This document shows, one piece after another, positions 1 through 64,000 of a stretch of 64,000 bases of DNA (the first letter of the stretch is position 1; each line of letters begins with the position of its first letter). The DNA comes from Eggerthella sinensis (GTDB lineage: Bacteria; Actinomycetota; Coriobacteriia; Coriobacteriales; Eggerthellaceae). The position numbers were made by a program, and so were the translations under genes. Under the pieces are notes generated by a model. It was not told where the DNA came from, did not search any database, and saw nothing but the letters and a program-made list of their open reading frames with translations. The DNA lies in assembly GCF_003339815.1 (NCBI RefSeq), contig NZ_PPTT01000001.1, forward strand, positions 62,001 through 126,000, read 5' to 3'.

Positions 1-58
1 GCGCCGCATAGCTCTCGGGGTCTTCCCCCATCACCCAAACCGTTCCGAACGTGCTCAT
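1..58 (-). CDS. fixB: Electron transfer flavoprotein alpha subunit, FixB type (5' end only)
   Basis: Only the first 19 codons lie in the window; the reading frame begins MSTFGTVWVMGEDPESYAA and runs off the left edge. The start sits 14 bases after the fixA stop on the same strand. FixB binds FAD and, with FixA, forms an electron transfer flavoprotein. The N-terminus resembles the FixB opening (short beta strand ending in VWV), and position directly after fixA is the usual order. The call rests mainly on context because so little of the protein is present. Confidence 0.7.
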   Translation of the reverse strand, partial: MSTFGTVWVMGEDPESYAA

Positions 59-72
59 GCACCTCACCGCCC

Positions 73-834
73 TTACCGCGAAGCTCGAATATCGGAGGCC
101 AAGGCGCTGATGTTCTCGGCCGAAGCGTCTTCATACACCACCATCTTGCGTTCGATGCTCTCGGGAGCCAGCACCGACACGGTTTCCACCGGGGTGGAAG
201 GAAGGCCGCCCACCTCGTCGAGCGACCAGGTGGTAACCGGTTTTTTGCCCGCCGCTAGAATGTCCTTCAACTGGGGAATGCGCGGCAGGTTGATGTCCGT
301 CGTCACCGACAGCACTGCGGGAAGCGTCACTTCGAGCACTTCCACTTCGTGTTCGAGCGTGCGCGCCACCATGAGCTTGTCACCCTGCACTTCGATGCTG
401 CTCACCGCGTTGAGCACCGGCACGCCCGCCAGGGCGCCCACGAGCGAGCCCACCTGCTGTGCGTACAGATCCGACGAGCCCTCGCCGCACAGCACCAGGT
501 CGTAATCGATCTTTTCCAGAGCGGCCGCCAACACGGTTGCCGTCTGGAACGCATCGGCTGCGCTCAGCGCAGGGTCCACCACGGCGTACAACTCGGAAGC
601 TCCACGGGAAAGCGCTGCCTTCACCAGCTTGGAATCGGTCAGCTTGGCATCGCCTGCGCTCAGCAGCACCGCACTGCCTCCCGTGGCGTCCGCAATGCGC
701 ACCGCTTCTTCGACAGCCATGAGGTCGTACTCGCCGATGATCGGCTTCGCCCTGCTCAAATCGAGGCTTCCGTCCGCCTTGACGACGATGTCCTGCTCGT
801 CGGGCACCACCTTGTAACATGCAACCGTGTTCAT
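73..834 (-). CDS. fixA: Electron transfer flavoprotein beta subunit, FixA type
   Basis: 253 residues, the normal length for FixA. The start at MNTVACYKVVPDEQD is chosen because it matches the FixA opening (CYK-VPDEQDI); the open frame extends further upstream but only as low-complexity shadow. Conserved blocks seen are LSRGA-EL near residue 80, LCGEGSSDLYAQQVG near 120 and TDIN-PRIPQLK near 195, all characteristic of the FixA/EtfB fold that binds AMP or FAD. With FixB it carries electrons to or from an acyl-CoA dehydrogenase in the cytoplasm. It lies between the caiA-like gene (17 bases upstream) and fixB, so the three genes form one operon like the fix/cai electron-transfer set of enterobacteria. 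FixAB there supply low-potential electrons to crotonobetainyl-CoA reductase; the acceptor here is inferred to be the neighbouring dehydrogenase. Confidence 0.9.
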   Translation of the reverse strand: MNTVACYKVVPDEQDIVVKADGSLDLSRAKPIIGEYDLMAVEEAVRIADATGGSAVLLSAGDAKLTDSKLVKAALSRGASELYAVVDPALSAADAFQTATVLAAALEKIDYDLVLCGEGSSDLYAQQVGSLVGALAGVPVLNAVSSIEVQGDKLMVARTLEHEVEVLEVTLPAVLSVTTDINLPRIPQLKDILAAGKKPVTTWSLDEVGGLPSTPVETVSVLAPESIERKMVVYEDASAENISALASDIRASR

Positions 835-851
835 GACGTACCCCCTGCGCC

Positions 852-1997
852 CTACTGGGCTTCCTTGATGAGGGCACGCCCGGCCGTGTGCACCATGATC
901 TCCTCGGTGCCCGCCATAATGCGGTACACGCGCTGATCGCGCCACAAGCGCGAGATACGGCAGTCGTGCGTGTACCCGATACCGCCCATGATCTGCATGG
1001 CGTCGTCGATCACCTGGAAGGCTGCCTGGCCGGTGTAGCGCTTCACGAGCGAGGAGTCGATGGAGATGGACTCGCCGTTCATCTTCTTCCACGCGGCCTT
1101 GTACAGCATGTTCTGCATGTTCTCGATCTTGATCTTCATATCGACGATTTTTTCCTGGATGAGCTGGAATGTGCCGATGCTCTTGCCGAACTGCTCACGC
1201 TGGCCGGCGTACTTCACCGCTTCGTCGTACGCGCAGCGAGCCATGCCCACGTTGGCGGCGCAAATGGTGAGGCGCTCCACCTCGAAGTTCTTCATGAGCT
1301 GGTAGAAGCCCTTGCCCTCGACGCCCACGAGGTCGGATTCCTCGCACTCGACGTTGTCGAGGTGCACCTCGTAGGTGCCGCACATGTTGTTGCCGATCTT
1401 GTCGAGCTTCTCCATGGTGATGCCGGGGCGATCCATGGGGAACAGGTACATGCTGAAGTCCTTGTAGGGGTTCTCGTTGATGCCGCTGCGGCATACGCAC
1501 AGCATGTACGGAGCGCGGTCGGCACTCGTGTTGAACGTCTTGTTGCCGTTGATGTACACCTTGCCGTCGCGCTTCGTGGCCGTCGTAGCCATGGCGGCGC
1601 TGTCGGAGCCGGCCTGCGGCTCGGTGAACCCGAGCGTGAACGGCTTGACGCCCTGCATGGCGTACTTGAGGATCTCCTTCTGCTGCTCCTCGTTGCCGAA
1701 CGTCAGGATGTCGTCCACCTCGGTGGCGAAGTTGATCCATACGAGCGAGGGATAGCCCAGGGCATGGGCCTCTTCGCACACCATGATCTGCGTCATGATG
1801 TCGGTGGGAGTACCGCCGAACTCCTCGGGGATGCCGAGCGACGAGAAACCGGCTTCCACGAGGATATCGACCGCTTTCTGCGGATACTCGTGGTTCTTGT
1901 CGCACTCCTTGAAGTAGTCTTCGAGGTTGCCGCGCTCATAGGCGGTCCTCAGGCTCTCAAGCAGCAGCTCCTGCTCTTCGGTCTTCTTGAAGTCCAT
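852..1997 (-). CDS. CaiA-like acyl-CoA dehydrogenase / enoyl-CoA reductase
   Basis: 381 residues, full length for the acyl-CoA dehydrogenase family. It shows the FAD-site segment FTLGFTEPQAGSDSAA (about 125-140), the YAGQREQFGKSIGTFQLIQEKI helix (about 265-285) and the C-terminal MGGIGYTHDCRISRLWRD block. The overall spacing closely follows CaiA, the crotonobetainyl-CoA reductase that works with FixAB. The position that carries the catalytic glutamate in MCAD-type enzymes (E before GT) is alanine here (A362-G-T); CaiA also lacks Glu at this place, which supports a reductase relative rather than a beta-oxidation dehydrogenase. It is the first gene of the caiA-like/fixA/fixB operon and has a conserved promoter upstream. 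The substrate is unknown: no CaiB, CaiD or CaiT homologue is visible nearby, so carnitine is not implied. Confidence 0.85.
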   Translation of the reverse strand: MDFKKTEEQELLLESLRTAYERGNLEDYFKECDKNHEYPQKAVDILVEAGFSSLGIPEEFGGTPTDIMTQIMVCEEAHALGYPSLVWINFATEVDDILTFGNEEQQKEILKYAMQGVKPFTLGFTEPQAGSDSAAMATTATKRDGKVYINGNKTFNTSADRAPYMLCVCRSGINENPYKDFSMYLFPMDRPGITMEKLDKIGNNMCGTYEVHLDNVECEESDLVGVEGKGFYQLMKNFEVERLTICAANVGMARCAYDEAVKYAGQREQFGKSIGTFQLIQEKIVDMKIKIENMQNMLYKAAWKKMNGESISIDSSLVKRYTGQAAFQVIDDAMQIMGGIGYTHDCRISRLWRDQRVYRIMAGTEEIMVHTAGRALIKEAQ

Positions 1998-2065
1998 CGC
2001 GGTGCTCCTTCTCTATTCGGTGGTTTGACGAAGACGCTCACGACTCCACGGCGCCCCGCCGCCTT

Positions 2066-2184
2066 GCCGGACAGTATAGAAAGCCGCGCCGGTATGGAAT
2101 AAATACGTATGTTGCAGCAACCGAAGCCGTGCCCTTTCACCTCCGTATGCAGAGTTCGATAGTGCGTAATACAGGGTTTGCATA
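2066..2184 (-). promoter_or_regulatory. Two-dyad LysR-type promoter of the caiA-like/fixAB operon (copy A)
   Basis: Read on the minus strand: an upstream dyad TATGCA-N5-TGTATT (2184-2168), then a perfect dyad GTAT-N7-ATAC (2106-2092), then 13 bases, then a -10 box TATACT (2078-2073). The two dyad centres are 77 bases apart. The second dyad fits the T-N11-A rule of LysR regulators and covers the -35 position, where no good hexamer exists, as expected for an activator-dependent promoter. The same arrangement recurs upstream of the Mo-enzyme operon and the MFS gene. The rest of the 460-base gap up to the LysR gene holds only a possible -10 TACAAT (2376-2381) for the regulator itself. Confidence 0.7.
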
Positions 2185-2457
2185 GAGCGAGGTCAGGGGT
2201 ATTTGCGTGCGGAAGCGTCGCCCCGCAACGGCCCGTCTTTTGATACACTTCCCTTTGAACACATCATTGACCTGCACTTTTAATATGACCAAACCACGCA
2301 GTGCAGCAATCGCGCACGTTTGGATAGGGGAAGCTCGACCACCCGCAGCGGCAGAGCCCGCCTGCGGGGCCGTTGTACAATAGCGACCAGGATCGGCGGG
2401 AAAACGGCGGTTGGACGCACCGCGCAGAAGAAGAGCAACGGGAGTGGAGGATGCTAG

Positions 2458-3453
2458 ATGGACATTGATATCTACCGGGAATTTACGGTGCTAGCAACGC
2501 ATCGCAGCTTCGTATCGGCGGCGCGCGACCTCAACATGTCGCAACCATCGCTGAGCCGCCACATGAACGCCTTCGCCAAAGAGCTCGGATGCCAGCTCTT
2601 CTACGAGACGCGGCCGCTCAGCCTTACTGCCGCCGGCGAAGTGGTGCTGAAGTACGCCGGGAAAATCATCCGCGACCAGAAGAACATGCTCGCCGAACTC
2701 GATCAGCTTCCGACGGCGCTTGGAAACCGCATCCTCATCATCGACCTGTTCCCCACGAACGCCCTGTACGTCGGCATCAACGAAGCCACCAAGCTTGCGA
2801 AGCAGAAGTACCCCGGCCTGCGTGTCGAGCTCATCAACATGGACAGCAGCGGCATGAACGCCCAGCAAATGGTGGAAATGGGCAAGATCGACATCTCGAT
2901 TGAAACCACCATCTCCGACGGATTGCCACCTGTCGAGCCGAAGGTGCCCGATACGTTGCAGACCATCTGGATTCCCGAGTTTCACGGCGAACTGGTGGTG
3001 GGCGTGGCGAAGGACTCGCCGCTTGCAACGCAGCCCACCCTCAAGCTGAGCGACCTCGCCCAATCGCGCTTCATCTTGCAGGCGAACCGACACAGCGAGC
3101 GCTTCCGCGAGGATTTCATTCGCATATGCTCGGCGCGCGGCTTCTATCCCAACATCACGCTCGTGCCGGCCGACAGCCAAATGGAGTTTTACGGCACCCA
3201 CCCCGGTGACGGCATCCACCTGCTGACAAAGGTCGACCGCAAGTACAACCCGCTCATTTCGAGCCTGCTCAAGCAGTACGTCAAAATCCGCTCCATCGAG
3301 GACGCGTGCTACGTGGATTCGTATGCGCTCATGAACAACTATCCCGATCGTCCGGAGCTCGAGTTCTTCGCCGAGCACCTCAGGCAGCATGCCGAAGCGA
3401 TGCGCAGCGAAGTCTGCCCGGATCAAAACGCCGTCGACATTGACGGATGCTAA
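2458..3453 (+). CDS. LysR-family transcriptional regulator
   Basis: 331 residues, typical LysR length. The N-terminal winged helix is clear (residues 5-60: FTVLATHRSFVSAARDLNMSQPSLSRHM... LF... LTAAG), followed by the coiled linker helix and a two-lobed effector-binding domain. It is divergent from the caiA-like/fixAB operon and immediately upstream of the Mo-enzyme operon. Ribosome site AGTGGAGGATGC precedes the ATG. Three promoters around it share a two-dyad T-N11-A architecture (2066-2184, 3477-3595, 7528-7646), so it is the best candidate for their activator. The inducer is unknown; family knowledge suggests a pathway substrate or intermediate. Confidence 0.9.
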   Translation: MDIDIYREFTVLATHRSFVSAARDLNMSQPSLSRHMNAFAKELGCQLFYETRPLSLTAAGEVVLKYAGKIIRDQKNMLAELDQLPTALGNRILIIDLFPTNALYVGINEATKLAKQKYPGLRVELINMDSSGMNAQQMVEMGKIDISIETTISDGLPPVEPKVPDTLQTIWIPEFHGELVVGVAKDSPLATQPTLKLSDLAQSRFILQANRHSERFREDFIRICSARGFYPNITLVPADSQMEFYGTHPGDGIHLLTKVDRKYNPLISSLLKQYVKIRSIEDACYVDSYALMNNYPDRPELEFFAEHLRQHAEAMRSEVCPDQNAVDIDGC

Positions 3454-3476
3454 TGCGGAGACACCTGTTCAGGCAC

Positions 3477-3595
3477 TATACGTTTTGCGCATGGTTGCCT
3501 GACGAGACGCGCATAGCGCCCTGAGCACCGCCAGCAGGCCACCCAACAACATAGGTATTTACCCCATACTCGCCCGCATTTCTATACTGTCGGCA
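3477..3595 (+). promoter_or_regulatory. Two-dyad LysR-type promoter of the Mo-enzyme operon (copy B)
   Basis: Upstream dyad TATACG-N5-CGCATG (3477-3493, weaker than in copies A and C but keeping TAT-N-C and G-N-AT at the same places), then GTAT-N7-ATAC (3555-3569), 13 bases, and -10 TATACT (3583-3588). Dyad centres are 77 bases apart, exactly as in copies A and C. Transcription would begin around 3595, giving a leader of about 70 bases. The dyad over the -35 region suggests activation by the adjacent LysR protein. Confidence 0.7.
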
Positions 3596-3663
3596 TTGTA
3601 GGGTGCGAAGCGGTCGACCGGACCGCTTCGCCATCATCACCGACGAGCGGAAGAGGAGGGCGC

Positions 3664-6000
3664 ATGCCATCGGTCATTCACCTCCCCGACGGGGGAAAGA
3701 TCGTCAAGACGAACTGCTTCGAGTGCCACGCGAAGTGCGGCGTGCTCTGCGAAGTGGATAAAGACGGGGTGCTCGCCAACGTGAAGGGCAACCCGGAAGA
3801 CCCGCGCAACGAGGGGCGCATGTGCTCGAAGGGCCTATCCGCGCGTAAGATCCTGTACGACCCCGACCGTTTGCGCGTGCCGCTGCGCCGCGTGGGCGAG
3901 CGCGGCAGCGGGCAATGGGAGGAGATCAGCTGGGACGAGGCGCTCGACTGGCTCGTCGACCGCATACACGAGCTCACCGACGAGTACGGCGCCGAAACCA
4001 TCGCCTACGGGCAGGGCACCGGGCGCGGCACGAACCAATGGACGAAGCGCGCCGGCCACGCAGGAGGGCGCGTACACCACAGCTTGGCGCCCGGCAACAT
4101 CTGCCTCGGCCCCATGATGGTGCAGTCCATCGTGCAGATGGGCATGCTGCCCATATACGACGGATGCGACTTCGATCACGCCGACTGCATCGTGTTTTGG
4201 GGATGCAACTCCGTATGGACCGAAGCCACGTACACGTCGGGCCAGATCGGCCGCAGCCGCGATCGCGGGGCGAAGCTCATCGTCATCGACCCGCTGTTCG
4301 AGCATCCGCTCGCTGCCAAGGCCGACCACTTCGTGGGCGTGCGCCCCGGTTCGGACACGTACCTGGCATACGCCTGGATCAACGTCATCATGAACGAGGA
4401 GCTGTACGACCGCACCTTCGTGCAGAAGTACACGAACGCGCCCCTGCTCATCATCGAGGGCAGCAACGCGCCGCTCACCGAGGCCCTCGTCAAAGAGGGC
4501 GGCAACCGCAAGACGATGCTCGTCTGGGACAAGCAGGCAGGCGCATTCGCCAGCTTGCGCGACCGCGACATCGACGAGGACTTGGACTACTGCGGCACCG
4601 TCACTTTAGCCGATGGCAGCGACGTGCAGGTGAAGACCGTATGGCTGGGTCTGAAGGAACGCGCCGACGCATGGACGCCCGAAAAGGCCGCCGAGATGTG
4701 CTGGGTCAGCGCCGAGCGCATCCGGGAATCGGCGCGCACGTACGGCACCGCGAAGGGTGCCACCATCAACGTGTTCCAAGGCGTCGAAGAGCAGACGAAC
4801 TGCAAGGATACGCTGCAGCTCATCAACATCATCATGGCCATCACGGGCAACCTGGAACGCACGGGCGGCAATCTGAGCATGCCGTTCTGGAACCAGATGA
4901 TGCCCCTCGGCGGCCGCGAGCCCAAAACGCAGAAGGAACTGCGCCTCGTGGACGAGCGCGCTTCGGGCGATATGCTGGGCACCTCGAATCCCAGCAAGGT
5001 GTTCGAGGCCATGCGCACGGGCAAGCCTTATCCCATCAAAGGCTATATCTCGGTGCAGGGCAACCCGTTGTCGTGGTCCGAGAACACCGCGCTCGTGAAG
5101 GAATCGCTGCTGCACCTCGACCTGTTGGTGATGATGGACTACTATATGTCCCCCACCTGCGAGCTTGCCGACCTCGTCCTGCCGTCCGCGCACTGGACCG
5201 AGCGCGACTACATCGCCGACGAAGTGTGCTGCGAGTGGGTGTTCGGCCAGCAGAAGGCCGTCGAGCCGCTGTACGAGCGCAAGAGCGACGTGTGGTTCTG
5301 GCGCACGCTGGGCAACCGACTCGATCCCGAATGGTGGCCTTGGGAAACCGACGAGGACATGTTCGACTGGCAGCTGGAGCAGACGCATGCGGGCGTCACC
5401 TGGGCCGAGCTTAAGGATCGCTGGATTCAGCACGTGCCGAACGCCGCCTCGCGCGACTTCGAGCACAACGGCTTCCTCACGCAGTCGGGCCGCGTCGAGC
5501 TGTACACGCCCGTGAGCTTCTTCAAGGGGCGCGACCCCTTCCCAGAAGCAAGCGAGCCGAAGGAAAGCGTGCACTCCACGCCCGAGATCGCGAAGGACTA
5601 CCCGCTGACCGGCGTGACGGGCCGTCGCTATCCCATCTACTATCACTCCTCGTTCCGCGGCGTACCGCACCTGCGCGAGATCGTGCCCGACCCGCAGGTG
5701 ATCTTCCACACCTCACTTGCCCGCGACCTGGGCATCGAGCGCGACGAATGGGTGTGGATCGAATCGCCCACGGGCCGCATCAGCATGAAAGCGCGCCCGA
5801 GCGACGGCGTGGACCCCCGCGTGTGCTTCATCCCCCATGGCTGGTGGCAGGCATGCCCCTCGCTCGGGTTGCCGGGTTACCCCGACGGCAGCGCGAATGC
5901 CAACACGCTGACGAGCGACCGCGCGTACAACGAAGAGTATCTCACGCCCGGCATGCGCAGCACGCTGTGCCGCATCGTGAAGAAGAAAGAAGGTGAGTGA
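3664..6000 (+). CDS. Acetylene-hydratase-like molybdopterin oxidoreductase, cytoplasmic catalytic subunit
   Basis: 778 residues, DMSO-reductase superfamily. A [4Fe-4S] motif is formed by C18, C21, C25 and C54, and the metal ligand is probably C147 in GNICLGP, the position of the cysteine ligand in acetylene hydratase. The C-terminal cap (EWVWIESPTGRI ... IPHGWW) also follows that branch. There is no Tat or Sec signal, so it works in the cytoplasm, unlike the other two Mo enzymes of the window. Residue 22, which corresponds to the catalytic Asp13 of acetylene hydratase, is His, so hydration of acetylene is not expected. It is followed by an FeS subunit (GTGA overlap) and a DmsC-like membrane subunit, meaning it exchanges electrons with the quinone pool. 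Substrate unknown; co-regulation with CaiA/FixAB genes suggests an organic-acid or aromatic pathway. Confidence 0.85.
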   Translation: MPSVIHLPDGGKIVKTNCFECHAKCGVLCEVDKDGVLANVKGNPEDPRNEGRMCSKGLSARKILYDPDRLRVPLRRVGERGSGQWEEISWDEALDWLVDRIHELTDEYGAETIAYGQGTGRGTNQWTKRAGHAGGRVHHSLAPGNICLGPMMVQSIVQMGMLPIYDGCDFDHADCIVFWGCNSVWTEATYTSGQIGRSRDRGAKLIVIDPLFEHPLAAKADHFVGVRPGSDTYLAYAWINVIMNEELYDRTFVQKYTNAPLLIIEGSNAPLTEALVKEGGNRKTMLVWDKQAGAFASLRDRDIDEDLDYCGTVTLADGSDVQVKTVWLGLKERADAWTPEKAAEMCWVSAERIRESARTYGTAKGATINVFQGVEEQTNCKDTLQLINIIMAITGNLERTGGNLSMPFWNQMMPLGGREPKTQKELRLVDERASGDMLGTSNPSKVFEAMRTGKPYPIKGYISVQGNPLSWSENTALVKESLLHLDLLVMMDYYMSPTCELADLVLPSAHWTERDYIADEVCCEWVFGQQKAVEPLYERKSDVWFWRTLGNRLDPEWWPWETDEDMFDWQLEQTHAGVTWAELKDRWIQHVPNAASRDFEHNGFLTQSGRVELYTPVSFFKGRDPFPEASEPKESVHSTPEIAKDYPLTGVTGRRYPIYYHSSFRGVPHLREIVPDPQVIFHTSLARDLGIERDEWVWIESPTGRISMKARPSDGVDPRVCFIPHGWWQACPSLGLPGYPDGSANANTLTSDRAYNEEYLTPGMRSTLCRIVKKKEGE

Positions 6001-6623
6001 TCGTGGCACACGACGCAAGCGAGGCGAACCGCCGCTACGGCATGGTCATCGACCTCGATAAATGCACTGGCTGCCAGGCATGCTCGGTGGCCTGCAAGAT
6101 GGAGAACGACGTCGATCTGGGCGTGTTCCGCTGCCGCGTGTACCGCATGGGACCCGTGGGCGAATTCCCGGACAAGCTCGAGATGTTCTACTTCCCCAAC
6201 ATGTGTATGCAGTGCGAACATCCCAGCTGCATCGAGGTGTGCCCGACAAAGGCCACGTACAAAACCGAGGATGGCGTGGTGCTTGTTGCCGCAAGCCGCT
6301 GCTTCGGATGCCAATACTGCATCTGGGCCTGCCCGTACGAGGCCCGCACGCTCAACCCGAACACCAAGACGGTGGAGAAGTGCACGCTGTGCATCCACAA
6401 GCTGAAGAAGGGCGAGCAGCCCGCATGCGCCTACACCTGCACCACCGGCTGCCGCGTGGCCGGGGACATGAACGATCCCGACAGCAAGATTTCCCAGGTG
6501 CTGGCCGCGAACGAAGATCGTCAGTACCGCATCCATCCCGAATTCGGCAACAATCCGTCCGTCATCTATCTCGTGCCGAGGAAAGGAGCTGAAACGCTAT
6601 GCACATCCATTGGCCGCTCGTAG
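5997..6623 (+). CDS. Four-cluster ferredoxin-type electron transfer subunit (DmsB/PhsB-like)
   Basis: 208 residues. Four cysteine groups are visible: CTGCQACSVAC, CMQCEHPSCIEVC, CFGCQYCIWAC, and CTLC followed by CAYTCTTGC, giving four predicted [4Fe-4S] clusters. It would wire the catalytic subunit to the membrane anchor. No signal peptide, consistent with a cytoplasmic complex. The start may be the GTG overlapping the previous stop, or the in-frame GTG six bases later at 6003, which is better spaced from the AGGTGA ribosome site. The 3' end overlaps the next gene by 25 bases, implying translational coupling. Confidence 0.88.
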   Translation: MIVAHDASEANRRYGMVIDLDKCTGCQACSVACKMENDVDLGVFRCRVYRMGPVGEFPDKLEMFYFPNMCMQCEHPSCIEVCPTKATYKTEDGVVLVAASRCFGCQYCIWACPYEARTLNPNTKTVEKCTLCIHKLKKGEQPACAYTCTTGCRVAGDMNDPDSKISQVLAANEDRQYRIHPEFGNNPSVIYLVPRKGAETLCTSIGRS

Positions 6624-7441
6624 TTTCCACCACCTGTCAGCGCGTGGGGCTGGGCATGTACCTGTGCGCGCTGTTGGCAAGCGCCGCGTTCGGGCTTGCC
6701 CTGCCCATGAACATCGTCGCGCTCGCAACGCTCGTGTTTCTGGGCATCGGCGGCATCGCGTCGATCTTCCACCTGCAATCGCCATCGCGCTTCTTCAACG
6801 CGTTCTCGAACTTGAAATCGCACCTCACGCAGGAAGCCATCATCACGCCGTTGCTGGGCATCGCCCTCGTGGCGTGCGGACTGAACGGGCTGCTGTTCGA
6901 TGCGGGAGGGGCGTCCGTCGCCATCGAGTGGGTGACCGGCGTCTTGGCGCTCGCCTTCCTCGTATGCACGGGCCTCGCGTATCAGATGCGCTCGCGCCCG
7001 GCTTGGAACACCCCGTTCATCGTGGTGCTGTTCCTGCTCACCGCTGCGGAAGCCGGCAGCATCGCCACCGTGGTGGTATGCCTGAGCGGCGGGCCGGTCG
7101 TGCCGGCGGCGCTGTCTGCAGCAGCGGTCGTATGCTTCCTCGCCTGCGTCGCCACGCAGATCTCCTACACGAGCCGCATGCGCACCGTCGGCTACGGCGT
7201 AAACGTCGATGCGCGCGAGCAACCGTATCGAACCGCGTACATCACGTGGATCGTCACCGGCGTTGCCGTGGCGGGGCTCGGCTTGGCCGCGGCCATCATG
7301 TTCTCGTCTCTTGCCTGCGCCGTCGTGGCGCTCGTCGGGTCCGCGGCGGGCATCGCCGCCTGGACGGTGCTCTTCTTCAAGGGCGCCCTCAAGGTGAAGA
7401 TGTTCCCCATGTATCCCGTCGACCTCAATTTGGATATGTAG
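6599..7441 (+). CDS. DmsC-like membrane anchor / quinol-interacting subunit
   Basis: 280 residues, almost entirely hydrophobic with about eight predicted membrane helices, the size and pattern of DmsC. The FHLQSPSRFFNAFSNLKSH segment near residue 60 resembles the conserved H-L--P-R--NA---L--S loop of the family. It anchors the two soluble subunits and exchanges electrons with menaquinol or menaquinone. The ATG follows a strong GGAAAGGAG ribosome site inside the end of the FeS gene. Last gene of the operon, with a terminator 33 bases downstream. Confidence 0.85.
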   Translation: MHIHWPLVVSTTCQRVGLGMYLCALLASAAFGLALPMNIVALATLVFLGIGGIASIFHLQSPSRFFNAFSNLKSHLTQEAIITPLLGIALVACGLNGLLFDAGGASVAIEWVTGVLALAFLVCTGLAYQMRSRPAWNTPFIVVLFLLTAAEAGSIATVVVCLSGGPVVPAALSAAAVVCFLACVATQISYTSRMRTVGYGVNVDAREQPYRTAYITWIVTGVAVAGLGLAAAIMFSSLACAVVALVGSAAGIAAWTVLFFKGALKVKMFPMYPVDLNLDM

Positions 7442-7473
7442 CGGCGCAACCCCTGAACCGCCGCTCGTATCAT

Positions 7474-7509
7474 GGCCCGCGACCCCTCATTGTCGCGGGC
7501 CTTTCTCTT
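7474..7509 (+). terminator. Rho-independent terminator of the Mo-enzyme operon
   Basis: A perfect 10-bp stem GGCCCGCGAC / GTCGCGGGCC with an 8-base loop, followed by TTTCTCTT. It lies just after the DmsC-like gene and before the next conserved promoter. Confidence 0.85.
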
Positions 7510-7527
7510 GCCGCGCTCGGCCGACAG

Positions 7528-7646
7528 TATGCAAACCGTGCATAGACGCCCTGCGCTCCCCGTATGGTCACCTTACTGTTCAGGAGCAGGGTATCTGCAA
7601 CATCCGTATTTGTTCCATACCGGCGCATGTTCCTATACTTCCCAGG
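7528..7646 (+). promoter_or_regulatory. Two-dyad LysR-type promoter of the MFS transporter (copy C)
   Basis: Upstream perfect dyad TATGCA-N5-TGCATA (7528-7544), then GTAT-N7-ATAC (7606-7620), 13 bases, then -10 TATACT (7634-7639). Centres are 77 bases apart, as in copies A and B. The match to copy A is extensive around the second dyad, including GTATTT, TTCCATACCGGCGC and CTATACT. It places the transporter in the same regulon as the CaiA/FixAB and Mo-enzyme operons. Together with the leader that follows, this accounts for the 446-base gap. Confidence 0.72.
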
Positions 7647-7887
7647 TAGAGACGCTGTTGGCCCCTCATGCGGGCCCGGCATCGAACTGCGAGCCAACCG
7701 ATCTGACGAAGGAGGTGTCGCACCGGATTTCACTTTGCGACCACGCCCCATCAGACGTCTTGCGTGCGTACGACCACGATCGTCGCGCACACGCAAGACG
7801 AACCCGCGAGATGGCGGGGGCATGTCCATCTCGCGCGCGTGCCGTGGTCGCTGCACGCGCATGCGTACCCCAATCAAGGAGGAACTA
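7647..7887 (+). promoter_or_regulatory. Long structured 5' leader of the MFS gene
   Basis: About 240 bases separate the predicted start of transcription from the ATG. Two strong hairpins follow each other: an 11-bp stem CGTCTTGCGTG/CACGCAAGACG (7756-7766 with 7790-7800) and a 10-bp stem CGCGAGATGG/CCATCTCGCG (7805-7814 with 7826-7835, 11-base loop). A good ribosome site (CAAGGAGGA) lies 36 bases after the second hairpin. No known riboswitch class is recognised, and neither stem is followed by a U-run. It may control translation or message stability. Confidence 0.5.
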
Positions 7888-9153
7888 ATGGAAAAGAAAT
7901 CGTTCTTCGGATGGCCTCTCGCCATCGTGCTCGGTCTCATGTACTTCATGTCATCGGGCTTCGTGCTGGCAACGGCGCAAATCGTCAACCCCATGATGCT
8001 GCAGGACCCGTCGATGGGCCTGACCGGCACCGTGCTGGGCGCAGGCTTCTCGCTGTTCGTGTTGATGCAGGGACTGCCGTCGCCCATCGTCGGTCAGCTT
8101 GTTGCCAAGAAGGGCGCTAAGTTCACCATGGCGCTCGGCGGCGTCATCATGCTCGTGGCCGCCCTGGCCATGATCTTCCTCGTGAAGAGCGCCATCCTGT
8201 ACTTCATCATCTTCGGCGTGATCTTGAGCGTCAGCACCATCATGGTCGGTCAGATTTCCGTCCAGAGCACCATCGGCCAGTGGTTCGTCGCCAAGCGCGG
8301 CGTTGCCATGGCCGTGACCATGGGCATCGGCGGCCTCGCGTCGTTCGTCGCCCCGCTCGTGGTGAACTCCATCATCGGCGCGTCGGGCGGTGCCTGGCAG
8401 AGCGGCTGGTACCTCATCGCCGTGTTCGCCGTCATCTCCATTCCGCTAGCCCTCTTCGTCGTGAAGAACAAGCCCGCCGACGTTAACCAGGTTCCCGACG
8501 GCTCCGCACCCGACGCGAGCGCCGAAGGTGCGAAGAAGCCCCTCAAGGTGTACAAGAACACGGGCACCGTCGAGTATCGCCAGGCCATTCGCTCCCCGTT
8601 CTTCTGGCTCATCGCCGTGGGTGGCGCCGGCGGCTTCTGCGCGTTCAGCCTGGCCACTTCGCAGGGCGTCATCCACTTCAGCGCGCTCGGCTTCGACACC
8701 GGCACCATCGTGGGTGCCGCGGCGGCCATGGGCATCGCCAGTATCATCGGCAAGTTGGTCATCGGCCTGCTTTCCGACACCATCGAGCCCATCCGCATCA
8801 TCGGTGCCGCGCTCGTCATCATCGTGATCGGCATTCTGTCCGCCGCCTTCGCGACGAACGCCGCCATGATCTACGTGTACTACATCTGCACCGGCCTCGG
8901 TTTCGGCTCCATCGCCACCAACCTGCCCACCACCGTGGCGAACTACTTCGGCCTGGCCGCGTATCCGAAGAACCTCAGCACCACCATGCTCACCACGACG
9001 ATCATCTCCTCGATCATCCCGGTCATGGCGGGCGCCCTGTACGACGCAACCGGCCTTGCCACCACGGCGTTCTTCGTGACCGCCGGCATCGTGGCAGTGT
9101 GCGCCATCTGCGCGTTCCTCGTCAGGATCCCCAAGAAGGCGAATCGCGCCTAA
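7888..9153 (+). CDS. MFS transporter (oxalate:formate-antiporter-like)
   Basis: 421 residues with 12 predicted membrane helices and a hydrophilic central loop near residues 190-225, the standard MFS layout. The start is set by the AAGGAGGAACTA ribosome site; the longer open frame upstream is leader sequence. General form resembles the OFA group that exchanges small carboxylates, but the substrate cannot be read from sequence. Its promoter is a near copy of those of the caiA-like/fixAB and Mo-enzyme operons, so it probably brings in the substrate of that pathway or exports its product. Confidence 0.85.
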   Translation: MEKKSFFGWPLAIVLGLMYFMSSGFVLATAQIVNPMMLQDPSMGLTGTVLGAGFSLFVLMQGLPSPIVGQLVAKKGAKFTMALGGVIMLVAALAMIFLVKSAILYFIIFGVILSVSTIMVGQISVQSTIGQWFVAKRGVAMAVTMGIGGLASFVAPLVVNSIIGASGGAWQSGWYLIAVFAVISIPLALFVVKNKPADVNQVPDGSAPDASAEGAKKPLKVYKNTGTVEYRQAIRSPFFWLIAVGGAGGFCAFSLATSQGVIHFSALGFDTGTIVGAAAAMGIASIIGKLVIGLLSDTIEPIRIIGAALVIIVIGILSAAFATNAAMIYVYYICTGLGFGSIATNLPTTVANYFGLAAYPKNLSTTMLTTTIISSIIPVMAGALYDATGLATTAFFVTAGIVAVCAICAFLVRIPKKANRA

Positions 9154-9183
9154 CGCTGCGGTTGCCTTCCCTGGTATAGTAAC

Positions 9184-9228
9184 GGGCCCCGCGCTTTCAG
9201 ACGTCTGATCTGGTGCGGGGCCCTTATC
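9184..9228 (+). terminator. Terminator after the MFS gene
   Basis: 9-bp stem GGGCCCCGC (9184-9192) / GCGGGGCCC (9215-9223), followed by TTATC. The loop itself contains the palindrome CAGACGTCTG, so the hairpin can be extended. The T-run is weak. Confidence 0.7.
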
Positions 9229-9287
9229 GTATCCATTGTGCGCATCCGCGCAGAGCGAACGCGCACCAAGGTAAAGGGGCTTGTCCC

Positions 9288-10694
9288 ATGGACACAAGCG
9301 TACCTCTTCCGAAACGCCTGATCGGGATTGGCGTTGCGGCCATCTGCATCATCGCTTCATGTCTGATTCCCGGATCGGAATCGCTCTCCCACCAGGGCAT
9401 TATGGCCCTCGGCCTGCTGCTTGCCCTCGCCTCGCTCTGGGCAACGTCGGCGCTGCCCATCGGCGCGGTGGCGCTGCTCGTGGTCATCCTGCTCCCCCTG
9501 CTTGGCATCGTCGAGATGGGGCAGGCGTTCTCCGGCTTCGCAAGCCCGGCGCTGTTCTTCATCATCTCGGTGTTCGCGCTGCCCGTCATCATGATGAAGA
9601 CGAAATGGGGAGCCCGGCTCATTTCGCGTTTGCTCGATTGGACGGGAACCGACTCCCGCAAGCTCGTGCTGGGATTCATGATTGCCACCACCCTCGTATC
9701 CACCGTGATGTCCGACGTACCGTGCACGGTGCTGTTCCTGGGCTTCGCGCTGACCATCCTCAAGGCGGCCGACGCCAAGCCCGGTTCGTCGAATCTGGGC
9801 AAGTGCCTGATGATTGCCATTCCCGTCGCGTCCGTGACGGGCGGCATCGCCACTCCCGCCGGCAGCTCGTTCAACGTGGTGGCTCTCGGCATCATGCAGC
9901 AGATCACCGGCACCACCATCAGCTTCTTCGATTGGATGATCGTCGGGCTGCCCATCGCCATCGTCATGACGCCGGTGCTGTGGTTCTTCATCACCACCGT
10001 GCTCAAGCCCGAGCCTATCACCGACAGCTGCCTGCAGGGCATCCGCGACGAGGCAGCCGCCGCGAAGAAGGTCGAGCCCTACGAGATCAAGGCGCTCGCC
10101 ATCATCGTGCTGCTCGTTGCGCTGTGGATCATCGGCAACTGGGTGCCCGTGTTCAACGTGACAGTGGTTGCCGTGGTGGGACTCATCGTCATGTTCCTGC
10201 CCGGCATGGATCTGCTCACCTGGAAAGAGTTCCAGGAGTCGGTGCCGTGGGGCATCGTCATCATGTGCGGCACCATCATGACCATCGGCGGCGTCGTGCA
10301 GAGCACCGGCGGCGCGGCGTTCTTGGCCGACCTGTTCATGAACAGCGGCGTCACGAACTTCGGCTTCCTCGCCTCCATGGCCATCCTCATGACGCTCGTG
10401 TACCTGCTGCACACCATCTGCCCCATCGGCGCGGCTATCCTGGGCATCTTCATCCCCATCTTCATCACGCTGTGCGCGAGCTTCGGGGTGTCGCCCGCCG
10501 TGCCCACCATCTCGCTTGCCATCGTGGTTGCCGGCAACGTGCTGCTGCCCGTCAACCCCACCGTCATGCTGACGTACGGCGAGGGGTATTACACGTTCGG
10601 CGACATGTTCAAAACCGGCATCGTCCCCGCAGCCGTGCTCATCGTGCTGATCACCCTATGGGTCCCCTTCATCGTAGGAGTGCTGGGGATATAG
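9288..10694 (+). CDS. DASS/SLC13-family dicarboxylate or anion transporter
   Basis: 468 residues with about 12 hydrophobic segments. The start MDTSVPLPKRL is chosen for the AAAGGGG ribosome site 9 bases upstream. The family is suggested by the TPAGSSFN stretch near residue 200, equivalent to the SNT-like substrate loop of divalent anion:Na+ symporters, and by the LPVNPTVML segment near residue 425 that mirrors it in the second repeat. Likely substrates are di- or tricarboxylates or sulfate-like anions. It follows the MFS gene after a terminator; no copy of the shared two-dyad promoter is seen before it, so it may be independently expressed. Confidence 0.8.
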   Translation: MDTSVPLPKRLIGIGVAAICIIASCLIPGSESLSHQGIMALGLLLALASLWATSALPIGAVALLVVILLPLLGIVEMGQAFSGFASPALFFIISVFALPVIMMKTKWGARLISRLLDWTGTDSRKLVLGFMIATTLVSTVMSDVPCTVLFLGFALTILKAADAKPGSSNLGKCLMIAIPVASVTGGIATPAGSSFNVVALGIMQQITGTTISFFDWMIVGLPIAIVMTPVLWFFITTVLKPEPITDSCLQGIRDEAAAAKKVEPYEIKALAIIVLLVALWIIGNWVPVFNVTVVAVVGLIVMFLPGMDLLTWKEFQESVPWGIVIMCGTIMTIGGVVQSTGGAAFLADLFMNSGVTNFGFLASMAILMTLVYLLHTICPIGAAILGIFIPIFITLCASFGVSPAVPTISLAIVVAGNVLLPVNPTVMLTYGEGYYTFGDMFKTGIVPAAVLIVLITLWVPFIVGVLGI

Positions 10695-10701
10695 GGAGAC
10701 G

Positions 10702-11463
10702 TTAAGAACCCTGGTGTTCATGCACGAACACCAGGGTGTCTTCGGTGGAGCGCGTCGGGTCGAGGGCGTAGCCGGCGACGTCGAAGGCGCGCAGGTCGTC
10801 GGGGCGCTCGATGCTGTGCTCGGCGCACCAACGCACCATGGAGCCGCGCGCGGCCTTGGCGGCGGTCGAGCGCTGCACGAGGCGGCCGTGCGCGTCGATG
10901 GTGCCGAACAGGCAGGTGAGCACCGTGCATCCGTCTGCGGCGTACGGCGTGACGGCCTTCGCGTACTCGACCGATGCGAGGTTCACGATGGTGCCCCCTT
11001 CGTCCGCAAGCGCGCGATACAGACGGTCGCCCCAAAACTCGTACAGGTGCTTTGCACCGTCGACCTCGAGCTTCGCCTGCATTTCGAGGCGATACGGCAC
11101 CACGCCGTCAAGCGGACGCAGCACGCCGTAGAACCCCGACAGAATGCGCAGATGCCCTTGCAGGTAGTCCAGCTGCGCGGCCGTCATCACCTGCGGCGCA
11201 AGGTGCTGGTATTGAATGCCCTCGTACGCGAGGATCGCCGGCGTCAGCGCGCCTGCGCGCACATCGAGCGTGCGGAAGCGTTCGAAGTTGAGCTCGGCCA
11301 ACGCGTCGCTGCACTGCCACAGCGCTTTCGCCTCATCGTATGAACGCGCGCGCATGGCCTCGACCAGCATGTCCGTACGGTCGAGAAAGCGCGGCAGGTC
11401 GCGCCACGCAAACGCGTCGTCCACCACGTTCATCTTTTTAGCCGGCGACACGATGAACCGCAT
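10702..11463 (-). CDS. yaaA: YaaA/DUF328 family peroxide-stress protein
   Basis: 253 residues, matching YaaA length. The start MRFIVSPAKKM is the hallmark opening of the family, and LSGFYGVLRPLD (about 120), PYRLEM and LASVEYAKAV are all typical blocks. YaaA in E. coli limits Fenton damage during peroxide stress and binds DNA; the same role here is assumed from the family. It stands alone, convergent with the DASS gene, and is separated from the downstream-facing two-component operon by a terminator. Confidence 0.9.
   Translation of the reverse strand: MRFIVSPAKKMNVVDDAFAWRDLPRFLDRTDMLVEAMRARSYDEAKALWQCSDALAELNFERFRTLDVRAGALTPAILAYEGIQYQHLAPQVMTAAQLDYLQGHLRILSGFYGVLRPLDGVVPYRLEMQAKLEVDGAKHLYEFWGDRLYRALADEGGTIVNLASVEYAKAVTPYAADGCTVLTCLFGTIDAHGRLVQRSTAAKAARGSMVRWCAEHSIERPDDLRAFDVAGYALDPTRSTEDTLVFVHEHQGS
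10708..10737. terminator. Convergent-gene hairpin overlapping the yaaA 3' end
   Basis: A perfect 12-bp stem ACCCTGGTGTTC / GAACACCAGGGT with a 6-base loop lies between the DASS gene and yaaA, inside the last yaaA codons. It could act on transcripts from both directions, but no strong T-run follows on either side. Confidence 0.5.
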
Positions 11464-11510
11464 GCTCACTCCCCCACGTCGAAACGTCCTTGTCCATGCA
11501 TGAGAGTATG

Positions 11511-11543
11511 GCAAAACAACGCGGGCCCCGCAAGGAGCCCGCG
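11511..11543 (-). terminator. Terminator of the two-component operon
   Basis: On the minus strand, a 7-bp stem CGCGGGC/GCCCGCG with a 10-base loop is followed by TTGTTTTG. It lies 35 bases after the stop of the last kinase gene and before yaaA. Confidence 0.75.
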
Positions 11544-11577
11544 CAGGATCAACCGATAGCGCACAGCAGAAGCGGGG

Positions 11578-12516
11578 CTACCCAGCTTCCAGTTTGAGGA
11601 TTGCGGTGGTTTGGAAGACGGGGCCTTCTTGGGTAATTTCCAACTTGCCGTCGTGGCGGGTGGCGAGGGTGTCGAGAATGCCGAGACCCCAGCCGTGCTC
11701 CGGCAAGCGGGCGCCGCGGGGGCGTCGGGCGGAACGACGCGCGGCGGACGCGTTCGGCGCGCAGCTGTTCTCCATGTGCACCGCCAAATACCCAGCCTCT
11801 ACCTGCGCCTTCAACACGATGAACCGCTCGCCTGCGGGCACGTCGACGCATGCGTGTATCGCGTTGTCCAACAGGTTCGAGAATACGGCGCACAACTCCA
11901 CGCTCGGCAGGGCGAGATCGTCGGAAAGCGCCAGCTCAAGCGTCAGGCGAATGCCCTGCTCTTCGCACACCGCGGCCTTCATCGACACGAGGGCGTCCAC
12001 CACCTGATGGCCGCACGTGCGCGTGCGGCCCGCGTCCATCATGTCCACCGCCTTCAGCAGACCGCGTGAGGCCGCCTCGGCTTCCTGCCGATCGAGTAGT
12101 GCCTCGACGTCCTCCAATTCGCGCGCCACGTCTTCGCGAATACGCCGCGCTTCGTCGATGTCCGCAGAGAGCCGCTGCAGATAGTCTTCCTGTGCCCTCA
12201 ACTGCTCTTCAAGCAGACGCACGCGTTCGCGCGACAGCTCGCGCTCTTCGGACTCACGCAGCGCTTTGAACAGCACCAAATCGACGGGACCGCACAGCAA
12301 GCCGACGACGACAACCACCACGAACATCCACAGCGGAAGCTCGTACGCAATCGTGCAGTAGAACAAGAACACGACGATGCACAGCTGGCTGAACGGAAAC
12401 AGCAGGTTGATGAGCACGCGATCGAGCGAAACGTCGCGAAGTCGCCGCGCAAGCAGCACCACGACGGCGCACATGACCAGCACGACGCACACCGCGCCAG
12501 CGATTCGCGCGATCAC
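11578..12516 (-). CDS. GHKL-type ATPase half of a split histidine kinase (no phospho-acceptor His)
   Basis: 312 residues: three predicted membrane helices (about 3-24, 33-55, 62-84), a long coiled coil (about 85-150), then an ATPase domain with N box FSNLLDNAIHAC and G box GWGLGIL. The segment that aligns with the dimerisation/phospho-acceptor motif reads IREDVARELEDVEALL, so Glu128 occupies the place of the histidine. The preceding gene, overlapping by GTGA, encodes the complementary half: a membrane protein with an intact LRHDMKNQ motif but no ATPase. The two proteins probably assemble, with this one phosphorylating its partner. The GTG start is supported by GAGGGGAGGG just upstream. Members of this class (AgrC/YehU-like) pair with LytTR regulators, as here. 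Confidence 0.85.
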   Translation of the reverse strand: MIARIAGAVCVVLVMCAVVVLLARRLRDVSLDRVLINLLFPFSQLCIVVFLFYCTIAYELPLWMFVVVVVVGLLCGPVDLVLFKALRESEERELSRERVRLLEEQLRAQEDYLQRLSADIDEARRIREDVARELEDVEALLDRQEAEAASRGLLKAVDMMDAGRTRTCGHQVVDALVSMKAAVCEEQGIRLTLELALSDDLALPSVELCAVFSNLLDNAIHACVDVPAGERFIVLKAQVEAGYLAVHMENSCAPNASAARRSARRPRGARLPEHGWGLGILDTLATRHDGKLEITQEGPVFQTTAILKLEAG

Positions 12517-13397
12517 GAAGCCCTCCCCTCGCTCACGCTCGCCGCATCGAGCACGTCGCGAACGAGCTCGAGATGCCCGCGCGCCTCGTCAAACCTCTTG
12601 CACTCGGACAGCGCGAGCACCACCTGCACCTGGTTTTTCATATCGTGGCGCAGCTTCGCCACCTGCTCGACATCCTCGACGAAGCGCTCGTAGCGCACAA
12701 GGTACCGATCAAGCTCCTCCTCCAGCAGCGCGGCACGCGCATCGGCCCGCCGCTTCTGCGCAACCCGGCCCATCGCGAAGAGCAGCAGCAAGTCGGCCGC
12801 AAGGCCGAGGAGCGACAGGGGCACGCTGAACGCATAGTAGAACGCCGACGACTCGATGTACCCGAACGGAAGCACAAGTATGATGTTCACCAGCATGAGC
12901 TGCACCACCGTGAACGCGACGGGGAGCCACCTGCCCTCCTTCTGCGCGCTGTCGGCGAATCGGTTGAACAGCAGGCATAACACGGCAAGCAGGGCCACGA
13001 GCAGGGCGAGATGGGCAGCATGGGTGAGGGCGAACGCATCGAGATGCGCGCGCGTCGCATCGTAGTCGACGACAGGCGTGCCGGTGAGGGCCATCCACAG
13101 CGCGCCGCCGGGCAATTCGACGAAGAACAGCACGAGGTTGGCCAGCACAACGGCCAGAATCCTTCGCGAAAGAGCGCCTTCCGAGAGGAAGATCGGCAGC
13201 AGCGACAGCGGGAGCGCCGCCAAAAACTTCACCCCGACGTCCATCTGTGAGCGAAAACATGCCAGGAGCAGCACCAATACGATTTCCAACGTCCAGTACA
13301 GCGCGGCGTTGCGCATGACGAGCATCCGGGAAAGCGCGTACGCGAACACCATTTGCACGGGAAACGTCCCGACGATGTCGATGAGGGCATTGGACAT
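12513..13397 (-). CDS. Membrane phospho-acceptor half of a split histidine kinase (no ATPase domain)
   Basis: 294 residues. About six membrane helices fill residues 5-215, followed by a coiled segment and the phospho-acceptor motif KLRHDMKNQ with His251. The protein stops only 44 residues after this His, immediately after the second helix of the hairpin, so the catalytic ATPase domain is absent. The missing domain is supplied by the next gene, with which it shares a 4-base overlap. Start MSNALIDIVG is chosen because it begins the first hydrophobic helix and sits 17 bases after the regulator stop; no clear ribosome site is seen, suggesting coupling. Function inferred: signal sensing in the membrane and phosphate relay to the LytTR regulator. 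Confidence 0.82.
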   Translation of the reverse strand: MSNALIDIVGTFPVQMVFAYALSRMLVMRNAALYWTLEIVLVLLLACFRSQMDVGVKFLAALPLSLLPIFLSEGALSRRILAVVLANLVLFFVELPGGALWMALTGTPVVDYDATRAHLDAFALTHAAHLALLVALLAVLCLLFNRFADSAQKEGRWLPVAFTVVQLMLVNIILVLPFGYIESSAFYYAFSVPLSLLGLAADLLLLFAMGRVAQKRRADARAALLEEELDRYLVRYERFVEDVEQVAKLRHDMKNQVQVVLALSECKRFDEARGHLELVRDVLDAASVSEGRAS

Positions 13398-13414
13398 GGG
13401 AATGCGCTTCGCCG

Positions 13415-14128
13415 TTACAGTTTCGTCTGGATGTGCTGGAACAGCGCTTCTCGCACGAGCTTGCGGCGCTTCTGACTGACGGGCACGACATGGCCCGACG
13501 CAAGCACGACGCCGTCTTTCTGCACCTGTTCGATGTGATCCATGTTCACGAGGAAGCTCTTGTGGCATTGCACGAACGACGAGGGCAGCTCGGTCGCAAG
13601 ATCGGACAGCGACGCGTACGTTTCCAGCTCGTCGTTGCCGGCATGGATGCGAACCTTGCGCCGGTCGCTTTCGATATAGCTGATCGAGCGCGGCGGCACC
13701 AGCATCACCTTGCCGCCGAATCGCACGCTCAGCGGCTTGTTCGCGCATTGCTCGAGCCGTTCGAACGCGCGATCCATCGCATCGTTCAAATCGTCCTGCG
13801 CAACCGGCTTCGTGAGGAAGTACACGTGATCCGTGCGGTACACGCTCGTGCAGTAGTTGACGAACCCCGTGACGTAGATCACCTGCGTGCCGCATCCGAC
13901 GGGCACGAGCTGTTTCACCAGGTCGATGCCGTTCGCGTCCTCAGGCCCCAGCTCGATATCCATCATGAGGATGTCGACAGCCAAGCCTGTCGCAAAGCGC
14001 TCCCGCAACGATGCAGCGTCGGCAAGGTGCGTGATGACAACGTCGCCACCCCGCGGGGAGCGCTCGATCATATGACCGAGAATCCTTGCTTGATCGGCAT
14101 CGTCTTCAACTATTACGACCTGGTACAT
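13415..14128 (-). CDS. LytTR-family response regulator
   Basis: 237 residues. Receiver domain at 1-120 with acidic pair E8-D9-D10, phospho-acceptor D57 (LMMDIEL), T-loop residue in YVTGF and the invariant Lys in FLTKP. The C-terminal half (about 135-237) is a LytTR DNA-binding domain, with YIESDRRKVRIH, YASLSDLATELPSSFVQCHKSFLVNMDHI and PVSQKRRKLVREAL. It heads the operon with the two kinase halves. Targets are unknown; LytTR proteins usually bind paired imperfect direct repeats. Confidence 0.92.
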   Translation of the reverse strand: MYQVVIVEDDADQARILGHMIERSPRGGDVVITHLADAASLRERFATGLAVDILMMDIELGPEDANGIDLVKQLVPVGCGTQVIYVTGFVNYCTSVYRTDHVYFLTKPVAQDDLNDAMDRAFERLEQCANKPLSVRFGGKVMLVPPRSISYIESDRRKVRIHAGNDELETYASLSDLATELPSSFVQCHKSFLVNMDHIEQVQKDGVVLASGHVVPVSQKRRKLVREALFQHIQTKL

Positions 14129-14168
14129 GGCATCGACTCACGTCTCGAAACGGACTTCATTTCTTGGG

Positions 14169-14195
14169 ATTATACAGAATGAAGCCCCCCCCCCC
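14169..14195 (-). promoter_or_regulatory. Promoter of the two-component operon with an 11-G tract
   Basis: Read on the minus strand, a perfect -10 box TATAAT (14174-14169) lies about 40 bases before the regulator ATG. Ten bases upstream is a run of eleven G (14195-14185), which covers the 3' part of the spacer and the -35 position. No -35 hexamer is present at this tract length. Homopolymer runs of this kind change length by slipped-strand pairing, so expression of the operon could be phase variable. Confidence 0.55.
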
Positions 14196-14308
14196 GCCAG
14201 CTTTCTCGTCACTTCGGCAAATAAAATGAGCCGAACGATGATAGTTGCTCGCGTGCGCGCCCCTATTCGCCCCGCTCGGCAAGCGCAACGGCTGCCGCAT
14301 CCATGTCC

Positions 14309-15532
14309 TTACGCTCCTGCCAGCGCGCTCACGGCCCATTGCGCGGCCACCATAGAGCCTTTGACCAGGACGCTTTCGTCCACGTCGTAGTAGCAGCTGT
14401 GCTGCGGATGCTCGGCGCCCACCGACGGGTTGCGGCAACCGACGAACACGAACACACCCGGCACCCTGCGCAGGTACTCGCTGAAATCCTCGCCCGACAG
14501 CGTGCCTTCGTACGAGCCCACGGCCTCTTCGCCCAGCACGTCCACCACGGCGCGACGCGCCAACTCGGCGCAGGCCGGATCGTTCGCCAAACCCGCATTG
14601 CCCGACTCGAACGTGAAGCGCGCCTCGGCATTGAACGCGCGGGCGATTTTGCCCACGATGCGCTCAAGGCGGTCGGGCACTTCGGCGCGCAGACGGTCGC
14701 TCCACGTGCGCACCGTGCCCGTGAGGTACGCGGAACCCGCCATGATGTTGCGCGCCTCGCCGCCGTGAAACTCGCCCACGGTGACCACCACGGGTTCAAA
14801 CGGCGACACGTCGCGGCTCACGAGAATCTGCAGCGCCGTCACCATCTCGGCACCTACGACGATGGCGTCCACGCCCTTGTGCGGCATGGACCCGTGCGCG
14901 CTCACGCCTTCGATGTCGATGCGAAACCAGTCGGTATGCGCCATGCGCTGACCGGGCTCGCAGGAAACGAGGCCCGCGTCGAGCTCGCTCCAAATATGCG
15001 CGCCGAAGATGGCGTCCACCCCGTCGAGCGCACCCGCGTCCATCATCATGGTGGAGCCGATGGAAATCTCCTCAGCCGGCTGAAACAGCACGCGCACCTC
15101 GCCCGACAGCCGGTCGCGCAGCTCGTGCAAGATACGCGCCGCACCCAACATCATGGCCATGTGGCAGTCGTGACCGCACGCGTGCATGACGCCCGGACAT
15201 TCCGAGGCGTACGGCGCGCGCGTCTGCTCGGTCACGGGCAGCGCATCGATATCGGCCCGCAGCGCCACGCACGAGCGCGCGCCACCCTCGGACGCGGTCG
15301 CCGATGCCGCCGCTTCGCCCGCGATGGTGGCAATCACCCCGGTGCCCGCTACGCGGCGGTGCGGAATGCCCAGCGCATCCAGCTCGGCGCAGAGTGCGTC
15401 GGACGTCCACTGCTCCTTGCCGCTCAGCTCGGGATGACGGTGAAACCGCCGCCGCAGCGCGATGACGTCCGGCTCGATGGAGGAGCCTATCGCACGAATT
15501 CGCTCGGTGGTGGTGGGTAGATCGCTGCTCAT
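14309..15532 (-). CDS. M20-family amidohydrolase (aminoacylase/carboxypeptidase type)
   Basis: 407 residues, the usual length for M20D amidohydrolases such as N-acyl-amino-acid or hippurate hydrolases. Metal-site motifs are visible: RRRFHRHPELS near the N-terminus, MHACGHDCHMA with the Cys/His ligands, FQPAEE, and AHGSMPHKGVDAI in the lid domain. It would cleave an amide bond in the cytoplasm. The start MSSDLPTT follows the gap after the DmsC-like gene; the open frame further upstream is shadow. It is 53 bases downstream of the Dms operon on the same strand, so it may be the last gene of that operon, but a functional link to the reductase is not evident. Confidence 0.85.
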   Translation of the reverse strand: MSSDLPTTTERIRAIGSSIEPDVIALRRRFHRHPELSGKEQWTSDALCAELDALGIPHRRVAGTGVIATIAGEAAASATASEGGARSCVALRADIDALPVTEQTRAPYASECPGVMHACGHDCHMAMMLGAARILHELRDRLSGEVRVLFQPAEEISIGSTMMMDAGALDGVDAIFGAHIWSELDAGLVSCEPGQRMAHTDWFRIDIEGVSAHGSMPHKGVDAIVVGAEMVTALQILVSRDVSPFEPVVVTVGEFHGGEARNIMAGSAYLTGTVRTWSDRLRAEVPDRLERIVGKIARAFNAEARFTFESGNAGLANDPACAELARRAVVDVLGEEAVGSYEGTLSGEDFSEYLRRVPGVFVFVGCRNPSVGAEHPQHSCYYDVDESVLVKGSMVAAQWAVSALAGA

Positions 15533-15585
15533 CACGGGTCCTTTTCGCCGGGGGCTGTCCCCCGCAGCGTACCATACTCGCAACG

Positions 15586-16452
15586 TCAGAGGCTCATCCC
15601 GTACGTCATGTGCATCATGTAGAACGCGAAGCGCATGACGAAGATGCCCGCGAACACGAGCACCGACGATGCCGTCGCGGCGCACCTCGCCAGCTGCCTG
15701 CCGCGCAGCAGCGCCGCCGCATCCACCACCAACCCGGCAGCGGACAGCGCAACGAATACCAGCACCATGACGAAGTACCCCGGAACCAGCTGCTCGACGG
15801 TTGTCAGGTAGTTCGCCAACGGCAACACATGCGCCCCCTGCGCCGCGTACACGCCCGCGTTCGCCACGAGGGCCACGAGCGAGATGCCCAGCAGAACGCG
15901 AGCGGCGGTGCCCGACAGCGGCTCCCACCGCGCGAACCGCAGTCCGGCAATGGCAAGCAGCGGGCCTCCCACCAGCGCGTTCAAGCACAAGGCAAGCGGG
16001 ACGAACGGGGTATCCCACGTCACCACCGTGCGACTGTCGTACGCGAACGCCACCGACACGAGGAACGCAGCCGCAGCCGCGATGGCCCCTACCAGCAGCG
16101 CGTCGAGCACCTTCGGCCGCGCGTGCTCGGCGAACTGGTACAGCCAATGCACGCCTGAAGCGCCCAAGAACAGCACGGCCGCGCATACCTCGTTCGAAAG
16201 CGGGCTCTGCCCCACGCGCGTGAACACGTACAGCGCGTTGTCGGGATTGCCGAGGTGCGTCGCGGACGCCACCAGACCAACGAGCGTCACGAGAAAGGGC
16301 ACGAGCAGCGCGCCGCTCACCCGCTTGCGCGTCTCGCCCTGTGCGCGCAGCGCGGCGAGGGCCATCACGGCGTATGCCACCGCGCCCGATGGCGCGAGGG
16401 TGGTGAACAGCACGAGCGTGATCTCGTTGAAAGCGGTGGCGAACCCGGTCAT
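15586..16452 (-). CDS. dmsC: DmsC-like membrane anchor subunit
   Basis: 288 residues with about eight membrane helices. The THLGNPDNALYVFTRVGQSPLSNEV loop near residue 65 matches the conserved H-L-NP---A-----R--S-LS-E region of DmsC. It anchors the reductase to the membrane and takes electrons from menaquinol. It is the membrane gene of the Dms operon, 12 bases after the chaperone gene. Confidence 0.87.
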   Translation of the reverse strand: MTGFATAFNEITLVLFTTLAPSGAVAYAVMALAALRAQGETRKRVSGALLVPFLVTLVGLVASATHLGNPDNALYVFTRVGQSPLSNEVCAAVLFLGASGVHWLYQFAEHARPKVLDALLVGAIAAAAAFLVSVAFAYDSRTVVTWDTPFVPLALCLNALVGGPLLAIAGLRFARWEPLSGTAARVLLGISLVALVANAGVYAAQGAHVLPLANYLTTVEQLVPGYFVMVLVFVALSAAGLVVDAAALLRGRQLARCAATASSVLVFAGIFVMRFAFYMMHMTYGMSL

Positions 16453-16464
16453 CGCACTACCAAC

Positions 16465-17160
16465 CTACCGATAGAACCGCGGCTGCACGACATTCAGATC
16501 GCGCACCTGTCGAATGCCCTCCAAGCTGGAATTCGCCAGGAGCGCCAGCCCCACGTAGAAGGGGTACTCCGCGGCCTCTTCCAATGCGCTCAGCAGGTGC
16601 GACGACCACGGCAGCAGGTGCAGCCGCAGGAACTCGTCGAGGTCGCCGGGCTGCGTGCGCGCGAGGTAGGCCATGAGTCCCAGCATGAGGCCGATGTGAT
16701 CTTCGGGCGTGCGCTCGTCGCTCGCACGCTGCACGCCATGGGCGCGCATCCACGCGCGCAGCTCGAGCGTGGTGGCGCCGAACACGACGCACTCGCGGTC
16801 GGTGTACACCGAGCCCCACGGCGGCGCGGGCTTGGGCGCGGGCCCGATGAACAGGCGGCGGTACTCCCACACGAGGTCGTCGTCACGGCCTTTGGCCAGC
16901 CCGTCCACCATGAGGGCAAACGCCCGCTGCGCCTCCTCGGCGTCGGCAAAAGGCCAAGCGCTGGCAGCTTCCTGCGCGTCGAGCGCAGCCACCGCGTCGA
17001 ACGAGGCATCGGCCGTGCCCGTCCGCGGGTCTTGCAGGAAAAACGGAGCGAGCGTCTCGCCCACGAAGGCGATGGCCTCCAGCTCCGCCGCAGACTGCTC
17101 GTTTGCGTCCGCGTCATTCGTCGTTTCTCTCGTATCCCTCATGCCCCTCACACCCCTCAT
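16465..17160 (-). CDS. TorD/DmsD-family Tat-proofreading chaperone
   Basis: 231 residues. The family signature is seen as EYRRLFIGPAPKPAPPWGSVY followed by PEDHIGLMLGLMAYL, equivalent to the Y--LF-GP-----P-ES and E-DH---EL motifs. These chaperones bind the Tat signal of the Mo enzyme and help cofactor loading before export. The ATG overlaps the stop of the second FeS gene (ATGA), which fixes the start. Placement within the Dms operon points to the DmsA protein as client. Confidence 0.9.
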   Translation of the reverse strand: MRGVRGMRDTRETTNDADANEQSAAELEAIAFVGETLAPFFLQDPRTGTADASFDAVAALDAQEAASAWPFADAEEAQRAFALMVDGLAKGRDDDLVWEYRRLFIGPAPKPAPPWGSVYTDRECVVFGATTLELRAWMRAHGVQRASDERTPEDHIGLMLGLMAYLARTQPGDLDEFLRLHLLPWSSHLLSALEEAAEYPFYVGLALLANSSLEGIRQVRDLNVVQPRFYR

Positions 17161-17786
17161 ACTAGTTCGCGCACATTATGGACGATCCCCTGTTCAAACA
17201 CCCGTTGCCCCTCGCGTTCAAGGCAGGCGGGAAGGCTCAACACCAGGTTGGGAGCCGTTTGCGACGAGTCGGGGAACGGAGGCATATCGACGGTTCGCCC
17301 GTAGGTCGCGCGCAGGTCGTCGATGGGGCCGAAATCGAGCGCGCGCAGCGGGCAGGCCTCCACGCAGATGGGCCGCTCGCCCTGCGATACCCGGTCGAAG
17401 CACCCGTCGCATTTCGCGCTGTGACCCACCGAACGATCCACCTTCGGCGCATGGTACGGGCACGACAGCGCGCAGTACCCGCAGCCGATGCAGCGGCGTT
17501 CGTCAACGCTGACCAGCCCCAACTCGTTCTTGCCCATGGCGCCGGTGGGGCACACCTCCATGCAGGCGGGATTCGAGCAGTGGTTGCATGCAGAGGACAC
17601 GTAGTACGCGAAGCAATCCTGCGTCCAGCACCCGTTTGCGCTCTGGGACCAGTCGCCGCCCGCGACTTCGTACACCTGGCGAAACGACACCGACGCGTCC
17701 AGGTTCTTGTAGTCTTTGCACGCAAGCATGCACGTCTTGCATCCCGTGCACCGCTTGGCGTTGAAATAGAAACCGTACTGCTCCAC
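17157..17786 (-). CDS. DmsB-like FeS subunit, second paralogue
   Basis: 209 residues with four [4Fe-4S] cysteine groups: CTGCKTCMLAC, CNHCSNPACMEVC, CIGCGYCALSC and CDGCFDRV followed by CVEACPLRALDFG. It is closely related to the upstream dmsB throughout but differs in its C-terminal tail. A single DMSO reductase needs only one such subunit, so the second may serve another catalytic subunit, or swap under different conditions. A strong intercistronic hairpin separates the two paralogues. Confidence 0.88.
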   Translation of the reverse strand: MEQYGFYFNAKRCTGCKTCMLACKDYKNLDASVSFRQVYEVAGGDWSQSANGCWTQDCFAYYVSSACNHCSNPACMEVCPTGAMGKNELGLVSVDERRCIGCGYCALSCPYHAPKVDRSVGHSAKCDGCFDRVSQGERPICVEACPLRALDFGPIDDLRATYGRTVDMPPFPDSSQTAPNLVLSLPACLEREGQRVFEQGIVHNVRELV

Positions 17787-17851
17787 GCGTCCTCCCCCGA
17801 TCGCCGGTCGAGCCTCGAGCCGGCACGTCGCTCGTCCCCTCGCGACAAACC

Positions 17852-17883
17852 GGGTGCCGCGCCGCGTCCGCAGCGCGACACCC
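17852..17883. other. Intercistronic hairpin between the two dmsB paralogues
   Basis: A 14-bp stem GGGTGCCGCGCCGC / GCAGCGCGACACCC with two mismatches (wobble pairs in RNA) and a 4-base loop lies in the 120-base gap between the paralogues. No U-run follows on the minus strand. It may terminate partially or protect the upstream part of the message. Confidence 0.5.
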
Positions 17884-17906
17884 TTCTCAGAACTGCTCAG
17901 AAGATT

Positions 17907-18527
17907 TTACGCGATTTCGCGCTCGTTGAGCACCGATCCCGTGGTATCTCCAGCCGGTTTCGCGTTCACCGGCTCGGTGATGACGATATTCGGATGCGTC
18001 TCTTCCTCGCTCGGCAGCGGCGCGATCGCAGCCACCTCGCCGTACTTCGAGCGCAGCTCGTCGATGTCGCCGAAGTCGAGCGCGCGCAGCGGGCAGGCCT
18101 CCACGCAGATGGGCTGCTTGCCCTCGGCCACACGGTCGGCGCACATATCGCACTTCACGCTCTTCTTCTTTTCCTCGTCCACCTTCGGGGCGCTGTAGGG
18201 GCACGTGATGGCGCACGTACCGCACCCGATGCACTTCTCCGGATCCGACGTCACGATGCCGGTGTCGGGGTCCTTCGAGATAGCCGCCTGCGGGCACTTG
18301 GCCATGCAAACCGGGCTGTCGCAATGGTTGCACGCAACGGAAACGTAATAGGTGAACGCATCGTTGCTCCACAGGCCGTCGGCCTGCTCCCACGAGCCGC
18401 CGCCGTATTCGTACACGTTGCGAAACGCGATCTCGGTGGAAAGATCTTTATTGTCCTTGCAGGCCAGCACGCAGGTCTTGCATCCCGTGCAGCGCTTGCC
18501 GTCAAAATGGAACCCATACTGAGTCAT
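17907..18527 (-). CDS. dmsB: DMSO reductase FeS subunit DmsB
   Basis: 206 residues. Four [4Fe-4S] groups: CTGCKTCVLAC, CNHCDSPVCMAKC, CIGCGTCAITC, and CDMCADRV followed by CVEACPLRALDFG, the classic DmsB order. It passes electrons from the membrane subunit to DmsA and is carried across the membrane with it. It starts 12 bases after the dmsA stop, in the expected position. Confidence 0.92.
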   Translation of the reverse strand: MTQYGFHFDGKRCTGCKTCVLACKDNKDLSTEIAFRNVYEYGGGSWEQADGLWSNDAFTYYVSVACNHCDSPVCMAKCPQAAISKDPDTGIVTSDPEKCIGCGTCAITCPYSAPKVDEEKKKSVKCDMCADRVAEGKQPICVEACPLRALDFGDIDELRSKYGEVAAIAPLPSEEETHPNIVITEPVNAKPAGDTTGSVLNEREIA

Positions 18528-18539
18528 GGTCTACCCCCT

Positions 18540-20963
18540 CTACGCCTTCTTGACTTCAACGAGATTCGTGTGCTGCGGGTTCGCCTTCGCAAGCGGCGAG
18601 GGGCGCTGGGACGTCAGCGTGTTGATGCAGCCGCCCTTGTCCACCTTGTCGCCGGTCATGCTCGCATCGTGCCATGCGCCCTGCCCCATCGAGACCACGC
18701 CCGGCATGATACGCGGCGTGACCTTCGCCACGATTTCCACGGTGCCGCGGTCGTTGAACACCTGCACCGTGTCGCCGTCCTTGATGTTGCGCTCGGCGGC
18801 GTCGAGGGTGTTGATCCACAGCTCCTGGGGGTTCGCCTGCTTCAGCACGTCGATGCAGCCGTACGAGGAGTGAGCGCGCGCCTTGTAGTGGTAGCCCGGC
18901 ATTTGCAGCGGGTACGTCTCGCGCAGCGGGTCGTCCCAGCCCTCGACGCCCGGCGCGTACACGGGCAGCGGGTCGATGATGTCGCCTTCGGAAAGCTCCC
19001 AGGTCGCCGCGATTTCCGCAAGCTGCTCGGAGTAGATCTCGATTTTGCCGGACGGCGTCTTGAGCGGATTGGCCGCCGGATCGTCGCGGAAGTCCTTGAG
19101 CGCCACATGATGGCCGTCGGGGTCCTTGCGTCGGTAGACGCCCATCTCCTTCAGTTCGTCGTATGTGGGCAGGTCGGCGTCTTCCTTGCGCGCCTCCTCG
19201 TAGCAGAACGCGCGCCACGCCTCTTCGTCGCGCCCTTCGGTGAACTCCTCTTCCTTGCCCATGCGCTTCGCAATTTCACGCAAGTCGGCGTAGAGGGTAC
19301 GGCGCTCGAACTTCGGCGAGGTCACGGCGTCGCCCATGATGATGAAGCCCATGTTGCCGGCGTAGTCGTTCGACACGAAGTTCGGCTGCTCGACGGGCAT
19401 GAGGTCGGGAAGCAGCACGTCGGCGTACTTCGCGGAGTCGGTCATGAACGTCTCCCACACCACGATGAACTCGCATTTCGTTTCGTCTTGCAGGATCTCG
19501 TGCGTGCGGTTGATGTCGCTGTGCTGGTTCGTGATGGTGTTGCCCGCGTAGTTGAAGATCATCTTGATGGGCACGTCGAGCTTGTCCTTGCCGCGCACGC
19601 CATGGGCGAGCTTCGTCAGCTCGGTGCCGTGATCGATGGCGTCGGTCCACATGAACGTGGCGATCTTCGTTTCCACCGAGCTCTTGCCCGTGGGCACCTC
19701 GAACGACGAGAAGTAGAAGCCGTCGAGGTCGGAGCCCGTGTTGCCGCCGTTGATGCCCACGTTGCCCGTGAGCACCGGCAGCATGCAGATGGCGCGGGCG
19801 GTCTGCTCGCCGTTGGACTGGCGCTGCGGGCCCTTGCCCTGGTAGATAGCGCAGGGCTTCGCTTCACCGATCTCGCGTGCGAGCTGGGTGATGACGTCGC
19901 GCGACACGCCGGTGATTCCCTCGGCCCACTCCGGCGTTTTCTCCACGCCGTCGGCACCTTCGCCCATGATGTAGGCTTTGTAGGAGGCGTTCTTGCCCTT
20001 GGCCGACTCGGGCATGGTGTCCTCGTCGTAGCCGATGCAGTACGTGTTGAGGAAGTCGTGGTCGACGAGGTCCTCCTCGATGAGCACGTGCGCGATGGCG
20101 TCGACGAGCGCGGCGTCGGTGCCGGGACGCAGCGGAATCCACTGGTCGGCGCGCGATGCCACCGTGTCGCTGTAGCGCGGGTCGATGACGATGACCTTCG
20201 CGCCGCCCTGCTCGAGCGCCTGCTCAAGATGGTAGGTGGGGCCCGCGCCGCCGGCCTTCGTCTCGCAGGAGTTCTCGCCGAACATCACGACCAGCTTCGC
20301 ATTCACGATGTCGGAGTTGGAGTTGGCCGCGCGCGTGCCGTACAGGTACGGCAGCGCTGCGGAAATCTGCGCCGAGCTGTAGCTGCCGTAGCGGCCCAAG
20401 CAGCCGCCGTTCAGGTTGATGAAGCGCGACAGGAACGAGCCGATGTTGCTGGCGTTCACGCCCGACGCGTAGTGGTTCCAAATGGCCTCGGGGCCGTACT
20501 CGTCGAGGATGCGCTGATAGTTCTCGGCGATGAGGTCGTACGCCTCGTCCCACGAGATTTGCTCGAACTTTCCCTCGCCGCGCTTGCCCGTGCGCTTCAT
20601 GGGGTAGCTCAGGCGGTCGGGGTGGTTGATCCAACGGCGGATGGAGCGGCCGCGCAGGCAGGCGCGAATCTGGTGGTTGCCGTACGTATCGTCGCCGGTG
20701 TTATCGCTCTCCACCCAGGCGACTTCGTCGTCCTGTACGTGCAGGCGCAGCGCGCACCGACCCTCGCAGTTCACCGAGCAGTGGCCCCACACCACCTTCT
20801 CGTCCACGGGCGCGGTGGCGGCGTTGCCGCTTCCCGCATCCTCGGATTTCGGGGTGCAGGCGAACAGCGCACCGCTTCCCAGGGTGGCGGCACCGAGCCC
20901 GGCGAGCGCCGAACCCTTCACGAACGTGCGGCGAGAAACGGCATGCTCTTTCGTTTTCGTCAT
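18540..20963 (-). CDS. dmsA: DMSO reductase-family catalytic subunit DmsA (Tat-exported)
   Basis: 807 residues. The Tat signal is SRRTFVKGSALAGLGAATLG at residues 10-29, followed by a lipobox-like FAC at 36. The [4Fe-4S] ligands are C62, C66, C70 and C102 with DmsA-type spacing, and the Mo ligand is probably Ser196 in YGSYSSAQI, which aligns with YGDYSTAQI of E. coli DmsA. The start is fixed by CAAGGAGGGATC; a longer frame lacks a ribosome site. The operon order is dmsA, dmsB, a second dmsB, TorD and dmsC. S-oxides or N-oxides are likely substrates, but gut relatives use this fold for many organic acceptors. Confidence 0.92.
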   Translation of the reverse strand: MTKTKEHAVSRRTFVKGSALAGLGAATLGSGALFACTPKSEDAGSGNAATAPVDEKVVWGHCSVNCEGRCALRLHVQDDEVAWVESDNTGDDTYGNHQIRACLRGRSIRRWINHPDRLSYPMKRTGKRGEGKFEQISWDEAYDLIAENYQRILDEYGPEAIWNHYASGVNASNIGSFLSRFINLNGGCLGRYGSYSSAQISAALPYLYGTRAANSNSDIVNAKLVVMFGENSCETKAGGAGPTYHLEQALEQGGAKVIVIDPRYSDTVASRADQWIPLRPGTDAALVDAIAHVLIEEDLVDHDFLNTYCIGYDEDTMPESAKGKNASYKAYIMGEGADGVEKTPEWAEGITGVSRDVITQLAREIGEAKPCAIYQGKGPQRQSNGEQTARAICMLPVLTGNVGINGGNTGSDLDGFYFSSFEVPTGKSSVETKIATFMWTDAIDHGTELTKLAHGVRGKDKLDVPIKMIFNYAGNTITNQHSDINRTHEILQDETKCEFIVVWETFMTDSAKYADVLLPDLMPVEQPNFVSNDYAGNMGFIIMGDAVTSPKFERRTLYADLREIAKRMGKEEEFTEGRDEEAWRAFCYEEARKEDADLPTYDELKEMGVYRRKDPDGHHVALKDFRDDPAANPLKTPSGKIEIYSEQLAEIAATWELSEGDIIDPLPVYAPGVEGWDDPLRETYPLQMPGYHYKARAHSSYGCIDVLKQANPQELWINTLDAAERNIKDGDTVQVFNDRGTVEIVAKVTPRIMPGVVSMGQGAWHDASMTGDKVDKGGCINTLTSQRPSPLAKANPQHTNLVEVKKA

Positions 20964-21049
20964 GATCCCTCCTTGTTCCCTCGTCTGTTCATGCGTTTCG
21001 TATGGACGAAACACCGCGCATTGTAGGCTCCTCGGCGGAATCGCGTGTT

Positions 21050-21086
21050 ACATGAAATATGTACATTTTACGTTTCACCTGATCAA
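21050..21086 (-). promoter_or_regulatory. Candidate dmsA promoter with dyad
   Basis: On the minus strand a -35-like TTGATC (21086-21081) is 17 bases from TACATA (21063-21058). The dyad ACAT-N5-ATGT (21050-21062) covers the -10 position and could be the operator of the divergent LuxR regulator. The -10 match is weak. On the plus strand a TATACT box at 21137-21142 may serve the LuxR gene. Confidence 0.35.
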
Positions 21087-21193
21087 ACGATTACTATGCG
21101 TTTGCATCATCATTCCCCGCGCCCTCTTCCTGCCGTTATACTGGGCACGGGGAATTTTACCGGTCGAGGGCTATTTTCCAGGGGAGGATCATA

Positions 21194-22753
21194 GTGAACG
21201 CCGCGAACATACTGCGCGCCTTCAAGCCGAACACCACGCTGTTCGGCTACGCGTCGTTCCTTGCTGTGAACGCCGCGGGCGCTTGGGGCGGCGTATTCCC
21301 CTTCCTGCCGATGAAGCTGCAAGAGCCGCACATGCTGTTCTGGTTTTTCTTCGCCGAATCGCTCGTGTTCGCCGCGTGCTTCTTTCTGAGCGTCGTGGGC
21401 TCGTACCACGTGCCGGGGCCGACGCGGCTGTTCATCGTGCGGCTGTCGGCGGTACCCTATCTGCTGGGATGGTTCTGCTTGATCGGGTCGATGTACCTCG
21501 ACGAATGGACGCTGCCGCTCGTCATTGCGGGAGGCGGGTTCATCGGCGTGGGGTCGGCCGGGTTCTACATGCTGTGGCAGCGGCTGTTCGCAAGCGAAGA
21601 CTCCGACGCGGGCAACCACGACCTCATTCTGGGTACCGCCTATGCCTCGGTGCTCTACTTCGCGCTGCATCTTATCCCCCGTGCCGTCACCGTGTACCTC
21701 ATTCCCCTCGTCATCACGCCGTTCTTCGCGCTTGCCATCTCGCTGAAAAGCCGCGAGATCGACTTCAGCCAGCCCATGTTCGAGGACGTGCCGAAGAAGA
21801 ACAAGGGCGTGTACCGCCAAGCCATTTCCAACCTCGCCCGTCCGGCGCTGTGCGTCGGGTCGCTCGGGCTGTGCGCGGGGCTCATGCGCGCCCTGGCCAT
21901 CGACGACCCGTCCATGGGCTCGCTGGTGAACGCGTTGTCCATGGGCGCCTCGCTGGTAACAGCTGTCGCGTTTCTGGTGCTGTGGCAGTTCAAAAGCGTG
22001 CGGCTGAACGTGGTCTCGCTCTTCCGTATCGTATTCCCCGTCATCATCACGGGGTTCGTGCTGTTGCCGTTTCTGGGCGACGGATACGCACGCTGGCTGG
22101 CAGCCATCCTGTACGCCGCGTACAGCGTCACCATCATGCTCATGATGATCCAATGCGCGCAGTCTTCGCGTGACCACGGCACGAACCCGGTGTTCGTCTA
22201 CGGGTTCTTCGGCGGCGTGGTGTACGCGTTGCACGACGCGGGTTTCATCGGCGGCACGTTGGCCGCGCAGGTGTCGATCCCCGGCCTCTCCTCTCACGCA
22301 GTGGTCGCCCTCGGGGCAGGGTACCTGCTGGGGTTCATGTACTTCTTCGGGCAGGGCGGCTTCCGCACCGCCATGAGCACGGTATCCCCCACCGTGCCGG
22401 ACGTCGAGCTGGTGTCGCGCACGCAGCAGCGTACGACGCGTCCCGTGCGAACGAGCACGAAGAAGATCGCGAGCAAGGGCGCATCGTCCGATACCGAGCC
22501 CGTCTATCAAGACCGCATCTCCAAGCAAGTGGCGCGCATTCGCGACGAGTACCGCCTGAGCGCACGCGAAGCCGAGGTCATGGAGCACATCGTGCGCGGC
22601 AAAACCGTCGTGCGCATCGCCGAGGAGCTCATCATCTCGGAGAACACCGTGCGCATGCACTCGAAGCGCATCTACGCGAAACTCGACGTGCACAAGAAGC
22701 AAGAGCTCATCGACCTCGTAGACTCCTTCGACCCCAAACCCGCGGAGAGCTAA
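21194..22753 (+). CDS. LuxR-type regulator with polytopic membrane N-terminus
   Basis: 519 residues. The first about 400 residues form 10-12 membrane helices in an MFS-like pattern; a linker leads to a C-terminal LuxR helix-turn-helix (about 455-515) with LSAREAEVMEHIVRGKTVVRIAEEL and SENTVRMHSKRIYAKLDVHKKQELIDLV. The GTG start follows GGGGAGG. Proteins of this layout are abundant in Eggerthella and control adjacent reductases; divergence from dmsA suggests that it senses the DmsA substrate or product at the membrane and regulates the dms operon. It converges with the toxin gene with only four bases between stops. Confidence 0.88.
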   Translation: MNAANILRAFKPNTTLFGYASFLAVNAAGAWGGVFPFLPMKLQEPHMLFWFFFAESLVFAACFFLSVVGSYHVPGPTRLFIVRLSAVPYLLGWFCLIGSMYLDEWTLPLVIAGGGFIGVGSAGFYMLWQRLFASEDSDAGNHDLILGTAYASVLYFALHLIPRAVTVYLIPLVITPFFALAISLKSREIDFSQPMFEDVPKKNKGVYRQAISNLARPALCVGSLGLCAGLMRALAIDDPSMGSLVNALSMGASLVTAVAFLVLWQFKSVRLNVVSLFRIVFPVIITGFVLLPFLGDGYARWLAAILYAAYSVTIMLMMIQCAQSSRDHGTNPVFVYGFFGGVVYALHDAGFIGGTLAAQVSIPGLSSHAVVALGAGYLLGFMYFFGQGGFRTAMSTVSPTVPDVELVSRTQQRTTRPVRTSTKKIASKGASSDTEPVYQDRISKQVARIRDEYRLSAREAEVMEHIVRGKTVVRIAEELIISENTVRMHSKRIYAKLDVHKKQELIDLVDSFDPKPAES

Positions 22754-22757
22754 TCAG

Positions 22758-23528
22758 TTAGCTGGCGCCTTGCGCCTCGCTCAGGCGTTTCTCGAGGTAG
22801 GATAGGTGTCCGCGCTCCTCTGGGGTCCAGTCGCCGAAGAGGATGCTCGCGAGCGCCTCATGTGCCGAACCTTTTCCGTCATCGCTGCTGAACAGGCATT
22901 GCTCGCTGCGAGAATACAGGCTGACGCTGTCGAACATGCCGGATTCCTCGAGCGTCGCCAGATTTCCGACGATGCCCTCCACAATCGCGAGGTGATGCGC
23001 GGGGTCGACCGCGCGCGGCTCGGTGCCGGCAAGGCGCATCTGCTCGTACCGCAGCTGGCAGCTCACGAGCGATATCTCAGGTTTGATCGCCATGAGCGCC
23101 AATGAGACGCGATAGCCTCGGCCGCGCAAAAGCTGCGCGGTTTTCAAGGGGACTTCCGACGTGCGCAGCGTCCCCTCGATCACGAGGTTGTAGCCCATAA
23201 TGGACAGAGCGTCGACGACGGCTTCGACCATGCACCCCGCCCATGCAGCGGTACGCGCCGGAGCATCGACGCCGTACTGGGCGCTGATCTGCTCGAAGCG
23301 AGGATGACGAGAACGATACTCGTCACCGTTGACGACTATCGCATTGTCTGCAAGGCGGACTTGAAGCAATCTATGCAGGGTGGTTTTGCCCGCGCCGCTT
23401 TGACCGCCCAGCAAAAACGCTTCAGGATGCTCGACCGGCACGCATAGCGGGTCAACGAGAAGCATGCTTGTGATCGTCTGGAACTCGGTTCGGAATTCGT
23501 CATCCGAGTAGTCTTCGAGATTTCCCAT
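22758..23528 (-). CDS. Zeta-toxin-family kinase (type II toxin)
   Basis: 256 residues. Walker A is FLLGGQSGAGKTTLH (about 50), and NGDEYRSRHPRF carries the Asp and Arg of zeta toxins that bind the UDP-N-acetyl sugar. EGTLRTSEVP follows the same family. Zeta/PezT proteins phosphorylate UDP-GlcNAc-type sugars and block cell-wall synthesis. The start MGNLEDYSDDEF is favoured over the upstream ATG because AAGGCGG lies six bases before it and it begins one base after the antitoxin stop. Its codon usage and lower G+C differ from the neighbours, suggesting transfer. Confidence 0.87.
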   Translation of the reverse strand: MGNLEDYSDDEFRTEFQTITSMLLVDPLCVPVEHPEAFLLGGQSGAGKTTLHRLLQVRLADNAIVVNGDEYRSRHPRFEQISAQYGVDAPARTAAWAGCMVEAVVDALSIMGYNLVIEGTLRTSEVPLKTAQLLRGRGYRVSLALMAIKPEISLVSCQLRYEQMRLAGTEPRAVDPAHHLAIVEGIVGNLATLEESGMFDSVSLYSRSEQCLFSSDDGKGSAHEALASILFGDWTPEERGHLSYLEKRLSEAQGAS

Positions 23529-23529
23529 A

Positions 23530-24099
23530 TCAAGCCGCCTTGGATTCCCGCCTTGCAGCAATGCTCTTCAAGCACTCGACTTGCCCTCTGATTTCGGACA
23601 GTTTGGCATCGTTTGAATTCTCCTTGTACGTAACACGGGGTCGGACAAGCGCGAGCTGCTTGAGCACATCTTCGTAGACGGCTTCGCTGATCTCGTCTCC
23701 TCGATCTTTTGCGGCGGTGAGCAAACGCGACACCTTCCCTGCGAGATGCGCAACCTGTTCGATCAATATCTCTTGCTGCAAAGTGATCTCGTACATCTCG
23801 TTGATATCCATGATGTCCCCTTCCTCGTCGAATGAAACCAGGGCGTACACGATCTTCTCGGTTTTTTCGCGCTGGCCGGCGGAAAGCAGGTCTCCATCGC
23901 GCTTGAGGCAATCCGCCACGAACTCCGGGTTCTCGGCGGCGCGTATGAGGTTCGCGTTCGCCTTGCTGGGCGTCTGCCCGTTCTCGTACCGCACGACGCT
24001 CGCATCCCCAAGCCCCAATAAGCGCGCGAACCCCTGCTGCGTCAGACCGTACTTTTCTCGAATCCGCTTGATATCCTGCGCAGTGAGATCATGTGACAT
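23530..24099 (-). CDS. XRE/MqsA-like helix-turn-helix antitoxin
   Basis: 189 residues. The N-terminal helix-turn-helix (about 6-50) reads IKRIREKYGLTQQGFARLLGLGDASVVRYENGQ, in the style of MqsA/YgiT DNA-binding halves. The rest is helical and probably neutralises the toxin. It is translated just before the zeta toxin and has an operator-like repeat at its promoter, so autoregulation is expected. It is longer than PezA and of a different helix-turn-helix type, so the pair is not a plain epsilon-zeta or PezAT system. Confidence 0.82.
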   Translation of the reverse strand: MSHDLTAQDIKRIREKYGLTQQGFARLLGLGDASVVRYENGQTPSKANANLIRAAENPEFVADCLKRDGDLLSAGQREKTEKIVYALVSFDEEGDIMDINEMYEITLQQEILIEQVAHLAGKVSRLLTAAKDRGDEISEAVYEDVLKQLALVRPRVTYKENSNDAKLSEIRGQVECLKSIAARRESKAA

Positions 24100-24123
24100 A
24101 GTTTCTCCAATCTGCTATCTTTT

Positions 24124-24162
24124 GATTGATTCTACTATATCATACGATTGATTCATGAACAA
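24124..24162 (-). promoter_or_regulatory. Antitoxin promoter flanked by repeated operators
   Basis: On the minus strand -35 TTGTTC (24162-24157), 17-base spacer, -10 TATAGT (24139-24134). The 9-base repeat GAATCAATC occurs twice, 22 bases apart (24154-24146 and 24132-24124), once in the spacer and once just past the -10. Two-turn spacing fits cooperative binding by the helix-turn-helix antitoxin. Confidence 0.65.
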
Positions 24163-24170
24163 GAACGAGC

Positions 24171-24204
24171 AATAAAAAGGGCGCTGCCGTTAAGCAACGC
24201 CCTT
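24171..24204 (-). terminator. Terminator of the 2-oxoacid oxidoreductase operon
   Basis: Minus-strand hairpin AAGGGCGTTGC / GCAGCGCCCTT with one mismatch, followed by TTTTATTG. It lies 33 bases after the beta-subunit stop and ahead of the toxin-antitoxin promoter. Confidence 0.8.
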
Positions 24205-24236
24205 CGCCTCCATCAACGCGCCAACGCGCCCCTCGG

Positions 24237-25130
24237 TCAGGCCCAATCCCGCCGCATGACCTCCCATTTGGCGTCGCGACCGGCTTCGACTTCCGCGATG
24301 TCCCCGTCGGTGAGCGCCTTGAAGCGACCCTGCCTGCGCAGGTAGGCCTCGACGCTGGCGAACTGGCGCGGGTTGCGGTTGAGCTTGAACGTGCCGTTCT
24401 CGAACTCGGCGAGGTACCACAGACCGCAGTCCACGATATCCTTCGAGATGTCCACCGTCTCGTCCACGTCGCAACCCCACCCCGTCGGGCACGGCGCCAT
24501 CACGTGGATGTACTTCGTGCCGCGAATCGTGGCGGCATGCTCCACCTTGCGGATGAAGTCGTTGAGGTAGCCGATGGAGGCAGTGGCGGCATAGGGGATG
24601 CCGTGAGCAGCCACGATTTCGAACATGTTCTTCTTCTGCGTGAGGCAGCCGCGTACGTTCGCGCCCGCGGGCGTCGTGGTGGTCTTGGCACCGAACGGCG
24701 TGAGCGAGCTTTTCTGGATGCCCGTGTTCATGTACGCCTCGTTGTCGTAGCAGATGTACAGCACGTCGTCGTTGCGGTCGATGGCGCCCGACAGCGCCTG
24801 GATGCCGATGTCGGCCGTGCCGCCGTCGCCCGCGAAGCCCACCACGGTGCAGTCTTCGGGCTTCTTGCCCTGGGCGCGCAGGCCGGCCTCGATGCCGGTC
24901 AGCACGCTGGCCGTGGCGGCAAACGGCGTGATCATCGCGTTATTGGCGAAGCTGAGCTGCGGGAAGTTGAACCCGACCGCGCTCATGCACCCCGCCGGAA
25001 GCGCGCACACCGCATTCGGCCCGAGCACCTTGAGCGCCGCGCGCACGGCAAGCGAGCCGCCGCAGCCCGCGCACGCCTTGTGTCCGAAGAAAAACTCGTC
25101 GTCGGCGATGGTTTTGGCGTTGATGGCCAT
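24237..25130 (-). CDS. porB: 2-oxoacid:ferredoxin oxidoreductase beta subunit (TPP-binding)
   Basis: 297 residues. The thiamine pyrophosphate signature is GFAGDGGTADIG followed by the YDNEAYMNTGIQKSS block, typical of pyruvate:ferredoxin oxidoreductase beta chains. The cluster-binding cysteines of the family are seen in HKACAGCGGS near residue 20 and further on. With the alpha and gamma-delta chains it oxidatively decarboxylates a 2-oxoacid to acyl-CoA and reduces ferredoxin in the cytoplasm. It begins two bases after the alpha stop. Pyruvate is likely but the 2-oxoisovalerate version cannot be excluded. Confidence 0.88.
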   Translation of the reverse strand: MAINAKTIADDEFFFGHKACAGCGGSLAVRAALKVLGPNAVCALPAGCMSAVGFNFPQLSFANNAMITPFAATASVLTGIEAGLRAQGKKPEDCTVVGFAGDGGTADIGIQALSGAIDRNDDVLYICYDNEAYMNTGIQKSSLTPFGAKTTTTPAGANVRGCLTQKKNMFEIVAAHGIPYAATASIGYLNDFIRKVEHAATIRGTKYIHVMAPCPTGWGCDVDETVDISKDIVDCGLWYLAEFENGTFKLNRNPRQFASVEAYLRRQGRFKALTDGDIAEVEAGRDAKWEVMRRDWA

Positions 25131-25132
25131 GA

Positions 25133-26359
25133 TCAGCGGCCCCCTTCCGCGCCGCGCGCTCCCAGCGCGTCGGCGGGCGAATCGATCCCCAAAAAACTCA
25201 CGCGGGGCATGTCGCGCGCCGCTTCCGCACCCTTCGCCACCTGCTCAAGCATGGCGAACATGCCCTCCACCTGCGTCTCGGAGATGTCGTCACCACCCAA
25301 GCCGCCAACGAAGTTGTACGTGGGCACGCCCACAGCCGCCTGCTGCAGCGCGGAGTTGACGTTGGTGAACACGGTGCCCTCGGCGCCGAACGACACGTCC
25401 TTCTCCAACACACCCACGGCGCTCGCGCCGCGCAGCGCCTCCGCGATGAGCGCGCTCGGCATGGGGCGCAGGTAGCGGATGCGCAGCATGCCCGCCCGCA
25501 CGCCCTGCGCGCGCAGCTTCTCCACCACACCGCGCACGAGGCCGGCGGCCGAACCCAGCGTCACGAGGATCACGTCGGCATCGTCGCAGTTCAGCGTTTC
25601 GATCATACCCGGATAGGCGCGCCCGAACACCTCGGCGAAGCGTGCTTCCACCTCGTCGACGACCGCCGGCGCGTCGAGCATGTCGCGATGCTCCCAGTAT
25701 TTGAAGTAGCGATTGTACTCCGGACCGGCCGAGAATCCGATGTTCACGGGATGCTCGAAGTCGAAGCGGTTCCCCGTCGGCTCGTACGGCGGCAGGAACG
25801 CGTCGGCCTCGTCGGGCGCGGGCACGTCCACCGTCTCGTAGGTGTGCGTGAGCGCGAAGCCGTCGAGGTTCACCATCACCGGCGTGGCCACCGCGGGATG
25901 CTCGGCCACTGCATAGGCCATAAGCGCCAGGTCAAGCGCCTCCTGGTTGTCCTCGGCGTACACCTGAATCCACCCGTGATCGAGCAACGCCAGCGAGTCG
26001 CGCTGATCGCCGTAGATGTTCCACGGCAGCGCGGTGGCGCGGTTCGCGTTCATCATGACGATGGGGAATCGGCCGCCCGACGCGTAGGTGAGGCACTCGG
26101 CCATGTAGAGCAGGCCCTGGCTCGACGTGGCCGTGAACGTGCGCGCGCCCGTGGCCGACGCGCCGATGGCGCACGACAGCGCGGAGTGCTCGGACTCCAC
26201 GTGCACGTACTCGGCGTCGAGCGAGCCGTCCTCCACCATCTCGGAGAGGCGCTCCACCACCACGGTCTGCGGCGTGATGGGGTACGCGGAAATCACCTGC
26301 GGACGCGCCAAGCGCACGCCCTCGGCGAACGCTTCGTCGCCGGAAAGGAACCGTTTCAT
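25133..26359 (-). CDS. porA: 2-oxoacid:ferredoxin oxidoreductase alpha subunit
   Basis: 408 residues, standard for the alpha chain. It opens with SGDEAFAEGVRLARPQVISAYPITPQT, the conserved domain I start, and includes VESEHSALSCAIGASATGARTFTATSSQGLLYMAE and the ATALPWNIYGDQRDS segment that contacts TPP. The ATG overlaps the stop of the gamma-delta gene. The three genes form one operon that ends in a terminator. Confidence 0.9.
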   Translation of the reverse strand: MKRFLSGDEAFAEGVRLARPQVISAYPITPQTVVVERLSEMVEDGSLDAEYVHVESEHSALSCAIGASATGARTFTATSSQGLLYMAECLTYASGGRFPIVMMNANRATALPWNIYGDQRDSLALLDHGWIQVYAEDNQEALDLALMAYAVAEHPAVATPVMVNLDGFALTHTYETVDVPAPDEADAFLPPYEPTGNRFDFEHPVNIGFSAGPEYNRYFKYWEHRDMLDAPAVVDEVEARFAEVFGRAYPGMIETLNCDDADVILVTLGSAAGLVRGVVEKLRAQGVRAGMLRIRYLRPMPSALIAEALRGASAVGVLEKDVSFGAEGTVFTNVNSALQQAAVGVPTYNFVGGLGGDDISETQVEGMFAMLEQVAKGAEAARDMPRVSFLGIDSPADALGARGAEGGR

Positions 26360-27339
26360 CGGGCATCCGCCTCGCTTTCATCACGCTCGGGAATCATGGC
26401 GACGGCACCGAATGCGCACACCTTCACGCAGATGCCGCAGCCCTTGCAAAAGTCGTAGTCGACGGCCACGGGAGCATGCGCCGCCGGTTCGGCAACCTTG
26501 AAGATGGTGCCGTCGGGGCAGTGCAGGTAGCACTGGAGGCAACCGGTGCACGCGGCGGCATCGATGACGGGGCGCATGTTGCGCCAGCCGGCGTTCTTGA
26601 CGGTGAGATAACCGGCCTCGAAGCAGGTGGAATGCGCAAAGTCCGCCGGGTCGAGGGAGGACGTGCGAAGGGTGGGAATGCTAGCCGCCTGGTTGCGGCG
26701 CGCCGTCTCGAGGCCCTCCTCATTGTACGGCGGGACAGGGTTGCCGGTTTCGGAAACCTCGCTCGCCGTGCACGGGAGAGAGGCCGCACCAGCCCCGCCG
26801 GTCGCACGCTCCCCCATCGCTCCCCGCACCGCTTCCACGGCAGCTTCCACGATGGCGAGGTTCTTCGCGTGCAGCTTTTCCGGCATGTACTGGCGAATCG
26901 CCTCCTGCACGTCCTCCGTTTCGATGCGATCGCACAGGGCGACCAGGGCACCGAGGAATACGGTGTTGGGGATGGGGCGACCCAGGATGGCGGACGAGAT
27001 GCCGTCCGCGTCGAGCGCCAGAATGCGCTCGTCGTCGAACACGCGCGTGCTGTTCACCAGCACCATGCCGCCCGGTTTCACCTGGCTGTCCCAGCCGTCG
27101 CCCAGCAGCGTGTCATCGAGGTACACCACGTAATCCGCGCAGGACACCGCGCTGCGGTCGCCGATGGGCGCATCGGACATCTTCGTGAACGCGCGCATCG
27201 GCGCGCCGCGGCGCTCGGGGCCGAACGAGGGAAACGCCAGCGCATGCTTGCCCTCGGCGAGCGACGCCGCCGCGCCCAACAGCCGCGCGGCCGTGAACGC
27301 GCCCTGCCCGCCGCGCCCGTGCCATACAACTTCAATCAT
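26356..27339 (-). CDS. porG: 2-oxoacid:ferredoxin oxidoreductase fused gamma-delta subunit
   Basis: 327 residues, joining a gamma domain (1 to about 180: VVWHGRGGQGAFTAARLLG, FGPERRGAPMRAF) to a ferredoxin-like delta domain (about 235-327) with two [4Fe-4S] motifs, CTGCLQCYLHC and CKGCGICVKVC. A variable, poorly ordered linker of about 50 residues joins them. Start MIEVVWHG is the conserved gamma opening. It heads the operon; a TATACT-like box lies about 40 bases upstream on the minus strand. The fusion ensures equal amounts of the two electron-transfer parts. Confidence 0.88.
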   Translation of the reverse strand: MIEVVWHGRGGQGAFTAARLLGAAASLAEGKHALAFPSFGPERRGAPMRAFTKMSDAPIGDRSAVSCADYVVYLDDTLLGDGWDSQVKPGGMVLVNSTRVFDDERILALDADGISSAILGRPIPNTVFLGALVALCDRIETEDVQEAIRQYMPEKLHAKNLAIVEAAVEAVRGAMGERATGGAGAASLPCTASEVSETGNPVPPYNEEGLETARRNQAASIPTLRTSSLDPADFAHSTCFEAGYLTVKNAGWRNMRPVIDAAACTGCLQCYLHCPDGTIFKVAEPAAHAPVAVDYDFCKGCGICVKVCAFGAVAMIPERDESEADAR

Positions 27340-27553
27340 GAATCTCACCCTTCGTCTCTCGCGTGAAGTAGAGCCAGTATACCGCTCACGCACGAGCTGA
27401 CGCGGCGCGCTCCGGTCAAAGCCCTCACGTTGACGGCCAAACTCCTCCCGTGTGCGCGATTTGCTGCTGGTATGGATATCGGGAATCCGCGCCCCGATGA
27501 ACTATACTTTGCAGAGACGAGCCCGAACGCAAGAAGGAGCCGGACGCACGAGC

Positions 27554-29221
27554 ATGGCGCGCAGCACATTCGAGAAAGACCAGGCCAAAGGCACGCACGC
27601 GAAACCGTCGACACCGGAGGAGTTCACCCCCTCCGACACGACGCCGTTCTTGGGCGCCTCGTCGCGCGAACGGCGCGCCACCGGCGGCAAGCCTCGCAAG
27701 CCCAACTTCATCACGCGCCGCGTCAACCGCTGGTGCAACCGTCTGCTGGGCGCCGTGTCCGAGCGCTCGCTGGCCGACCAGGAAGAGGAGTACGCCGCGC
27801 ACCGCACCACCCGCGACTACGTATGGAACACGGTGGGCGTGGGCGCATGGGGCATGGTGTTCCCCATCCTCACCGTCGTGGTCACGCAGCTGGTGGGCGT
27901 CGAGCAGGCAGGCATGTTCTCGCTCGCGTTCGTCACCGGCACGCTGCTCATGATCTTGGCGAACTACGGCGTGCGCACCTACCAGGTATCCGACGTCAGC
28001 GAGGAGCATTCGTTCTCGGACTACCAGGTGAATCGCTGGATCACCTGCGCGTTCATGGTGCTCGTCGGCGTCGTGTACTGCCTGGTACGCGGCTACGAAA
28101 GCCAGATGTTCACCATCAGCGTGGGCGTGTACCTCTATAAGATGGTGGACGGCCTAGCCGACGTGTACGAAGGCCGGCTGCAGCAGGTGGACAAGCTATA
28201 CCTGTCGGGCGTCTCGCAGGCGTTCCGCTCCATCGTGGTGCTCGTGGCCTTCTCCATCTGCCTGCTCGTCACGCGCAACCTGGCCGTATCGTGCATCGTG
28301 ATGGCCGTGGCCGCACTCGCCACCTTCGCCGTGTTCACGTTCCCGCTCGCGCTGTTCGAGACGCCGAAGTCGAAACGCTGGAACTTCGGCAGCATCGTCG
28401 AGCTGTTCCGCCAGTGCTTTCCCCTGTTCATCGCGCTGTTCCTCTACGCGTTCATCGACAACATGCCGAAGTTCGTCATGGAAGGCGTGCTGAGCTACGA
28501 CAATCAGCTGTACTTCAACGCGCTGTACTTCCCCGCGCAGGGCATCCTGCTCACCGTCGGGTTCATCTACAAGCCGCTGCTCGTGAAGATGGCGAACGTG
28601 TGGGCCGACCCCGCAAAGCGCAAGCGATTCGACCTGATCATCGTCGTGATCATGGCGGTTATCGTGGCGGTGGCCGGCGTCACGGCGCTCGGCATGGCGT
28701 GGATCGGCATCCCCGTCATGAGCTTCTTGTACGGCGTGGACTTCGAGCAGTTCCGAGGGCTCTGCTACATCATGCTGGCCGCCGGCGGCGTGACCGCCGC
28801 TATCGACTTCCTGTACCAGGTGATCACCGTGCTGCGCCAGCAGAAGGCCGTCACGAAGCTGTACGTCATCACGTTCGGGTTCGCCGTGTTCGTGCCCATC
28901 CTGCTGGTGAACTTCACGGGGCTGCCCGGCGCCGTCATCGGCTACCTCATTGTGATGTGCATCCTGTTCGTGCTGCTCATCTGGGAATACATGCGCATTC
29001 GCTCGGCGCTCTCGCACGCCGAAGCCGTCGAAGAGGAAGCGCCGCGCCACGTGCGTCCAAGCCAAGCTCGCGCCGAGCGCGCACGCCGCGAGCAGGTGCG
29101 CACCAAGTGGGGCGCGCACGAGCAGGGCGTTACGCCAACGCCCGAAACCCGCGACCTCGCCGGTCGCCCCCATCACGCCCCCGATTGGGACGAGGACGAC
29201 GAGCACATCCAACCCGTATGA
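27554..29221 (+). CDS. MOP/Wzx-like flippase, polysaccharide biosynthesis protein
   Basis: 555 residues. A hydrophilic N-terminal extension (about 1-90) precedes roughly 12-14 membrane helices, followed by a charged tail of about 75 residues rich in Glu, Arg and His. The helical pattern and the FNALYFPAQGILLTVGFIYKPLL segment fit the polysaccharide-lipid flippases of the MATE/MOP superfamily. The ATG at MARSTFEKD is used because AAGGAG lies 14 bases upstream; earlier ATGs lack ribosome sites. A TATACT box is at 27503-27508. No glycosyltransferase genes adjoin it, so its glycan is unknown. Confidence 0.75.
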   Translation: MARSTFEKDQAKGTHAKPSTPEEFTPSDTTPFLGASSRERRATGGKPRKPNFITRRVNRWCNRLLGAVSERSLADQEEEYAAHRTTRDYVWNTVGVGAWGMVFPILTVVVTQLVGVEQAGMFSLAFVTGTLLMILANYGVRTYQVSDVSEEHSFSDYQVNRWITCAFMVLVGVVYCLVRGYESQMFTISVGVYLYKMVDGLADVYEGRLQQVDKLYLSGVSQAFRSIVVLVAFSICLLVTRNLAVSCIVMAVAALATFAVFTFPLALFETPKSKRWNFGSIVELFRQCFPLFIALFLYAFIDNMPKFVMEGVLSYDNQLYFNALYFPAQGILLTVGFIYKPLLVKMANVWADPAKRKRFDLIIVVIMAVIVAVAGVTALGMAWIGIPVMSFLYGVDFEQFRGLCYIMLAAGGVTAAIDFLYQVITVLRQQKAVTKLYVITFGFAVFVPILLVNFTGLPGAVIGYLIVMCILFVLLIWEYMRIRSALSHAEAVEEEAPRHVRPSQARAERARREQVRTKWGAHEQGVTPTPETRDLAGRPHHAPDWDEDDEHIQPV

Positions 29222-29230
29222 CCACATGAA

Positions 29231-29256
29231 GAAGGCCCCTCCGCGGAGGGGCCTTC
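29231..29256. terminator. Bidirectional terminator between convergent genes
   Basis: A perfect palindromic stem GAAGGCCCCTCC / GGAGGGGCCTTC with two central bases lies ten bases after the flippase stop and 13 bases before the 3' end of the convergent gene. T-runs are short on both sides. Confidence 0.7.
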
Positions 29257-29268
29257 TCATTGGATGCG

Positions 29269-29928
29269 TTAGAAGCGTGCGTACTTCACGAGGTTCTTCT
29301 TGAGGGTGTCCACGAAGCGCTGGCCGATCTCGCCAAGCTCTTCACCCTTGCGCACGACGTAGCCGAGACGCAGCTGCACGTCGGTGTCGAGCGGCACGGT
29401 GTTGAGGCCGGCGCCGTCGGAGATGCCCACGAGGATGCCGCTGGTCACCGTGTAGCCGTTGAGCGCCACGATGAGCTCGGACAGCGACGCGCGATCGGTG
29501 CACGCGATGCTCTTGGCACGCGGCACGCTGGCCAGGGCCTCTTCGGCGAAGGCCACGGGCGAATCCGCGTCCTGCTCGAAGTAGAGGTACGGGAAGTCCT
29601 CCATGTCCTCGAGCGTCAGGCTCTCGGCGTTCACCATGGGGTGGCTCTTCGGCAGCGCCACGCGCGGAGCCGACTGAATGAGCTCGACGAACTCGAGACC
29701 CGCCGCGTCGAGCGCCGCGTTCACGTCGTCGGCCGTGGCCGAGGTCTCGAACAGCACGCCCAGCTGGCTCTTGCCGCTGGCGACGTCGTCGATGACGCCC
29801 TGCGTGGTGCGGTCGCGCAGCGCGTAGCGGTACGCATCGCCGCCCAGCGCCAACACCACGTGCGCGAACGTCTGCACGTTGAACAGGTAATGCTGCCCGG
29901 AAACAGCGAAGGTGGTTTCAGTGGTCAT
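29269..29928 (-). CDS. Free-standing LysR-type effector-binding domain (no DNA-binding domain)
   Basis: 219 residues. From residue 8 onward it aligns with the effector domain of the full LysR protein nearby (31523-32446): QHYLFNVQTFAHVV against QHYAFSVQAFVNVV, then the LR--TT--IIDDV, FPYLYFEQ, DRASLSELIVALNGYTVTSGI and GYVV blocks. No winged helix precedes it: upstream is only 66 bases of repeat-like DNA after the ligase stop. The ATG follows AGGAACCACCT. It is downstream of the CoA ligase on the same strand. It could bind the same ligand as the full regulator, form mixed oligomers with it, or be a ligand carrier. A decayed regulator is possible but the frame is intact. Confidence 0.8.
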   Translation of the reverse strand: MTTETTFAVSGQHYLFNVQTFAHVVLALGGDAYRYALRDRTTQGVIDDVASGKSQLGVLFETSATADDVNAALDAAGLEFVELIQSAPRVALPKSHPMVNAESLTLEDMEDFPYLYFEQDADSPVAFAEEALASVPRAKSIACTDRASLSELIVALNGYTVTSGILVGISDGAGLNTVPLDTDVQLRLGYVVRKGEELGEIGQRFVDTLKKNLVKYARF

Positions 29929-29947
29929 AGGTGGTTCCTTTCAGCAA

Positions 29948-29992
29948 GATCCTTCGACTCCGCGCCTAAGGCGCTCCGCTCAGGATGACAGG
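29948..29992. repeat. REP-like palindromic repeat
   Basis: The element reads GATCCTTCGACTCCGCGCC, TAA, then GGCGCTCCGCTCAGGATGACA, an imperfect inverted repeat. Repeats of this form are scattered between genes in many high-G+C genomes. It occupies the gap between the ligase and the free-standing effector domain. Confidence 0.55.
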
Positions 29993-29994
29993 GG

Positions 29995-31338
29995 TTATCG
30001 TGTCTGGCAGCCGCGTTCGTCGATGAAGCGCGATGCCTTGTGTTCGGACGACGTGCCCAGCTTGCCCGCATCATACACGATAACCTTGGCCGGGCGCACG
30101 CCGGTGTGCGCCTTGAGCGCGGCTTCCGTGCGGCTTGCCACCTCGTCGTAGGGCTCGTCGCTGCCGAGCGAGCGCTCGACGGACACCTCGTACTTGCAGG
30201 TGAAGTTCTTCTCGTACACGCGGATGGAGTACTCGCCCGTCAGGCCGTCCAGGCCGCGCACCACGTACTCGATGTCGCTCGGGAACACGTTGACGGCGCC
30301 CACGATGAACATCTCGTCCTTGCGACCGGTCACATGGATGCGCGCCAGCGTGCGGCCGCATTCGCAGGTGTCGGTGCTCACGTAGCCGATGTCGCCCGTG
30401 CGGAAGCGGATCATCGGGCGCGCCTTCTTGCACAGCGTCGTGTACACGAGCTCGCCCGTCTCGCCGGGAGCCAGCACCTCGCCCGTGGTGGGGTTCACCG
30501 TCTCCACGAGGATCTGATCCTCCACGATGTGCAGGCCGTCGTGCGCTTCGCAGGCGGCGGCGCAGGCGCCGTAGATGTCGGACAGCCCGTAGAAGTCCAC
30601 CACCTTCGCGCCCCACAGGTTCTCGATGGCCTCACGCGTGGACGTGATGGAACCGCCCGCCTCACCGGCCACGATGATGGTATGGATGTTGAAGTCGGTC
30701 TTGGGATCGAAGCCCTTTTCCTTGGCGATCTCGCCGAGGTGCCACGCGTAGGACGGCGACGTCCAGATGACCGTGGGCTGGTACTGCTTGAGCACGAACA
30801 GCAGACGGTCGGACGGCACGGCGCCCACCCAGATGGCCAGCGCGCCCAAACGCTGCGCGCCGATGACGTCGGGGCCGCCCACGTACAGCGCGAAGTTCAG
30901 GCCGTGCACGTAGCGATCGTTCGGACGCATACCCGCCTGCCAGAACAGGCGCGCCTCGGTGTCCTGCCACAGGTCGAAGTCTTCCTGCGTGAAGGGGCTC
31001 ACTGTGGGAACGCCGGTCGAACCCGACGACGTGGCCATGAAGATGACCTCTTCCTCGGGCACGGAGCACATCTCGCCGAAGAAGCTGCCCACATGCTGCG
31101 TTTCGCGCTCCGTCTTCTTGTCGCAGAAGGGAAGCTTCGCGATGTCCTCAAGCGTCTCGATGTCGCTCGGCGCCACGCCGGCCTCGTCGAACGCGCGCTT
31201 GTAGTACACCGTGTTGTCGTATGCGTAGGCCACCATGTCCTTCAGGCGTTGCAGTTGCAGCGTCTCAAGCTCAGGCCGCGGCATGCATTCGATCTCCGGA
31301 TCGTAGTACTTCTGATCGTAGGGGATGTCCTTCGCCAT
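29995..31338 (-). CDS. PaaK-like phenylacetate/aryl-CoA ligase (AMP-forming)
   Basis: 447 residues, typical of phenylacetate-CoA ligases. The ATP/AMP loop is ATSSGSTGVPTVSPF (about 100), with FYGLSDIYG and the hinge block GRKDEMFIVGAVNVFPSDIE before a small C-terminal lid domain. It activates an organic acid to its CoA thioester; aromatic acids are common substrates. The start MAKDIPYDQKYYDPE is set by CAAGGAGCAACC. It is divergent from a LysR regulator with a palindrome between them, and followed by a LysR effector domain gene. No aromatic-ring genes are adjacent, so the pathway is unclear. Confidence 0.85.
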   Translation of the reverse strand: MAKDIPYDQKYYDPEIECMPRPELETLQLQRLKDMVAYAYDNTVYYKRAFDEAGVAPSDIETLEDIAKLPFCDKKTERETQHVGSFFGEMCSVPEEEVIFMATSSGSTGVPTVSPFTQEDFDLWQDTEARLFWQAGMRPNDRYVHGLNFALYVGGPDVIGAQRLGALAIWVGAVPSDRLLFVLKQYQPTVIWTSPSYAWHLGEIAKEKGFDPKTDFNIHTIIVAGEAGGSITSTREAIENLWGAKVVDFYGLSDIYGACAAACEAHDGLHIVEDQILVETVNPTTGEVLAPGETGELVYTTLCKKARPMIRFRTGDIGYVSTDTCECGRTLARIHVTGRKDEMFIVGAVNVFPSDIEYVVRGLDGLTGEYSIRVYEKNFTCKYEVSVERSLGSDEPYDEVASRTEAALKAHTGVRPAKVIVYDAGKLGTSSEHKASRFIDERGCQTR

Positions 31339-31439
31339 GGTTGCTCCTTGTTCGTTTGCGATTATGCAGCGTATTGCATGAAACCACGAACCGGCCCCAA
31401 ACACAACCTTCTACGTCATTCGATGTTTTGATGGTTTGC

Positions 31440-31468
31440 TATCTATTGAATAGATACCTGGGTAGAAT
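31440..31468 (+). promoter_or_regulatory. LysR operator palindrome and promoter
   Basis: A perfect 17-base palindrome TATCTATTGAATAGATA (31440-31456) contains a T-N11-A core and sits at the -35 position of a TAGAAT -10 box (31463-31468) that would transcribe the LysR gene. It lies between the divergent ligase and LysR genes and probably controls both. A CATAAT box (31366-31361) could serve the ligase. Confidence 0.6.
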
Positions 31469-31522
31469 GACAAAAAGATCGTCAGACCCGCGCGAACACA
31501 CGAAGACCCGGAAGGCCCGCCC

Positions 31523-32446
31523 ATGACCCTGCAGCAGTTGCGCTACCTCATCGCCATCGCGGAGTACGGCTCCATCAACGCGGCGGCGCAGAACCTGTAC
31601 GCCTCGCAGTCGAACCTGTCCACGGCCATCAAGGAGCTTGAGCAGGAGCTGGGCATCACCGTGTTCACGCGCAGCAACCGCGGCGTGACGCTGACGAACG
31701 ACGGCACCGAGCTGCTGGGTTACGCGCGCCAGGTGATCGAGCAGGCCGACATGCTGGAAACGCGCTACGCCGACAAGGGCGCCACCCACCTGCGCCTGGC
31801 CGTGTCCACGCAGCACTACGCGTTCAGCGTGCAGGCCTTCGTCAACGTGGTGGAAGCGTGCGAGGGCGACGAGTACGAGTTCATCCTGCGCGAGGCCACC
31901 ACGGCGGAAATCATCGACGACGTGCGCACGTTCCGCAGCGAGGTGGGCATCCTGTACACCGACGACTTCAATCGGCGCGTGCTGCAGAAGGCGTTCGACG
32001 ATGCCGACGTGGCTTACTTCCCGCTGTTCGACGCACGCGTGCACGTGTTCGTGGGCGAGCATCATCCGCTGGCGAACGCGAAGCAGCTGCGTCCCGAAGA
32101 CCTGGCCGACTACCCGCGTTACTCGTTCGAGCAGGGCACCACGAACTCGTTCTACTATTCCGAAGAGCCGCTCAGCCACCTGCCGCACAAGCGCAACATC
32201 CGCATCTCGGATCGCGGCACCCTCACCAACCTGCTGACCAGCTACAACGGCTACACATTGTCAACCGGCGTGCTGTCGGCCGAAATGCATTCGGGCATCG
32301 CGTCCATTCCCCTCGCCACCGAGGAGGACATGCAGGTGGGCTACATCATGCACAACGAACGTCGCCCGAGCGAGCTCTTGCTGCGCTACATCGACGAACT
32401 CCACGCCATCATCGGCGCCGACCCCACCGTCGTCCCGCACCGGTAG
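31523..32446 (+). CDS. LysR-family transcriptional regulator of the CoA-ligase locus
   Basis: 307 residues. Winged helix at 1-60 (LRYLIAIAEYGSINAAAQNLYASQSNLSTAIKELEQELG) and a complete effector-binding domain (about 92-300). Its effector domain is clearly paralogous to the free-standing domain encoded beyond the ligase. The divergent position and the T-N11-A palindrome in the shared intergenic region make the ligase gene its likely target, along with its own gene. Confidence 0.9.
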   Translation: MTLQQLRYLIAIAEYGSINAAAQNLYASQSNLSTAIKELEQELGITVFTRSNRGVTLTNDGTELLGYARQVIEQADMLETRYADKGATHLRLAVSTQHYAFSVQAFVNVVEACEGDEYEFILREATTAEIIDDVRTFRSEVGILYTDDFNRRVLQKAFDDADVAYFPLFDARVHVFVGEHHPLANAKQLRPEDLADYPRYSFEQGTTNSFYYSEEPLSHLPHKRNIRISDRGTLTNLLTSYNGYTLSTGVLSAEMHSGIASIPLATEEDMQVGYIMHNERRPSELLLRYIDELHAIIGADPTVVPHR

Positions 32447-32508
32447 AGCGCGCGAAACCCGGCAATCCCGGATGTTGCAAGCGACTGCTCCGTTCGCAGC
32501 GCCTTAGT

Positions 32509-32657
32509 GGCAAATTTTGACGCGATTGCGGGATTTCGACCTCGATTCCGCCCCGTTTTCGACGCTTGGCCCTCCACCGCCACGCAAAACACCAGGTCGC
32601 GTTTTTCTCTCGGCCGACGTGCGCCTTCGCAAGCCCGCAATCGCGTCAAAATTTGCC
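32509..32657. repeat. 149-bp element with perfect 24-bp terminal inverted repeats
   Basis: The arms 32509-32532 (starting GGCAAATTTTGACGCG) and 32634-32657 (ending CGCGTCAAAATTTGCC) are exact reverse complements over 24 bases, enclosing 101 bases with no convincing gene. No target-site duplication is evident at the ends. It fills most of the 326-base gap between the LysR gene and the guaB terminator. It could be a miniature mobile element, a structured RNA or a repeat family of the genome. Confidence 0.75.
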
Positions 32658-32685
32658 AATTCCGCGGCTTCTGCGGTGCAGCGCA

Positions 32686-32727
32686 CAAAAAAGCCCGCCG
32701 GCGCCGGGAGGGAGGCGCGGGCGGGCT
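32686..32727 (-). terminator. Terminator of guaB
   Basis: Minus-strand stem AGCCCGCC-GCGCC... / GGCGC...-GGCGGGCT with one internal mismatch and an 8-base loop, followed by a run of six T. It lies about 45 bases past the guaB stop. Confidence 0.85.
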
Positions 32728-32772
32728 GCAGTGCGCGATGCGAGCCATGTGCGGCTCGGCGTCGCGTATTGC

Positions 32773-34293
32773 CTAGTGAATGGTGCTGCTCACGTAGGGG
32801 GTCTTGTCCTTGAGCACCACGTCGTGAGCGCCGCCCTCGACGATGGACGTGGAAGACACCACCGTGAGCTTCGCCTTCTCCTGCAACTCGGGAATGGTGA
32901 GCGCACCGCAGTTGCACATCGTGGACTTCACCTTCGACAGCGTGAGGTCGACGTTGTCCTTGAGCGAGCCGGCGTAGGGGACGTACGAATCGACGCCTTC
33001 CTCGAACGACATGCCCTTCTTGTCGCCGCCCAGGTCGTAGCGCTGCCAGTTGCGGGCGCGCGCGGAACCTTCGCCCCAGTACTCCTTCATGTAGGAGCCG
33101 TTGATGTTCACCTTGTTCGTGGGGCTCTCGTCGAAGCGGGCGAAATAGCGGCCCAGCATGACGAAGTCGGCGCCCATGGCCAGGGCCAGCGTGAGGTGAT
33201 GGTCGTACACGATGCCGCCGTCGGAGCAGATGGGGATGTAGACGCCCGTCTCCTCGAAGTACTCGTCGCGGGCCTTCGCCACCTCGATGGTGGCCGTGGC
33301 CTGACCGCGGCCGATGCCCTTCTGCTCGCGCGTAATGCAGATGGAACCGCCGCCGATGCCGATCTTGATGAAGTCGGCGCCCGCGTCGGCCAGGAAGCGG
33401 AAGCCCTCGGCGTCAACCACGTTGCCGGCGCCCACCTTCACGTCGTCGCCGTAGTGCTCGCGAATCCACTCGATGGTGAACTTCTGCCAGTCGGAATAGC
33501 CCTCGGAGCTGTCGATGCACAGCACGTCGGCACCGGCCGCCACCAGGGCGGGCACGCGCTCGGCGTAGTCGCGGGTGTTGATGCCCGCGCCCACCATGTA
33601 GCGCTTGTGGGAGTCCAGCATCTCGTTCGGGTTGGACTTGTGCGAATCGTAGTCCTTGCGGAACACCAGATACATGAGATGGTCTTCGTCGTCCACCACG
33701 GGCAGGGAGTTCAGCTTGTTGTCCCAGATGATGTCGTTGGCGGTTTTCAGGCTCGTGTCGGCCGGAGCCACGATCATCTTGTCGCGCGGGGTCATGAAGT
33801 CGGCCACCTTCGCGTCCATGGACATGCGGGACAGACGGTAGTCGCGGTCGGTCACCACGCCCACCAGCTTGCCGTGCGGCGTGCCGTCCTCGGTGACGGG
33901 CATCGTGGAGTGGCCGTGCTCGTCCTTGAGGGCCACCACGTCGGCAAGCGTCATCTCGGGCGACAGGTTCGCGTCGCTCGTCACGAAACCGGCCTTGTGC
34001 TCCTTGACGCGGGCCACCATGGCCGCCTGATCCTCGATGGTCTGCGAGCCGAACACGAACGACAGACCGCCTTCGGTGGCAAGCGCAATGGCCATGCCGT
34101 CGTCGGACACGGCCTGCATGATGGCGGATACCATGGGGATATTCAACGAGATCGGTGCTTCCTCGCCCCGCTTGTACTTCACGAGCGGCGTCTTCAAGCT
34201 GACGTCCGTGGGAATGCACTGGGCCGACGAATAACCCGGAACGAGCAGGTACTCGTTAAAGGTTCGGGACGGCTCGTCGAAATAGTATGCCAT
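32773..34293 (-). CDS. guaB: Inosine-5'-monophosphate dehydrogenase
   Basis: 506 residues. The catalytic loop is [19 protein letters not shown] with the Cys that forms the thioimidate intermediate; a pair of CBS domains occupies about 95-215. It oxidises IMP to XMP, the first step of GMP synthesis, in the cytoplasm. The inner ATG (MAYYFDEP) is chosen since GGAGGAG lies just before it and the upstream ATG has no ribosome site. A TATAAT box is present at 34393-34388, giving a leader of about 90 bases. It is a housekeeping gene standing alone among respiratory cassettes. Confidence 0.93.
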
Positions 34294-34473
34294 GAACTCC
34301 TCCATCTGCGATCGGTGCGGTGTGGGACGTCGCGCGGAAACGCCGTACGCGCCCCGCCGAGCATCCGTTGCTCAGGTGTTACTCGCTATTATAGCCACGA
34401 GCGGTGCCCCCACGCGAGCATTCGCAGGGAATGTGGAGAAATATTCGCGGGCCGCTCAAGGGCGCCGCCCCCG

Positions 34474-36042
34474 TTAGACCTCGCGCGCCTCGACGTACGC
34501 GCGCACACGGTCGGCAAGCTCCTGGCGCGAATGGACGTCGAGCTTCGCGTAAATGTTGCGCGTGTGCGCTCGCGTCGTGTACAGCGACACGGTGAGCGCG
34601 TCGGAGATGGACTGCGATCCGTAGCCGCGCGCCAGCATGACGAGCACTTCCTTCTCGCGCTCGGTGAGCTGCGCCTCGTCGCCCAGCTCGAGGCAGCGCT
34701 GCTTCCAATGGCCGTGCCGCGTGGCCTCTTCCGGCTCCGCCGCGCCGTCCGTCGCGCTCGTCGCCACGCCTTCGCCCACACCCGCAGCGCCCTCCCCCGC
34801 CGCCGCGCGTTGCACGCTTGGCGCGTCCTCGTCGGGAATGGGCAGCAGCAGCCGATCCACCTGCTTCTCGGGAAAGAGGAAGAACACCGCCACAGCCGCG
34901 GCGAACAGGATGACGAACACCACGGTGGACAGGGGCAACGCGTTCGCGTCCATCGTGGCGCACGCGCTGCCCACCGCGTTGCCCGCCGTCACGCCGAACG
35001 CGATGACTGCGCGCCCAAGCGCCACCACCAGCACGGCCGACGCTTTCGACTGGTACACGATGTAGGAGAAGATATACCACATGACCACGTCGAACAGCTG
35101 AAACGCCACGCCCGACAACACCACGCCCACGCTTGCGCTGCCGGGGAAGAAGTACGTCACCAGCAGCGAGAAGATGATGACGAGGGCCATCGGGTAGAAC
35201 AGGTGCCCGAAGTTGAGCGCCCTCTCTTTGACGGCCACCACGATGACGAGCACGATGAGGCACACCGCCGTGACGAACGCGGTGATGCTGCCGTCCTCGG
35301 ACAGCTGCAGCGGGCTGACCAGCACCTGATACAGGCCCTTGCCGAAGTTCGCCGCCACGCCGAGGATGCCCACCACCAGCAGGAAGCGGTAGAACGTCGG
35401 CACGGGCTTGAGCCGCTCGCTTTCGGATGCAACCGGCACCGCGGGCTTCGACGCGCCCACCGCGAAGCAGGCCGCCGACACGAGGGGCAGCGCCACAAAC
35501 AGCGCCGCGCTGTACGGCTGCGGCAGCCCGAGCACCATGAACTGCATGAGCGCCGCCACCAGCTCGCAGTACAGGATGAGCGTGAGCGCGCGGCGCGGGC
35601 GCACCGAGCACAGCAGCAGGCCGGCGTTCAGGCTGAGCGCCGCCGTCCCGACGCCCGTGAGCGCGCTGCCCACCGTGAACACGACGCGCGAGGGAATGAA
35701 TGCAGGGCCGGCCAGGATGATGAGCACGCAGCCCACGGCCGCGGCCACGCCGCCGCCCATCACGAACCACGGGCGCTGCGCGATGGCGGCAGCGCGCTTC
35801 GACAACGCCGCGAACAGCAGCAACGTCACTGCATGGGCCACCGTCGAGGCGAAGAACATGTCGGACACCACCGACGCAGTGGCCTCCACCCCGTCCACCC
35901 ACACGGAGCTTTTGTAGGCCACGCCGAACCACGCAACCCAGAATCCGAACCCGAAGAACTTCAACTGCGGCATGCGATCGTCAAGCAGCGACGCCCAAGC
36001 CCCCAGGCTGCGCCGCGCGCGTTGCCGCTCCCCACTCGGCAT
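34474..36042 (-). CDS. LuxR-type regulator with polytopic membrane N-terminus
   Basis: 522 residues from the ATG preceded by AAGGGGG (an in-frame ATG 51 bases upstream is less well placed). About twelve membrane helices (roughly 30-390) are followed by an Ala/Gly/Glu-rich linker and a LuxR helix-turn-helix at the C-terminus: LTEREKEVLVMLARGYGSQSISDAL, YTTRAHTRNIYAKLDVHSRQELADRV. It lies next to a TorD chaperone gene and the second Mo-enzyme operon and is a likely regulator of that cluster, although another LuxR gene stands at the cluster's far end. Confidence 0.85.
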   Translation of the reverse strand: MPSGERQRARRSLGAWASLLDDRMPQLKFFGFGFWVAWFGVAYKSSVWVDGVEATASVVSDMFFASTVAHAVTLLLFAALSKRAAAIAQRPWFVMGGGVAAAVGCVLIILAGPAFIPSRVVFTVGSALTGVGTAALSLNAGLLLCSVRPRRALTLILYCELVAALMQFMVLGLPQPYSAALFVALPLVSAACFAVGASKPAVPVASESERLKPVPTFYRFLLVVGILGVAANFGKGLYQVLVSPLQLSEDGSITAFVTAVCLIVLVIVVAVKERALNFGHLFYPMALVIIFSLLVTYFFPGSASVGVVLSGVAFQLFDVVMWYIFSYIVYQSKASAVLVVALGRAVIAFGVTAGNAVGSACATMDANALPLSTVVFVILFAAAVAVFFLFPEKQVDRLLLPIPDEDAPSVQRAAAGEGAAGVGEGVATSATDGAAEPEEATRHGHWKQRCLELGDEAQLTEREKEVLVMLARGYGSQSISDALTVSLYTTRAHTRNIYAKLDVHSRQELADRVRAYVEAREV

Positions 36043-36102
36043 GAGATCCCCCTTGCTCCCGGCGCGGCCCCTGCCGCGCCGCCGTTTCGCCATGCGGCAA
36101 TC

Positions 36103-36810
36103 CTAGCACACCGCCGCATCCTCCAACGCGGCGGCCGTCTCGTCGAGCAGCGCCTCGTCGGCGTGCACGAACCCGCGCGTGAGCTTGGCCAGGCCGCGGT
36201 AGAACCGCGTGCGAGCGCAGCTTTCGAGGCAGTCGGCGTATGCGTCGATCCAGTTGAGCAGGTGATGGCGATGGAACGTCCGCTGCACATCCACCGCGCG
36301 CCGCGCCTCTTCCGCATCGCCGCGGGCGAGCGCGCACGCCGCCGCCTCGGCCTGCGTCGCCATGAATTCCAACTCGAAGCTCAGGTGATCCTCGGGCGTG
36401 CGCAGCGCCTCGTCCACCGCAAGGTGCTGCTCGCAGAACAGGCGGTACACGTCGTCGCGCGCCTCCTGCATGAGCAGCCCGCTCTCGGAGGTGAACACGC
36501 TCTCGTAGGGCGTGGCGCGCCGCTCCTCGTACGAGCCGGCGGCGAGCAGCGCGCAGGCGAAATCGCTCGCCAGCTCCTGCCGGGTGCCGCCGTCGCGCCG
36601 CGCGAGGTACGCGGCCATGTCGGCATAGCCCGCGCGCATGAGCGCGTCGTCGGCTTCGATAGCGGCCAGGTCGCTCGCGGCCAAACGGTCGATGCCGTCC
36701 TGGTCGAGCTCCTTGAAGTAGAACGACGCGAGCGTGCGGTAGAACGCCGCCCGCGCCTCCTCGGCGGCGCGCACCTGCTCGAGCATCGTTGCCTGTTCGT
36801 TCGATCCCAT
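36103..36810 (-). CDS. TorD/DmsD-family Mo-enzyme chaperone
   Basis: 235 residues, all helical. The family features are YRTLASFYFKELD near the N-terminus, PYESVFTSESGLLMQEARDDVYRLF and TPEDHLSFELEFMA, equivalent to the P-ES and E-DH--EL motifs. It should bind the Tat signal of the Mo-enzyme encoded divergently (37811). The ATG follows AAAGGGGACCCT. It overlaps no neighbour and lies 60 bases upstream of the LuxR gene on the same strand. Confidence 0.87.
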   Translation of the reverse strand: MGSNEQATMLEQVRAAEEARAAFYRTLASFYFKELDQDGIDRLAASDLAAIEADDALMRAGYADMAAYLARRDGGTRQELASDFACALLAAGSYEERRATPYESVFTSESGLLMQEARDDVYRLFCEQHLAVDEALRTPEDHLSFELEFMATQAEAAACALARGDAEEARRAVDVQRTFHRHHLLNWIDAYADCLESCARTRFYRGLAKLTRGFVHADEALLDETAAALEDAAVC

Positions 36811-36916
36811 AGGGTCCCCTTTCGTCTGCGCTCGTCTTGCTCGTCCCATCCTACGAGCGCCCCCGCCGCGGCGAATCGCCCGTTTCGTTCTATCTTGCCG
36901 CGCATCGCCCCGGCGA

Positions 36917-36935
36917 CTAGTCACCGATTGACTAG
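36917..36935. promoter_or_regulatory. Dyad between divergent TorD and winged-helix-like genes
   Basis: A perfect 7+7 inverted repeat CTAGTCA-N5-TGACTAG is placed about 105 bases from both divergent start codons. It is A+T-richer than its surroundings and looks like an operator. No matching -35/-10 pair is convincing. Confidence 0.5.
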
Positions 36936-37044
36936 ACGGACGCCCCCTGCTCGACGATTTAGAACAGCGTTGACGATGCGGCGTCCGGCACCGAGCCGTA
37001 GGGTGCAATCCGACGAGAGCAATCGAGCAGCAAGGGGGAACGAC

Positions 37045-37722
37045 ATGGAACACGGCACCGCGCCCGCAGCGGAATCGACGGAAGATCTGACGGAAGAACG
37101 CGTCGCCCGCGTCGTGGACAGCCTGTACAACCATCCGCGCCATCGCGAGCTGCTGTACAAGACGCTGGACTTCTGCGACGAGGAGCGGCGCTTCGAGGAG
37201 GCCGAGGCCTTCATCGAGGCGCAGCCCGAACGCGCGCAGGCGCTTCAGGCGCCCTTCACGCTCGTACGGTGCCTCGTCGATGCGGGCGGGCTCGCCCTCG
37301 TGCGGCGCGACGCCGCGGGCAACGCGCTCGACGACGGCGGCGATGCCGGAGCTGACGCCGACGCCTCCCACCTTGCCGCCGAACCCCGCGAAGCCTTCCG
37401 CATAGTGCGCACCACGCCCGCCGGACGCGCGGCCGTCGAGCTGCTTGCTCCCGAGCGCCGCATCGCCGCCTGCGTGAACGCCGTGCCGGCGCGCCGCGAC
37501 GCCTTCGCCGCCGTGCTCGCCTTCTGCGAGCAGCCGCGCACGCTCGACGCCGTCAAGCAGCTGCTCGCCAACCATCCCGCGCTCGAGCCGAGCGCGGGCA
37601 CGGCGGGACAGCGCCTGCACGCCGTCTACTTCATCGATCGCCTGAGCGAGGCCGGCGGCCTCGTGTGGGATCACGCCTGGGTCACCACCGATGCCGGAAA
37701 GCGCTTTCTCGCATCGGTTTGA
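37045..37722 (+). CDS. Internally duplicated winged-helix-like protein, function unknown
   Basis: 225 residues, no signal peptide or membrane helix. Two copies of one unit are visible: residues 35-133 (LDFCDEERRF... LVRCLVDAGGLALVRR... TTPAGRAAVELL) and 151-225 (LAFCEQPRTL... FIDRLSEAGGLVWDHA... TTDAGKRFL). The first has an acidic, Gly/Asp-rich insertion near residues 90-110. The helix-helix-AGGL-strand-TT-AG order resembles a winged helix, but this is not proven. The ATG follows AAGGGGG. It directly precedes the Mo-enzyme operon on the same strand (88-base gap), and may be its regulator or an accessory protein. Confidence 0.7.
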   Translation: MEHGTAPAAESTEDLTEERVARVVDSLYNHPRHRELLYKTLDFCDEERRFEEAEAFIEAQPERAQALQAPFTLVRCLVDAGGLALVRRDAAGNALDDGGDAGADADASHLAAEPREAFRIVRTTPAGRAAVELLAPERRIAACVNAVPARRDAFAAVLAFCEQPRTLDAVKQLLANHPALEPSAGTAGQRLHAVYFIDRLSEAGGLVWDHAWVTTDAGKRFLASV

Positions 37723-37810
37723 CGGAAGCGCACGCCGCGCTTCGGGCGCGCGGGCGTTTCGCCATAGATAAAGCACGTATCACAAGACGAGCGAACAAGA
37801 AGGAGGGAAC

Positions 37811-40630
37811 ATGACACAGACGAACCTCACCCGACGCGGTTTCGTGCAAGCCTCGGCCCTGGCCGCCGGCGCGGCGGCACTTGCGGGCGGCGTTTCCGCG
37901 GTGAGCAACCTGGCGCCGAGCGACAAGGCGTACGCCGCCGACGAGGTCAAGCTCGTGCACACGTCGTGCCGCGCCTGCATCTCGAACTGCGGCATCATCG
38001 CGCACGTGCAGAACGGCCGCGTCGTGAAGCTGGAAGGCGACCCCGCCGACCCCATGTCCGAGGGCCGCGTGTGCCCGAAGGGCCTGTCGGGCATCCAGGC
38101 GCTGTACCATCCCAATCGCAACAAGTACCCCATGAAGCGCGTGGGCGAACGCGGCGGCAACCAATGGGAACGCGTGAGCTGGGAAGAAGCCATCGACACC
38201 ATCGCCGATGCGCTCATGGACATGAAGGAGAAGACGGGGCTCGAAGGCCTGCTGTGCTCCACGGGAGGCGGCGGCAACCCGCAGTTCTTCAGCCCGCCCC
38301 GCTTCCGCAACTTCTGGGGCGCCGGCAACGTGTTCGAACCGGGCTGCGCGCAGTGCTACCTGCCGCGCAACTACACCATGCCGCTCATCAACGGCACGAG
38401 CGACACGTCCATCGCCGACTCGGGCTGCGCCGAGCTGTACAACCCGAACGTGTCCATCGAGACGTACGTCATGTGGGGCACCGGTCCCGCGCAGCACGCG
38501 CCGTCCTCGGCCGGCCGCGCCGTGGTGGAACTGCGCGTCGCCGGCGTGAAAACGGTGGTGGTCGACCCGCGCTTCACGCCCGACGCGGCGCGCGCCGACG
38601 TGTGGCTGCCCATCCGCCCCGGCACCGACGTTGCCATGATGCTGGGGTGGATGCGCTACCTCATTGAGAACAAGCTGTACGACGAGGAGTTCTGCACGAA
38701 GTGGACGAACCTGCCCTTCCTCGTGGACCCGAGCGACCCCGCGGGCGCGCTGCTGCGCGCGAGCAAGGTGTTCGCCGACGTCACCGCCGAGAACGAGGGC
38801 TACGTGTACTACGACGAGGGCACCGGCGAGGTGACGAAGGCCGTGGCGCTCTCGCCCGACAACGAGGCGACGTACCGTCCGGCTCTGTTCGGCACCTACG
38901 ACGTGACCCTGGCCGACGGCTCCACCGTCAAGGCCAAAACCGCGTTCGAAGCGTACAAGGACCAGGCCGACGAGTACACGCTCGAGCGCGTGGCCGACAT
39001 CTGCTGGGTGGACGCGGGCGACCTCGAGGAAGCCATCAAGCTGTACGCCACCGTGGAGTCCGGCGGCATCAGCCTGGGCGTGGCCACCGACCAGTACCCC
39101 CAGTCCACGCAGGCCGCCATCGGCGCGGCCGCGCTCGATTGCATGCGCGGCTACATCGACAAGCCCGGCAGCCCGGCGAACGGCTTCCCGCACGCGGCCG
39201 AGTCAACCGTGTTCCCCGACGGGTTCATGGGAACGGCGCCGTACCAGTTCCAAAAGCCCGAGAACATCCAGAACCGTCTGGGCTACGTGGAGCACAAAGG
39301 GCTCGGCGGCTGGATGCACAGCCACATTCCCACCATACTGAACGCCATCCTCACCGGCGAGCCCTATCAGCCGCACATCTGGATCGAGCGCTCGGGCAAC
39401 AAGATGGCCATGCTGGGCAACGCGTCGTCGTGGGTGGACGCGTTCCCGAAGCTCGACCTCATCGTGCACATGTACATGTACCCCACGTCGTTCTCCACCG
39501 AAGCGGCCGACATCCTGCTGCCCACGGCGGAGTGGCTGGAAACGGCCTTCATCCAGGGACGCTTGTACGCCGTGCTGCTGCGTCAGCCGGTGACGAACCT
39601 GTTCGAATGCATCGACGAGACGTTCATCTGGGCGAAGCTGGCGAAATCCCTGGCCGAGCGCGGCCACGAGGGCATGCAGAAGTCCTTCGACCAGGAGGCC
39701 TGCGGCGCCACGCCCGCCTACTGGGAGACGATGGACGAGTACTACGAATGGGTGGCCTCGAACGTGGGCATGACCTGGGACGAGCTGAAGCAGAAAGCCC
39801 CGTACAACGACATGGAGCCCGAGCAGTACTGGGACGCCGCCTACGAGGACACCTACCGCGGCCTGTCCAAGGACGGCAGCACGTACGCCGGATTCGCGCG
39901 CTGCGCCGCGGGCGACATCAAGGACAACCCGCTCAAGTGCGGCCCCTACGGCGACACGATGATCTACATCGGCCGTCACGGCGCCGAGCAGTTCGACATG
40001 CCCGCCGCCTCAAGCGAGTACCTTCCCATGCCGTACTACAAGGAGCCCGAGGATTACACGGACTACGCCGACGCCTACCCGCTCGTGCTCACCGAAGGCC
40101 GCATTCCCTACTTCCACCACGGCACGCTGCGCAACAACCCCTACATCCGCGAAATCTACCCCGCACCCGAGGTGTGGATCAGTCCCGAGTACGCCTCCGA
40201 GCACGGCATTGCCGACGGCGATTGGGTGAACGTGAAGTCGCCCCGCACCGACGGCCTCGACGTGTTCAGCGACCTGAGCACCGGCAAGGAGCTCACCGCC
40301 GAGGGACAGAACCTCGTGAAGGACGGCATCTACGGCGTTGCCAAGGTGACCGAGGGCATTGCGAAGGACTGCGCCTACATGGAGCGCTTCTGGAATCCCG
40401 AGTTCCTCGAGGATGGCAAGGACCCGCGCAAGAGCTGGACCACGTGCAACATGAACGTGCTGACGAAGAACACGGGCTACTACAACCCCGAGTTCGGCAC
40501 GTACACCCTGCGCGGCATCAACGTGAAGATCGAGAAGGCCGCGCGTCCCGACGGCATCTGGTACGAGCCCACCGACTTCGCGCCCTGGCTGCCGCAACCC
40601 ACTGAGAACACCGGAGGAGGTGCCGCATAA
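37811..40630 (+). CDS. Tat-exported molybdopterin oxidoreductase, catalytic subunit
   Basis: 939 residues, DMSO-reductase superfamily. Tat signal TRRGFVQASALAAGAAALAGG (about 7-27) with an AYA-type cleavage site near 43. The [4Fe-4S] ligands are C53, C56, C60 and C88. Around the expected metal ligand the protein has GCAQCYLPRN, offering C179 or C182. The family includes the catechol dehydroxylases and other reductases of gut Eggerthellaceae, and the large insertions fit that group, but the substrate cannot be assigned. Partners follow without gaps: FeS subunit, DmsC-like anchor and NapG/NapH-like proteins. Ribosome site AGAAGGAGGGAAC. Confidence 0.88.
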   Translation: MTQTNLTRRGFVQASALAAGAAALAGGVSAVSNLAPSDKAYAADEVKLVHTSCRACISNCGIIAHVQNGRVVKLEGDPADPMSEGRVCPKGLSGIQALYHPNRNKYPMKRVGERGGNQWERVSWEEAIDTIADALMDMKEKTGLEGLLCSTGGGGNPQFFSPPRFRNFWGAGNVFEPGCAQCYLPRNYTMPLINGTSDTSIADSGCAELYNPNVSIETYVMWGTGPAQHAPSSAGRAVVELRVAGVKTVVVDPRFTPDAARADVWLPIRPGTDVAMMLGWMRYLIENKLYDEEFCTKWTNLPFLVDPSDPAGALLRASKVFADVTAENEGYVYYDEGTGEVTKAVALSPDNEATYRPALFGTYDVTLADGSTVKAKTAFEAYKDQADEYTLERVADICWVDAGDLEEAIKLYATVESGGISLGVATDQYPQSTQAAIGAAALDCMRGYIDKPGSPANGFPHAAESTVFPDGFMGTAPYQFQKPENIQNRLGYVEHKGLGGWMHSHIPTILNAILTGEPYQPHIWIERSGNKMAMLGNASSWVDAFPKLDLIVHMYMYPTSFSTEAADILLPTAEWLETAFIQGRLYAVLLRQPVTNLFECIDETFIWAKLAKSLAERGHEGMQKSFDQEACGATPAYWETMDEYYEWVASNVGMTWDELKQKAPYNDMEPEQYWDAAYEDTYRGLSKDGSTYAGFARCAAGDIKDNPLKCGPYGDTMIYIGRHGAEQFDMPAASSEYLPMPYYKEPEDYTDYADAYPLVLTEGRIPYFHHGTLRNNPYIREIYPAPEVWISPEYASEHGIADGDWVNVKSPRTDGLDVFSDLSTGKELTAEGQNLVKDGIYGVAKVTEGIAKDCAYMERFWNPEFLEDGKDPRKSWTTCNMNVLTKNTGYYNPEFGTYTLRGINVKIEKAARPDGIWYEPTDFAPWLPQPTENTGGGAA

Positions 40631-41217
40631 TGGCGCATTACGCAATCGTCGTCGATCTCGATCGCTGCATCGGCTGCCATGGCTGCGAGATCGCGTGCAA
40701 GAACGAGAACGAAGTTGAGCTGGGCTCGTTCTGGAACAAGGTGGTGCAGGTGGGCCCGTTCGGCGACTACCCGCACCTGCAGCAGTACTTTCTGCCGGTC
40801 ATGTGCCAGCAGTGCGAAAACGCCCCCTGCACGCACGTGTGCCCGACGGGCGCGTCGTACCGCGACCCCGACACGAACGTGGTGCTGGTGGACAAGGAGA
40901 AGTGCATCGGCTGCAAGTACTGCATGATGGCCTGTCCCTACGGCGTGCGCTCGTGGAGCCCATCGGAGCACGTGGTGGAGAAATGCACGCTGTGCGGCCA
41001 GCTGACCGCCGCGGGCGAGCTGCCGAAGTGCGTGGCGGCCTGCTGCGGGTCGGCGCGCTTCTACGGCGACCTCGACGACCCCTCCTCCGACGCCGCGAAG
41101 GCGCTCGCAGCTGCGGGGTCCGGCTCCGTGCACCGTTTGAAGGACGTGGGCAACGGACCGCAGACCGCCTACATCCTGTCCTCAAAATACGCCGACTGGA
41201 AGGAGGAGATCGACTAA
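40630..41217 (+). CDS. Four-cluster FeS electron transfer subunit
   Basis: 195 residues. Cysteine groups: CIGCHGCEIAC, CQQCENAPCTHVC, CIGCKYCMMAC, and CTLC followed by CVAACC, for four [4Fe-4S] clusters. It has no signal of its own and would travel with the catalytic subunit. The ATG shares one base with the preceding TAA, and GGAGGAGG is just upstream, so translation is coupled. Confidence 0.9.
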   Translation: MAHYAIVVDLDRCIGCHGCEIACKNENEVELGSFWNKVVQVGPFGDYPHLQQYFLPVMCQQCENAPCTHVCPTGASYRDPDTNVVLVDKEKCIGCKYCMMACPYGVRSWSPSEHVVEKCTLCGQLTAAGELPKCVAACCGSARFYGDLDDPSSDAAKALAAAGSGSVHRLKDVGNGPQTAYILSSKYADWKEEID

Positions 41218-42026
41218 TGGATATCCAATGGTCCCTCGTCATCTTCACCGTGCTCACGGGCCTGGGCGGATGGCTGTTCTTCTTCGTCGGCCTGAACGTG
41301 CTGCTGGGCAAAACCGACAAGGGCGCGTTCGCCGGCACCGTGGCGGCCCTCGCGCTGGCCATCGTGGGCGGCTGCGCGTCGGTCACGCACCTGTCGCACC
41401 CCGACCGCATGCTGGGCGCCCTGCAGCATCCCACGTCGGGCATCTTCACCGAGGCCGTGCTGGTGGGCCTGCTGTGCATCACGCTCGTCGCGTTCCTCGT
41501 GATGCTCAAGCGCTCCATCGCGGGCACGCCGCTCAAGGCCGTGGCCATCGTGGGCATGACGCTGGGCGTGCTCATGTCGTTCATGGCCGGTCAGAGCTAC
41601 CTCATGGACGCCATCGCCGCGTGGAACACCGAGCTGCTGCCGCTCGGCTACCTGGGCACCGCCGCAGCGGCGGGCGCGGCGGCCTACCTCATGCTCATCG
41701 CGGCGCAGAAGGCCGACGAATCCGCCGTGAGCTTCTTCGGGCTCATGACGCTGGTGGCGGGCGCGGTGTCCCTCGTGACCACCGTTGCGTACGGCGCGAT
41801 GGCGGGCGTGTTCGCAGGTTCGACGGCGCTCGTGTACGCCGGCGGTGCCGTGCTGTGCGGCAGCGTCGTGCCGCTCGTCTTCGGCGCGCTTGCCTGGAAG
41901 CGGCCTGGAAATGCGCTCGTGGCGGGGCTGGTTGCCCTCGCGGGCGCCCTCGTCGGGTCGTGCGCGTTCCGCTGCGCCATGTGGTTGCTGGGCGCGGGGC
42001 TGTACGACTTCTTCGGGCTCATCTAG
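41217..42026 (+). CDS. DmsC-like membrane anchor subunit
   Basis: 269 residues with about eight membrane helices. VTHLSHPDRMLGALQHPTSGIFTEA near residue 60 matches the conserved DmsC loop. The ATG overlaps the stop of the FeS gene (TAATG), with AAGGAGGAG upstream. It completes a three-subunit quinol-linked reductase. A very stable hairpin follows before the NapG-like gene. Confidence 0.87.
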   Translation: MDIQWSLVIFTVLTGLGGWLFFFVGLNVLLGKTDKGAFAGTVAALALAIVGGCASVTHLSHPDRMLGALQHPTSGIFTEAVLVGLLCITLVAFLVMLKRSIAGTPLKAVAIVGMTLGVLMSFMAGQSYLMDAIAAWNTELLPLGYLGTAAAAGAAAYLMLIAAQKADESAVSFFGLMTLVAGAVSLVTTVAYGAMAGVFAGSTALVYAGGAVLCGSVVPLVFGALAWKRPGNALVAGLVALAGALVGSCAFRCAMWLLGAGLYDFFGLI

Positions 42027-42029
42027 GTT

Positions 42030-42069
42030 CGTGCCGTCCGGCGCGCCCCGAAGCGCGCCGGACGGCACG
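42030..42069. other. Strong intercistronic hairpin
   Basis: A perfect 16-bp stem CGTGCCGTCCGGCGCG / CGCGCCGGACGGCACG with an 8-base loop starts four bases after the DmsC-like stop. No T-run follows, so complete termination is unlikely. It could stabilise the upstream message or lower expression of the NapGH-like genes. Confidence 0.7.
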
Positions 42070-42115
42070 ATGGTTCCCCCCTTCCTTCCCTCCTCCGACT
42101 GCAAAGGAGCACGCC

Positions 42116-42700
42116 ATGGCATATTCCCTTTCTCGACGCGGCCTCGTTGCGGGCGGCGCGCTCGTGGCGGCGAACTTCGCCGTCGGAGGAGCCGCCCGGG
42201 CGCTCGACGGGTCGCGCAGCGCGCTGCGACCGCCGGGCGCTCAGGACGAGGAGCGTTTTCGCGCGCTCTGCCTTGCGTGCGACCGCTGCCGCTCCATCTG
42301 CCCGCAGGGATGCGTGCGCACCGCCACGCTTGAGGACGGGCTGCTGAACTGGCGCACGCCCGTCATGGATTTTCATCGCGGCATCTGCGACTTTTGCGGG
42401 CGCTGCGAGACGGCGTGCCCCACCGGCGCCATCGTCGGCGTGAGCGAGGACGAAAGCCGCATCGGGGTGGCCGTCATCGACGACGAGCGCTGCATCGGGT
42501 GGATTCAAGGAAGCTGCCGCGTGTGCGTGGACGCGTGCCCCTACGACGCGATTTCCACCGACGCGTCGGGGCGTCCCGTCGTGGACGCCACGCGCTGCAA
42601 CGGCTGCGGCATCTGCGAGTATCGCTGCCCGTCGAACACGTACCGGTCGTTCTCGGGCGGCACGCGCCGTGGCATCAACGTGGAGAAAGTCGAGGCATAG
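42116..42700 (+). CDS. NapG-like exported ferredoxin-type protein
   Basis: 194 residues. Tat-like signal SRRGLVAGGALVAANFAVGGAARA at 6-29, then four [4Fe-4S] groups: CLACDRCRSICPQGC, CDFCGRCETAC, a longer CIGWIQGSCRVCVDAC, and CNGCGICEYRC. This order is typical of NapG/MauM proteins, which with NapH move electrons from menaquinol to a periplasmic reductase. The ribosome site is AAAGGAGCACGCC. It adds a second route for electrons to the Mo enzyme beside the DmsC-like anchor. Confidence 0.87.
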   Translation: MAYSLSRRGLVAGGALVAANFAVGGAARALDGSRSALRPPGAQDEERFRALCLACDRCRSICPQGCVRTATLEDGLLNWRTPVMDFHRGICDFCGRCETACPTGAIVGVSEDESRIGVAVIDDERCIGWIQGSCRVCVDACPYDAISTDASGRPVVDATRCNGCGICEYRCPSNTYRSFSGGTRRGINVEKVEA

Positions 42701-42702
42701 CC

Positions 42703-43617
42703 ATGGCGAAGAACAAGGTGCCGCACGCACGATTCCCCTTCCCGAAAGCCCGCGCGCTCGTCTTCGCCGCATTCGTGGCGTTCGTGGTGGCGGGCTTGGC
42801 GTTTCGCATCGGCACGGGAACGCCCTCGGCCTTCGGCATCGACGCGATTGCCGCCGTGTGCCCGCTGGGGGCGCTCGAAACCATGGCGGGTGCGAAGGAC
42901 GTCATGCTGCACCCGTTGCTGCTGCTCATCGCCGTAGTTGCCATCATCGTGCTCGTGGGCAAGGCGTTCTGCGCCTGGCTCTGCCCCGTGCCGTGGCTGC
43001 AAAAGCTCGTGCGACCCAAACCCTCCCGCAAGTCCGCCGAGCTCTCCGCCGGCGATGCCACCTGCGACGCCACCTGCGGCTCGTCCTGCGGGTCCTCCTG
43101 CGCTGCCGAGGGCGCCTGCCCGTCGTGCGCCCTCGCGCCGGTGGGCGGCAAGCGCGACGGCTTCCGCCTCGACACGCGCCACGCCACGCTGCTGGGCGCG
43201 TTGGGAGCCACCGCCGTGTTCGGATTCCCGGTGTTCTGCCTCGTGTGCCCCGTCGGGCTCACCTTCGCCACGCTCATCGGACTGTGGCATCTGTTCCAGT
43301 TCAACGAGACGTCCTGGGGCCTCATCCTGTTTCCCGCCATCCTCGCAATCGAGGTGCTCGTGCTGCGGAAGTGGTGCGTGAACATCTGTCCCATCAGCGC
43401 CCTCGTGTCGCTCATCTCGAACGCGAACCGCACCCTGCGGCCGCGCGTCGACCGCGCCGCGTGCCTGCGCGAACGCGGCATCGACTGCCGCGCCTGCGTG
43501 GACGCATGCCCCGAGCAGGTGGACCCCCACAGCGCCCGCATCCCCGAGTGCTCCAAGTGCGGCGCCTGCATCGCGTCGTGCCCCGCCCAAGCCATCCGCC
43601 TGAAGCTGCGTTCGTAG
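42703..43617 (+). CDS. NapH-like membrane FeS quinol dehydrogenase with Cys-rich insert
   Basis: 304 residues. Four membrane helices with the paired motifs AVCPLGALE, FCAWLCPVPWL, FCLVCPVGL and KWCVNICPISAL, then two C-terminal ferredoxin motifs, CRACVDACP and CSKCGACIASCP, as in NapH. Between helices, residues 121-142 carry six cysteines at 121, 125, 129, 133, 139 and 142, a run of CxxxC repeats not expected in NapH. This insert may bind a metal or an additional cluster. Begins two bases after the NapG-like stop and converges with a LuxR gene. Confidence 0.86.
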   Translation: MAKNKVPHARFPFPKARALVFAAFVAFVVAGLAFRIGTGTPSAFGIDAIAAVCPLGALETMAGAKDVMLHPLLLLIAVVAIIVLVGKAFCAWLCPVPWLQKLVRPKPSRKSAELSAGDATCDATCGSSCGSSCAAEGACPSCALAPVGGKRDGFRLDTRHATLLGALGATAVFGFPVFCLVCPVGLTFATLIGLWHLFQFNETSWGLILFPAILAIEVLVLRKWCVNICPISALVSLISNANRTLRPRVDRAACLRERGIDCRACVDACPEQVDPHSARIPECSKCGACIASCPAQAIRLKLRS

Positions 43618-43624
43618 GGCCTCC

Positions 43625-45142
43625 TCAGCCGCGCGCGTACCGCTCGACGACGTCGAGGAGCTCCTGCTTGCTGTGCACATCGAGCTTGCGGTAGATGTTG
43701 CGTCGGTGCGTGATGGCGGTGCCCTCCGAAATGACCAGCTCGCTCTGCACGCGCGCAAGCGTGTTGCCCCGTCCCAGCACCACGAGCACGTCAAGCTCGC
43801 GTGGCGTGAGCCCCCGGTCGAACGCGATGCGCCGGTACGCCTCCTGCAACGCGTCGGGCGCGTCGCCCTCGCTGCGCGCTTCCAACCCGGAGAACGACCG
43901 CGGCGCCGGCATCACCTGCGTGATGCGGCCGCGCGCGATGAGCTCCACCCGGCGCAGCATCGACCCGCGCAGCACCACGTTCGTCGCGCAGAACAGCACG
44001 ATGAGCGCGAACGAGGTGACCACGCTCACCTTCACGATGCCGTCGGGCGACCCGGATGCCACCGTTTCGAAGTCGGGCGTCATCGTCCACCCGATGGCCA
44101 CGAGCGCGCCCACGGCAACGCCCAGGCAGAACGCTGCCGGCCCGAGGCCGCAGGGGTCGCACCACAGCCGCAGCGCTCGGTTCACCCGCGAGCCCATCAC
44201 CAGAAGCGACCCCGCCAGCGACCCGATCCACAGCATGCAGAACGCCACGGACACGTTGAGCGATATCGGCGTGCCCGGGTTGACCGGGAACAGGGCCAGC
44301 AGCGCCACCACGAACGAGAGGTGGAACGCCAGCATGAAGTTCGGCTCGCGCTTGGGCAGCCACGCGCACAGCAGTACGAGCAGGAACACAGGGGCAACCA
44401 GCAGCAATACCAGAAACGTGTCGCCGGACACGACCGCGAACCGCGCGGAGGCGAACTGGATGAGCGCGAACGTGGTCACCGCGCCCGACGCCGCGAACGC
44501 TCCCGCGTAGCGCTTCAGAAACGAGGCCGTTTGCAGCGTGAGCAACCGCGTGACCACCACGTCCTGCGCATCGGGCGTCAGCGCGCGAGGGCGCACGGCG
44601 AGCGAGGCCACGCCTGCAAGCCCCGCCAGACTCGCCTCCGGGCCGCCGCCCGCGAACAGGGCGTACAGCAGCGCCGACCACGACGCCAGCAGGGCGGCCG
44701 CGCACGCCACCACCCCCCGCTCCGACACGCTTGCCACGCTTCGCTCCCACCGGACAAGCGCGAGGCCCATCGCGAACCCCAACAGCGCCATCGCCAACGC
44801 CTGCAACGCGAGGCCCGCCTCGCCCGCGCCATACGCCAACAGCGCGATCACGCATCCCAGGCTCCCCGCGCTTGCCGCAAGCAGGTCCCCCGTGCGCGCG
44901 TACCCCGTCCCGATGCGCTTCGCCACCCACAGCGCGGCCACCGCCGCAAGCGCGGTCGACCCGAAGAACACGGCCGTTGCCAACAGCGGCGCCAACATGA
45001 CGCCCCGCTCCAACGGGTGCGCGACGGCCACGGCCCACGGCACCCAAAACCACAGCAGCGCCAGTCCAACGGCGCAGCGTGCCGTGCGCGCCGCACCGCG
45101 TTCAACCCGGGCGCCCCGCGCGCCCTCGTCCCCTTGTGCCAT
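43625..45142 (-). CDS. LuxR-type regulator with polytopic membrane N-terminus
   Basis: 505 residues from the ATG that follows GGAGGGGCAT. About twelve membrane helices precede a LuxR helix-turn-helix at about 440-505: LTPRELDVLVVLGRGNTLARVQSEL, SEGTAITHRRNIYRKLDVHSKQELLDVV. It is convergent with the NapH-like gene and divergent from the hexaheme cytochrome and flavin reductase pair; divergence makes the latter its likely target. Confidence 0.86.
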   Translation of the reverse strand: MAQGDEGARGARVERGAARTARCAVGLALLWFWVPWAVAVAHPLERGVMLAPLLATAVFFGSTALAAVAALWVAKRIGTGYARTGDLLAASAGSLGCVIALLAYGAGEAGLALQALAMALLGFAMGLALVRWERSVASVSERGVVACAAALLASWSALLYALFAGGGPEASLAGLAGVASLAVRPRALTPDAQDVVVTRLLTLQTASFLKRYAGAFAASGAVTTFALIQFASARFAVVSGDTFLVLLLVAPVFLLVLLCAWLPKREPNFMLAFHLSFVVALLALFPVNPGTPISLNVSVAFCMLWIGSLAGSLLVMGSRVNRALRLWCDPCGLGPAAFCLGVAVGALVAIGWTMTPDFETVASGSPDGIVKVSVVTSFALIVLFCATNVVLRGSMLRRVELIARGRITQVMPAPRSFSGLEARSEGDAPDALQEAYRRIAFDRGLTPRELDVLVVLGRGNTLARVQSELVISEGTAITHRRNIYRKLDVHSKQELLDVVERYARG

Positions 45143-45345
45143 ATGCCCCTCCAAGAACATGCAGCTTGTTTGAAAGCGCCTTCATCATAGCGTGCTTCGC
45201 GGAGTACGAACGGCCCGCCAACAGGAAATACTCTGAAACAGATGAAGGGTTTTCACCGCAAATCATATGGCAGAGGGGAGTTCTGCGCCCGCCCCTCCTG
45301 CCACCATGGAGCCCGTTGAAATTCATGCCACGGAAAGGAGGAACC

Positions 45346-46008
45346 ATGAAGGTGAACAGAGGGGAAGCGGCCGTTGCGCACGCCATGCCCAAGAGGGCCG
45401 CGTTGCTGGCCGTCTGCGCAAGCATGCTCGCCTGCGCCGCGGGACTGGGGTGCCTGCAAGGATGCGCGCCGCAGGCAACCTCGGAGGGCGCTTCGGGAAG
45501 CGGGCAGCCGCAAGCGGCGGCCGCAAGCGCGTCGGTCACGCTCACGGATTGGACGCCGGAAACCGATTGCAGCACCTGCCACAGCACCGAAGCAACGTCG
45601 CGGCAGGATGCGGCATGCACGGCTTCGCTGCACACGAGCCTGCAATGCGCCGACTGCCACACCGATACGACCACGCTCGCAAAACAGCACGAGGGCGCAT
45701 CGTCGGACGACCGCATGCCGTCGCGGCTCAAACAGACCACCGTCGATTCGTCGGTTTGCCTCGGCTGCCACGATCAGGACGAGATCGCCGCCGAAAGCGC
45801 CGCCTGCACCGCGCTCGCGGATGCGGAGGGCACGACGGTGAACCCGCATCAGCTGCCCGACACCGAGACGCACGGCCAAATCGTCTGCACCGACTGCCAC
45901 ACCATGCACGAAGAGCAGACCGACCTGCAAGCCGATGCCAAGGCGTACTGCCTCACCTGCCATCACGCCGACGTGTTCGAATGCTACACCTGCCACGAGC
46001 ACAGCTAG
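45346..46008 (+). CDS. Hexaheme c-type cytochrome lipoprotein
   Basis: 220 residues. The signal peptide ends in a lipobox LQGC near residue 40, so the protein is probably lipid-anchored outside the membrane. Six CxxCH motifs are present: CSTCH, CADCH, CLGCH, CTDCH, CLTCH and CYTCH, with additional His for distal ligands. It would pass electrons from the quinol pool to the flavin reductase encoded next. Ribosome site AAAGGAGGAACC. The pair resembles the cytochrome plus flavoprotein arrangement of Cgr-type systems of Eggerthella, though the sequence relation was not tested. Confidence 0.88.
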   Translation: MKVNRGEAAVAHAMPKRAALLAVCASMLACAAGLGCLQGCAPQATSEGASGSGQPQAAAASASVTLTDWTPETDCSTCHSTEATSRQDAACTASLHTSLQCADCHTDTTTLAKQHEGASSDDRMPSRLKQTTVDSSVCLGCHDQDEIAAESAACTALADAEGTTVNPHQLPDTETHGQIVCTDCHTMHEEQTDLQADAKAYCLTCHHADVFECYTCHEHS

Positions 46009-46094
46009 GAATCGGGGGCGTGCGATGCCAAGCCGCGCGACAGCCCGTTCCAACCGCATCAACCGTATCTACCATCTGTCTGAAAGGGGAACTC

Positions 46095-47768
46095 ATGAGT
46101 TTGACTCGACGCGATCTGTTCAAGGGAGCCGGCATCGCCGCCGCAAGCGTGGCAGCGGCCGGAGCATTGGGCGGCTGCGCGCAGCAGGCGTCCGCCGCAA
46201 CCGATTGGAAGCCGTCAACCTGGGATTACGAGACCGACGTGCTGGTCATCGGGTATGGCGGTGCCGGCCTGTGGGCCGCCGTCACCGCAAAGGACGAGGG
46301 CGAGGCCGACGTGCTCGTGCTTGAGAAAGCGCCTTCGCGCGGGGGCGGCAACTCGTCCATCAACATGGGCGAGTACACCTGGGTCGACGACATCGACGGC
46401 GCCGTGCAGTACATCACCGGTTTCTCGAAGAACCACACGCCCGAGGACATCGCCCGCGCGTGGGCCGAGGAATGCTACCAGAACATGGACTACTGCGATT
46501 ACTGGGGCATCGAGACCGAGCTCAAGAAGGGCACGAACGCTTCCGGCGGCACGTCGAGCTGCGAGTATCCGTTCATCGAAGGTGCCGAATCCATGCACGT
46601 CTGCTCGTTCGGCGACCCCACGAAGGGCGGCAACGCAGGGTGGCACACGCTCGATCAGGTGCGCGCCGACCTGGGTATCGAGGTGGTGTTCAACTGCCAC
46701 GACGAGGAGCTCATCCAAAACCCCGAGACGAAGGAAATCGTCGGCTGCTACACGCTCATCGGCGACGATGCCACGCCGAAAGCCGTCAAAGCGCGCAAGG
46801 GCGTCGTGCTCACGCTCGGCGGCTTCGAGTTCAACGACGAGCTGAAGAACGAGCACTGCAAGTGCTACCCCATGAGCGGCTTCTACGGCTGGCCGTTCAA
46901 CACGGGCGACGGCATCAAGATGGTGCAGAACGTGGGCGCGCAGCTGTGGCATATGAACAACATCATCGGCTCGTACAACGCCTACTTCAAAGACGCCGAA
47001 TGGCCCTATGCGTTCACCGTCACGCCGGCTGCCAACAACTACGTCATGCTCGACCGCCTGGGCAACCGATGGATCGCCGAGTCCACCTTCCTCAGCCCGC
47101 ACGTGGGCTGGCACGAGTTCGAGAAGTTCAACGACGCCTCGCTGGCCGACTTCGAGCGCATTCCCACCTGGGTGGTGGCCGGCCAGGAGGTTATCGACGC
47201 AGGCCCGCTCGGGGCGGTGAAGGGCGGCGTGCTCAACACCCCCGGCGGCTCGACGGCCATCGGCATGGCGCTTGAGGACGTACCCGCCGAGTGCGGCGGC
47301 TTCGAAGGCTGGAGCACCGACAACCAGGCCGAGATCTCGAAGGGGTGGATCATCAAGGCCGACACCCTCGAAGAGCTGTGCACGAAGATGGCGGCGGTTG
47401 ACAACGCTCCCGACGCCGCGTCGGTGCAGGCCACGCTTGAAACGTACAACGCGTACTGCGAGCAGGGCGCCGACCCGGCGTTCGAGCGCACCGCCGAAAC
47501 GCTTGCGCCCGTGTCGATGGACGGCCCGTTCTACGCCTGGCCGCTCTATCCCGGCGGCTGTTCAACGCTCGGCGGCCCGAAGAAGGACGTGAACGCGAAC
47601 GTCGTGGACTGCAACGACCAGCCTATCCCGCGCCTGTACGCCGCCGGTTGCTTCGGCAACATGGCCGGTCACACGTACGGCATCTCGGGAGGCAACAACG
47701 CCGAGAACATGGTGTGGGGCCGCATCGCCGGTCGCACCGCCGCAACCCTCGACGCCTGGGACGCGTAG
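46095..47768 (+). CDS. Tat-exported FAD-dependent reductase (fumarate-reductase-like flavoprotein)
   Basis: 557 residues. Tat signal TRRDLFKGAGIAAASVAAAGALGGC with a lipobox-like end, then the FAD motif VLVIGYGGAGLWAA and EKAPSRGGGNSS typical of the FrdA/KstD-like family, and a C-terminal FAD loop ending in GISGGNNAENMVWGRIAGR. There is no FMN-binding domain, so electrons should come from the hexaheme cytochrome encoded 86 bases upstream. Substrate unknown; family members reduce unsaturated acids and related organic acceptors. Confidence 0.87.
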   Translation: MSLTRRDLFKGAGIAAASVAAAGALGGCAQQASAATDWKPSTWDYETDVLVIGYGGAGLWAAVTAKDEGEADVLVLEKAPSRGGGNSSINMGEYTWVDDIDGAVQYITGFSKNHTPEDIARAWAEECYQNMDYCDYWGIETELKKGTNASGGTSSCEYPFIEGAESMHVCSFGDPTKGGNAGWHTLDQVRADLGIEVVFNCHDEELIQNPETKEIVGCYTLIGDDATPKAVKARKGVVLTLGGFEFNDELKNEHCKCYPMSGFYGWPFNTGDGIKMVQNVGAQLWHMNNIIGSYNAYFKDAEWPYAFTVTPAANNYVMLDRLGNRWIAESTFLSPHVGWHEFEKFNDASLADFERIPTWVVAGQEVIDAGPLGAVKGGVLNTPGGSTAIGMALEDVPAECGGFEGWSTDNQAEISKGWIIKADTLEELCTKMAAVDNAPDAASVQATLETYNAYCEQGADPAFERTAETLAPVSMDGPFYAWPLYPGGCSTLGGPKKDVNANVVDCNDQPIPRLYAAGCFGNMAGHTYGISGGNNAENMVWGRIAGRTAATLDAWDA

Positions 47769-47794
47769 CTTCAACCAACCCGAGCCCCCTCCGC

Positions 47795-47827
47795 AGCGCC
47801 CCGGCCCCTCCCTCGCCGGGGCGCTTT
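47795..47827. terminator. Terminator of the cytochrome/flavin reductase operon
   Basis: Perfect 11-bp stem AGCGCCCCGGC / GCCGGGGCGCT with a 9-base loop followed by TTTCC, placed between two convergent genes. Confidence 0.75.
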
Positions 47828-47833
47828 CCGCTT

Positions 47834-49285
47834 CTACCTGCTTCTGCCCTGCTGCTCGACGACGCTCATGAGCTCTTGCTTGGAGTGGACGCCGGTTTTC
47901 GCGTAGACGCGCTTGATGTGGGCCCACGCGGTGTTCTCGGAAATGACCAGCGTCTCGGCGATGAACTTGGCCGAACGGCCGCGCGCCAGGTAGCCCAGTA
48001 TCTCGCGCTCGCGCGGCGTCAGTTCGAACTGCGCCGCCACCGCGTCGACGCCCGCGCCCAGCGCGTCGTCCACCGTGGGAACGACATCCGCGCTCGTCGC
48101 GCCTTCCCTGCCCTCCTCCGCCGCAGCGGGAGACGCGTCCTGCGGGTGCGCGCGGCGCAACGCAACCACCAGCACGATGGCCAGCGGGTAGATGGCCGCG
48201 AACGCGAGCAGCGTCAGCAGCGACAGCCCGTAGTCGGCGCTGAGCGCGCCCAACGCGCTGCCAATGGACAGGCCGATCACCAAGAACAGGCCCGAGCCGC
48301 CCAGGTACACGCTGGACAGCACGTAGCTCGACATGCGCAACGTGCGCGCCCGATCGACGATGAACAGCAGGAACACCATGCCGCACACGTCGTAGCAGGT
48401 GATCATGACGAGACCGGCCAGCCCGCCGAGCGCCTCGCCGAAGAACGGCAGCAGCGAGAGGATTGCCAGCATCGCGGGAAGGCAGCCTTTGTAGACGGCG
48501 GTGGGATCGGGGTGGCGCATGGTCAGTCCCGCCACCAGCGCGGTGATCGCCGTCGCCGCCACCAGCGGCATCCACATGTTCACATCGCCCACGATGCTCT
48601 CGGACCGCGAGCCCAGCACGGTGGTATGCAGGATGCCCACAACGCCCACCAGCACGAACAGGCACAGGCACGCCTGCAACAGCGTGAGGCGGTCGCCGCG
48701 GTTCGCCGGAAGAAGCGCGGCGTGTTCGGCAAACGCGAGCGTCCGCTTGCACCGCACGAGCAGGCACGCCGAAGCAGCCACCGCCACGATGGACAGCATG
48801 CTTGCCGCAAACGATCCCAGCAGGGGCAGCACCGACACCAGCACGCATTGCACGACGAGCCCGCCTACGATCTGGTACACGCCGTACGCAGCCTCGGGCT
48901 CCGCGACGAACACCTCGAGCCACGCGGCATTGAGCACCGTGAGCGCGAAGCCGCACAGCACGCCGTAGAACACGGCCGCCACCGCGAACGGCAGCCCCGT
49001 CATCACGCCGGTAGCGCTCAAGAAGAACCCGACGAGCAGCGCGATCACCGCCGGAACCTGAGACAGCGCGCCCGGGCGAAGCCGCCCCGCGCGCACTAGC
49101 GCGATGATGACGAGCGCCGTCGTGAACGAAGCGGCATTCATCGCGAACATGAAATCGAGCTCGGACACGAACCCGACGGTAGAGGACACCGACCCCATCG
49201 CCGTGATGTAGGCAACGGAAATCGCGGTCTTGCACAGACCGAAGCCGAGCGCCCCGAGGGCTATGCCTGCAAACCTGTTCGCCAC
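47834..49285 (-). CDS. LuxR-type regulator with polytopic membrane N-terminus
   Basis: 483 residues from a GTG start preceded by GGGGAGGAA six bases away; an upstream ATG has no ribosome site. About twelve membrane helices, then a LuxR helix-turn-helix at about 420-478: LTPREREILGYLARGRSAKFIAETL, SENTAWAHIKRVYAKTGVHSKQELMSVV. Divergent from the FMN/FAD reductase gene, its probable target. Confidence 0.86.
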   Translation of the reverse strand: MANRFAGIALGALGFGLCKTAISVAYITAMGSVSSTVGFVSELDFMFAMNAASFTTALVIIALVRAGRLRPGALSQVPAVIALLVGFFLSATGVMTGLPFAVAAVFYGVLCGFALTVLNAAWLEVFVAEPEAAYGVYQIVGGLVVQCVLVSVLPLLGSFAASMLSIVAVAASACLLVRCKRTLAFAEHAALLPANRGDRLTLLQACLCLFVLVGVVGILHTTVLGSRSESIVGDVNMWMPLVAATAITALVAGLTMRHPDPTAVYKGCLPAMLAILSLLPFFGEALGGLAGLVMITCYDVCGMVFLLFIVDRARTLRMSSYVLSSVYLGGSGLFLVIGLSIGSALGALSADYGLSLLTLLAFAAIYPLAIVLVVALRRAHPQDASPAAAEEGREGATSADVVPTVDDALGAGVDAVAAQFELTPREREILGYLARGRSAKFIAETLVISENTAWAHIKRVYAKTGVHSKQELMSVVEQQGRSR

Positions 49286-49430
49286 GCAATTTCCTCCCCG
49301 CTGCATTGTACCTTGTCTTGCGCGGGACAATGCGGGCACCGGCCGGAAAACCGTCCGCTGTCCCCCGCAGTCGAATGCCCTTGAACAGGCTAAATACAAA
49401 AAATAACCGAAAATGGGCGAGACGAAAACC

Positions 49431-49460
49431 GTCGATTTCGACCTGTGTACCGATTATCGG
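49431..49460. promoter_or_regulatory. Twin palindromes upstream of the FMN/FAD reductase
   Basis: Two short palindromes lie eight bases apart, GTCGATTTCGAC (49431-49442) and CCGATTATCGG (49450-49460), in the gap between the divergent LuxR and flavin reductase genes. They are candidate operator sites. The 277-base gap shows no convincing promoter hexamers. Confidence 0.35.
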
Positions 49461-49562
49461 GGTCGACTCCGACCGCCCCGTCTGACGATACTCGCTTTGT
49501 TCATTTCGGCGCGGCGCGGCAATGCCGACGCCCCGCCGACCGATCAAGGAGGGAGCTTCATC

Positions 49563-51443
49563 ATGGAACTCAATCGCAGGGACTTTCTCAAGGGATCGCT
49601 CGCGCTCGGCGGCGTCGCCGCGCTGGGCGGCTTGGCGGGATGCGCCGCGCCGCAGCAGACGAGCGACGGCCAAGCGAAGGACGCCGAACCGGACAAGAAG
49701 AGCGTGCCCGATAGCTTCACCGACGGCAAGTGGATCGGCACGGCCATGGGCCACGATGACAACCTGCTGGTGCAGGTGACCGTCGCCGGCGGCGACATCG
49801 CGGGCATCAGCGTGCTGCGCTGCGACGACACCATCGGCATCGGATCGACCGCCGCACCGATGATGGCCGCGAAGATCCTCGAAGCCAAGAACCTCGACGT
49901 CGACACGGTCACCGGCGCCACCACCACCTCGATGGCCGTGCAAAGCGCCGTAGCCGACGCGATCACGAACGCCGGCGGCAACCCCAAGGACTTCCGCCTG
50001 GGCGCTTCGACCCCCAGCGGAGGCACCGCGCAGACCGCCGACGTGGATGTGGCGTTCATGGGCGCCGGCACCGCGGGGCTCATTGCGGCGACGCGCCTGC
50101 TGGAAGCCGGCAAGACGGTGGTGCTCTTCGAGAAGCAGGACCTCGCCGGCGGCTCCATGCCCATGACGTATTCGGGCGTCGCCGCCGCCGAATCGCAGCT
50201 GCAGGCGAACTACGCGCTCGGTCGCGCCGACGACAACCCCATGTACAACAAGGAGGGCATGCTGGGCGTCATGCAGAAGTACCTCGTCCCCGAGAACGAC
50301 CGCTTCGACGGCGCCATGCCGTACCAGACGGCCATGTACTCGAACTCGGGGCAGCTCGTGGATTGGATGCACGGCATCGGCGTGGGCTTCTACAGCCTGG
50401 GCGTGAACAAGGCGTACGGCGTGACGCCGTACCTGGCCCCCGGTTGCTACATGGGCGGTTGCGGATACGCGAAGGACTTCCTGGTCGACCGTATCGGCGC
50501 GCTCGGCGGGCAGATCGTGTACGCGACGAAGGTGACGGAGCTCGTGCAGGATGCCGACGGTCGCGTGACCGGGCTCAAGGCGGAAGGGCGCGACGGCTCC
50601 ACGTGGACCGTCACGGCGAAGGCCGTATGCCTCACGTCGGGAGGGTTCGCCGCGAACAAAGACATGATCAAGGAGCACTACCCCCAGTACGCCGACTTCA
50701 AGTTCAACTGTGCGCCCGGCTCCACCGGCGACGGCATCGAACTGGGGCAGAAAGCGGGCGGCGCCATCGAATGCATGGGGCGTGACCTGGGCGCGTTCCT
50801 GTCCACCACGAACCAGGCCGGCTCGAACTTCGAGATCGCCTTCCTGTACCAGACCACGCCGGGCATCCTCGTGAACGCGTCGGGCAAGCAGTTCGGCAAC
50901 ATCATGTCGGACAACCACGGCGTGCTCGGACGCGCGCTCCTCGACGAAGCCAACGGCGGCGCGTTCTACTACATCACCGACGAAGCGGGCCGCATCACCA
51001 CGAACAAGAACGAGCTGTACGCCATGGACACCTACAAGTGCCTCGAGCATCGCGGCGACATGGTGCACTACGATTCCGTGGAAGCCGCAGCCGAGGAGCT
51101 GGGGCTGACCGACCTCGCCGCCACGCTCGAGACGCACAACGCCCACGCGCTCGCCGGCGAGGAGGACGAGTTCGGGCGTAAGAAGCTGCCGTACCTCGAC
51201 ACGCACGACGGCGTTTGGGTGGTGTCCTGCATCCCCACGTTCTACCTGACCACGGGCGGGTTGGCTATCGACACCAAGGGGCGCGTGCTCAACGAGTCGG
51301 GCGAGGCCGTCGCCGGCCTGTACGCAGCGGGCGACGTGTGCGGATCCATCGAGGAGAAGGACGGCCGACCCTACGCGATGGGCTTCGATGCCGCCATGAA
51401 CTACGGCTACCTCATGGCCGAAACCGTGAAGAGCGAGATCTAA
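49563..51443 (+). CDS. Exported flavin reductase with FMN-binding and FAD domains (urocanate/fumarate-reductase-like)
   Basis: 626 residues. Tat-type signal NRRDFLKGSLALGGVAALGGLAGC with lipobox. An FMN-binding domain at about 50-135 carries the flavinylation motif D114-TVTGATT-T122, where ApbE attaches FMN covalently. The FAD domain begins at VAFMGAGTAGLIAA (about 165) and ends with GLYAAGDVCGS. The fused FMN domain replaces a separate cytochrome as electron entry. UrdA-type reductases share this layout, but the substrate is not known. No ApbE gene is in the window. Strong GGAGG ribosome site. Confidence 0.88.
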   Translation: MELNRRDFLKGSLALGGVAALGGLAGCAAPQQTSDGQAKDAEPDKKSVPDSFTDGKWIGTAMGHDDNLLVQVTVAGGDIAGISVLRCDDTIGIGSTAAPMMAAKILEAKNLDVDTVTGATTTSMAVQSAVADAITNAGGNPKDFRLGASTPSGGTAQTADVDVAFMGAGTAGLIAATRLLEAGKTVVLFEKQDLAGGSMPMTYSGVAAAESQLQANYALGRADDNPMYNKEGMLGVMQKYLVPENDRFDGAMPYQTAMYSNSGQLVDWMHGIGVGFYSLGVNKAYGVTPYLAPGCYMGGCGYAKDFLVDRIGALGGQIVYATKVTELVQDADGRVTGLKAEGRDGSTWTVTAKAVCLTSGGFAANKDMIKEHYPQYADFKFNCAPGSTGDGIELGQKAGGAIECMGRDLGAFLSTTNQAGSNFEIAFLYQTTPGILVNASGKQFGNIMSDNHGVLGRALLDEANGGAFYYITDEAGRITTNKNELYAMDTYKCLEHRGDMVHYDSVEAAAEELGLTDLAATLETHNAHALAGEEDEFGRKKLPYLDTHDGVWVVSCIPTFYLTTGGLAIDTKGRVLNESGEAVAGLYAAGDVCGSIEEKDGRPYAMGFDAAMNYGYLMAETVKSEI

Positions 51444-51452
51444 GCTGTAGTG

Positions 51453-51479
51453 GGGGCCGCACCCGCCAGCGGCCCCTTT
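51453..51479. terminator. Terminator of the FMN/FAD reductase gene
   Basis: 8-bp stem GGGGCCGC / GCGGCCCC with an 8-base loop followed by TTTCC, nine bases after the stop codon, between convergent genes. Confidence 0.75.
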
Positions 51480-51519
51480 CCGCTCGGCCTCGCGGCGCGC
51501 CCCCTCCAGCGCAGCGAGC

Positions 51520-52926
51520 CTACCCCATCCCCAGCCACGTGCGCACGATGGGAACGTAGCCGGCTATGAACACGACGGTGATGAGGCCCGGCAGCACGTA
51601 GCGGATGTACAGGCGGGTCCAATGCGGGAAGCCGATGCCCTTGCCGGTGTCGGCCTCGCGGATGAAGGCGTTCCAGCCCCAGCCGCGCTTCGTCGTGCAG
51701 AACAGCAGCAGCACGAGGCTGCCGATGGGCAGCACCGTGTTCGAGATAAGGAAGTCCTCGATGTCGAGGATGTTGCCGATGCCGGGCACCTCGACGCCCG
51801 CCCACAGGTTGAAGCCGAGCACGCACGGCAGCGACAGCAGCGCGAGCGCGATGCCGTTCACGATGCACGCTTTCGTGCGCGGCATACCCCACTCGTCCAT
51901 GCTGAAGCCCACGATGTTCTCGAACACAGCGATGACGGTGGACAGCGCCGCAAAGCTCATGAACAGGAAGAACAGCGCGCCCCACAGCTGGCCGAACGGC
52001 ATCTGCGAGAACACGCTGGGCAGCGTGATGAACACGAGGCCCGGCCCCGCGCCCGGCTCGACGCCGAACGCGAAGCACGCCGGGAAGATGACGAGACCCG
52101 CCATGATGGCCACGAGCGTGTCGAGGCCGGCAATGCTGAGCGCCTCGCCCGTGAGCCGCCGGTCCTTGCCGATGTAGCTGCCGAAGATGGACATGGAACC
52201 CACGCCCACCGACACCATGAAGAACGCCTGCCCCATGGCCGCGAACACGGCGTCGAAGAACGTCGACCACTGCTCGGTAGGCGTCGCACCGGCGAACAGC
52301 TTCGCGAAATCGGGCATGAGGTAGAACGACAGGCCCTCCTGCGCGCCCGGCAGCGTGACCGCGCGCACGCACAGGATGGCGAGCACCGCGAACAGGGCGC
52401 CCATCATCACCTTCGTCACGCGTTCGATGCCCTTCTGCAACCCCGCGCGCGTGGTCAGCACGCCGATGGCCACGGTGATCACCATGAACCCGGCCGACTC
52501 CACGGGGTTCGCCAGCAAGCCGTCGTACACCGCCTTCACGCCCGCCGCGTCGATGCCCTCGAACGTGCCCATGGCGCTACGCACCATGAACGCCAGCATC
52601 CAACCCGTCACCACGGTGTAGAACATCATGAGAAGGTAGTTGCCGCCGAGCGCGACCCACTTGAAGCGATGCCACTTCGAGCCCGCCGGCTCAAGCGCGT
52701 CGTAGCTGCGCGCGATGCCCTTTTGACTGGCACGCCCCACCGAGAACTCCATGATGAGAATGGGGAGCGCGAACACGAGCAGGAAGAACATGATGAGCAG
52801 CACGAAGGCCGCGCCGCCGTACTGCCCCACGATGTAGGGGAACCGCCACACGTTGCCCAACCCGATGGCGCACCCGGCGCTGATCAGGATGAACCCCAGA
52901 CGGGATCCGAATTTTTCTCGAGCCAC
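51520..52926 (-). CDS. Neurotransmitter:sodium symporter-family transporter
   Basis: 468 residues with 11-12 membrane helices. Helix 1 has the family motif GCAIGLGNVWRFPYI that lines the sodium and substrate site in LeuT-type proteins, followed by the PILIMEFSVGRASQKG block. These carriers import amino acids or related amines with Na+. The start is GTG, with a GAGGC ribosome site. It is convergent with the flavin reductase gene and stands alone. Confidence 0.9.
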   Translation of the reverse strand: MAREKFGSRLGFILISAGCAIGLGNVWRFPYIVGQYGGAAFVLLIMFFLLVFALPILIMEFSVGRASQKGIARSYDALEPAGSKWHRFKWVALGGNYLLMMFYTVVTGWMLAFMVRSAMGTFEGIDAAGVKAVYDGLLANPVESAGFMVITVAIGVLTTRAGLQKGIERVTKVMMGALFAVLAILCVRAVTLPGAQEGLSFYLMPDFAKLFAGATPTEQWSTFFDAVFAAMGQAFFMVSVGVGSMSIFGSYIGKDRRLTGEALSIAGLDTLVAIMAGLVIFPACFAFGVEPGAGPGLVFITLPSVFSQMPFGQLWGALFFLFMSFAALSTVIAVFENIVGFSMDEWGMPRTKACIVNGIALALLSLPCVLGFNLWAGVEVPGIGNILDIEDFLISNTVLPIGSLVLLLFCTTKRGWGWNAFIREADTGKGIGFPHWTRLYIRYVLPGLITVVFIAGYVPIVRTWLGMG

Positions 52927-53077
52927 TCTGCCTCGCTTATCGAAAGCGCCCGGCCATCAGGCTCGAAGCGCGCATGAACAATGCGAGCAGTGTAGCGGAA
53001 AAGCGGGGTATCGCCAACAGAAAAGGGCGAGCCGTCACCATACGACGCCCCGCCCCCACAAGTACAACGCGCACGCC

Positions 53078-53359
53078 CTACGCCGTTGCCCGAATAACGG
53101 CGAGCGCGGCTTCGGGACTCGTCGCGCCCACATCGTTCACCGAGCGCACCCACAGGCGGTACTCCCCCACCCGCGGCGGCTGGAACTCGAACGACCAGTC
53201 CACCGGCTGATAGTCGTTCGTGTTCTCGAAGGGATACGTCGTCCACGAGGCCCCTTCGTTAAGCGAAAACTGCACCCCGCTCACCGCATGGCCCAAGTCG
53301 TACGAACGCCCCGTGATAACAACGAGCCGGCCGGCGCGGGCGGCCACGTCGCCGATCAT
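53078..53359 (-). CDS. Stand-alone Ig-like Mo-oxidoreductase dimerisation domain
   Basis: 93 residues, no signal peptide. It matches the C-terminal Ig-like domain of the fusion protein two genes upstream: GRSYDLGHAVSGVQFSLNEGASWTTY against GYASAWDDPITGIEFSMDGGETWTRC, then DWSFEFQPP and LWVRSVNDVG. The ATG overlaps the preceding stop (ATGA). With the preceding gene it forms the two-piece version of a single architecture. Lack of its own export signal is a problem for a periplasmic role, unless it is translated by read-through or frameshift, or functions inside the cell. Confidence 0.7.
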   Translation of the reverse strand: MIGDVAARAGRLVVITGRSYDLGHAVSGVQFSLNEGASWTTYPFENTNDYQPVDWSFEFQPPRVGEYRLWVRSVNDVGATSPEAALAVIRATA

Positions 53360-54240
53360 GCCGAGCGCCCTTCGAGCACGCTCGCGTTCGGCACGTTCTT
53401 GGCCTGATCGCGTGCGGCGGCCGAACCCGGCGCGGGCGGCGGCGTCTCCTGCGTGCGCAGTTCGATGGAGGCGACGTCACGCACGAAGTAGCGCGCGGAC
53501 GTCGACCCCAGCCACAGCTGATTCGAGCCGCCCATGGCGTTGTCCACCGCTTCGCCGTTCACCGCATACACGATGAGGCTGTGGCGCTGCGTCACGTAGC
53601 TCAGCGGCAGCGCCGTCTCGTAGCCGTCGCGGGATGTGAACACGATGGTGTTCGCGCCCTCGCTCACCTGCGCCCGCTCGAGCAGCGAGCGGATGGTCAC
53701 GCCCGTCACTTCGGCCGACACGCTCGCGCGCCCGTCGGCCGGGTTGCCGCCGCACGAACAGCCCAACACGACGGGATGATCGTCGTCGGACGCCAGATCG
53801 TCGAGAGGAGCCGCGAACACGTGCTGCACGTCGCCCGTCACCGTCAGCTCGTTCGCGACCGCCGCCTCGCCCGCCGCACTCGCGCTATCCGCTTCGCCGC
53901 GCACCGCCAGCTGCTCGGACGAGGCCCCGCACAGGTACGCTGGCGCCTTCTTGAACACGCGCGCGATATCGTCCACGCTGTCCACCGCGCCCTGCCCGTA
54001 CGACAGCCTGCCCTGCACCGTATCCAGCCGCACCACCTGCGACGCCGGGTCGACCGTCGCCGTCGCCGTCGCCGCGCTCTCCGCGCGCGCCGCCGTCCCG
54101 GCTGCGCCATCGCTCGCCGCGCCGGCCCCCGCCTGCGCGCCGTCCCATCCCGCCGCTTCGGCCACGGAGCCGCCGCACACGCCCAGCATCATGGCCGATG
54201 CCGCCGCAACGCCCCACACCGCTGAAGACTTCGTTTTCAT
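53356..54240 (-). CDS. Exported sulfite-oxidase-fold molybdopterin-binding protein
   Basis: 294 residues. A Sec-type signal peptide (about 1-30) is followed by an Ala/Gly-rich linker and a domain similar to the Moco-binding domain of the upstream fusion: VTGDVQHVF, then LGCSCGGN at the place of the Mo-ligand Cys, EVTGVTIRSLLERAQ, and SLIVYAVNGE. It ends in a Pro-rich tail, and its missing Ig-like domain is encoded by the next, overlapping gene. No heme motifs. Function unknown; Moco binding is plausible but the site is divergent from MsrP and sulfite oxidase. Confidence 0.7.
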   Translation of the reverse strand: MKTKSSAVWGVAAASAMMLGVCGGSVAEAAGWDGAQAGAGAASDGAAGTAARAESAATATATVDPASQVVRLDTVQGRLSYGQGAVDSVDDIARVFKKAPAYLCGASSEQLAVRGEADSASAAGEAAVANELTVTGDVQHVFAAPLDDLASDDDHPVVLGCSCGGNPADGRASVSAEVTGVTIRSLLERAQVSEGANTIVFTSRDGYETALPLSYVTQRHSLIVYAVNGEAVDNAMGGSNQLWLGSTSARYFVRDVASIELRTQETPPPAPGSAAARDQAKNVPNASVLEGRSA

Positions 54241-54254
54241 GGCTACCCCTCTCC

Positions 54255-55823
54255 TTACGCCGTGCGGGCGTTGAACAGTTTCTCCAAAGGTTCTTCGGTC
54301 ACCAGGCCGCTCTCGGACGTCGCGCGCACGCGCAGCACGTACGCCGTGTCGGTATCAGCTTCGGGCGTAATGGTGAAGCTCCAGGTCACCCACTGATCGG
54401 TGTTCGCGTTCGGCGTTTCGCAGCGCGTCCACGTCTCGCCGCCGTCCATTGAGAACTCGATGCCCGTGATGGGGTCATCCCACGCGCTCGCGTAGCCCTT
54501 GACGGCGTACGGCTCGCCCGCGGCAACCACTTGCCCCTCGTCGAGGTTGAAGATGCCCACGTTCGGCTTGTTGTAGAAGCCGCCCTCGCTCTTCACCCAA
54601 CCCTTGTAGTCGTCCACTTCTTCATCGGCATTGCAGATGACCACGTCGGAAAGCTCCTTCGTGAACACCGGAGCGCCCACGCCGCCAGCCCACAGCTGCA
54701 CGGGATAGCCCTGCCGCCACGACAGGCGTTCGCCGTCGATCTCGTACACGATGAGTACCTTCTGCCCCTCGAGCGACGAGAGGTACACCGAATTCGAGTT
54801 GCCGTCGGGAGAACCGGCGAACATCGACACCGCGTCGTCGGTGAGACCGGCCTTGTCAAGCAGCCAATCAAGCGGAATGCCGGTGACCATGGATTGCCCG
54901 ATCAGGGGGCCGCCCGTTGGGTTGTACGTGCAATGCATCACCATCGGCACCGTCTCCGAGGGAGCCTCGGCAATGAGATCGGTCAGCTGATAGGTGACGT
55001 CCTGGTCCACTTCGCCCGTGACGGTGATGGTCCAGTCGTTGAACATTTGCTCGTCGAGCGGCACATTGTTGGCCTCGTTGTCGGCGCGGACGTAGTCGAG
55101 GTCCCAATACTGCCAGTCGAAATCGAAGATGCTCTCAGCGGGAATGGTCTCCTCCTGCGAGAACGTGAAATCGCCTTCGACGTCCTCTACCGGCGTGATG
55201 CCGCGCAGCTGATCGTGCTTGACCACGTCCCACAGCTGCATGCCCTCATCGTCGTTCGTGGCGTTGTGGCAGTTCCAGCACGCGGCCTTGTCGTCGGTAT
55301 CGTGGATGCCGTGAATCACCGTGCCGAACGAGTTCTCAATGGTCTGGTATCCCGGCCCCTCCTCGTGACAGTCGAGGCACTGCTGCAAGGTGACCTCGAT
55401 ACCCAAGTCGTTGCTCAGCTTCACGTGTCCGTACGGCATGGCATCGATCGTCGCCGCCAAATCTTCGTGACACGCGTTGCATCCGCGCGCGTCGGCCTTC
55501 GCATAGTACGTGTTGTACGGAACGTTTTTCTCGGGATGGTTGTACGCCGCGTCGGCGTCCTGCGACGTCGAGTAGTCCTCAGTCGGCGTGCGTTGGATGA
55601 CGGTGCCGTCGTCCCGCGTTTTGACGATGGGATTGAGCGGGTCGTAGTCGAGTATGCTCACCGTGTTCGCCACGGCACTCGATGCGTTCGTAGCGCCCGA
55701 CGCCGGCGCGCCCGCTTGCTCCTCGGTGCCCTGCTGCGGCGCGCATCCCGCCAACGCCGCCACGAGAGCCACGCAGCTTGCCGTTGCGGCAAGGCGCCCG
55801 AATCCCTTGAACGTGTCGCTCAT
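54255..55823 (-). CDS. Triheme cytochrome c fused to sulfite-oxidase-fold Moco and Ig-like domains, lipoprotein
   Basis: 522 residues. Signal peptide with lipobox LAGC near residue 27; three heme motifs, CNACH, CLDCH and CWNCH (about 110-210); a Moco-binding domain (about 270-420) with MHCTYNPTGG giving the likely Mo-ligand Cys; and an Ig-like dimerisation domain (about 430-522) with GIEFSMDGGETW. Electrons would flow between hemes and the Mo site on the outer face of the membrane. The fusion is a self-contained extracytoplasmic redox enzyme of unknown substrate. ATG preceded by GAAAGGGGAC. First gene of a three-gene operon behind a MerR-type promoter. Confidence 0.82.
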   Translation of the reverse strand: MSDTFKGFGRLAATASCVALVAALAGCAPQQGTEEQAGAPASGATNASSAVANTVSILDYDPLNPIVKTRDDGTVIQRTPTEDYSTSQDADAAYNHPEKNVPYNTYYAKADARGCNACHEDLAATIDAMPYGHVKLSNDLGIEVTLQQCLDCHEEGPGYQTIENSFGTVIHGIHDTDDKAACWNCHNATNDDEGMQLWDVVKHDQLRGITPVEDVEGDFTFSQEETIPAESIFDFDWQYWDLDYVRADNEANNVPLDEQMFNDWTITVTGEVDQDVTYQLTDLIAEAPSETVPMVMHCTYNPTGGPLIGQSMVTGIPLDWLLDKAGLTDDAVSMFAGSPDGNSNSVYLSSLEGQKVLIVYEIDGERLSWRQGYPVQLWAGGVGAPVFTKELSDVVICNADEEVDDYKGWVKSEGGFYNKPNVGIFNLDEGQVVAAGEPYAVKGYASAWDDPITGIEFSMDGGETWTRCETPNANTDQWVTWSFTITPEADTDTAYVLRVRATSESGLVTEEPLEKLFNARTA

Positions 55824-55872
55824 GGGTGTCCCCTTTCCTGGTATGCCGTTGTTCCTTGAAACCCCTGCGGAA

Positions 55873-55903
55873 AGCGTATGCTTTACCGGCGGGGCAAGGT
55901 CAA
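55873..55903 (-). promoter_or_regulatory. MerR-type promoter with a 19-base spacer
   Basis: On the minus strand -35 TTGACC (55903-55898), then 19 bases, then -10 TACGCT (55878-55873). Over-long spacers with an imperfect dyad (CTTGCC...GGTAAAG) are the signature of promoters twisted open by MerR regulators. It faces the triheme/Moco operon, about 45 bases before its start codon, and a MerR gene lies directly upstream. Confidence 0.6.
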
Positions 55904-56046
55904 GCAGGCACATCAGGTGTGAGCTGCAAGGGGCGTGGTCGCTCGCAGGTGACGCCCTTGAGGGGAAAGGGCTGTTTGCCAACGCGAAATCGCTGGTCAA
56001 CGCATTGTCGATCAGCGCTCAAGCAACCTTCCACCCGCGGGAATGT

Positions 56047-56940
56047 TTACGCCGTCCCATCCGCGCACGGATCGTAGCGCACGGGCAGGCACAGCTTGAA
56101 GAACATGTCGCGACGCTCGAACAGGAACTCCGGCGTGTCGGCAATTACCTCGCCCACGTAATCGCCCGCGATGGCGAAATGCTTGTGGTGCGCATAGTCC
56201 AACATGCGCTCGAGCAGCACCGTCTCGGCATCCTCGCCGCGCTCGGTGGTGGCGCCCGCGCAATACATGGTGAGGTGATCGCCACCGGGCAGCACTTCGG
56301 CGGCCTCGAACGCTTCACCGAACGCTTCGTCCACGAACACGAACGACGACTCGAAGCGCAGGTCGCCCGCCGCCAAACGCTCGTGCGGGATGATGCAGCC
56401 GACGCTGCGGAACAGCGAGATAGGCCAGCCGCGTTCCACGATCACCCGTTTGATGGCGCGCAGCGTGAGCTCCCAATTGTCCATGGCCTCCCGACCGTCG
56501 TACGTGGTCAGCAGGTGCGGGTCGTCGTTCGCGAATTTCAGCACGGTGCGCGGCGGCAGATGCTCGAGCATGATCTGATTGCACAGCGGCCGATGCAGGT
56601 ACGTGTCGCAGTGCGCGATGAGGTCGTCGGCAACCTTGTGCGCGATAGCCAGGTGACGCTCCTGCTCCGCGATACCCGCGCGGCGCTTCTGCAGCACCTC
56701 GAAGAAGAACTCCACGTCGTGAGCTTCCTCGATGGCCTTGATCTCGTCGAGCGTGAACCCCAGGATGCGAAGCTGCTGAATCATGTCGACCGTTGCGCAC
56801 TGCCCCAGGTCGTAGTAACGGTAGCCCGTTTCCTCGTCCGTGCGCGCAGGCTCGAGGATCCCCTTCATATGGTAGAGGCGCAGCGCTTTCTCGGACACGC
56901 AGTTCAGTTTCGCCATGCGACCGATGGTCAGTTCGTCCAT
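56047..56940 (-). CDS. MerR-family regulator with C-terminal effector domain
   Basis: 297 residues. The MerR helix-turn-helix with wing is at 1-70 (LTIGRMAKLNCVSEKALRLYHMKGILEPARTDEETGYRYYD), followed by a dimerisation helix (about 80-120) and a GyrI/BmrR-like ligand-binding domain. These multidrug- or small-molecule-sensing MerR proteins activate promoters with 19-base spacers, and one such promoter lies just downstream in front of the triheme/Moco operon. Start follows GAGGGGGTACT. Confidence 0.9.
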   Translation of the reverse strand: MDELTIGRMAKLNCVSEKALRLYHMKGILEPARTDEETGYRYYDLGQCATVDMIQQLRILGFTLDEIKAIEEAHDVEFFFEVLQKRRAGIAEQERHLAIAHKVADDLIAHCDTYLHRPLCNQIMLEHLPPRTVLKFANDDPHLLTTYDGREAMDNWELTLRAIKRVIVERGWPISLFRSVGCIIPHERLAAGDLRFESSFVFVDEAFGEAFEAAEVLPGGDHLTMYCAGATTERGEDAETVLLERMLDYAHHKHFAIAGDYVGEVIADTPEFLFERRDMFFKLCLPVRYDPCADGTA

Positions 56941-57004
56941 AGTACCCCCTCGTCTTGCACGACGTGATACTACCGCATACCGGGGGCGTGTGCGCTGAGA
57001 ACAT

Positions 57005-57030
57005 GAAGCGGCGCCCGCAGGCGCCGCTTC
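57005..57030. terminator. Hairpin after the aminopeptidase gene
   Basis: Perfect 11-bp stem GAAGCGGCGCC / GGCGCCGCTTC with a 4-base loop, ten bases after the aminopeptidase stop. The following bases (ATGTTCTC on the minus strand) are only mildly T-rich. Confidence 0.6.
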
Positions 57031-57040
57031 CACCAGGTGC

Positions 57041-58486
57041 TTACGCGTTCTTCAAAAACGCTTCGTAGCCTTTGAAGGCTTCGTAGATGTCGGCCTTGCT
57101 CGTGACCTCCCACGGCGAGTGCATCGACAGCACGGCCACGCCCGAGTCGATGACGTCCATGCCGTACTTGGCGGGAATGTAGGCGATGGTTCCGCCGCCA
57201 CCCACATCGACTTTACCCAGCTCAGCGGTTTGGAATGCCACGCCGGCATCGTCCATGATGCGGCGGATGCGCGCCACGTACTCGGCGTTCGCGTCGTTCG
57301 AGCCGCTCTTGCCACGGCTGCCCGTGTACTTGTTGAACACGAGGCCGCGCCCCAGAAACGCCGAGTTCTTCGTCTCGAAAGCGGCGGCGTACGCGGGGTC
57401 GAAGCCGGCGGACACGTCGGAGGACAGCATGCTCGACGCGGCCAGCGCGCGACGCAGCGGCAACGGGCCGCTCTCGCCCGCAAGCTCCATGATCTCGGCG
57501 ATGGTGTTCTCGAAGAACTGCGAGGCCATGCCGGTAGCGCCCACGCTGCCGATCTCCTCCTTGTCCACGAGCACGCACACGGCCGTCTTCGCCGGATGCT
57601 CCACCGCCAGTTGCGCCACGAGCGACGTGTAGGCGCACACGCGGTCGTCCTGCCCGTAGCCGATCACCATGCTGCGGTCGAGCCCCAGGTCGCGTGCGCG
57701 GCCGGCGGGCACCATCTCGATTTCGGCCGACAGGAAGTCGTCTTCGGCAATGCCGTACTTCTCGGCCAGCAGCTTGAGCGCGAACGCCTTGACGGGCTCT
57801 TTGTCGGCGTCGATGGGGGCGTCGGTTGCGTCCGCGGGAACGTCGGAACCGTCCGCCGGGCTATCCGCGGACGCAGGGGTATAGGGGCGGTTGCCCACGA
57901 GGATGTCGAGGTCTTCGCCTTCCACCACTTCGTTGGCCTTCTTCGCCATCTGCTTGCCGGCCAGGTGAATGAGCAGGTCGGTGACGCAGAACACGGGGTC
58001 GCCCGGGTCGTCGCCCACCTGCACGTCCACCACGGTGCCGTCCTTCTTCGCAATCACGCCGTGCATGGCCAGCGGCAGCGTGACCCACTGGTAGTTCTTG
58101 ATGCCGCCGTAATAGTGCGTGTCGAGGTGCGCGAACCCGTTGGATTCGTACAGGGGGTTCTGCTTGAGGTCGAGGCGCGGGCTGTCGATGTGCGCGCCCA
58201 GGATGTTGAGGCCCTCCGCAAGCGGCTTGTCGCCGAGGTGCGCCAGGATGAGCGCCTTGCCGTGCGCCTGCGCCCACACCTTGTCGCCCGCCTTGAGCGC
58301 GCGACCTTCGCGCACCGCGTCGTCGAGGCTCGCGTAGCCGTGCTCTTCCGCCAGCGCGATGGCCGTTCGGGCGCACTCGCGCTCGGTCTTGTTGTCCGAG
58401 ATGAAATCGATGTACTCCGCCGCCAAATGCTCGAGCGCCTCAAGGTCCGCTTCGTCGTACTTTTTCCAGGCCACGTCATGTTCCAT
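57041..58486 (-). CDS. M18-family aminopeptidase
   Basis: 481 residues, the M18 length. Metal-binding residues are visible in AHIDSPRLDLK (His), VGDDPGDPVF (Asp), DKEEIGSVGATG (Glu pair) and VLSMHSPWEVTSKAD (His near the C-terminus). It removes N-terminal residues from peptides in the cytoplasm as a large homo-oligomer. The start MEHDVAWKKY has AAAGGACG ten bases upstream. A Pro/Asp-rich insertion near residues 205-235 sits between catalytic and dimerisation parts. It appears monocistronic. Confidence 0.92.
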   Translation of the reverse strand: MEHDVAWKKYDEADLEALEHLAAEYIDFISDNKTERECARTAIALAEEHGYASLDDAVREGRALKAGDKVWAQAHGKALILAHLGDKPLAEGLNILGAHIDSPRLDLKQNPLYESNGFAHLDTHYYGGIKNYQWVTLPLAMHGVIAKKDGTVVDVQVGDDPGDPVFCVTDLLIHLAGKQMAKKANEVVEGEDLDILVGNRPYTPASADSPADGSDVPADATDAPIDADKEPVKAFALKLLAEKYGIAEDDFLSAEIEMVPAGRARDLGLDRSMVIGYGQDDRVCAYTSLVAQLAVEHPAKTAVCVLVDKEEIGSVGATGMASQFFENTIAEIMELAGESGPLPLRRALAASSMLSSDVSAGFDPAYAAAFETKNSAFLGRGLVFNKYTGSRGKSGSNDANAEYVARIRRIMDDAGVAFQTAELGKVDVGGGGTIAYIPAKYGMDVIDSGVAVLSMHSPWEVTSKADIYEAFKGYEAFLKNA

Positions 58487-58646
58487 ATGCTCGTTCGTCC
58501 TTTCGCTTCGGCCGCGTGCTTGCGACGCGGTTCGGTTTCTTTCGAAACTATTATGAACTATTCCGAAAGCTACGCGAAGCAACAAGACCCATTCGTCAGA
58601 ATACCGTGCGCCAGTCTCCCGAGCCGTACGCTCACCGCCAATCCGT

Positions 58647-60071
58647 TCAGATCCCCTGGATGATATCGATAAGCTCTTGCTTGTTGTGGATACGCATCTT
58701 TTGATACACGTTCTTGATGTGGTCGCGTACCGTGTTCTCCGAAATGAACAGTTCCTGGCTGATAAAGGCACGGTTCCTTCCTTGAGCGTACAGCAGGATC
58801 ACTTCTATTTCCCGATCGGACAGACCATGCTTAACTGCAAGCCGGTCAATTTGCTCGGTCAGAAGCGTCAGCCGGTCACCCGTAAGCGTAGGATTCAAAT
58901 CGGCGAACAATCGCAATTCCCGCGACTGATGCACCCGCATGAAAAAGAACAGCGCGATGAGCAGGAGATACAAAATTGCAAGCGATAGAGCCAGCTGATT
59001 AAGCTCGACAGTCACCACATGAATCGGCAGAAATCCCAAGCCCATACACAAAGCATACAAAGACCAGCCAAAGCCATACACCATATCGGAAGTATAGGAA
59101 CTGTTGTGCGCCACATCCGCCAAAGCCAGATAGTAGAACACGATAACGAACATCTGCGCCGCGGTGAATATTGCAATGGAAAGAGATCCCATAGTTCCCT
59201 CTCCGAATCCAGCGACCACCAGCCCCGTTGCCGCCATAAGCAGCACGATAAACCATAGGTTCGAGAACTCGAAATCCTCTTTCCATCGATACGCGACGAA
59301 AAGCGCCGACACGCCAACCGCAACGGTGACCACATGCGCGACGATCCGAAACTCAATCGGAAGAGAGAAAACCTGCAGCCCCATCGACATAAAAAGGCCA
59401 ATGGCGAATGCGAAAAGCATGACGCCGAAGCCCATGTTCTTCAGCGTGTACAGCGTTTTCGCTGAGAACCGCTCAACCTTGAGCTTCGATGGCGGTCGCT
59501 CCTTGTTCGCAATCCACCAGCAACCCATGGACAGAAGCGGGAAAGCCGCGCACGCAAAAGCGCCAATCACGTCGGAATGCAAGAACGCGATGAAGAGCTT
59601 AAGCACCGCCGAAAGCACAAGCGATCCCAACACGCACCATATTGCAGGCTTGACATCAAGCTGCTTGTAAAACGACCCCCAAACCAAATAAAGCCAACCG
59701 ATGAACATCCCGCTCATAGCGCCCAAAGCGAGCACAACAACATTGGAATTCGAAAGTGGGCTGGGCACGACAAGCATCATGGCAACCGCCCCCGCAAGGA
59801 CAGGAAGCACAAGAAGCGCGCCTCGCTTCGTGGAAAGGTTCTCCCCCGCCCTTCTCGAGAGGAAGAACATCACAATACAGGACAACGCCGTACCCAGATA
59901 TTGCACAACCTGAAATATGCCCTCAACATCGTTGAAGACAAGGCGCTGCGTGCTGTAGGTATAGCAAAACGAAAGACCCAGCCCAAACGGAAACAGCGAA
60001 AGACGCATACCGAAGTACTCTAATATCCCCGAGATTCCTTCACTCGATGCGCGCGATTCCCTGACACCCAT
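58647..60071 (-). CDS. LuxR-type regulator with polytopic membrane N-terminus (lower G+C)
   Basis: 474 residues. Twelve predicted membrane helices, then LuxR helix-turn-helix at about 415-474: LSDREIEVILLYAQGRNRAFISQEL, SENTVRDHIKNVYQKMRIHNKQELIDII. GGGGGAGGGGTC precedes the ATG. The gene is noticeably richer in A+T than the other four regulators of this type and uses more AA/AT-ending codons, suggesting more recent arrival. Divergent from a flavin reductase gene that it probably controls. Confidence 0.87.
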   Translation of the reverse strand: MGVRESRASSEGISGILEYFGMRLSLFPFGLGLSFCYTYSTQRLVFNDVEGIFQVVQYLGTALSCIVMFFLSRRAGENLSTKRGALLVLPVLAGAVAMMLVVPSPLSNSNVVVLALGAMSGMFIGWLYLVWGSFYKQLDVKPAIWCVLGSLVLSAVLKLFIAFLHSDVIGAFACAAFPLLSMGCWWIANKERPPSKLKVERFSAKTLYTLKNMGFGVMLFAFAIGLFMSMGLQVFSLPIEFRIVAHVVTVAVGVSALFVAYRWKEDFEFSNLWFIVLLMAATGLVVAGFGEGTMGSLSIAIFTAAQMFVIVFYYLALADVAHNSSYTSDMVYGFGWSLYALCMGLGFLPIHVVTVELNQLALSLAILYLLLIALFFFMRVHQSRELRLFADLNPTLTGDRLTLLTEQIDRLAVKHGLSDREIEVILLYAQGRNRAFISQELFISENTVRDHIKNVYQKMRIHNKQELIDIIQGI

Positions 60072-60347
60072 GACCCCTCCCCCGTCGGCTTATGGCCGGA
60101 AGAATACCTTATTTCGGACACGATAATGGAGAGATCGAGCCTCAAACTCCCCATTTGTCCAAAACCACCCTTTTCGTAGCCCCCGTCCTCTGCGAAAAAC
60201 ACCCGTACCGTAGCCCTCGATCGCCTCGATTTCCTACGCTTTGGGAATTCGATCACTGGCACACTTGAACCAGTCCGAAAGCTTGGGGAGCACGGATGGG
60301 CACCGGATGTCACCGGCGTCGCAAAACGAACAACAAGGAGGTTCATC

Positions 60348-61862
60348 ATGAACGAACGTACCGTATCAAGGAGACACTTCATCGGGGGAGTTGCTTCATT
60401 GGGTCTTGTCGGCGCAGCAGGTGCTCTCACGGGATGCGCGCCTAACAAGAGCGAGAACGCCGCTTCTTCAGGCAATCTAAACGAAGAGGGGCACGTGGCC
60501 GAAAAGGAATACGACGTCATCGTCGTTGGCGCGGGGCTCGCAGGCATATCGGCCGCGCTCAAGCTACGCGACCTCGGAGTGCAAAACACGCTGCTCGTCG
60601 AAAAGGGCGGAACCCTGGGCGGATCATGCAATGCGACCATCTCAGGCGGCGCATTCAACATCCCCATGGAAGACACCGACGAAGGCCGAGCCGCGCTCGT
60701 CGAGATCTACAACACAAAGAGCAAGGGCGAGGGCGATCCCACCATCACCCAGATGATCGCCGACGGCATCGTCGAAGCGATCGACTGGATGAAATCGCAC
60801 GGCGGCGAGTTCACCGAGCCGACCCAGCTCGTTCCTTGGGACTGCCTGCAATTGTATGCAGCGCCGGGAAACGCGGAAGGAATGGGGCCGTTGCTCAACA
60901 CCCTCGCAAACGCATACACTGATGCAGGCGGCGAGACGGCGACCAAAACCAAACTGCTCGATTTCGTCTTCAACGACAAGGGCGCCGTAGCGGGGGTGAA
61001 GGTCCGCAGCGACAAGGGATTCGAGATCATAAAGGCCAAGGCGACGATCATCGCTACCGGGGGGTACGTCGCGAACAAGCAATTGCTCGAACAGTACATC
61101 GGACCCGATGGTGACAGCATCATGGTTCGCGGGCAGAAAGAGCTTGCAGGAGACGGCATCAACGCAGCAGTTCGTGCAGGAGGCATGTACTACCAGATGG
61201 GCGGGGCGCAAGCGCTGCACATGGCCGCGGTCGCACCGAAGAACCCCGCCATCTGTAACCCCTTCAACGCCATCGCCTACACCCTCGCCATCAACACGCT
61301 CGGACAACGCTACACCGACGAATCCAAGGGCTACGTGAACAACGGCAAGGCCGTCACATCGCAGCCAGGCCAAAAATGCGCGCTCGTCTTCGACGAAACC
61401 GTCGCAGCGATGGACGCGGTGAAAAGCGATATGGAGAAGTTCCACAAGCAAGGAGCCGACGTCGTCGAAGCAACGTCCCTTGAGGAATTGGCCGAAAAAA
61501 TCGAGGTACCCGCCGATGCGCTCAAGGCGACCGTCGAAGAGTTCAACGCGCATACAGACGGCGAATCAACGTCGGGCCTCGACGTGGAGAAAAGTGCTTG
61601 TGCCGTAATGTGCACCGGCCCGAAATTCTACGCGTTCTACCCGTTGGTACCGGGCTCCATCATGGGGTTCGGGGGCCTGTACGCAAACGAGAGCCTACAA
61701 GTGCTCGAGCCCGACGGAACGCCCATCGAAGGCTTGTACGTAACGGGCGAAGCTATCGGCGGCGTGTTCAAATACGACTACCTCGCCGGCGCATCGCTCA
61801 ACCGCAGCGTCGTCACCGGCACTCAGGCGGCCTCGATCATCAGCTCTCAAGTACTGAAATAA
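60348..61862 (+). CDS. Tat-exported FAD-dependent reductase without FMN domain
   Basis: 504 residues. Signal SRRHFIGGVASLGLVGAAGALTGC with lipobox; FAD motif VIVVGAGLAGISAALKL (about 58-75); VEKGGTLGGSCNATISGG; C-terminal FAD loop VTGEAIGGVFKYDYLAGASLNRSVVTGTQAA. The family includes fumarate/urocanate-type reductases and steroid dehydrogenases. It carries no FMN domain and no cytochrome gene is adjacent, so its electron donor must be encoded elsewhere. ATG follows CAAGGAGGTTCATC. A strong terminator closes the unit. No convincing promoter was seen in the 276 bases upstream. Confidence 0.86.
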   Translation: MNERTVSRRHFIGGVASLGLVGAAGALTGCAPNKSENAASSGNLNEEGHVAEKEYDVIVVGAGLAGISAALKLRDLGVQNTLLVEKGGTLGGSCNATISGGAFNIPMEDTDEGRAALVEIYNTKSKGEGDPTITQMIADGIVEAIDWMKSHGGEFTEPTQLVPWDCLQLYAAPGNAEGMGPLLNTLANAYTDAGGETATKTKLLDFVFNDKGAVAGVKVRSDKGFEIIKAKATIIATGGYVANKQLLEQYIGPDGDSIMVRGQKELAGDGINAAVRAGGMYYQMGGAQALHMAAVAPKNPAICNPFNAIAYTLAINTLGQRYTDESKGYVNNGKAVTSQPGQKCALVFDETVAAMDAVKSDMEKFHKQGADVVEATSLEELAEKIEVPADALKATVEEFNAHTDGESTSGLDVEKSACAVMCTGPKFYAFYPLVPGSIMGFGGLYANESLQVLEPDGTPIEGLYVTGEAIGGVFKYDYLAGASLNRSVVTGTQAASIISSQVLK

Positions 61863-61883
61863 TCTTGCCCATCCCTCCCTCGA

Positions 61884-61924
61884 AAGCAGGCCGAGCGACA
61901 CCGTGTTGCTCGGCCTGCTTTTTT
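61884..61924 (+). terminator. Terminator of the flavin reductase gene
   Basis: Perfect 13-bp stem AAGCAGGCCGAGC / GCTCGGCCTGCTT with an 11-base loop and four further T, 21 bases after the stop codon. Confidence 0.92.
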
Positions 61925-61955
61925 GCAACTCTGCAAGAACTCATGCGCTTCAAAA

Positions 61956-61987
61956 GTAACCGTGGCAAAGGTAACCGTTCGGTAAAC
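61956..61987 (+). promoter_or_regulatory. Direct repeats upstream of the ABC transporter
   Basis: GTAACCGT occurs at 61956-61963 and 61971-61978, 15 bases apart, followed by GGTAAAC at 61981-61987. A+T-rich sequence with GTTAAC and TGTAAC follows up to the gene. Tandem repeats in this position could be operators of a response regulator. No clear -35/-10 pair is identified. Confidence 0.35.
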
Positions 61988-62114
61988 TCGGTGGAGATTG
62001 CCTATTCCTCGAAGGGGAAAGCGCGAAAATCAACCATGATTAACAAAACGTTAACTATTGTGTAACACTCGCGCATCACCTCCCTTCGCGAAGAATGCGC
62101 CGAAAGGCATCGAC

Positions 62115-64000
62115 ATGTTGCAGCTGATCAATATCTGCAAGTCGTACACGACTGCAGACTTCACGCAAACCGCCCTCGACAACGTATCCGTCTCGTTCCG
62201 CGACAACGAGTTCGTGGCCATCCTGGGCCCTTCGGGGTCGGGCAAAACCACGCTGCTCAACATCGTGGGCGGCCTCGACCATTACGACTCGGGCAACCTC
62301 ATCATCGACGGCATCTCAACCGAGCAGTATAAAGACAAGGACTGGGACGCCTACCGCAACAACCGCATCGGCTTCGTGTTCCAAAGCTACAACCTCATCC
62401 CCCACCAAACGGTGCTCGCCAACGTCGAGCTGGCCCTCACGCTGTCGGGCGTGTCGCGCGCCGAACGGCACGATCGCGCCGTGGCCGCGCTGCAGAAGGT
62501 GGGCCTGGGCGACCACATCAACAAGAAGCCCAGCCAGTTGTCCGGCGGCCAGATGCAGCGCGTGGCCATCGCCCGCGCCCTCATCAACGACCCCGAAATC
62601 CTGCTGGCCGACGAACCCACGGGCGCGCTCGATTCCAAAACGAGCGTCCAGATCATGGACCTGCTCACCGAAATAGCGAACGACCGCCTGGTCATCATGG
62701 TCACGCACAACCCCGAGCTGGCCGAAGAGTACGCCACCCGCATCGTGAACCTGGCCGACGGCGTCGTGCGCAGCGATACCGACCCTTACTTGCCCACCGA
62801 AGAGGACATGCGGCAGAGCGAAAAGCCCGTTCAGCGCACGAAAATGTCGTTCCTCACCGCGCTGTCCCTGTCGTTCAAGAACCTCATGACGAAGAAGGGC
62901 CGCACGCTCATGACGGCGTTCGCGGGCTCTATCGGCATCATCGGCATCGCGGCCATCCTGGCGCTTGCCAACGGCGTGAACAACTACATCAAGTCGGTTG
63001 AGGAAGAAACGCTCTCCGAGTATCCGCTGCAAATTCAAAGCACCGGCTTCGACATGACGTCCATGATGCTGGGCGCCGCGACGGGCGCCGGCGGCAACAC
63101 GGGGGGCGAGGGCGATGGCAGCGGCGACGATCAGAACCTCGTGGGCGTCACCGAAATGGTCACCAACATGTTCTCGAGCATCGGGTCGAACGACCTGGCC
63201 TCGCTCAAAGAGTACCTCGACAGCGGCGAGAGCGACATCGACCAGTACACGAACGCCATCGAGTACACCTACAACGTGGCGCCGCAGATTTTCAGCTCCA
63301 ACACCGAGAAGCTGCGCCAGGTGAACCCCGACAAGTCGTTCTCCGCCTTGGGCCTGGGCTCGTCCACCAGCTCGAACAGCCTCATGTCGATGTCCATGAG
63401 CACCGACACGTTCTACGAGATGCCCAGCGACCCGAACCTCTACGAGAACCAGTACGACGTAAAGGCCGGTCATTGGCCTGAAAATCACAACGAAGTGGTG
63501 CTCGTGCTCACGGGCAGCGGCAACATCAGCGACTTCATGCTGTACACGCTGGGCCTGCGCGATGCGAGCGAGTTCGACGACATGGTGAAGGCGTTCGCCG
63601 CCGAAGAAGAGGTGACCACGCCCAGCGACATCGAGCAGCCGTCCTACGACGACATCCTGGGCATCACGTTCAAGCTGGTGCAGGCCACCGATTACTACGT
63701 GTACGACGATGAGTTCAACGTCTGGAAAGACAAGACCGACGACACGACGTACATGCGCGATCTCGTGGAAAACGGCGAGGACGTGAAAATCGTGGGCATC
63801 GTGCAGCCGCGCGACGACGCGAGCGCCACCATGCTCAGCTCGGGCATCAACTACCCGGCCACGCTCACCGACTACGTCATCGACGAGGCCGCCAACAGCC
63901 AAATCGTGAAGGACCAGCTTGCCGACCCGTCCATCAACGTGTTCACGGGCAAGCCCTTCGGCGAAGAGGACGAGGACGAAGACTCCTTCAACATGGACTC
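62115..64000 (+). CDS. MacB-like ABC transporter, ATPase fused to permease (3' end outside window)
   Basis: At least 628 codons, open to the window edge. The N-terminal ATPase (about 1-225) has Walker [11 protein letters not shown] loop FQSYNL, signature LSGGQMQR and Walker B ILLADEP. A first membrane helix follows near 275 ([23 protein letters not shown]), then a large extracytoplasmic domain with Gly/Ser/Asp-rich loops. This is the MacB/FtsX-type mechanotransmission architecture that exports peptides or drugs, or serves in cell-envelope stress. The remaining membrane helices must lie past the end. ATG with GAAAGG eight bases upstream. Confidence 0.87.

Follow-up and report, generated by a model that had tools for sequence, protein, structure and literature searches.

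AgrC-type (HPK10) histidine kinases combine a multi-spanning membrane sensor, a DHp domain with an RHDxxN motif and an HATPase_c_5 domain in one polypeptide, and they have a LytTR regulator as partner. Kinase functions can also be distributed over separate polypeptides. In Rhodobacter sphaeroides, neither CheA3 nor CheA4 autophosphorylates alone and CheA3 is phosphorylated only when mixed with CheA4; together they phosphorylate a regulator, and CheA3 has phosphatase activity as well, so that the response can become ultrasensitive or bistable (PMC3591291). Since a count in SMART has already listed 1,556 HisKA proteins that lack an ATPase domain as potential split kinases (PMC3591291), the idea of a split kinase is not new. 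A further example is Hik36/Hik43, the split CheA of the Synechocystis tax3/pil cluster, in which the kinase functions are spread over two genes with one regulator (PMC7656254). In pseudo-histidine kinase pairs such as DivL/CckA and RetS/GacS, a kinase-like protein without one catalytic feature acts via its partner, and at least one of the two is a complete kinase. Bacillus Spo0B, a soluble protein, passes phosphate to a regulator by means of a DHp-like pair of helices; it has no working ATPase, its ATPase-like domain is degenerate, and its phosphate comes from a receiver.

This work describes a gene pair, A and B, that lies beside a LytTR regulator gene in a 64,000-nucleotide stretch of Eggerthella sinensis DNA (hereafter the window). 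As in CheA3/CheA4, the phospho-acceptor His and the ATPase are located on separate polypeptides. CheA3/CheA4 are of the CheA type (domains P1-P5), belong to a cytoplasmic chemotaxis cluster and have no membrane sensor of their own, whereas A and B are both AgrC-type membrane proteins; their regulator is of the LytTR family, the DHp of the ATPase half has decayed, and one ATPase subunit is often accompanied by several His subunits. None of the CheA domains P1 to P5 was found in A or B with Pfam. Hik36/Hik43 are CheA-like, occur in a pilus/chemotaxis context and are not an integral membrane sensor pair. The features that A and B share with AgrC-type kinases are divided between them, namely the multi-spanning sensor with the RHDxxN DHp in A only and the HATPase_c_5 domain in B. 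Unlike in AgrC, His and ATPase are joined only in six natural fusions, with two DHp units in tandem. No PF04647 (AgrB) match was present in 31 genomes including that of the window, so no agr-type peptide system is indicated. In contrast to the DivL/CckA and RetS/GacS pairs, neither A nor B is a complete kinase, and unlike Spo0B, A is a membrane protein that is encoded with its own ATPase subunit and has no degenerate ATPase-like domain past the DHp.

The initial annotation knew of no standard two-component system built this way. Given the split CheA pairs, this holds only for the membrane-bound AgrC/LytTR type: a literature search, largely among papers open without subscription, turned up no publication on a split kinase that is of AgrC type or membrane-bound, nor on this system in Coriobacteriia. 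If our reading is true, A and B would represent, as far as found, the first known case of a natural split in a family of integral-membrane histidine kinases, with sensing and phospho-acceptance separated from catalysis, and the family is widespread in the order that includes the Eggerthella family. Such a family would offer a natural test system for between-chain phosphorylation in AgrC-type kinases. Theory predicts ultrasensitive or bistable signalling for such a case (PMC3591291), and loci with several sensors per ATPase would allow a direct test of combinatorial sensing in a two-component system.

Organization of the locus and domain content of A and B

The unit consists of three minus-strand genes running in one direction, in the order LytTR regulator, A and B (Table 1). 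The regulator has Asp57 as phospho-acceptor and Lys107, both assigned by position, and its gene is separated from A by a gap of 17 nt. The GTGA overlap between A and B suggests translational coupling. The terminator-like hairpin downstream of B is weak evidence on its own, as the region contains no more matches of this kind than shuffled sequences do. Comparison of the neighbouring genes across genera revealed no conserved family beside the A/B pair other than the regulator. The initial annotation had described a kinase divided into an early-stopping, His-bearing protein and an ATPase-bearing protein with Glu128 in place of the His, overlapping at GTGA, each with its own membrane part; coordinates, frames and residues all proved correct.

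Table 1. Coordinates of the regulator, gene A, gene B and associated elements in the window
Feature	Position	Strand	Details
LytTR-family response regulator, first gene of the unit	13415..14128	-	Response_reg 8.2e-11, LytTR 1.3e-22 (Pfam)
Gene A	12513..13397	-	ATG start, 294 aa; membrane part and DHp, no ATPase
H251-D252 codons of A, within LRHDMKNQ	12642..12647	-	From position in translation
Overlap of A stop and B start (GTGA)	12513..12516	-	Read in sequence; 4 nt
Gene B	11578..12516	-	GTG start, 312 aa; HATPase_c_5 8e-12 at 206-304
Intrinsic-terminator-like hairpin 3' of B	11519..11544	-	11 pairs, 9 of them G-C; T-rich tail

Protein A comprises seven hydrophobic membrane helices followed by a complete DHp hairpin and ends 43 residues past His251. 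Pfam detects no HATPase match in A; the sole relevant signal is SPOB_a at residues 246-279, below its cut-off, and this family is matched by 14 of the 21 A-family members. R250, H251, D252 and N255 are invariant among the 21 aligned A proteins. An AlphaFold2 (AF2) model (mean pLDDT 83.2, 21 relatives in the alignment) predicts helices at 3-25, 31-51, 54-70, 76-105, 119-152, 157-179, 185-265 and 269-293. H251 is carried by the long helix 185-265 and the helix 269-293 closes the protein right past it, which indicates that A stops directly after a complete DHp hairpin. In a mechanical listing of open reading frames, A reaches further upstream, as far as 13895, and is 460 aa long; this version was rejected because it overlaps the regulator gene and orthologues begin at the ATG. 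A sequence search of the PDB with A gave no meaningful match, and the weak Pfam and PDB sequence matches to DUF5970, ExsD_M and ATP synthase b were dismissed as reflecting coiled-coil or membrane composition.

Protein B has three membrane segments by hydrophobicity, a decayed DHp in which E128 aligns opposite His251 of A, and an intact AgrC-type GHKL ATPase with an N-box (FSNLLDN, 212-218) and a G-box (HGWGLGI, 274-280). The HATPase_c_5 GHKL domain is present in all 17 B proteins searched with Pfam, and the only domains detected overall were SPOB_a in A and HATPase_c_5/HATPase_c in B. The C-terminal half of A is homologous to the N-terminal half of B, with three membrane segments and the DHp aligning in profile cross-matches and in the alignment. 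A mixed alignment of fusions, A and B placed A on the B half of the fusions and was used for homology, not for folding; the folding alignment consisted of full A rows and ATPase-only pieces of B. In the simplest history, an AgrC-like kinase would have been duplicated, after which one copy lost its ATPase and the other lost its first membrane helices and the His.

Conservation of the split in the order

Loci were defined by reading the regions and classifying every open reading frame with A, B and regulator profiles. A locus resembling an ordinary kinase (L136) was excluded. The initial annotation had proposed checking whether orthologues keep both truncations, and they do: A and B occur as separate genes in 64 loci from 55 species genomes, belonging to three families of one order. 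Searches with B and A recovered the pair in the same genus, in the same family and in other families of the order, named relatives being Rubneribacter badeniensis and Candidatus Rubneribacter avistercoris. No A-type protein was found outside this order among 396 genomes drawn across the phylum. A LytTR regulator is adjacent in 59 of the 64 split loci. Gene order differs among loci (A-B, B-A or A-RR-B), so the linkage of A and B is not that of one frozen operon.

The His is kept in all A proteins (88/88, as RHD or RHE). RHDxxN is present in 84 of them and nearly all end 33-58 residues past the His; in the four others the Asn is lost or the motif is RHE, with the His still kept. A proteins with the His in an RHDARA, RHDARS or RHE context are found in L160 (1911-3979), L176 (4371-5306) and L152 (4548-5486), and they may have altered phosphatase activity. 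In the B proteins, the corresponding column holds E, A, R, D, T, L, Q, M, S, G or V; a His occurs there in three or four B proteins and HDxxN in none. The N-box and the HGWG box are conserved across B proteins despite this variable column. Among six genomes, dN/dS amounts to 0.12-0.40 for A, 0.13-0.25 for B and 0.18-0.26 for the regulator, and both A and B are thus under purifying selection. One A protein (L077, 5571-6611) carries an insertion of approximately 50 polar residues in a loop between two membrane helices.

Natural fusions, proposed mechanism and alternatives

Six A-B fusions were identified, namely in genomes G007, G097 and G098 (one genus), G016 and G060, and in G221 from another family; the taxa concerned are genera g5, g6 and g14 and, separately, family f4. 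In the B tree, where support for some branches is weak, all five fusions from Eggerthellaceae fall into a single clade nested within the split forms, and the fusion of G221 (L174) is located elsewhere, which suggests that split ancestors gave rise to fusions at least twice. Of the three hydrophobic segments of split B proteins, all six fusions retain the last two only, the first membrane helix of B being gone. As the end of A is cytoplasmic, B has to begin on the cytoplasmic side when fused, and it then has to cross the membrane an even number of times. The loss of the first helix is what the A-B model predicts, and it was found without fitting.

Single full-length kinases among orthologues had been named in the initial annotation as evidence against the split. 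Such proteins do occur as the six fusions, yet these are tandem A-then-B chains that retain both membrane parts and the His-less second DHp, and they therefore support the pairing of A and B. An AF2 model of the fusion L111 (single chain, 39 rows, shallow alignment; pLDDT 83.2, pTM 0.62) has its best structural matches with the AgrC cytoplasmic kinase (6e95 and 6e52, Z 16.0, with a large rmsd due to domain placement) and matches the AgrC ATPase domain (4bxi) with Z 15.8 and 2.5 Å over 131 residues; the model supports the fold, not the docking.

Another candidate fusion, a 532 aa run-on in L120 (3966-5564, G102), was rejected because its A part is truncated and the first helix of B is still present. 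Here, an A without its first membrane helices runs in frame into a complete B, possibly as a decaying locus or a recent run-on. In G064, contig ends truncate a B half (L117) and an A half (L119), which together probably represent another A-B fusion; L111, a relative of both, is fused.

We propose, with a probability of roughly 0.88, that A and B each supply half of a single AgrC-type membrane kinase, derived from a duplicated gene, and that they act as an obligate heteromer in which B phosphorylates A and A the regulator, with B common to several sensors. A would have kept the sensor and the phospho-accepting DHp and lost the ATPase, and B would have kept a shortened membrane part and the ATPase, its own DHp having decayed into a helix pair for dimerisation or docking. 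In the putative heteromer, the ATPase of B would phosphorylate His251 of A between chains and the phosphate would be handed to Asp57 of the neighbouring LytTR regulator, which A would probably also dephosphorylate through its HDxxN motif. The likely obligate heteromer suggested in the initial annotation is supported at the sequence level: the conserved complementary split, the conserved linkage of the genes, the purifying selection and the natural fusions speak strongly, if indirectly, for a putative obligate A-B complex, which would phosphorylate between chains.

The genome of the window also encodes other GHKL kinases, from which A could in principle receive phosphate. Together with the SPOB_a helix family being matched in 14 of 21 members, this would suit a stand-alone Spo0B-like membrane phosphotransfer protein fed by other complete kinases, with B as a separate ATP-binding modulator. 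We consider this improbable: the two genes are linked in 64 loci, in varying order, B is fused to A in six proteins and keeps the whole ATPase including N-box and G-box, and A without B occurred only near contig ends in the loci read. Motifs of the HDxxN kind beside the His support phosphatase activity in other kinases. Such His-adjacent motifs are also discussed for bifunctional split kinases (PMC3591291), and A could be only a phosphatase or docking partner for the regulator, with B regulating via ATP binding and no phosphate being transferred. In that case, the operon would offer the regulator no source of phosphate. Moreover, some A proteins keep the His but not the Asn (RHDARA, RHDARS), which makes the His the more strictly kept residue, and we regard this explanation as even less probable than a Spo0B-like A.

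The split itself could stem from faulty sequencing or assembly or from a pseudogene created by a frameshift; alternatively, the two genes could be joined by ribosomal frameshifting, which the 4-nt overlap in the window would suit. The same split, however, is found in 55 genomes, in some of which B precedes A, a gap separates the genes or the regulator lies in between, and its recurrence and the low dN/dS values exclude sequencing error and decay. A product joined by frameshifting would also have the wrong topology, because of the extra first membrane helix of split B that is absent from the fusions. The likelihood of this whole set of explanations is therefore negligible.

Loci with several A genes per B

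Two to four A genes accompany one B in 15 of the 64 loci (two B in L131). Co-resident A paralogues are 29% identical in their sensors and 66% identical in their DHp domains, whereas between-locus A-A pairs of equal sensor divergence have a mean DHp identity of 33-41%; relative to these between-locus identities, a within-locus pair ranks at the 93rd percentile on average. DHp domains that stay alike while the sensors diverge are expected if co-resident A proteins have their B and regulator in common. The high DHp identity of neighbouring A genes could, in part, also come from gene conversion. The many loci with several A genes beside one B suggest that, under the split-kinase reading, B would be a common catalytic subunit for alternative sensor subunits. 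We lean towards modular receptors, in which one membrane ATPase subunit B is common to several exchangeable sensor/phospho-acceptor subunits A, with B and the regulator as the common pathway for several signals; this pathway may also be switch-like, as predicted for split kinases that are bifunctional.

The largest array seen comprises four A and two B genes beside one LytTR regulator (L131, 1593-9448, G067). In L061, a frameshift disrupts the second A gene of G001, leaving its N-terminal half and DHp half in different frames (5556-7268 and 5558-6454); this gene is intact in G002 and G003.
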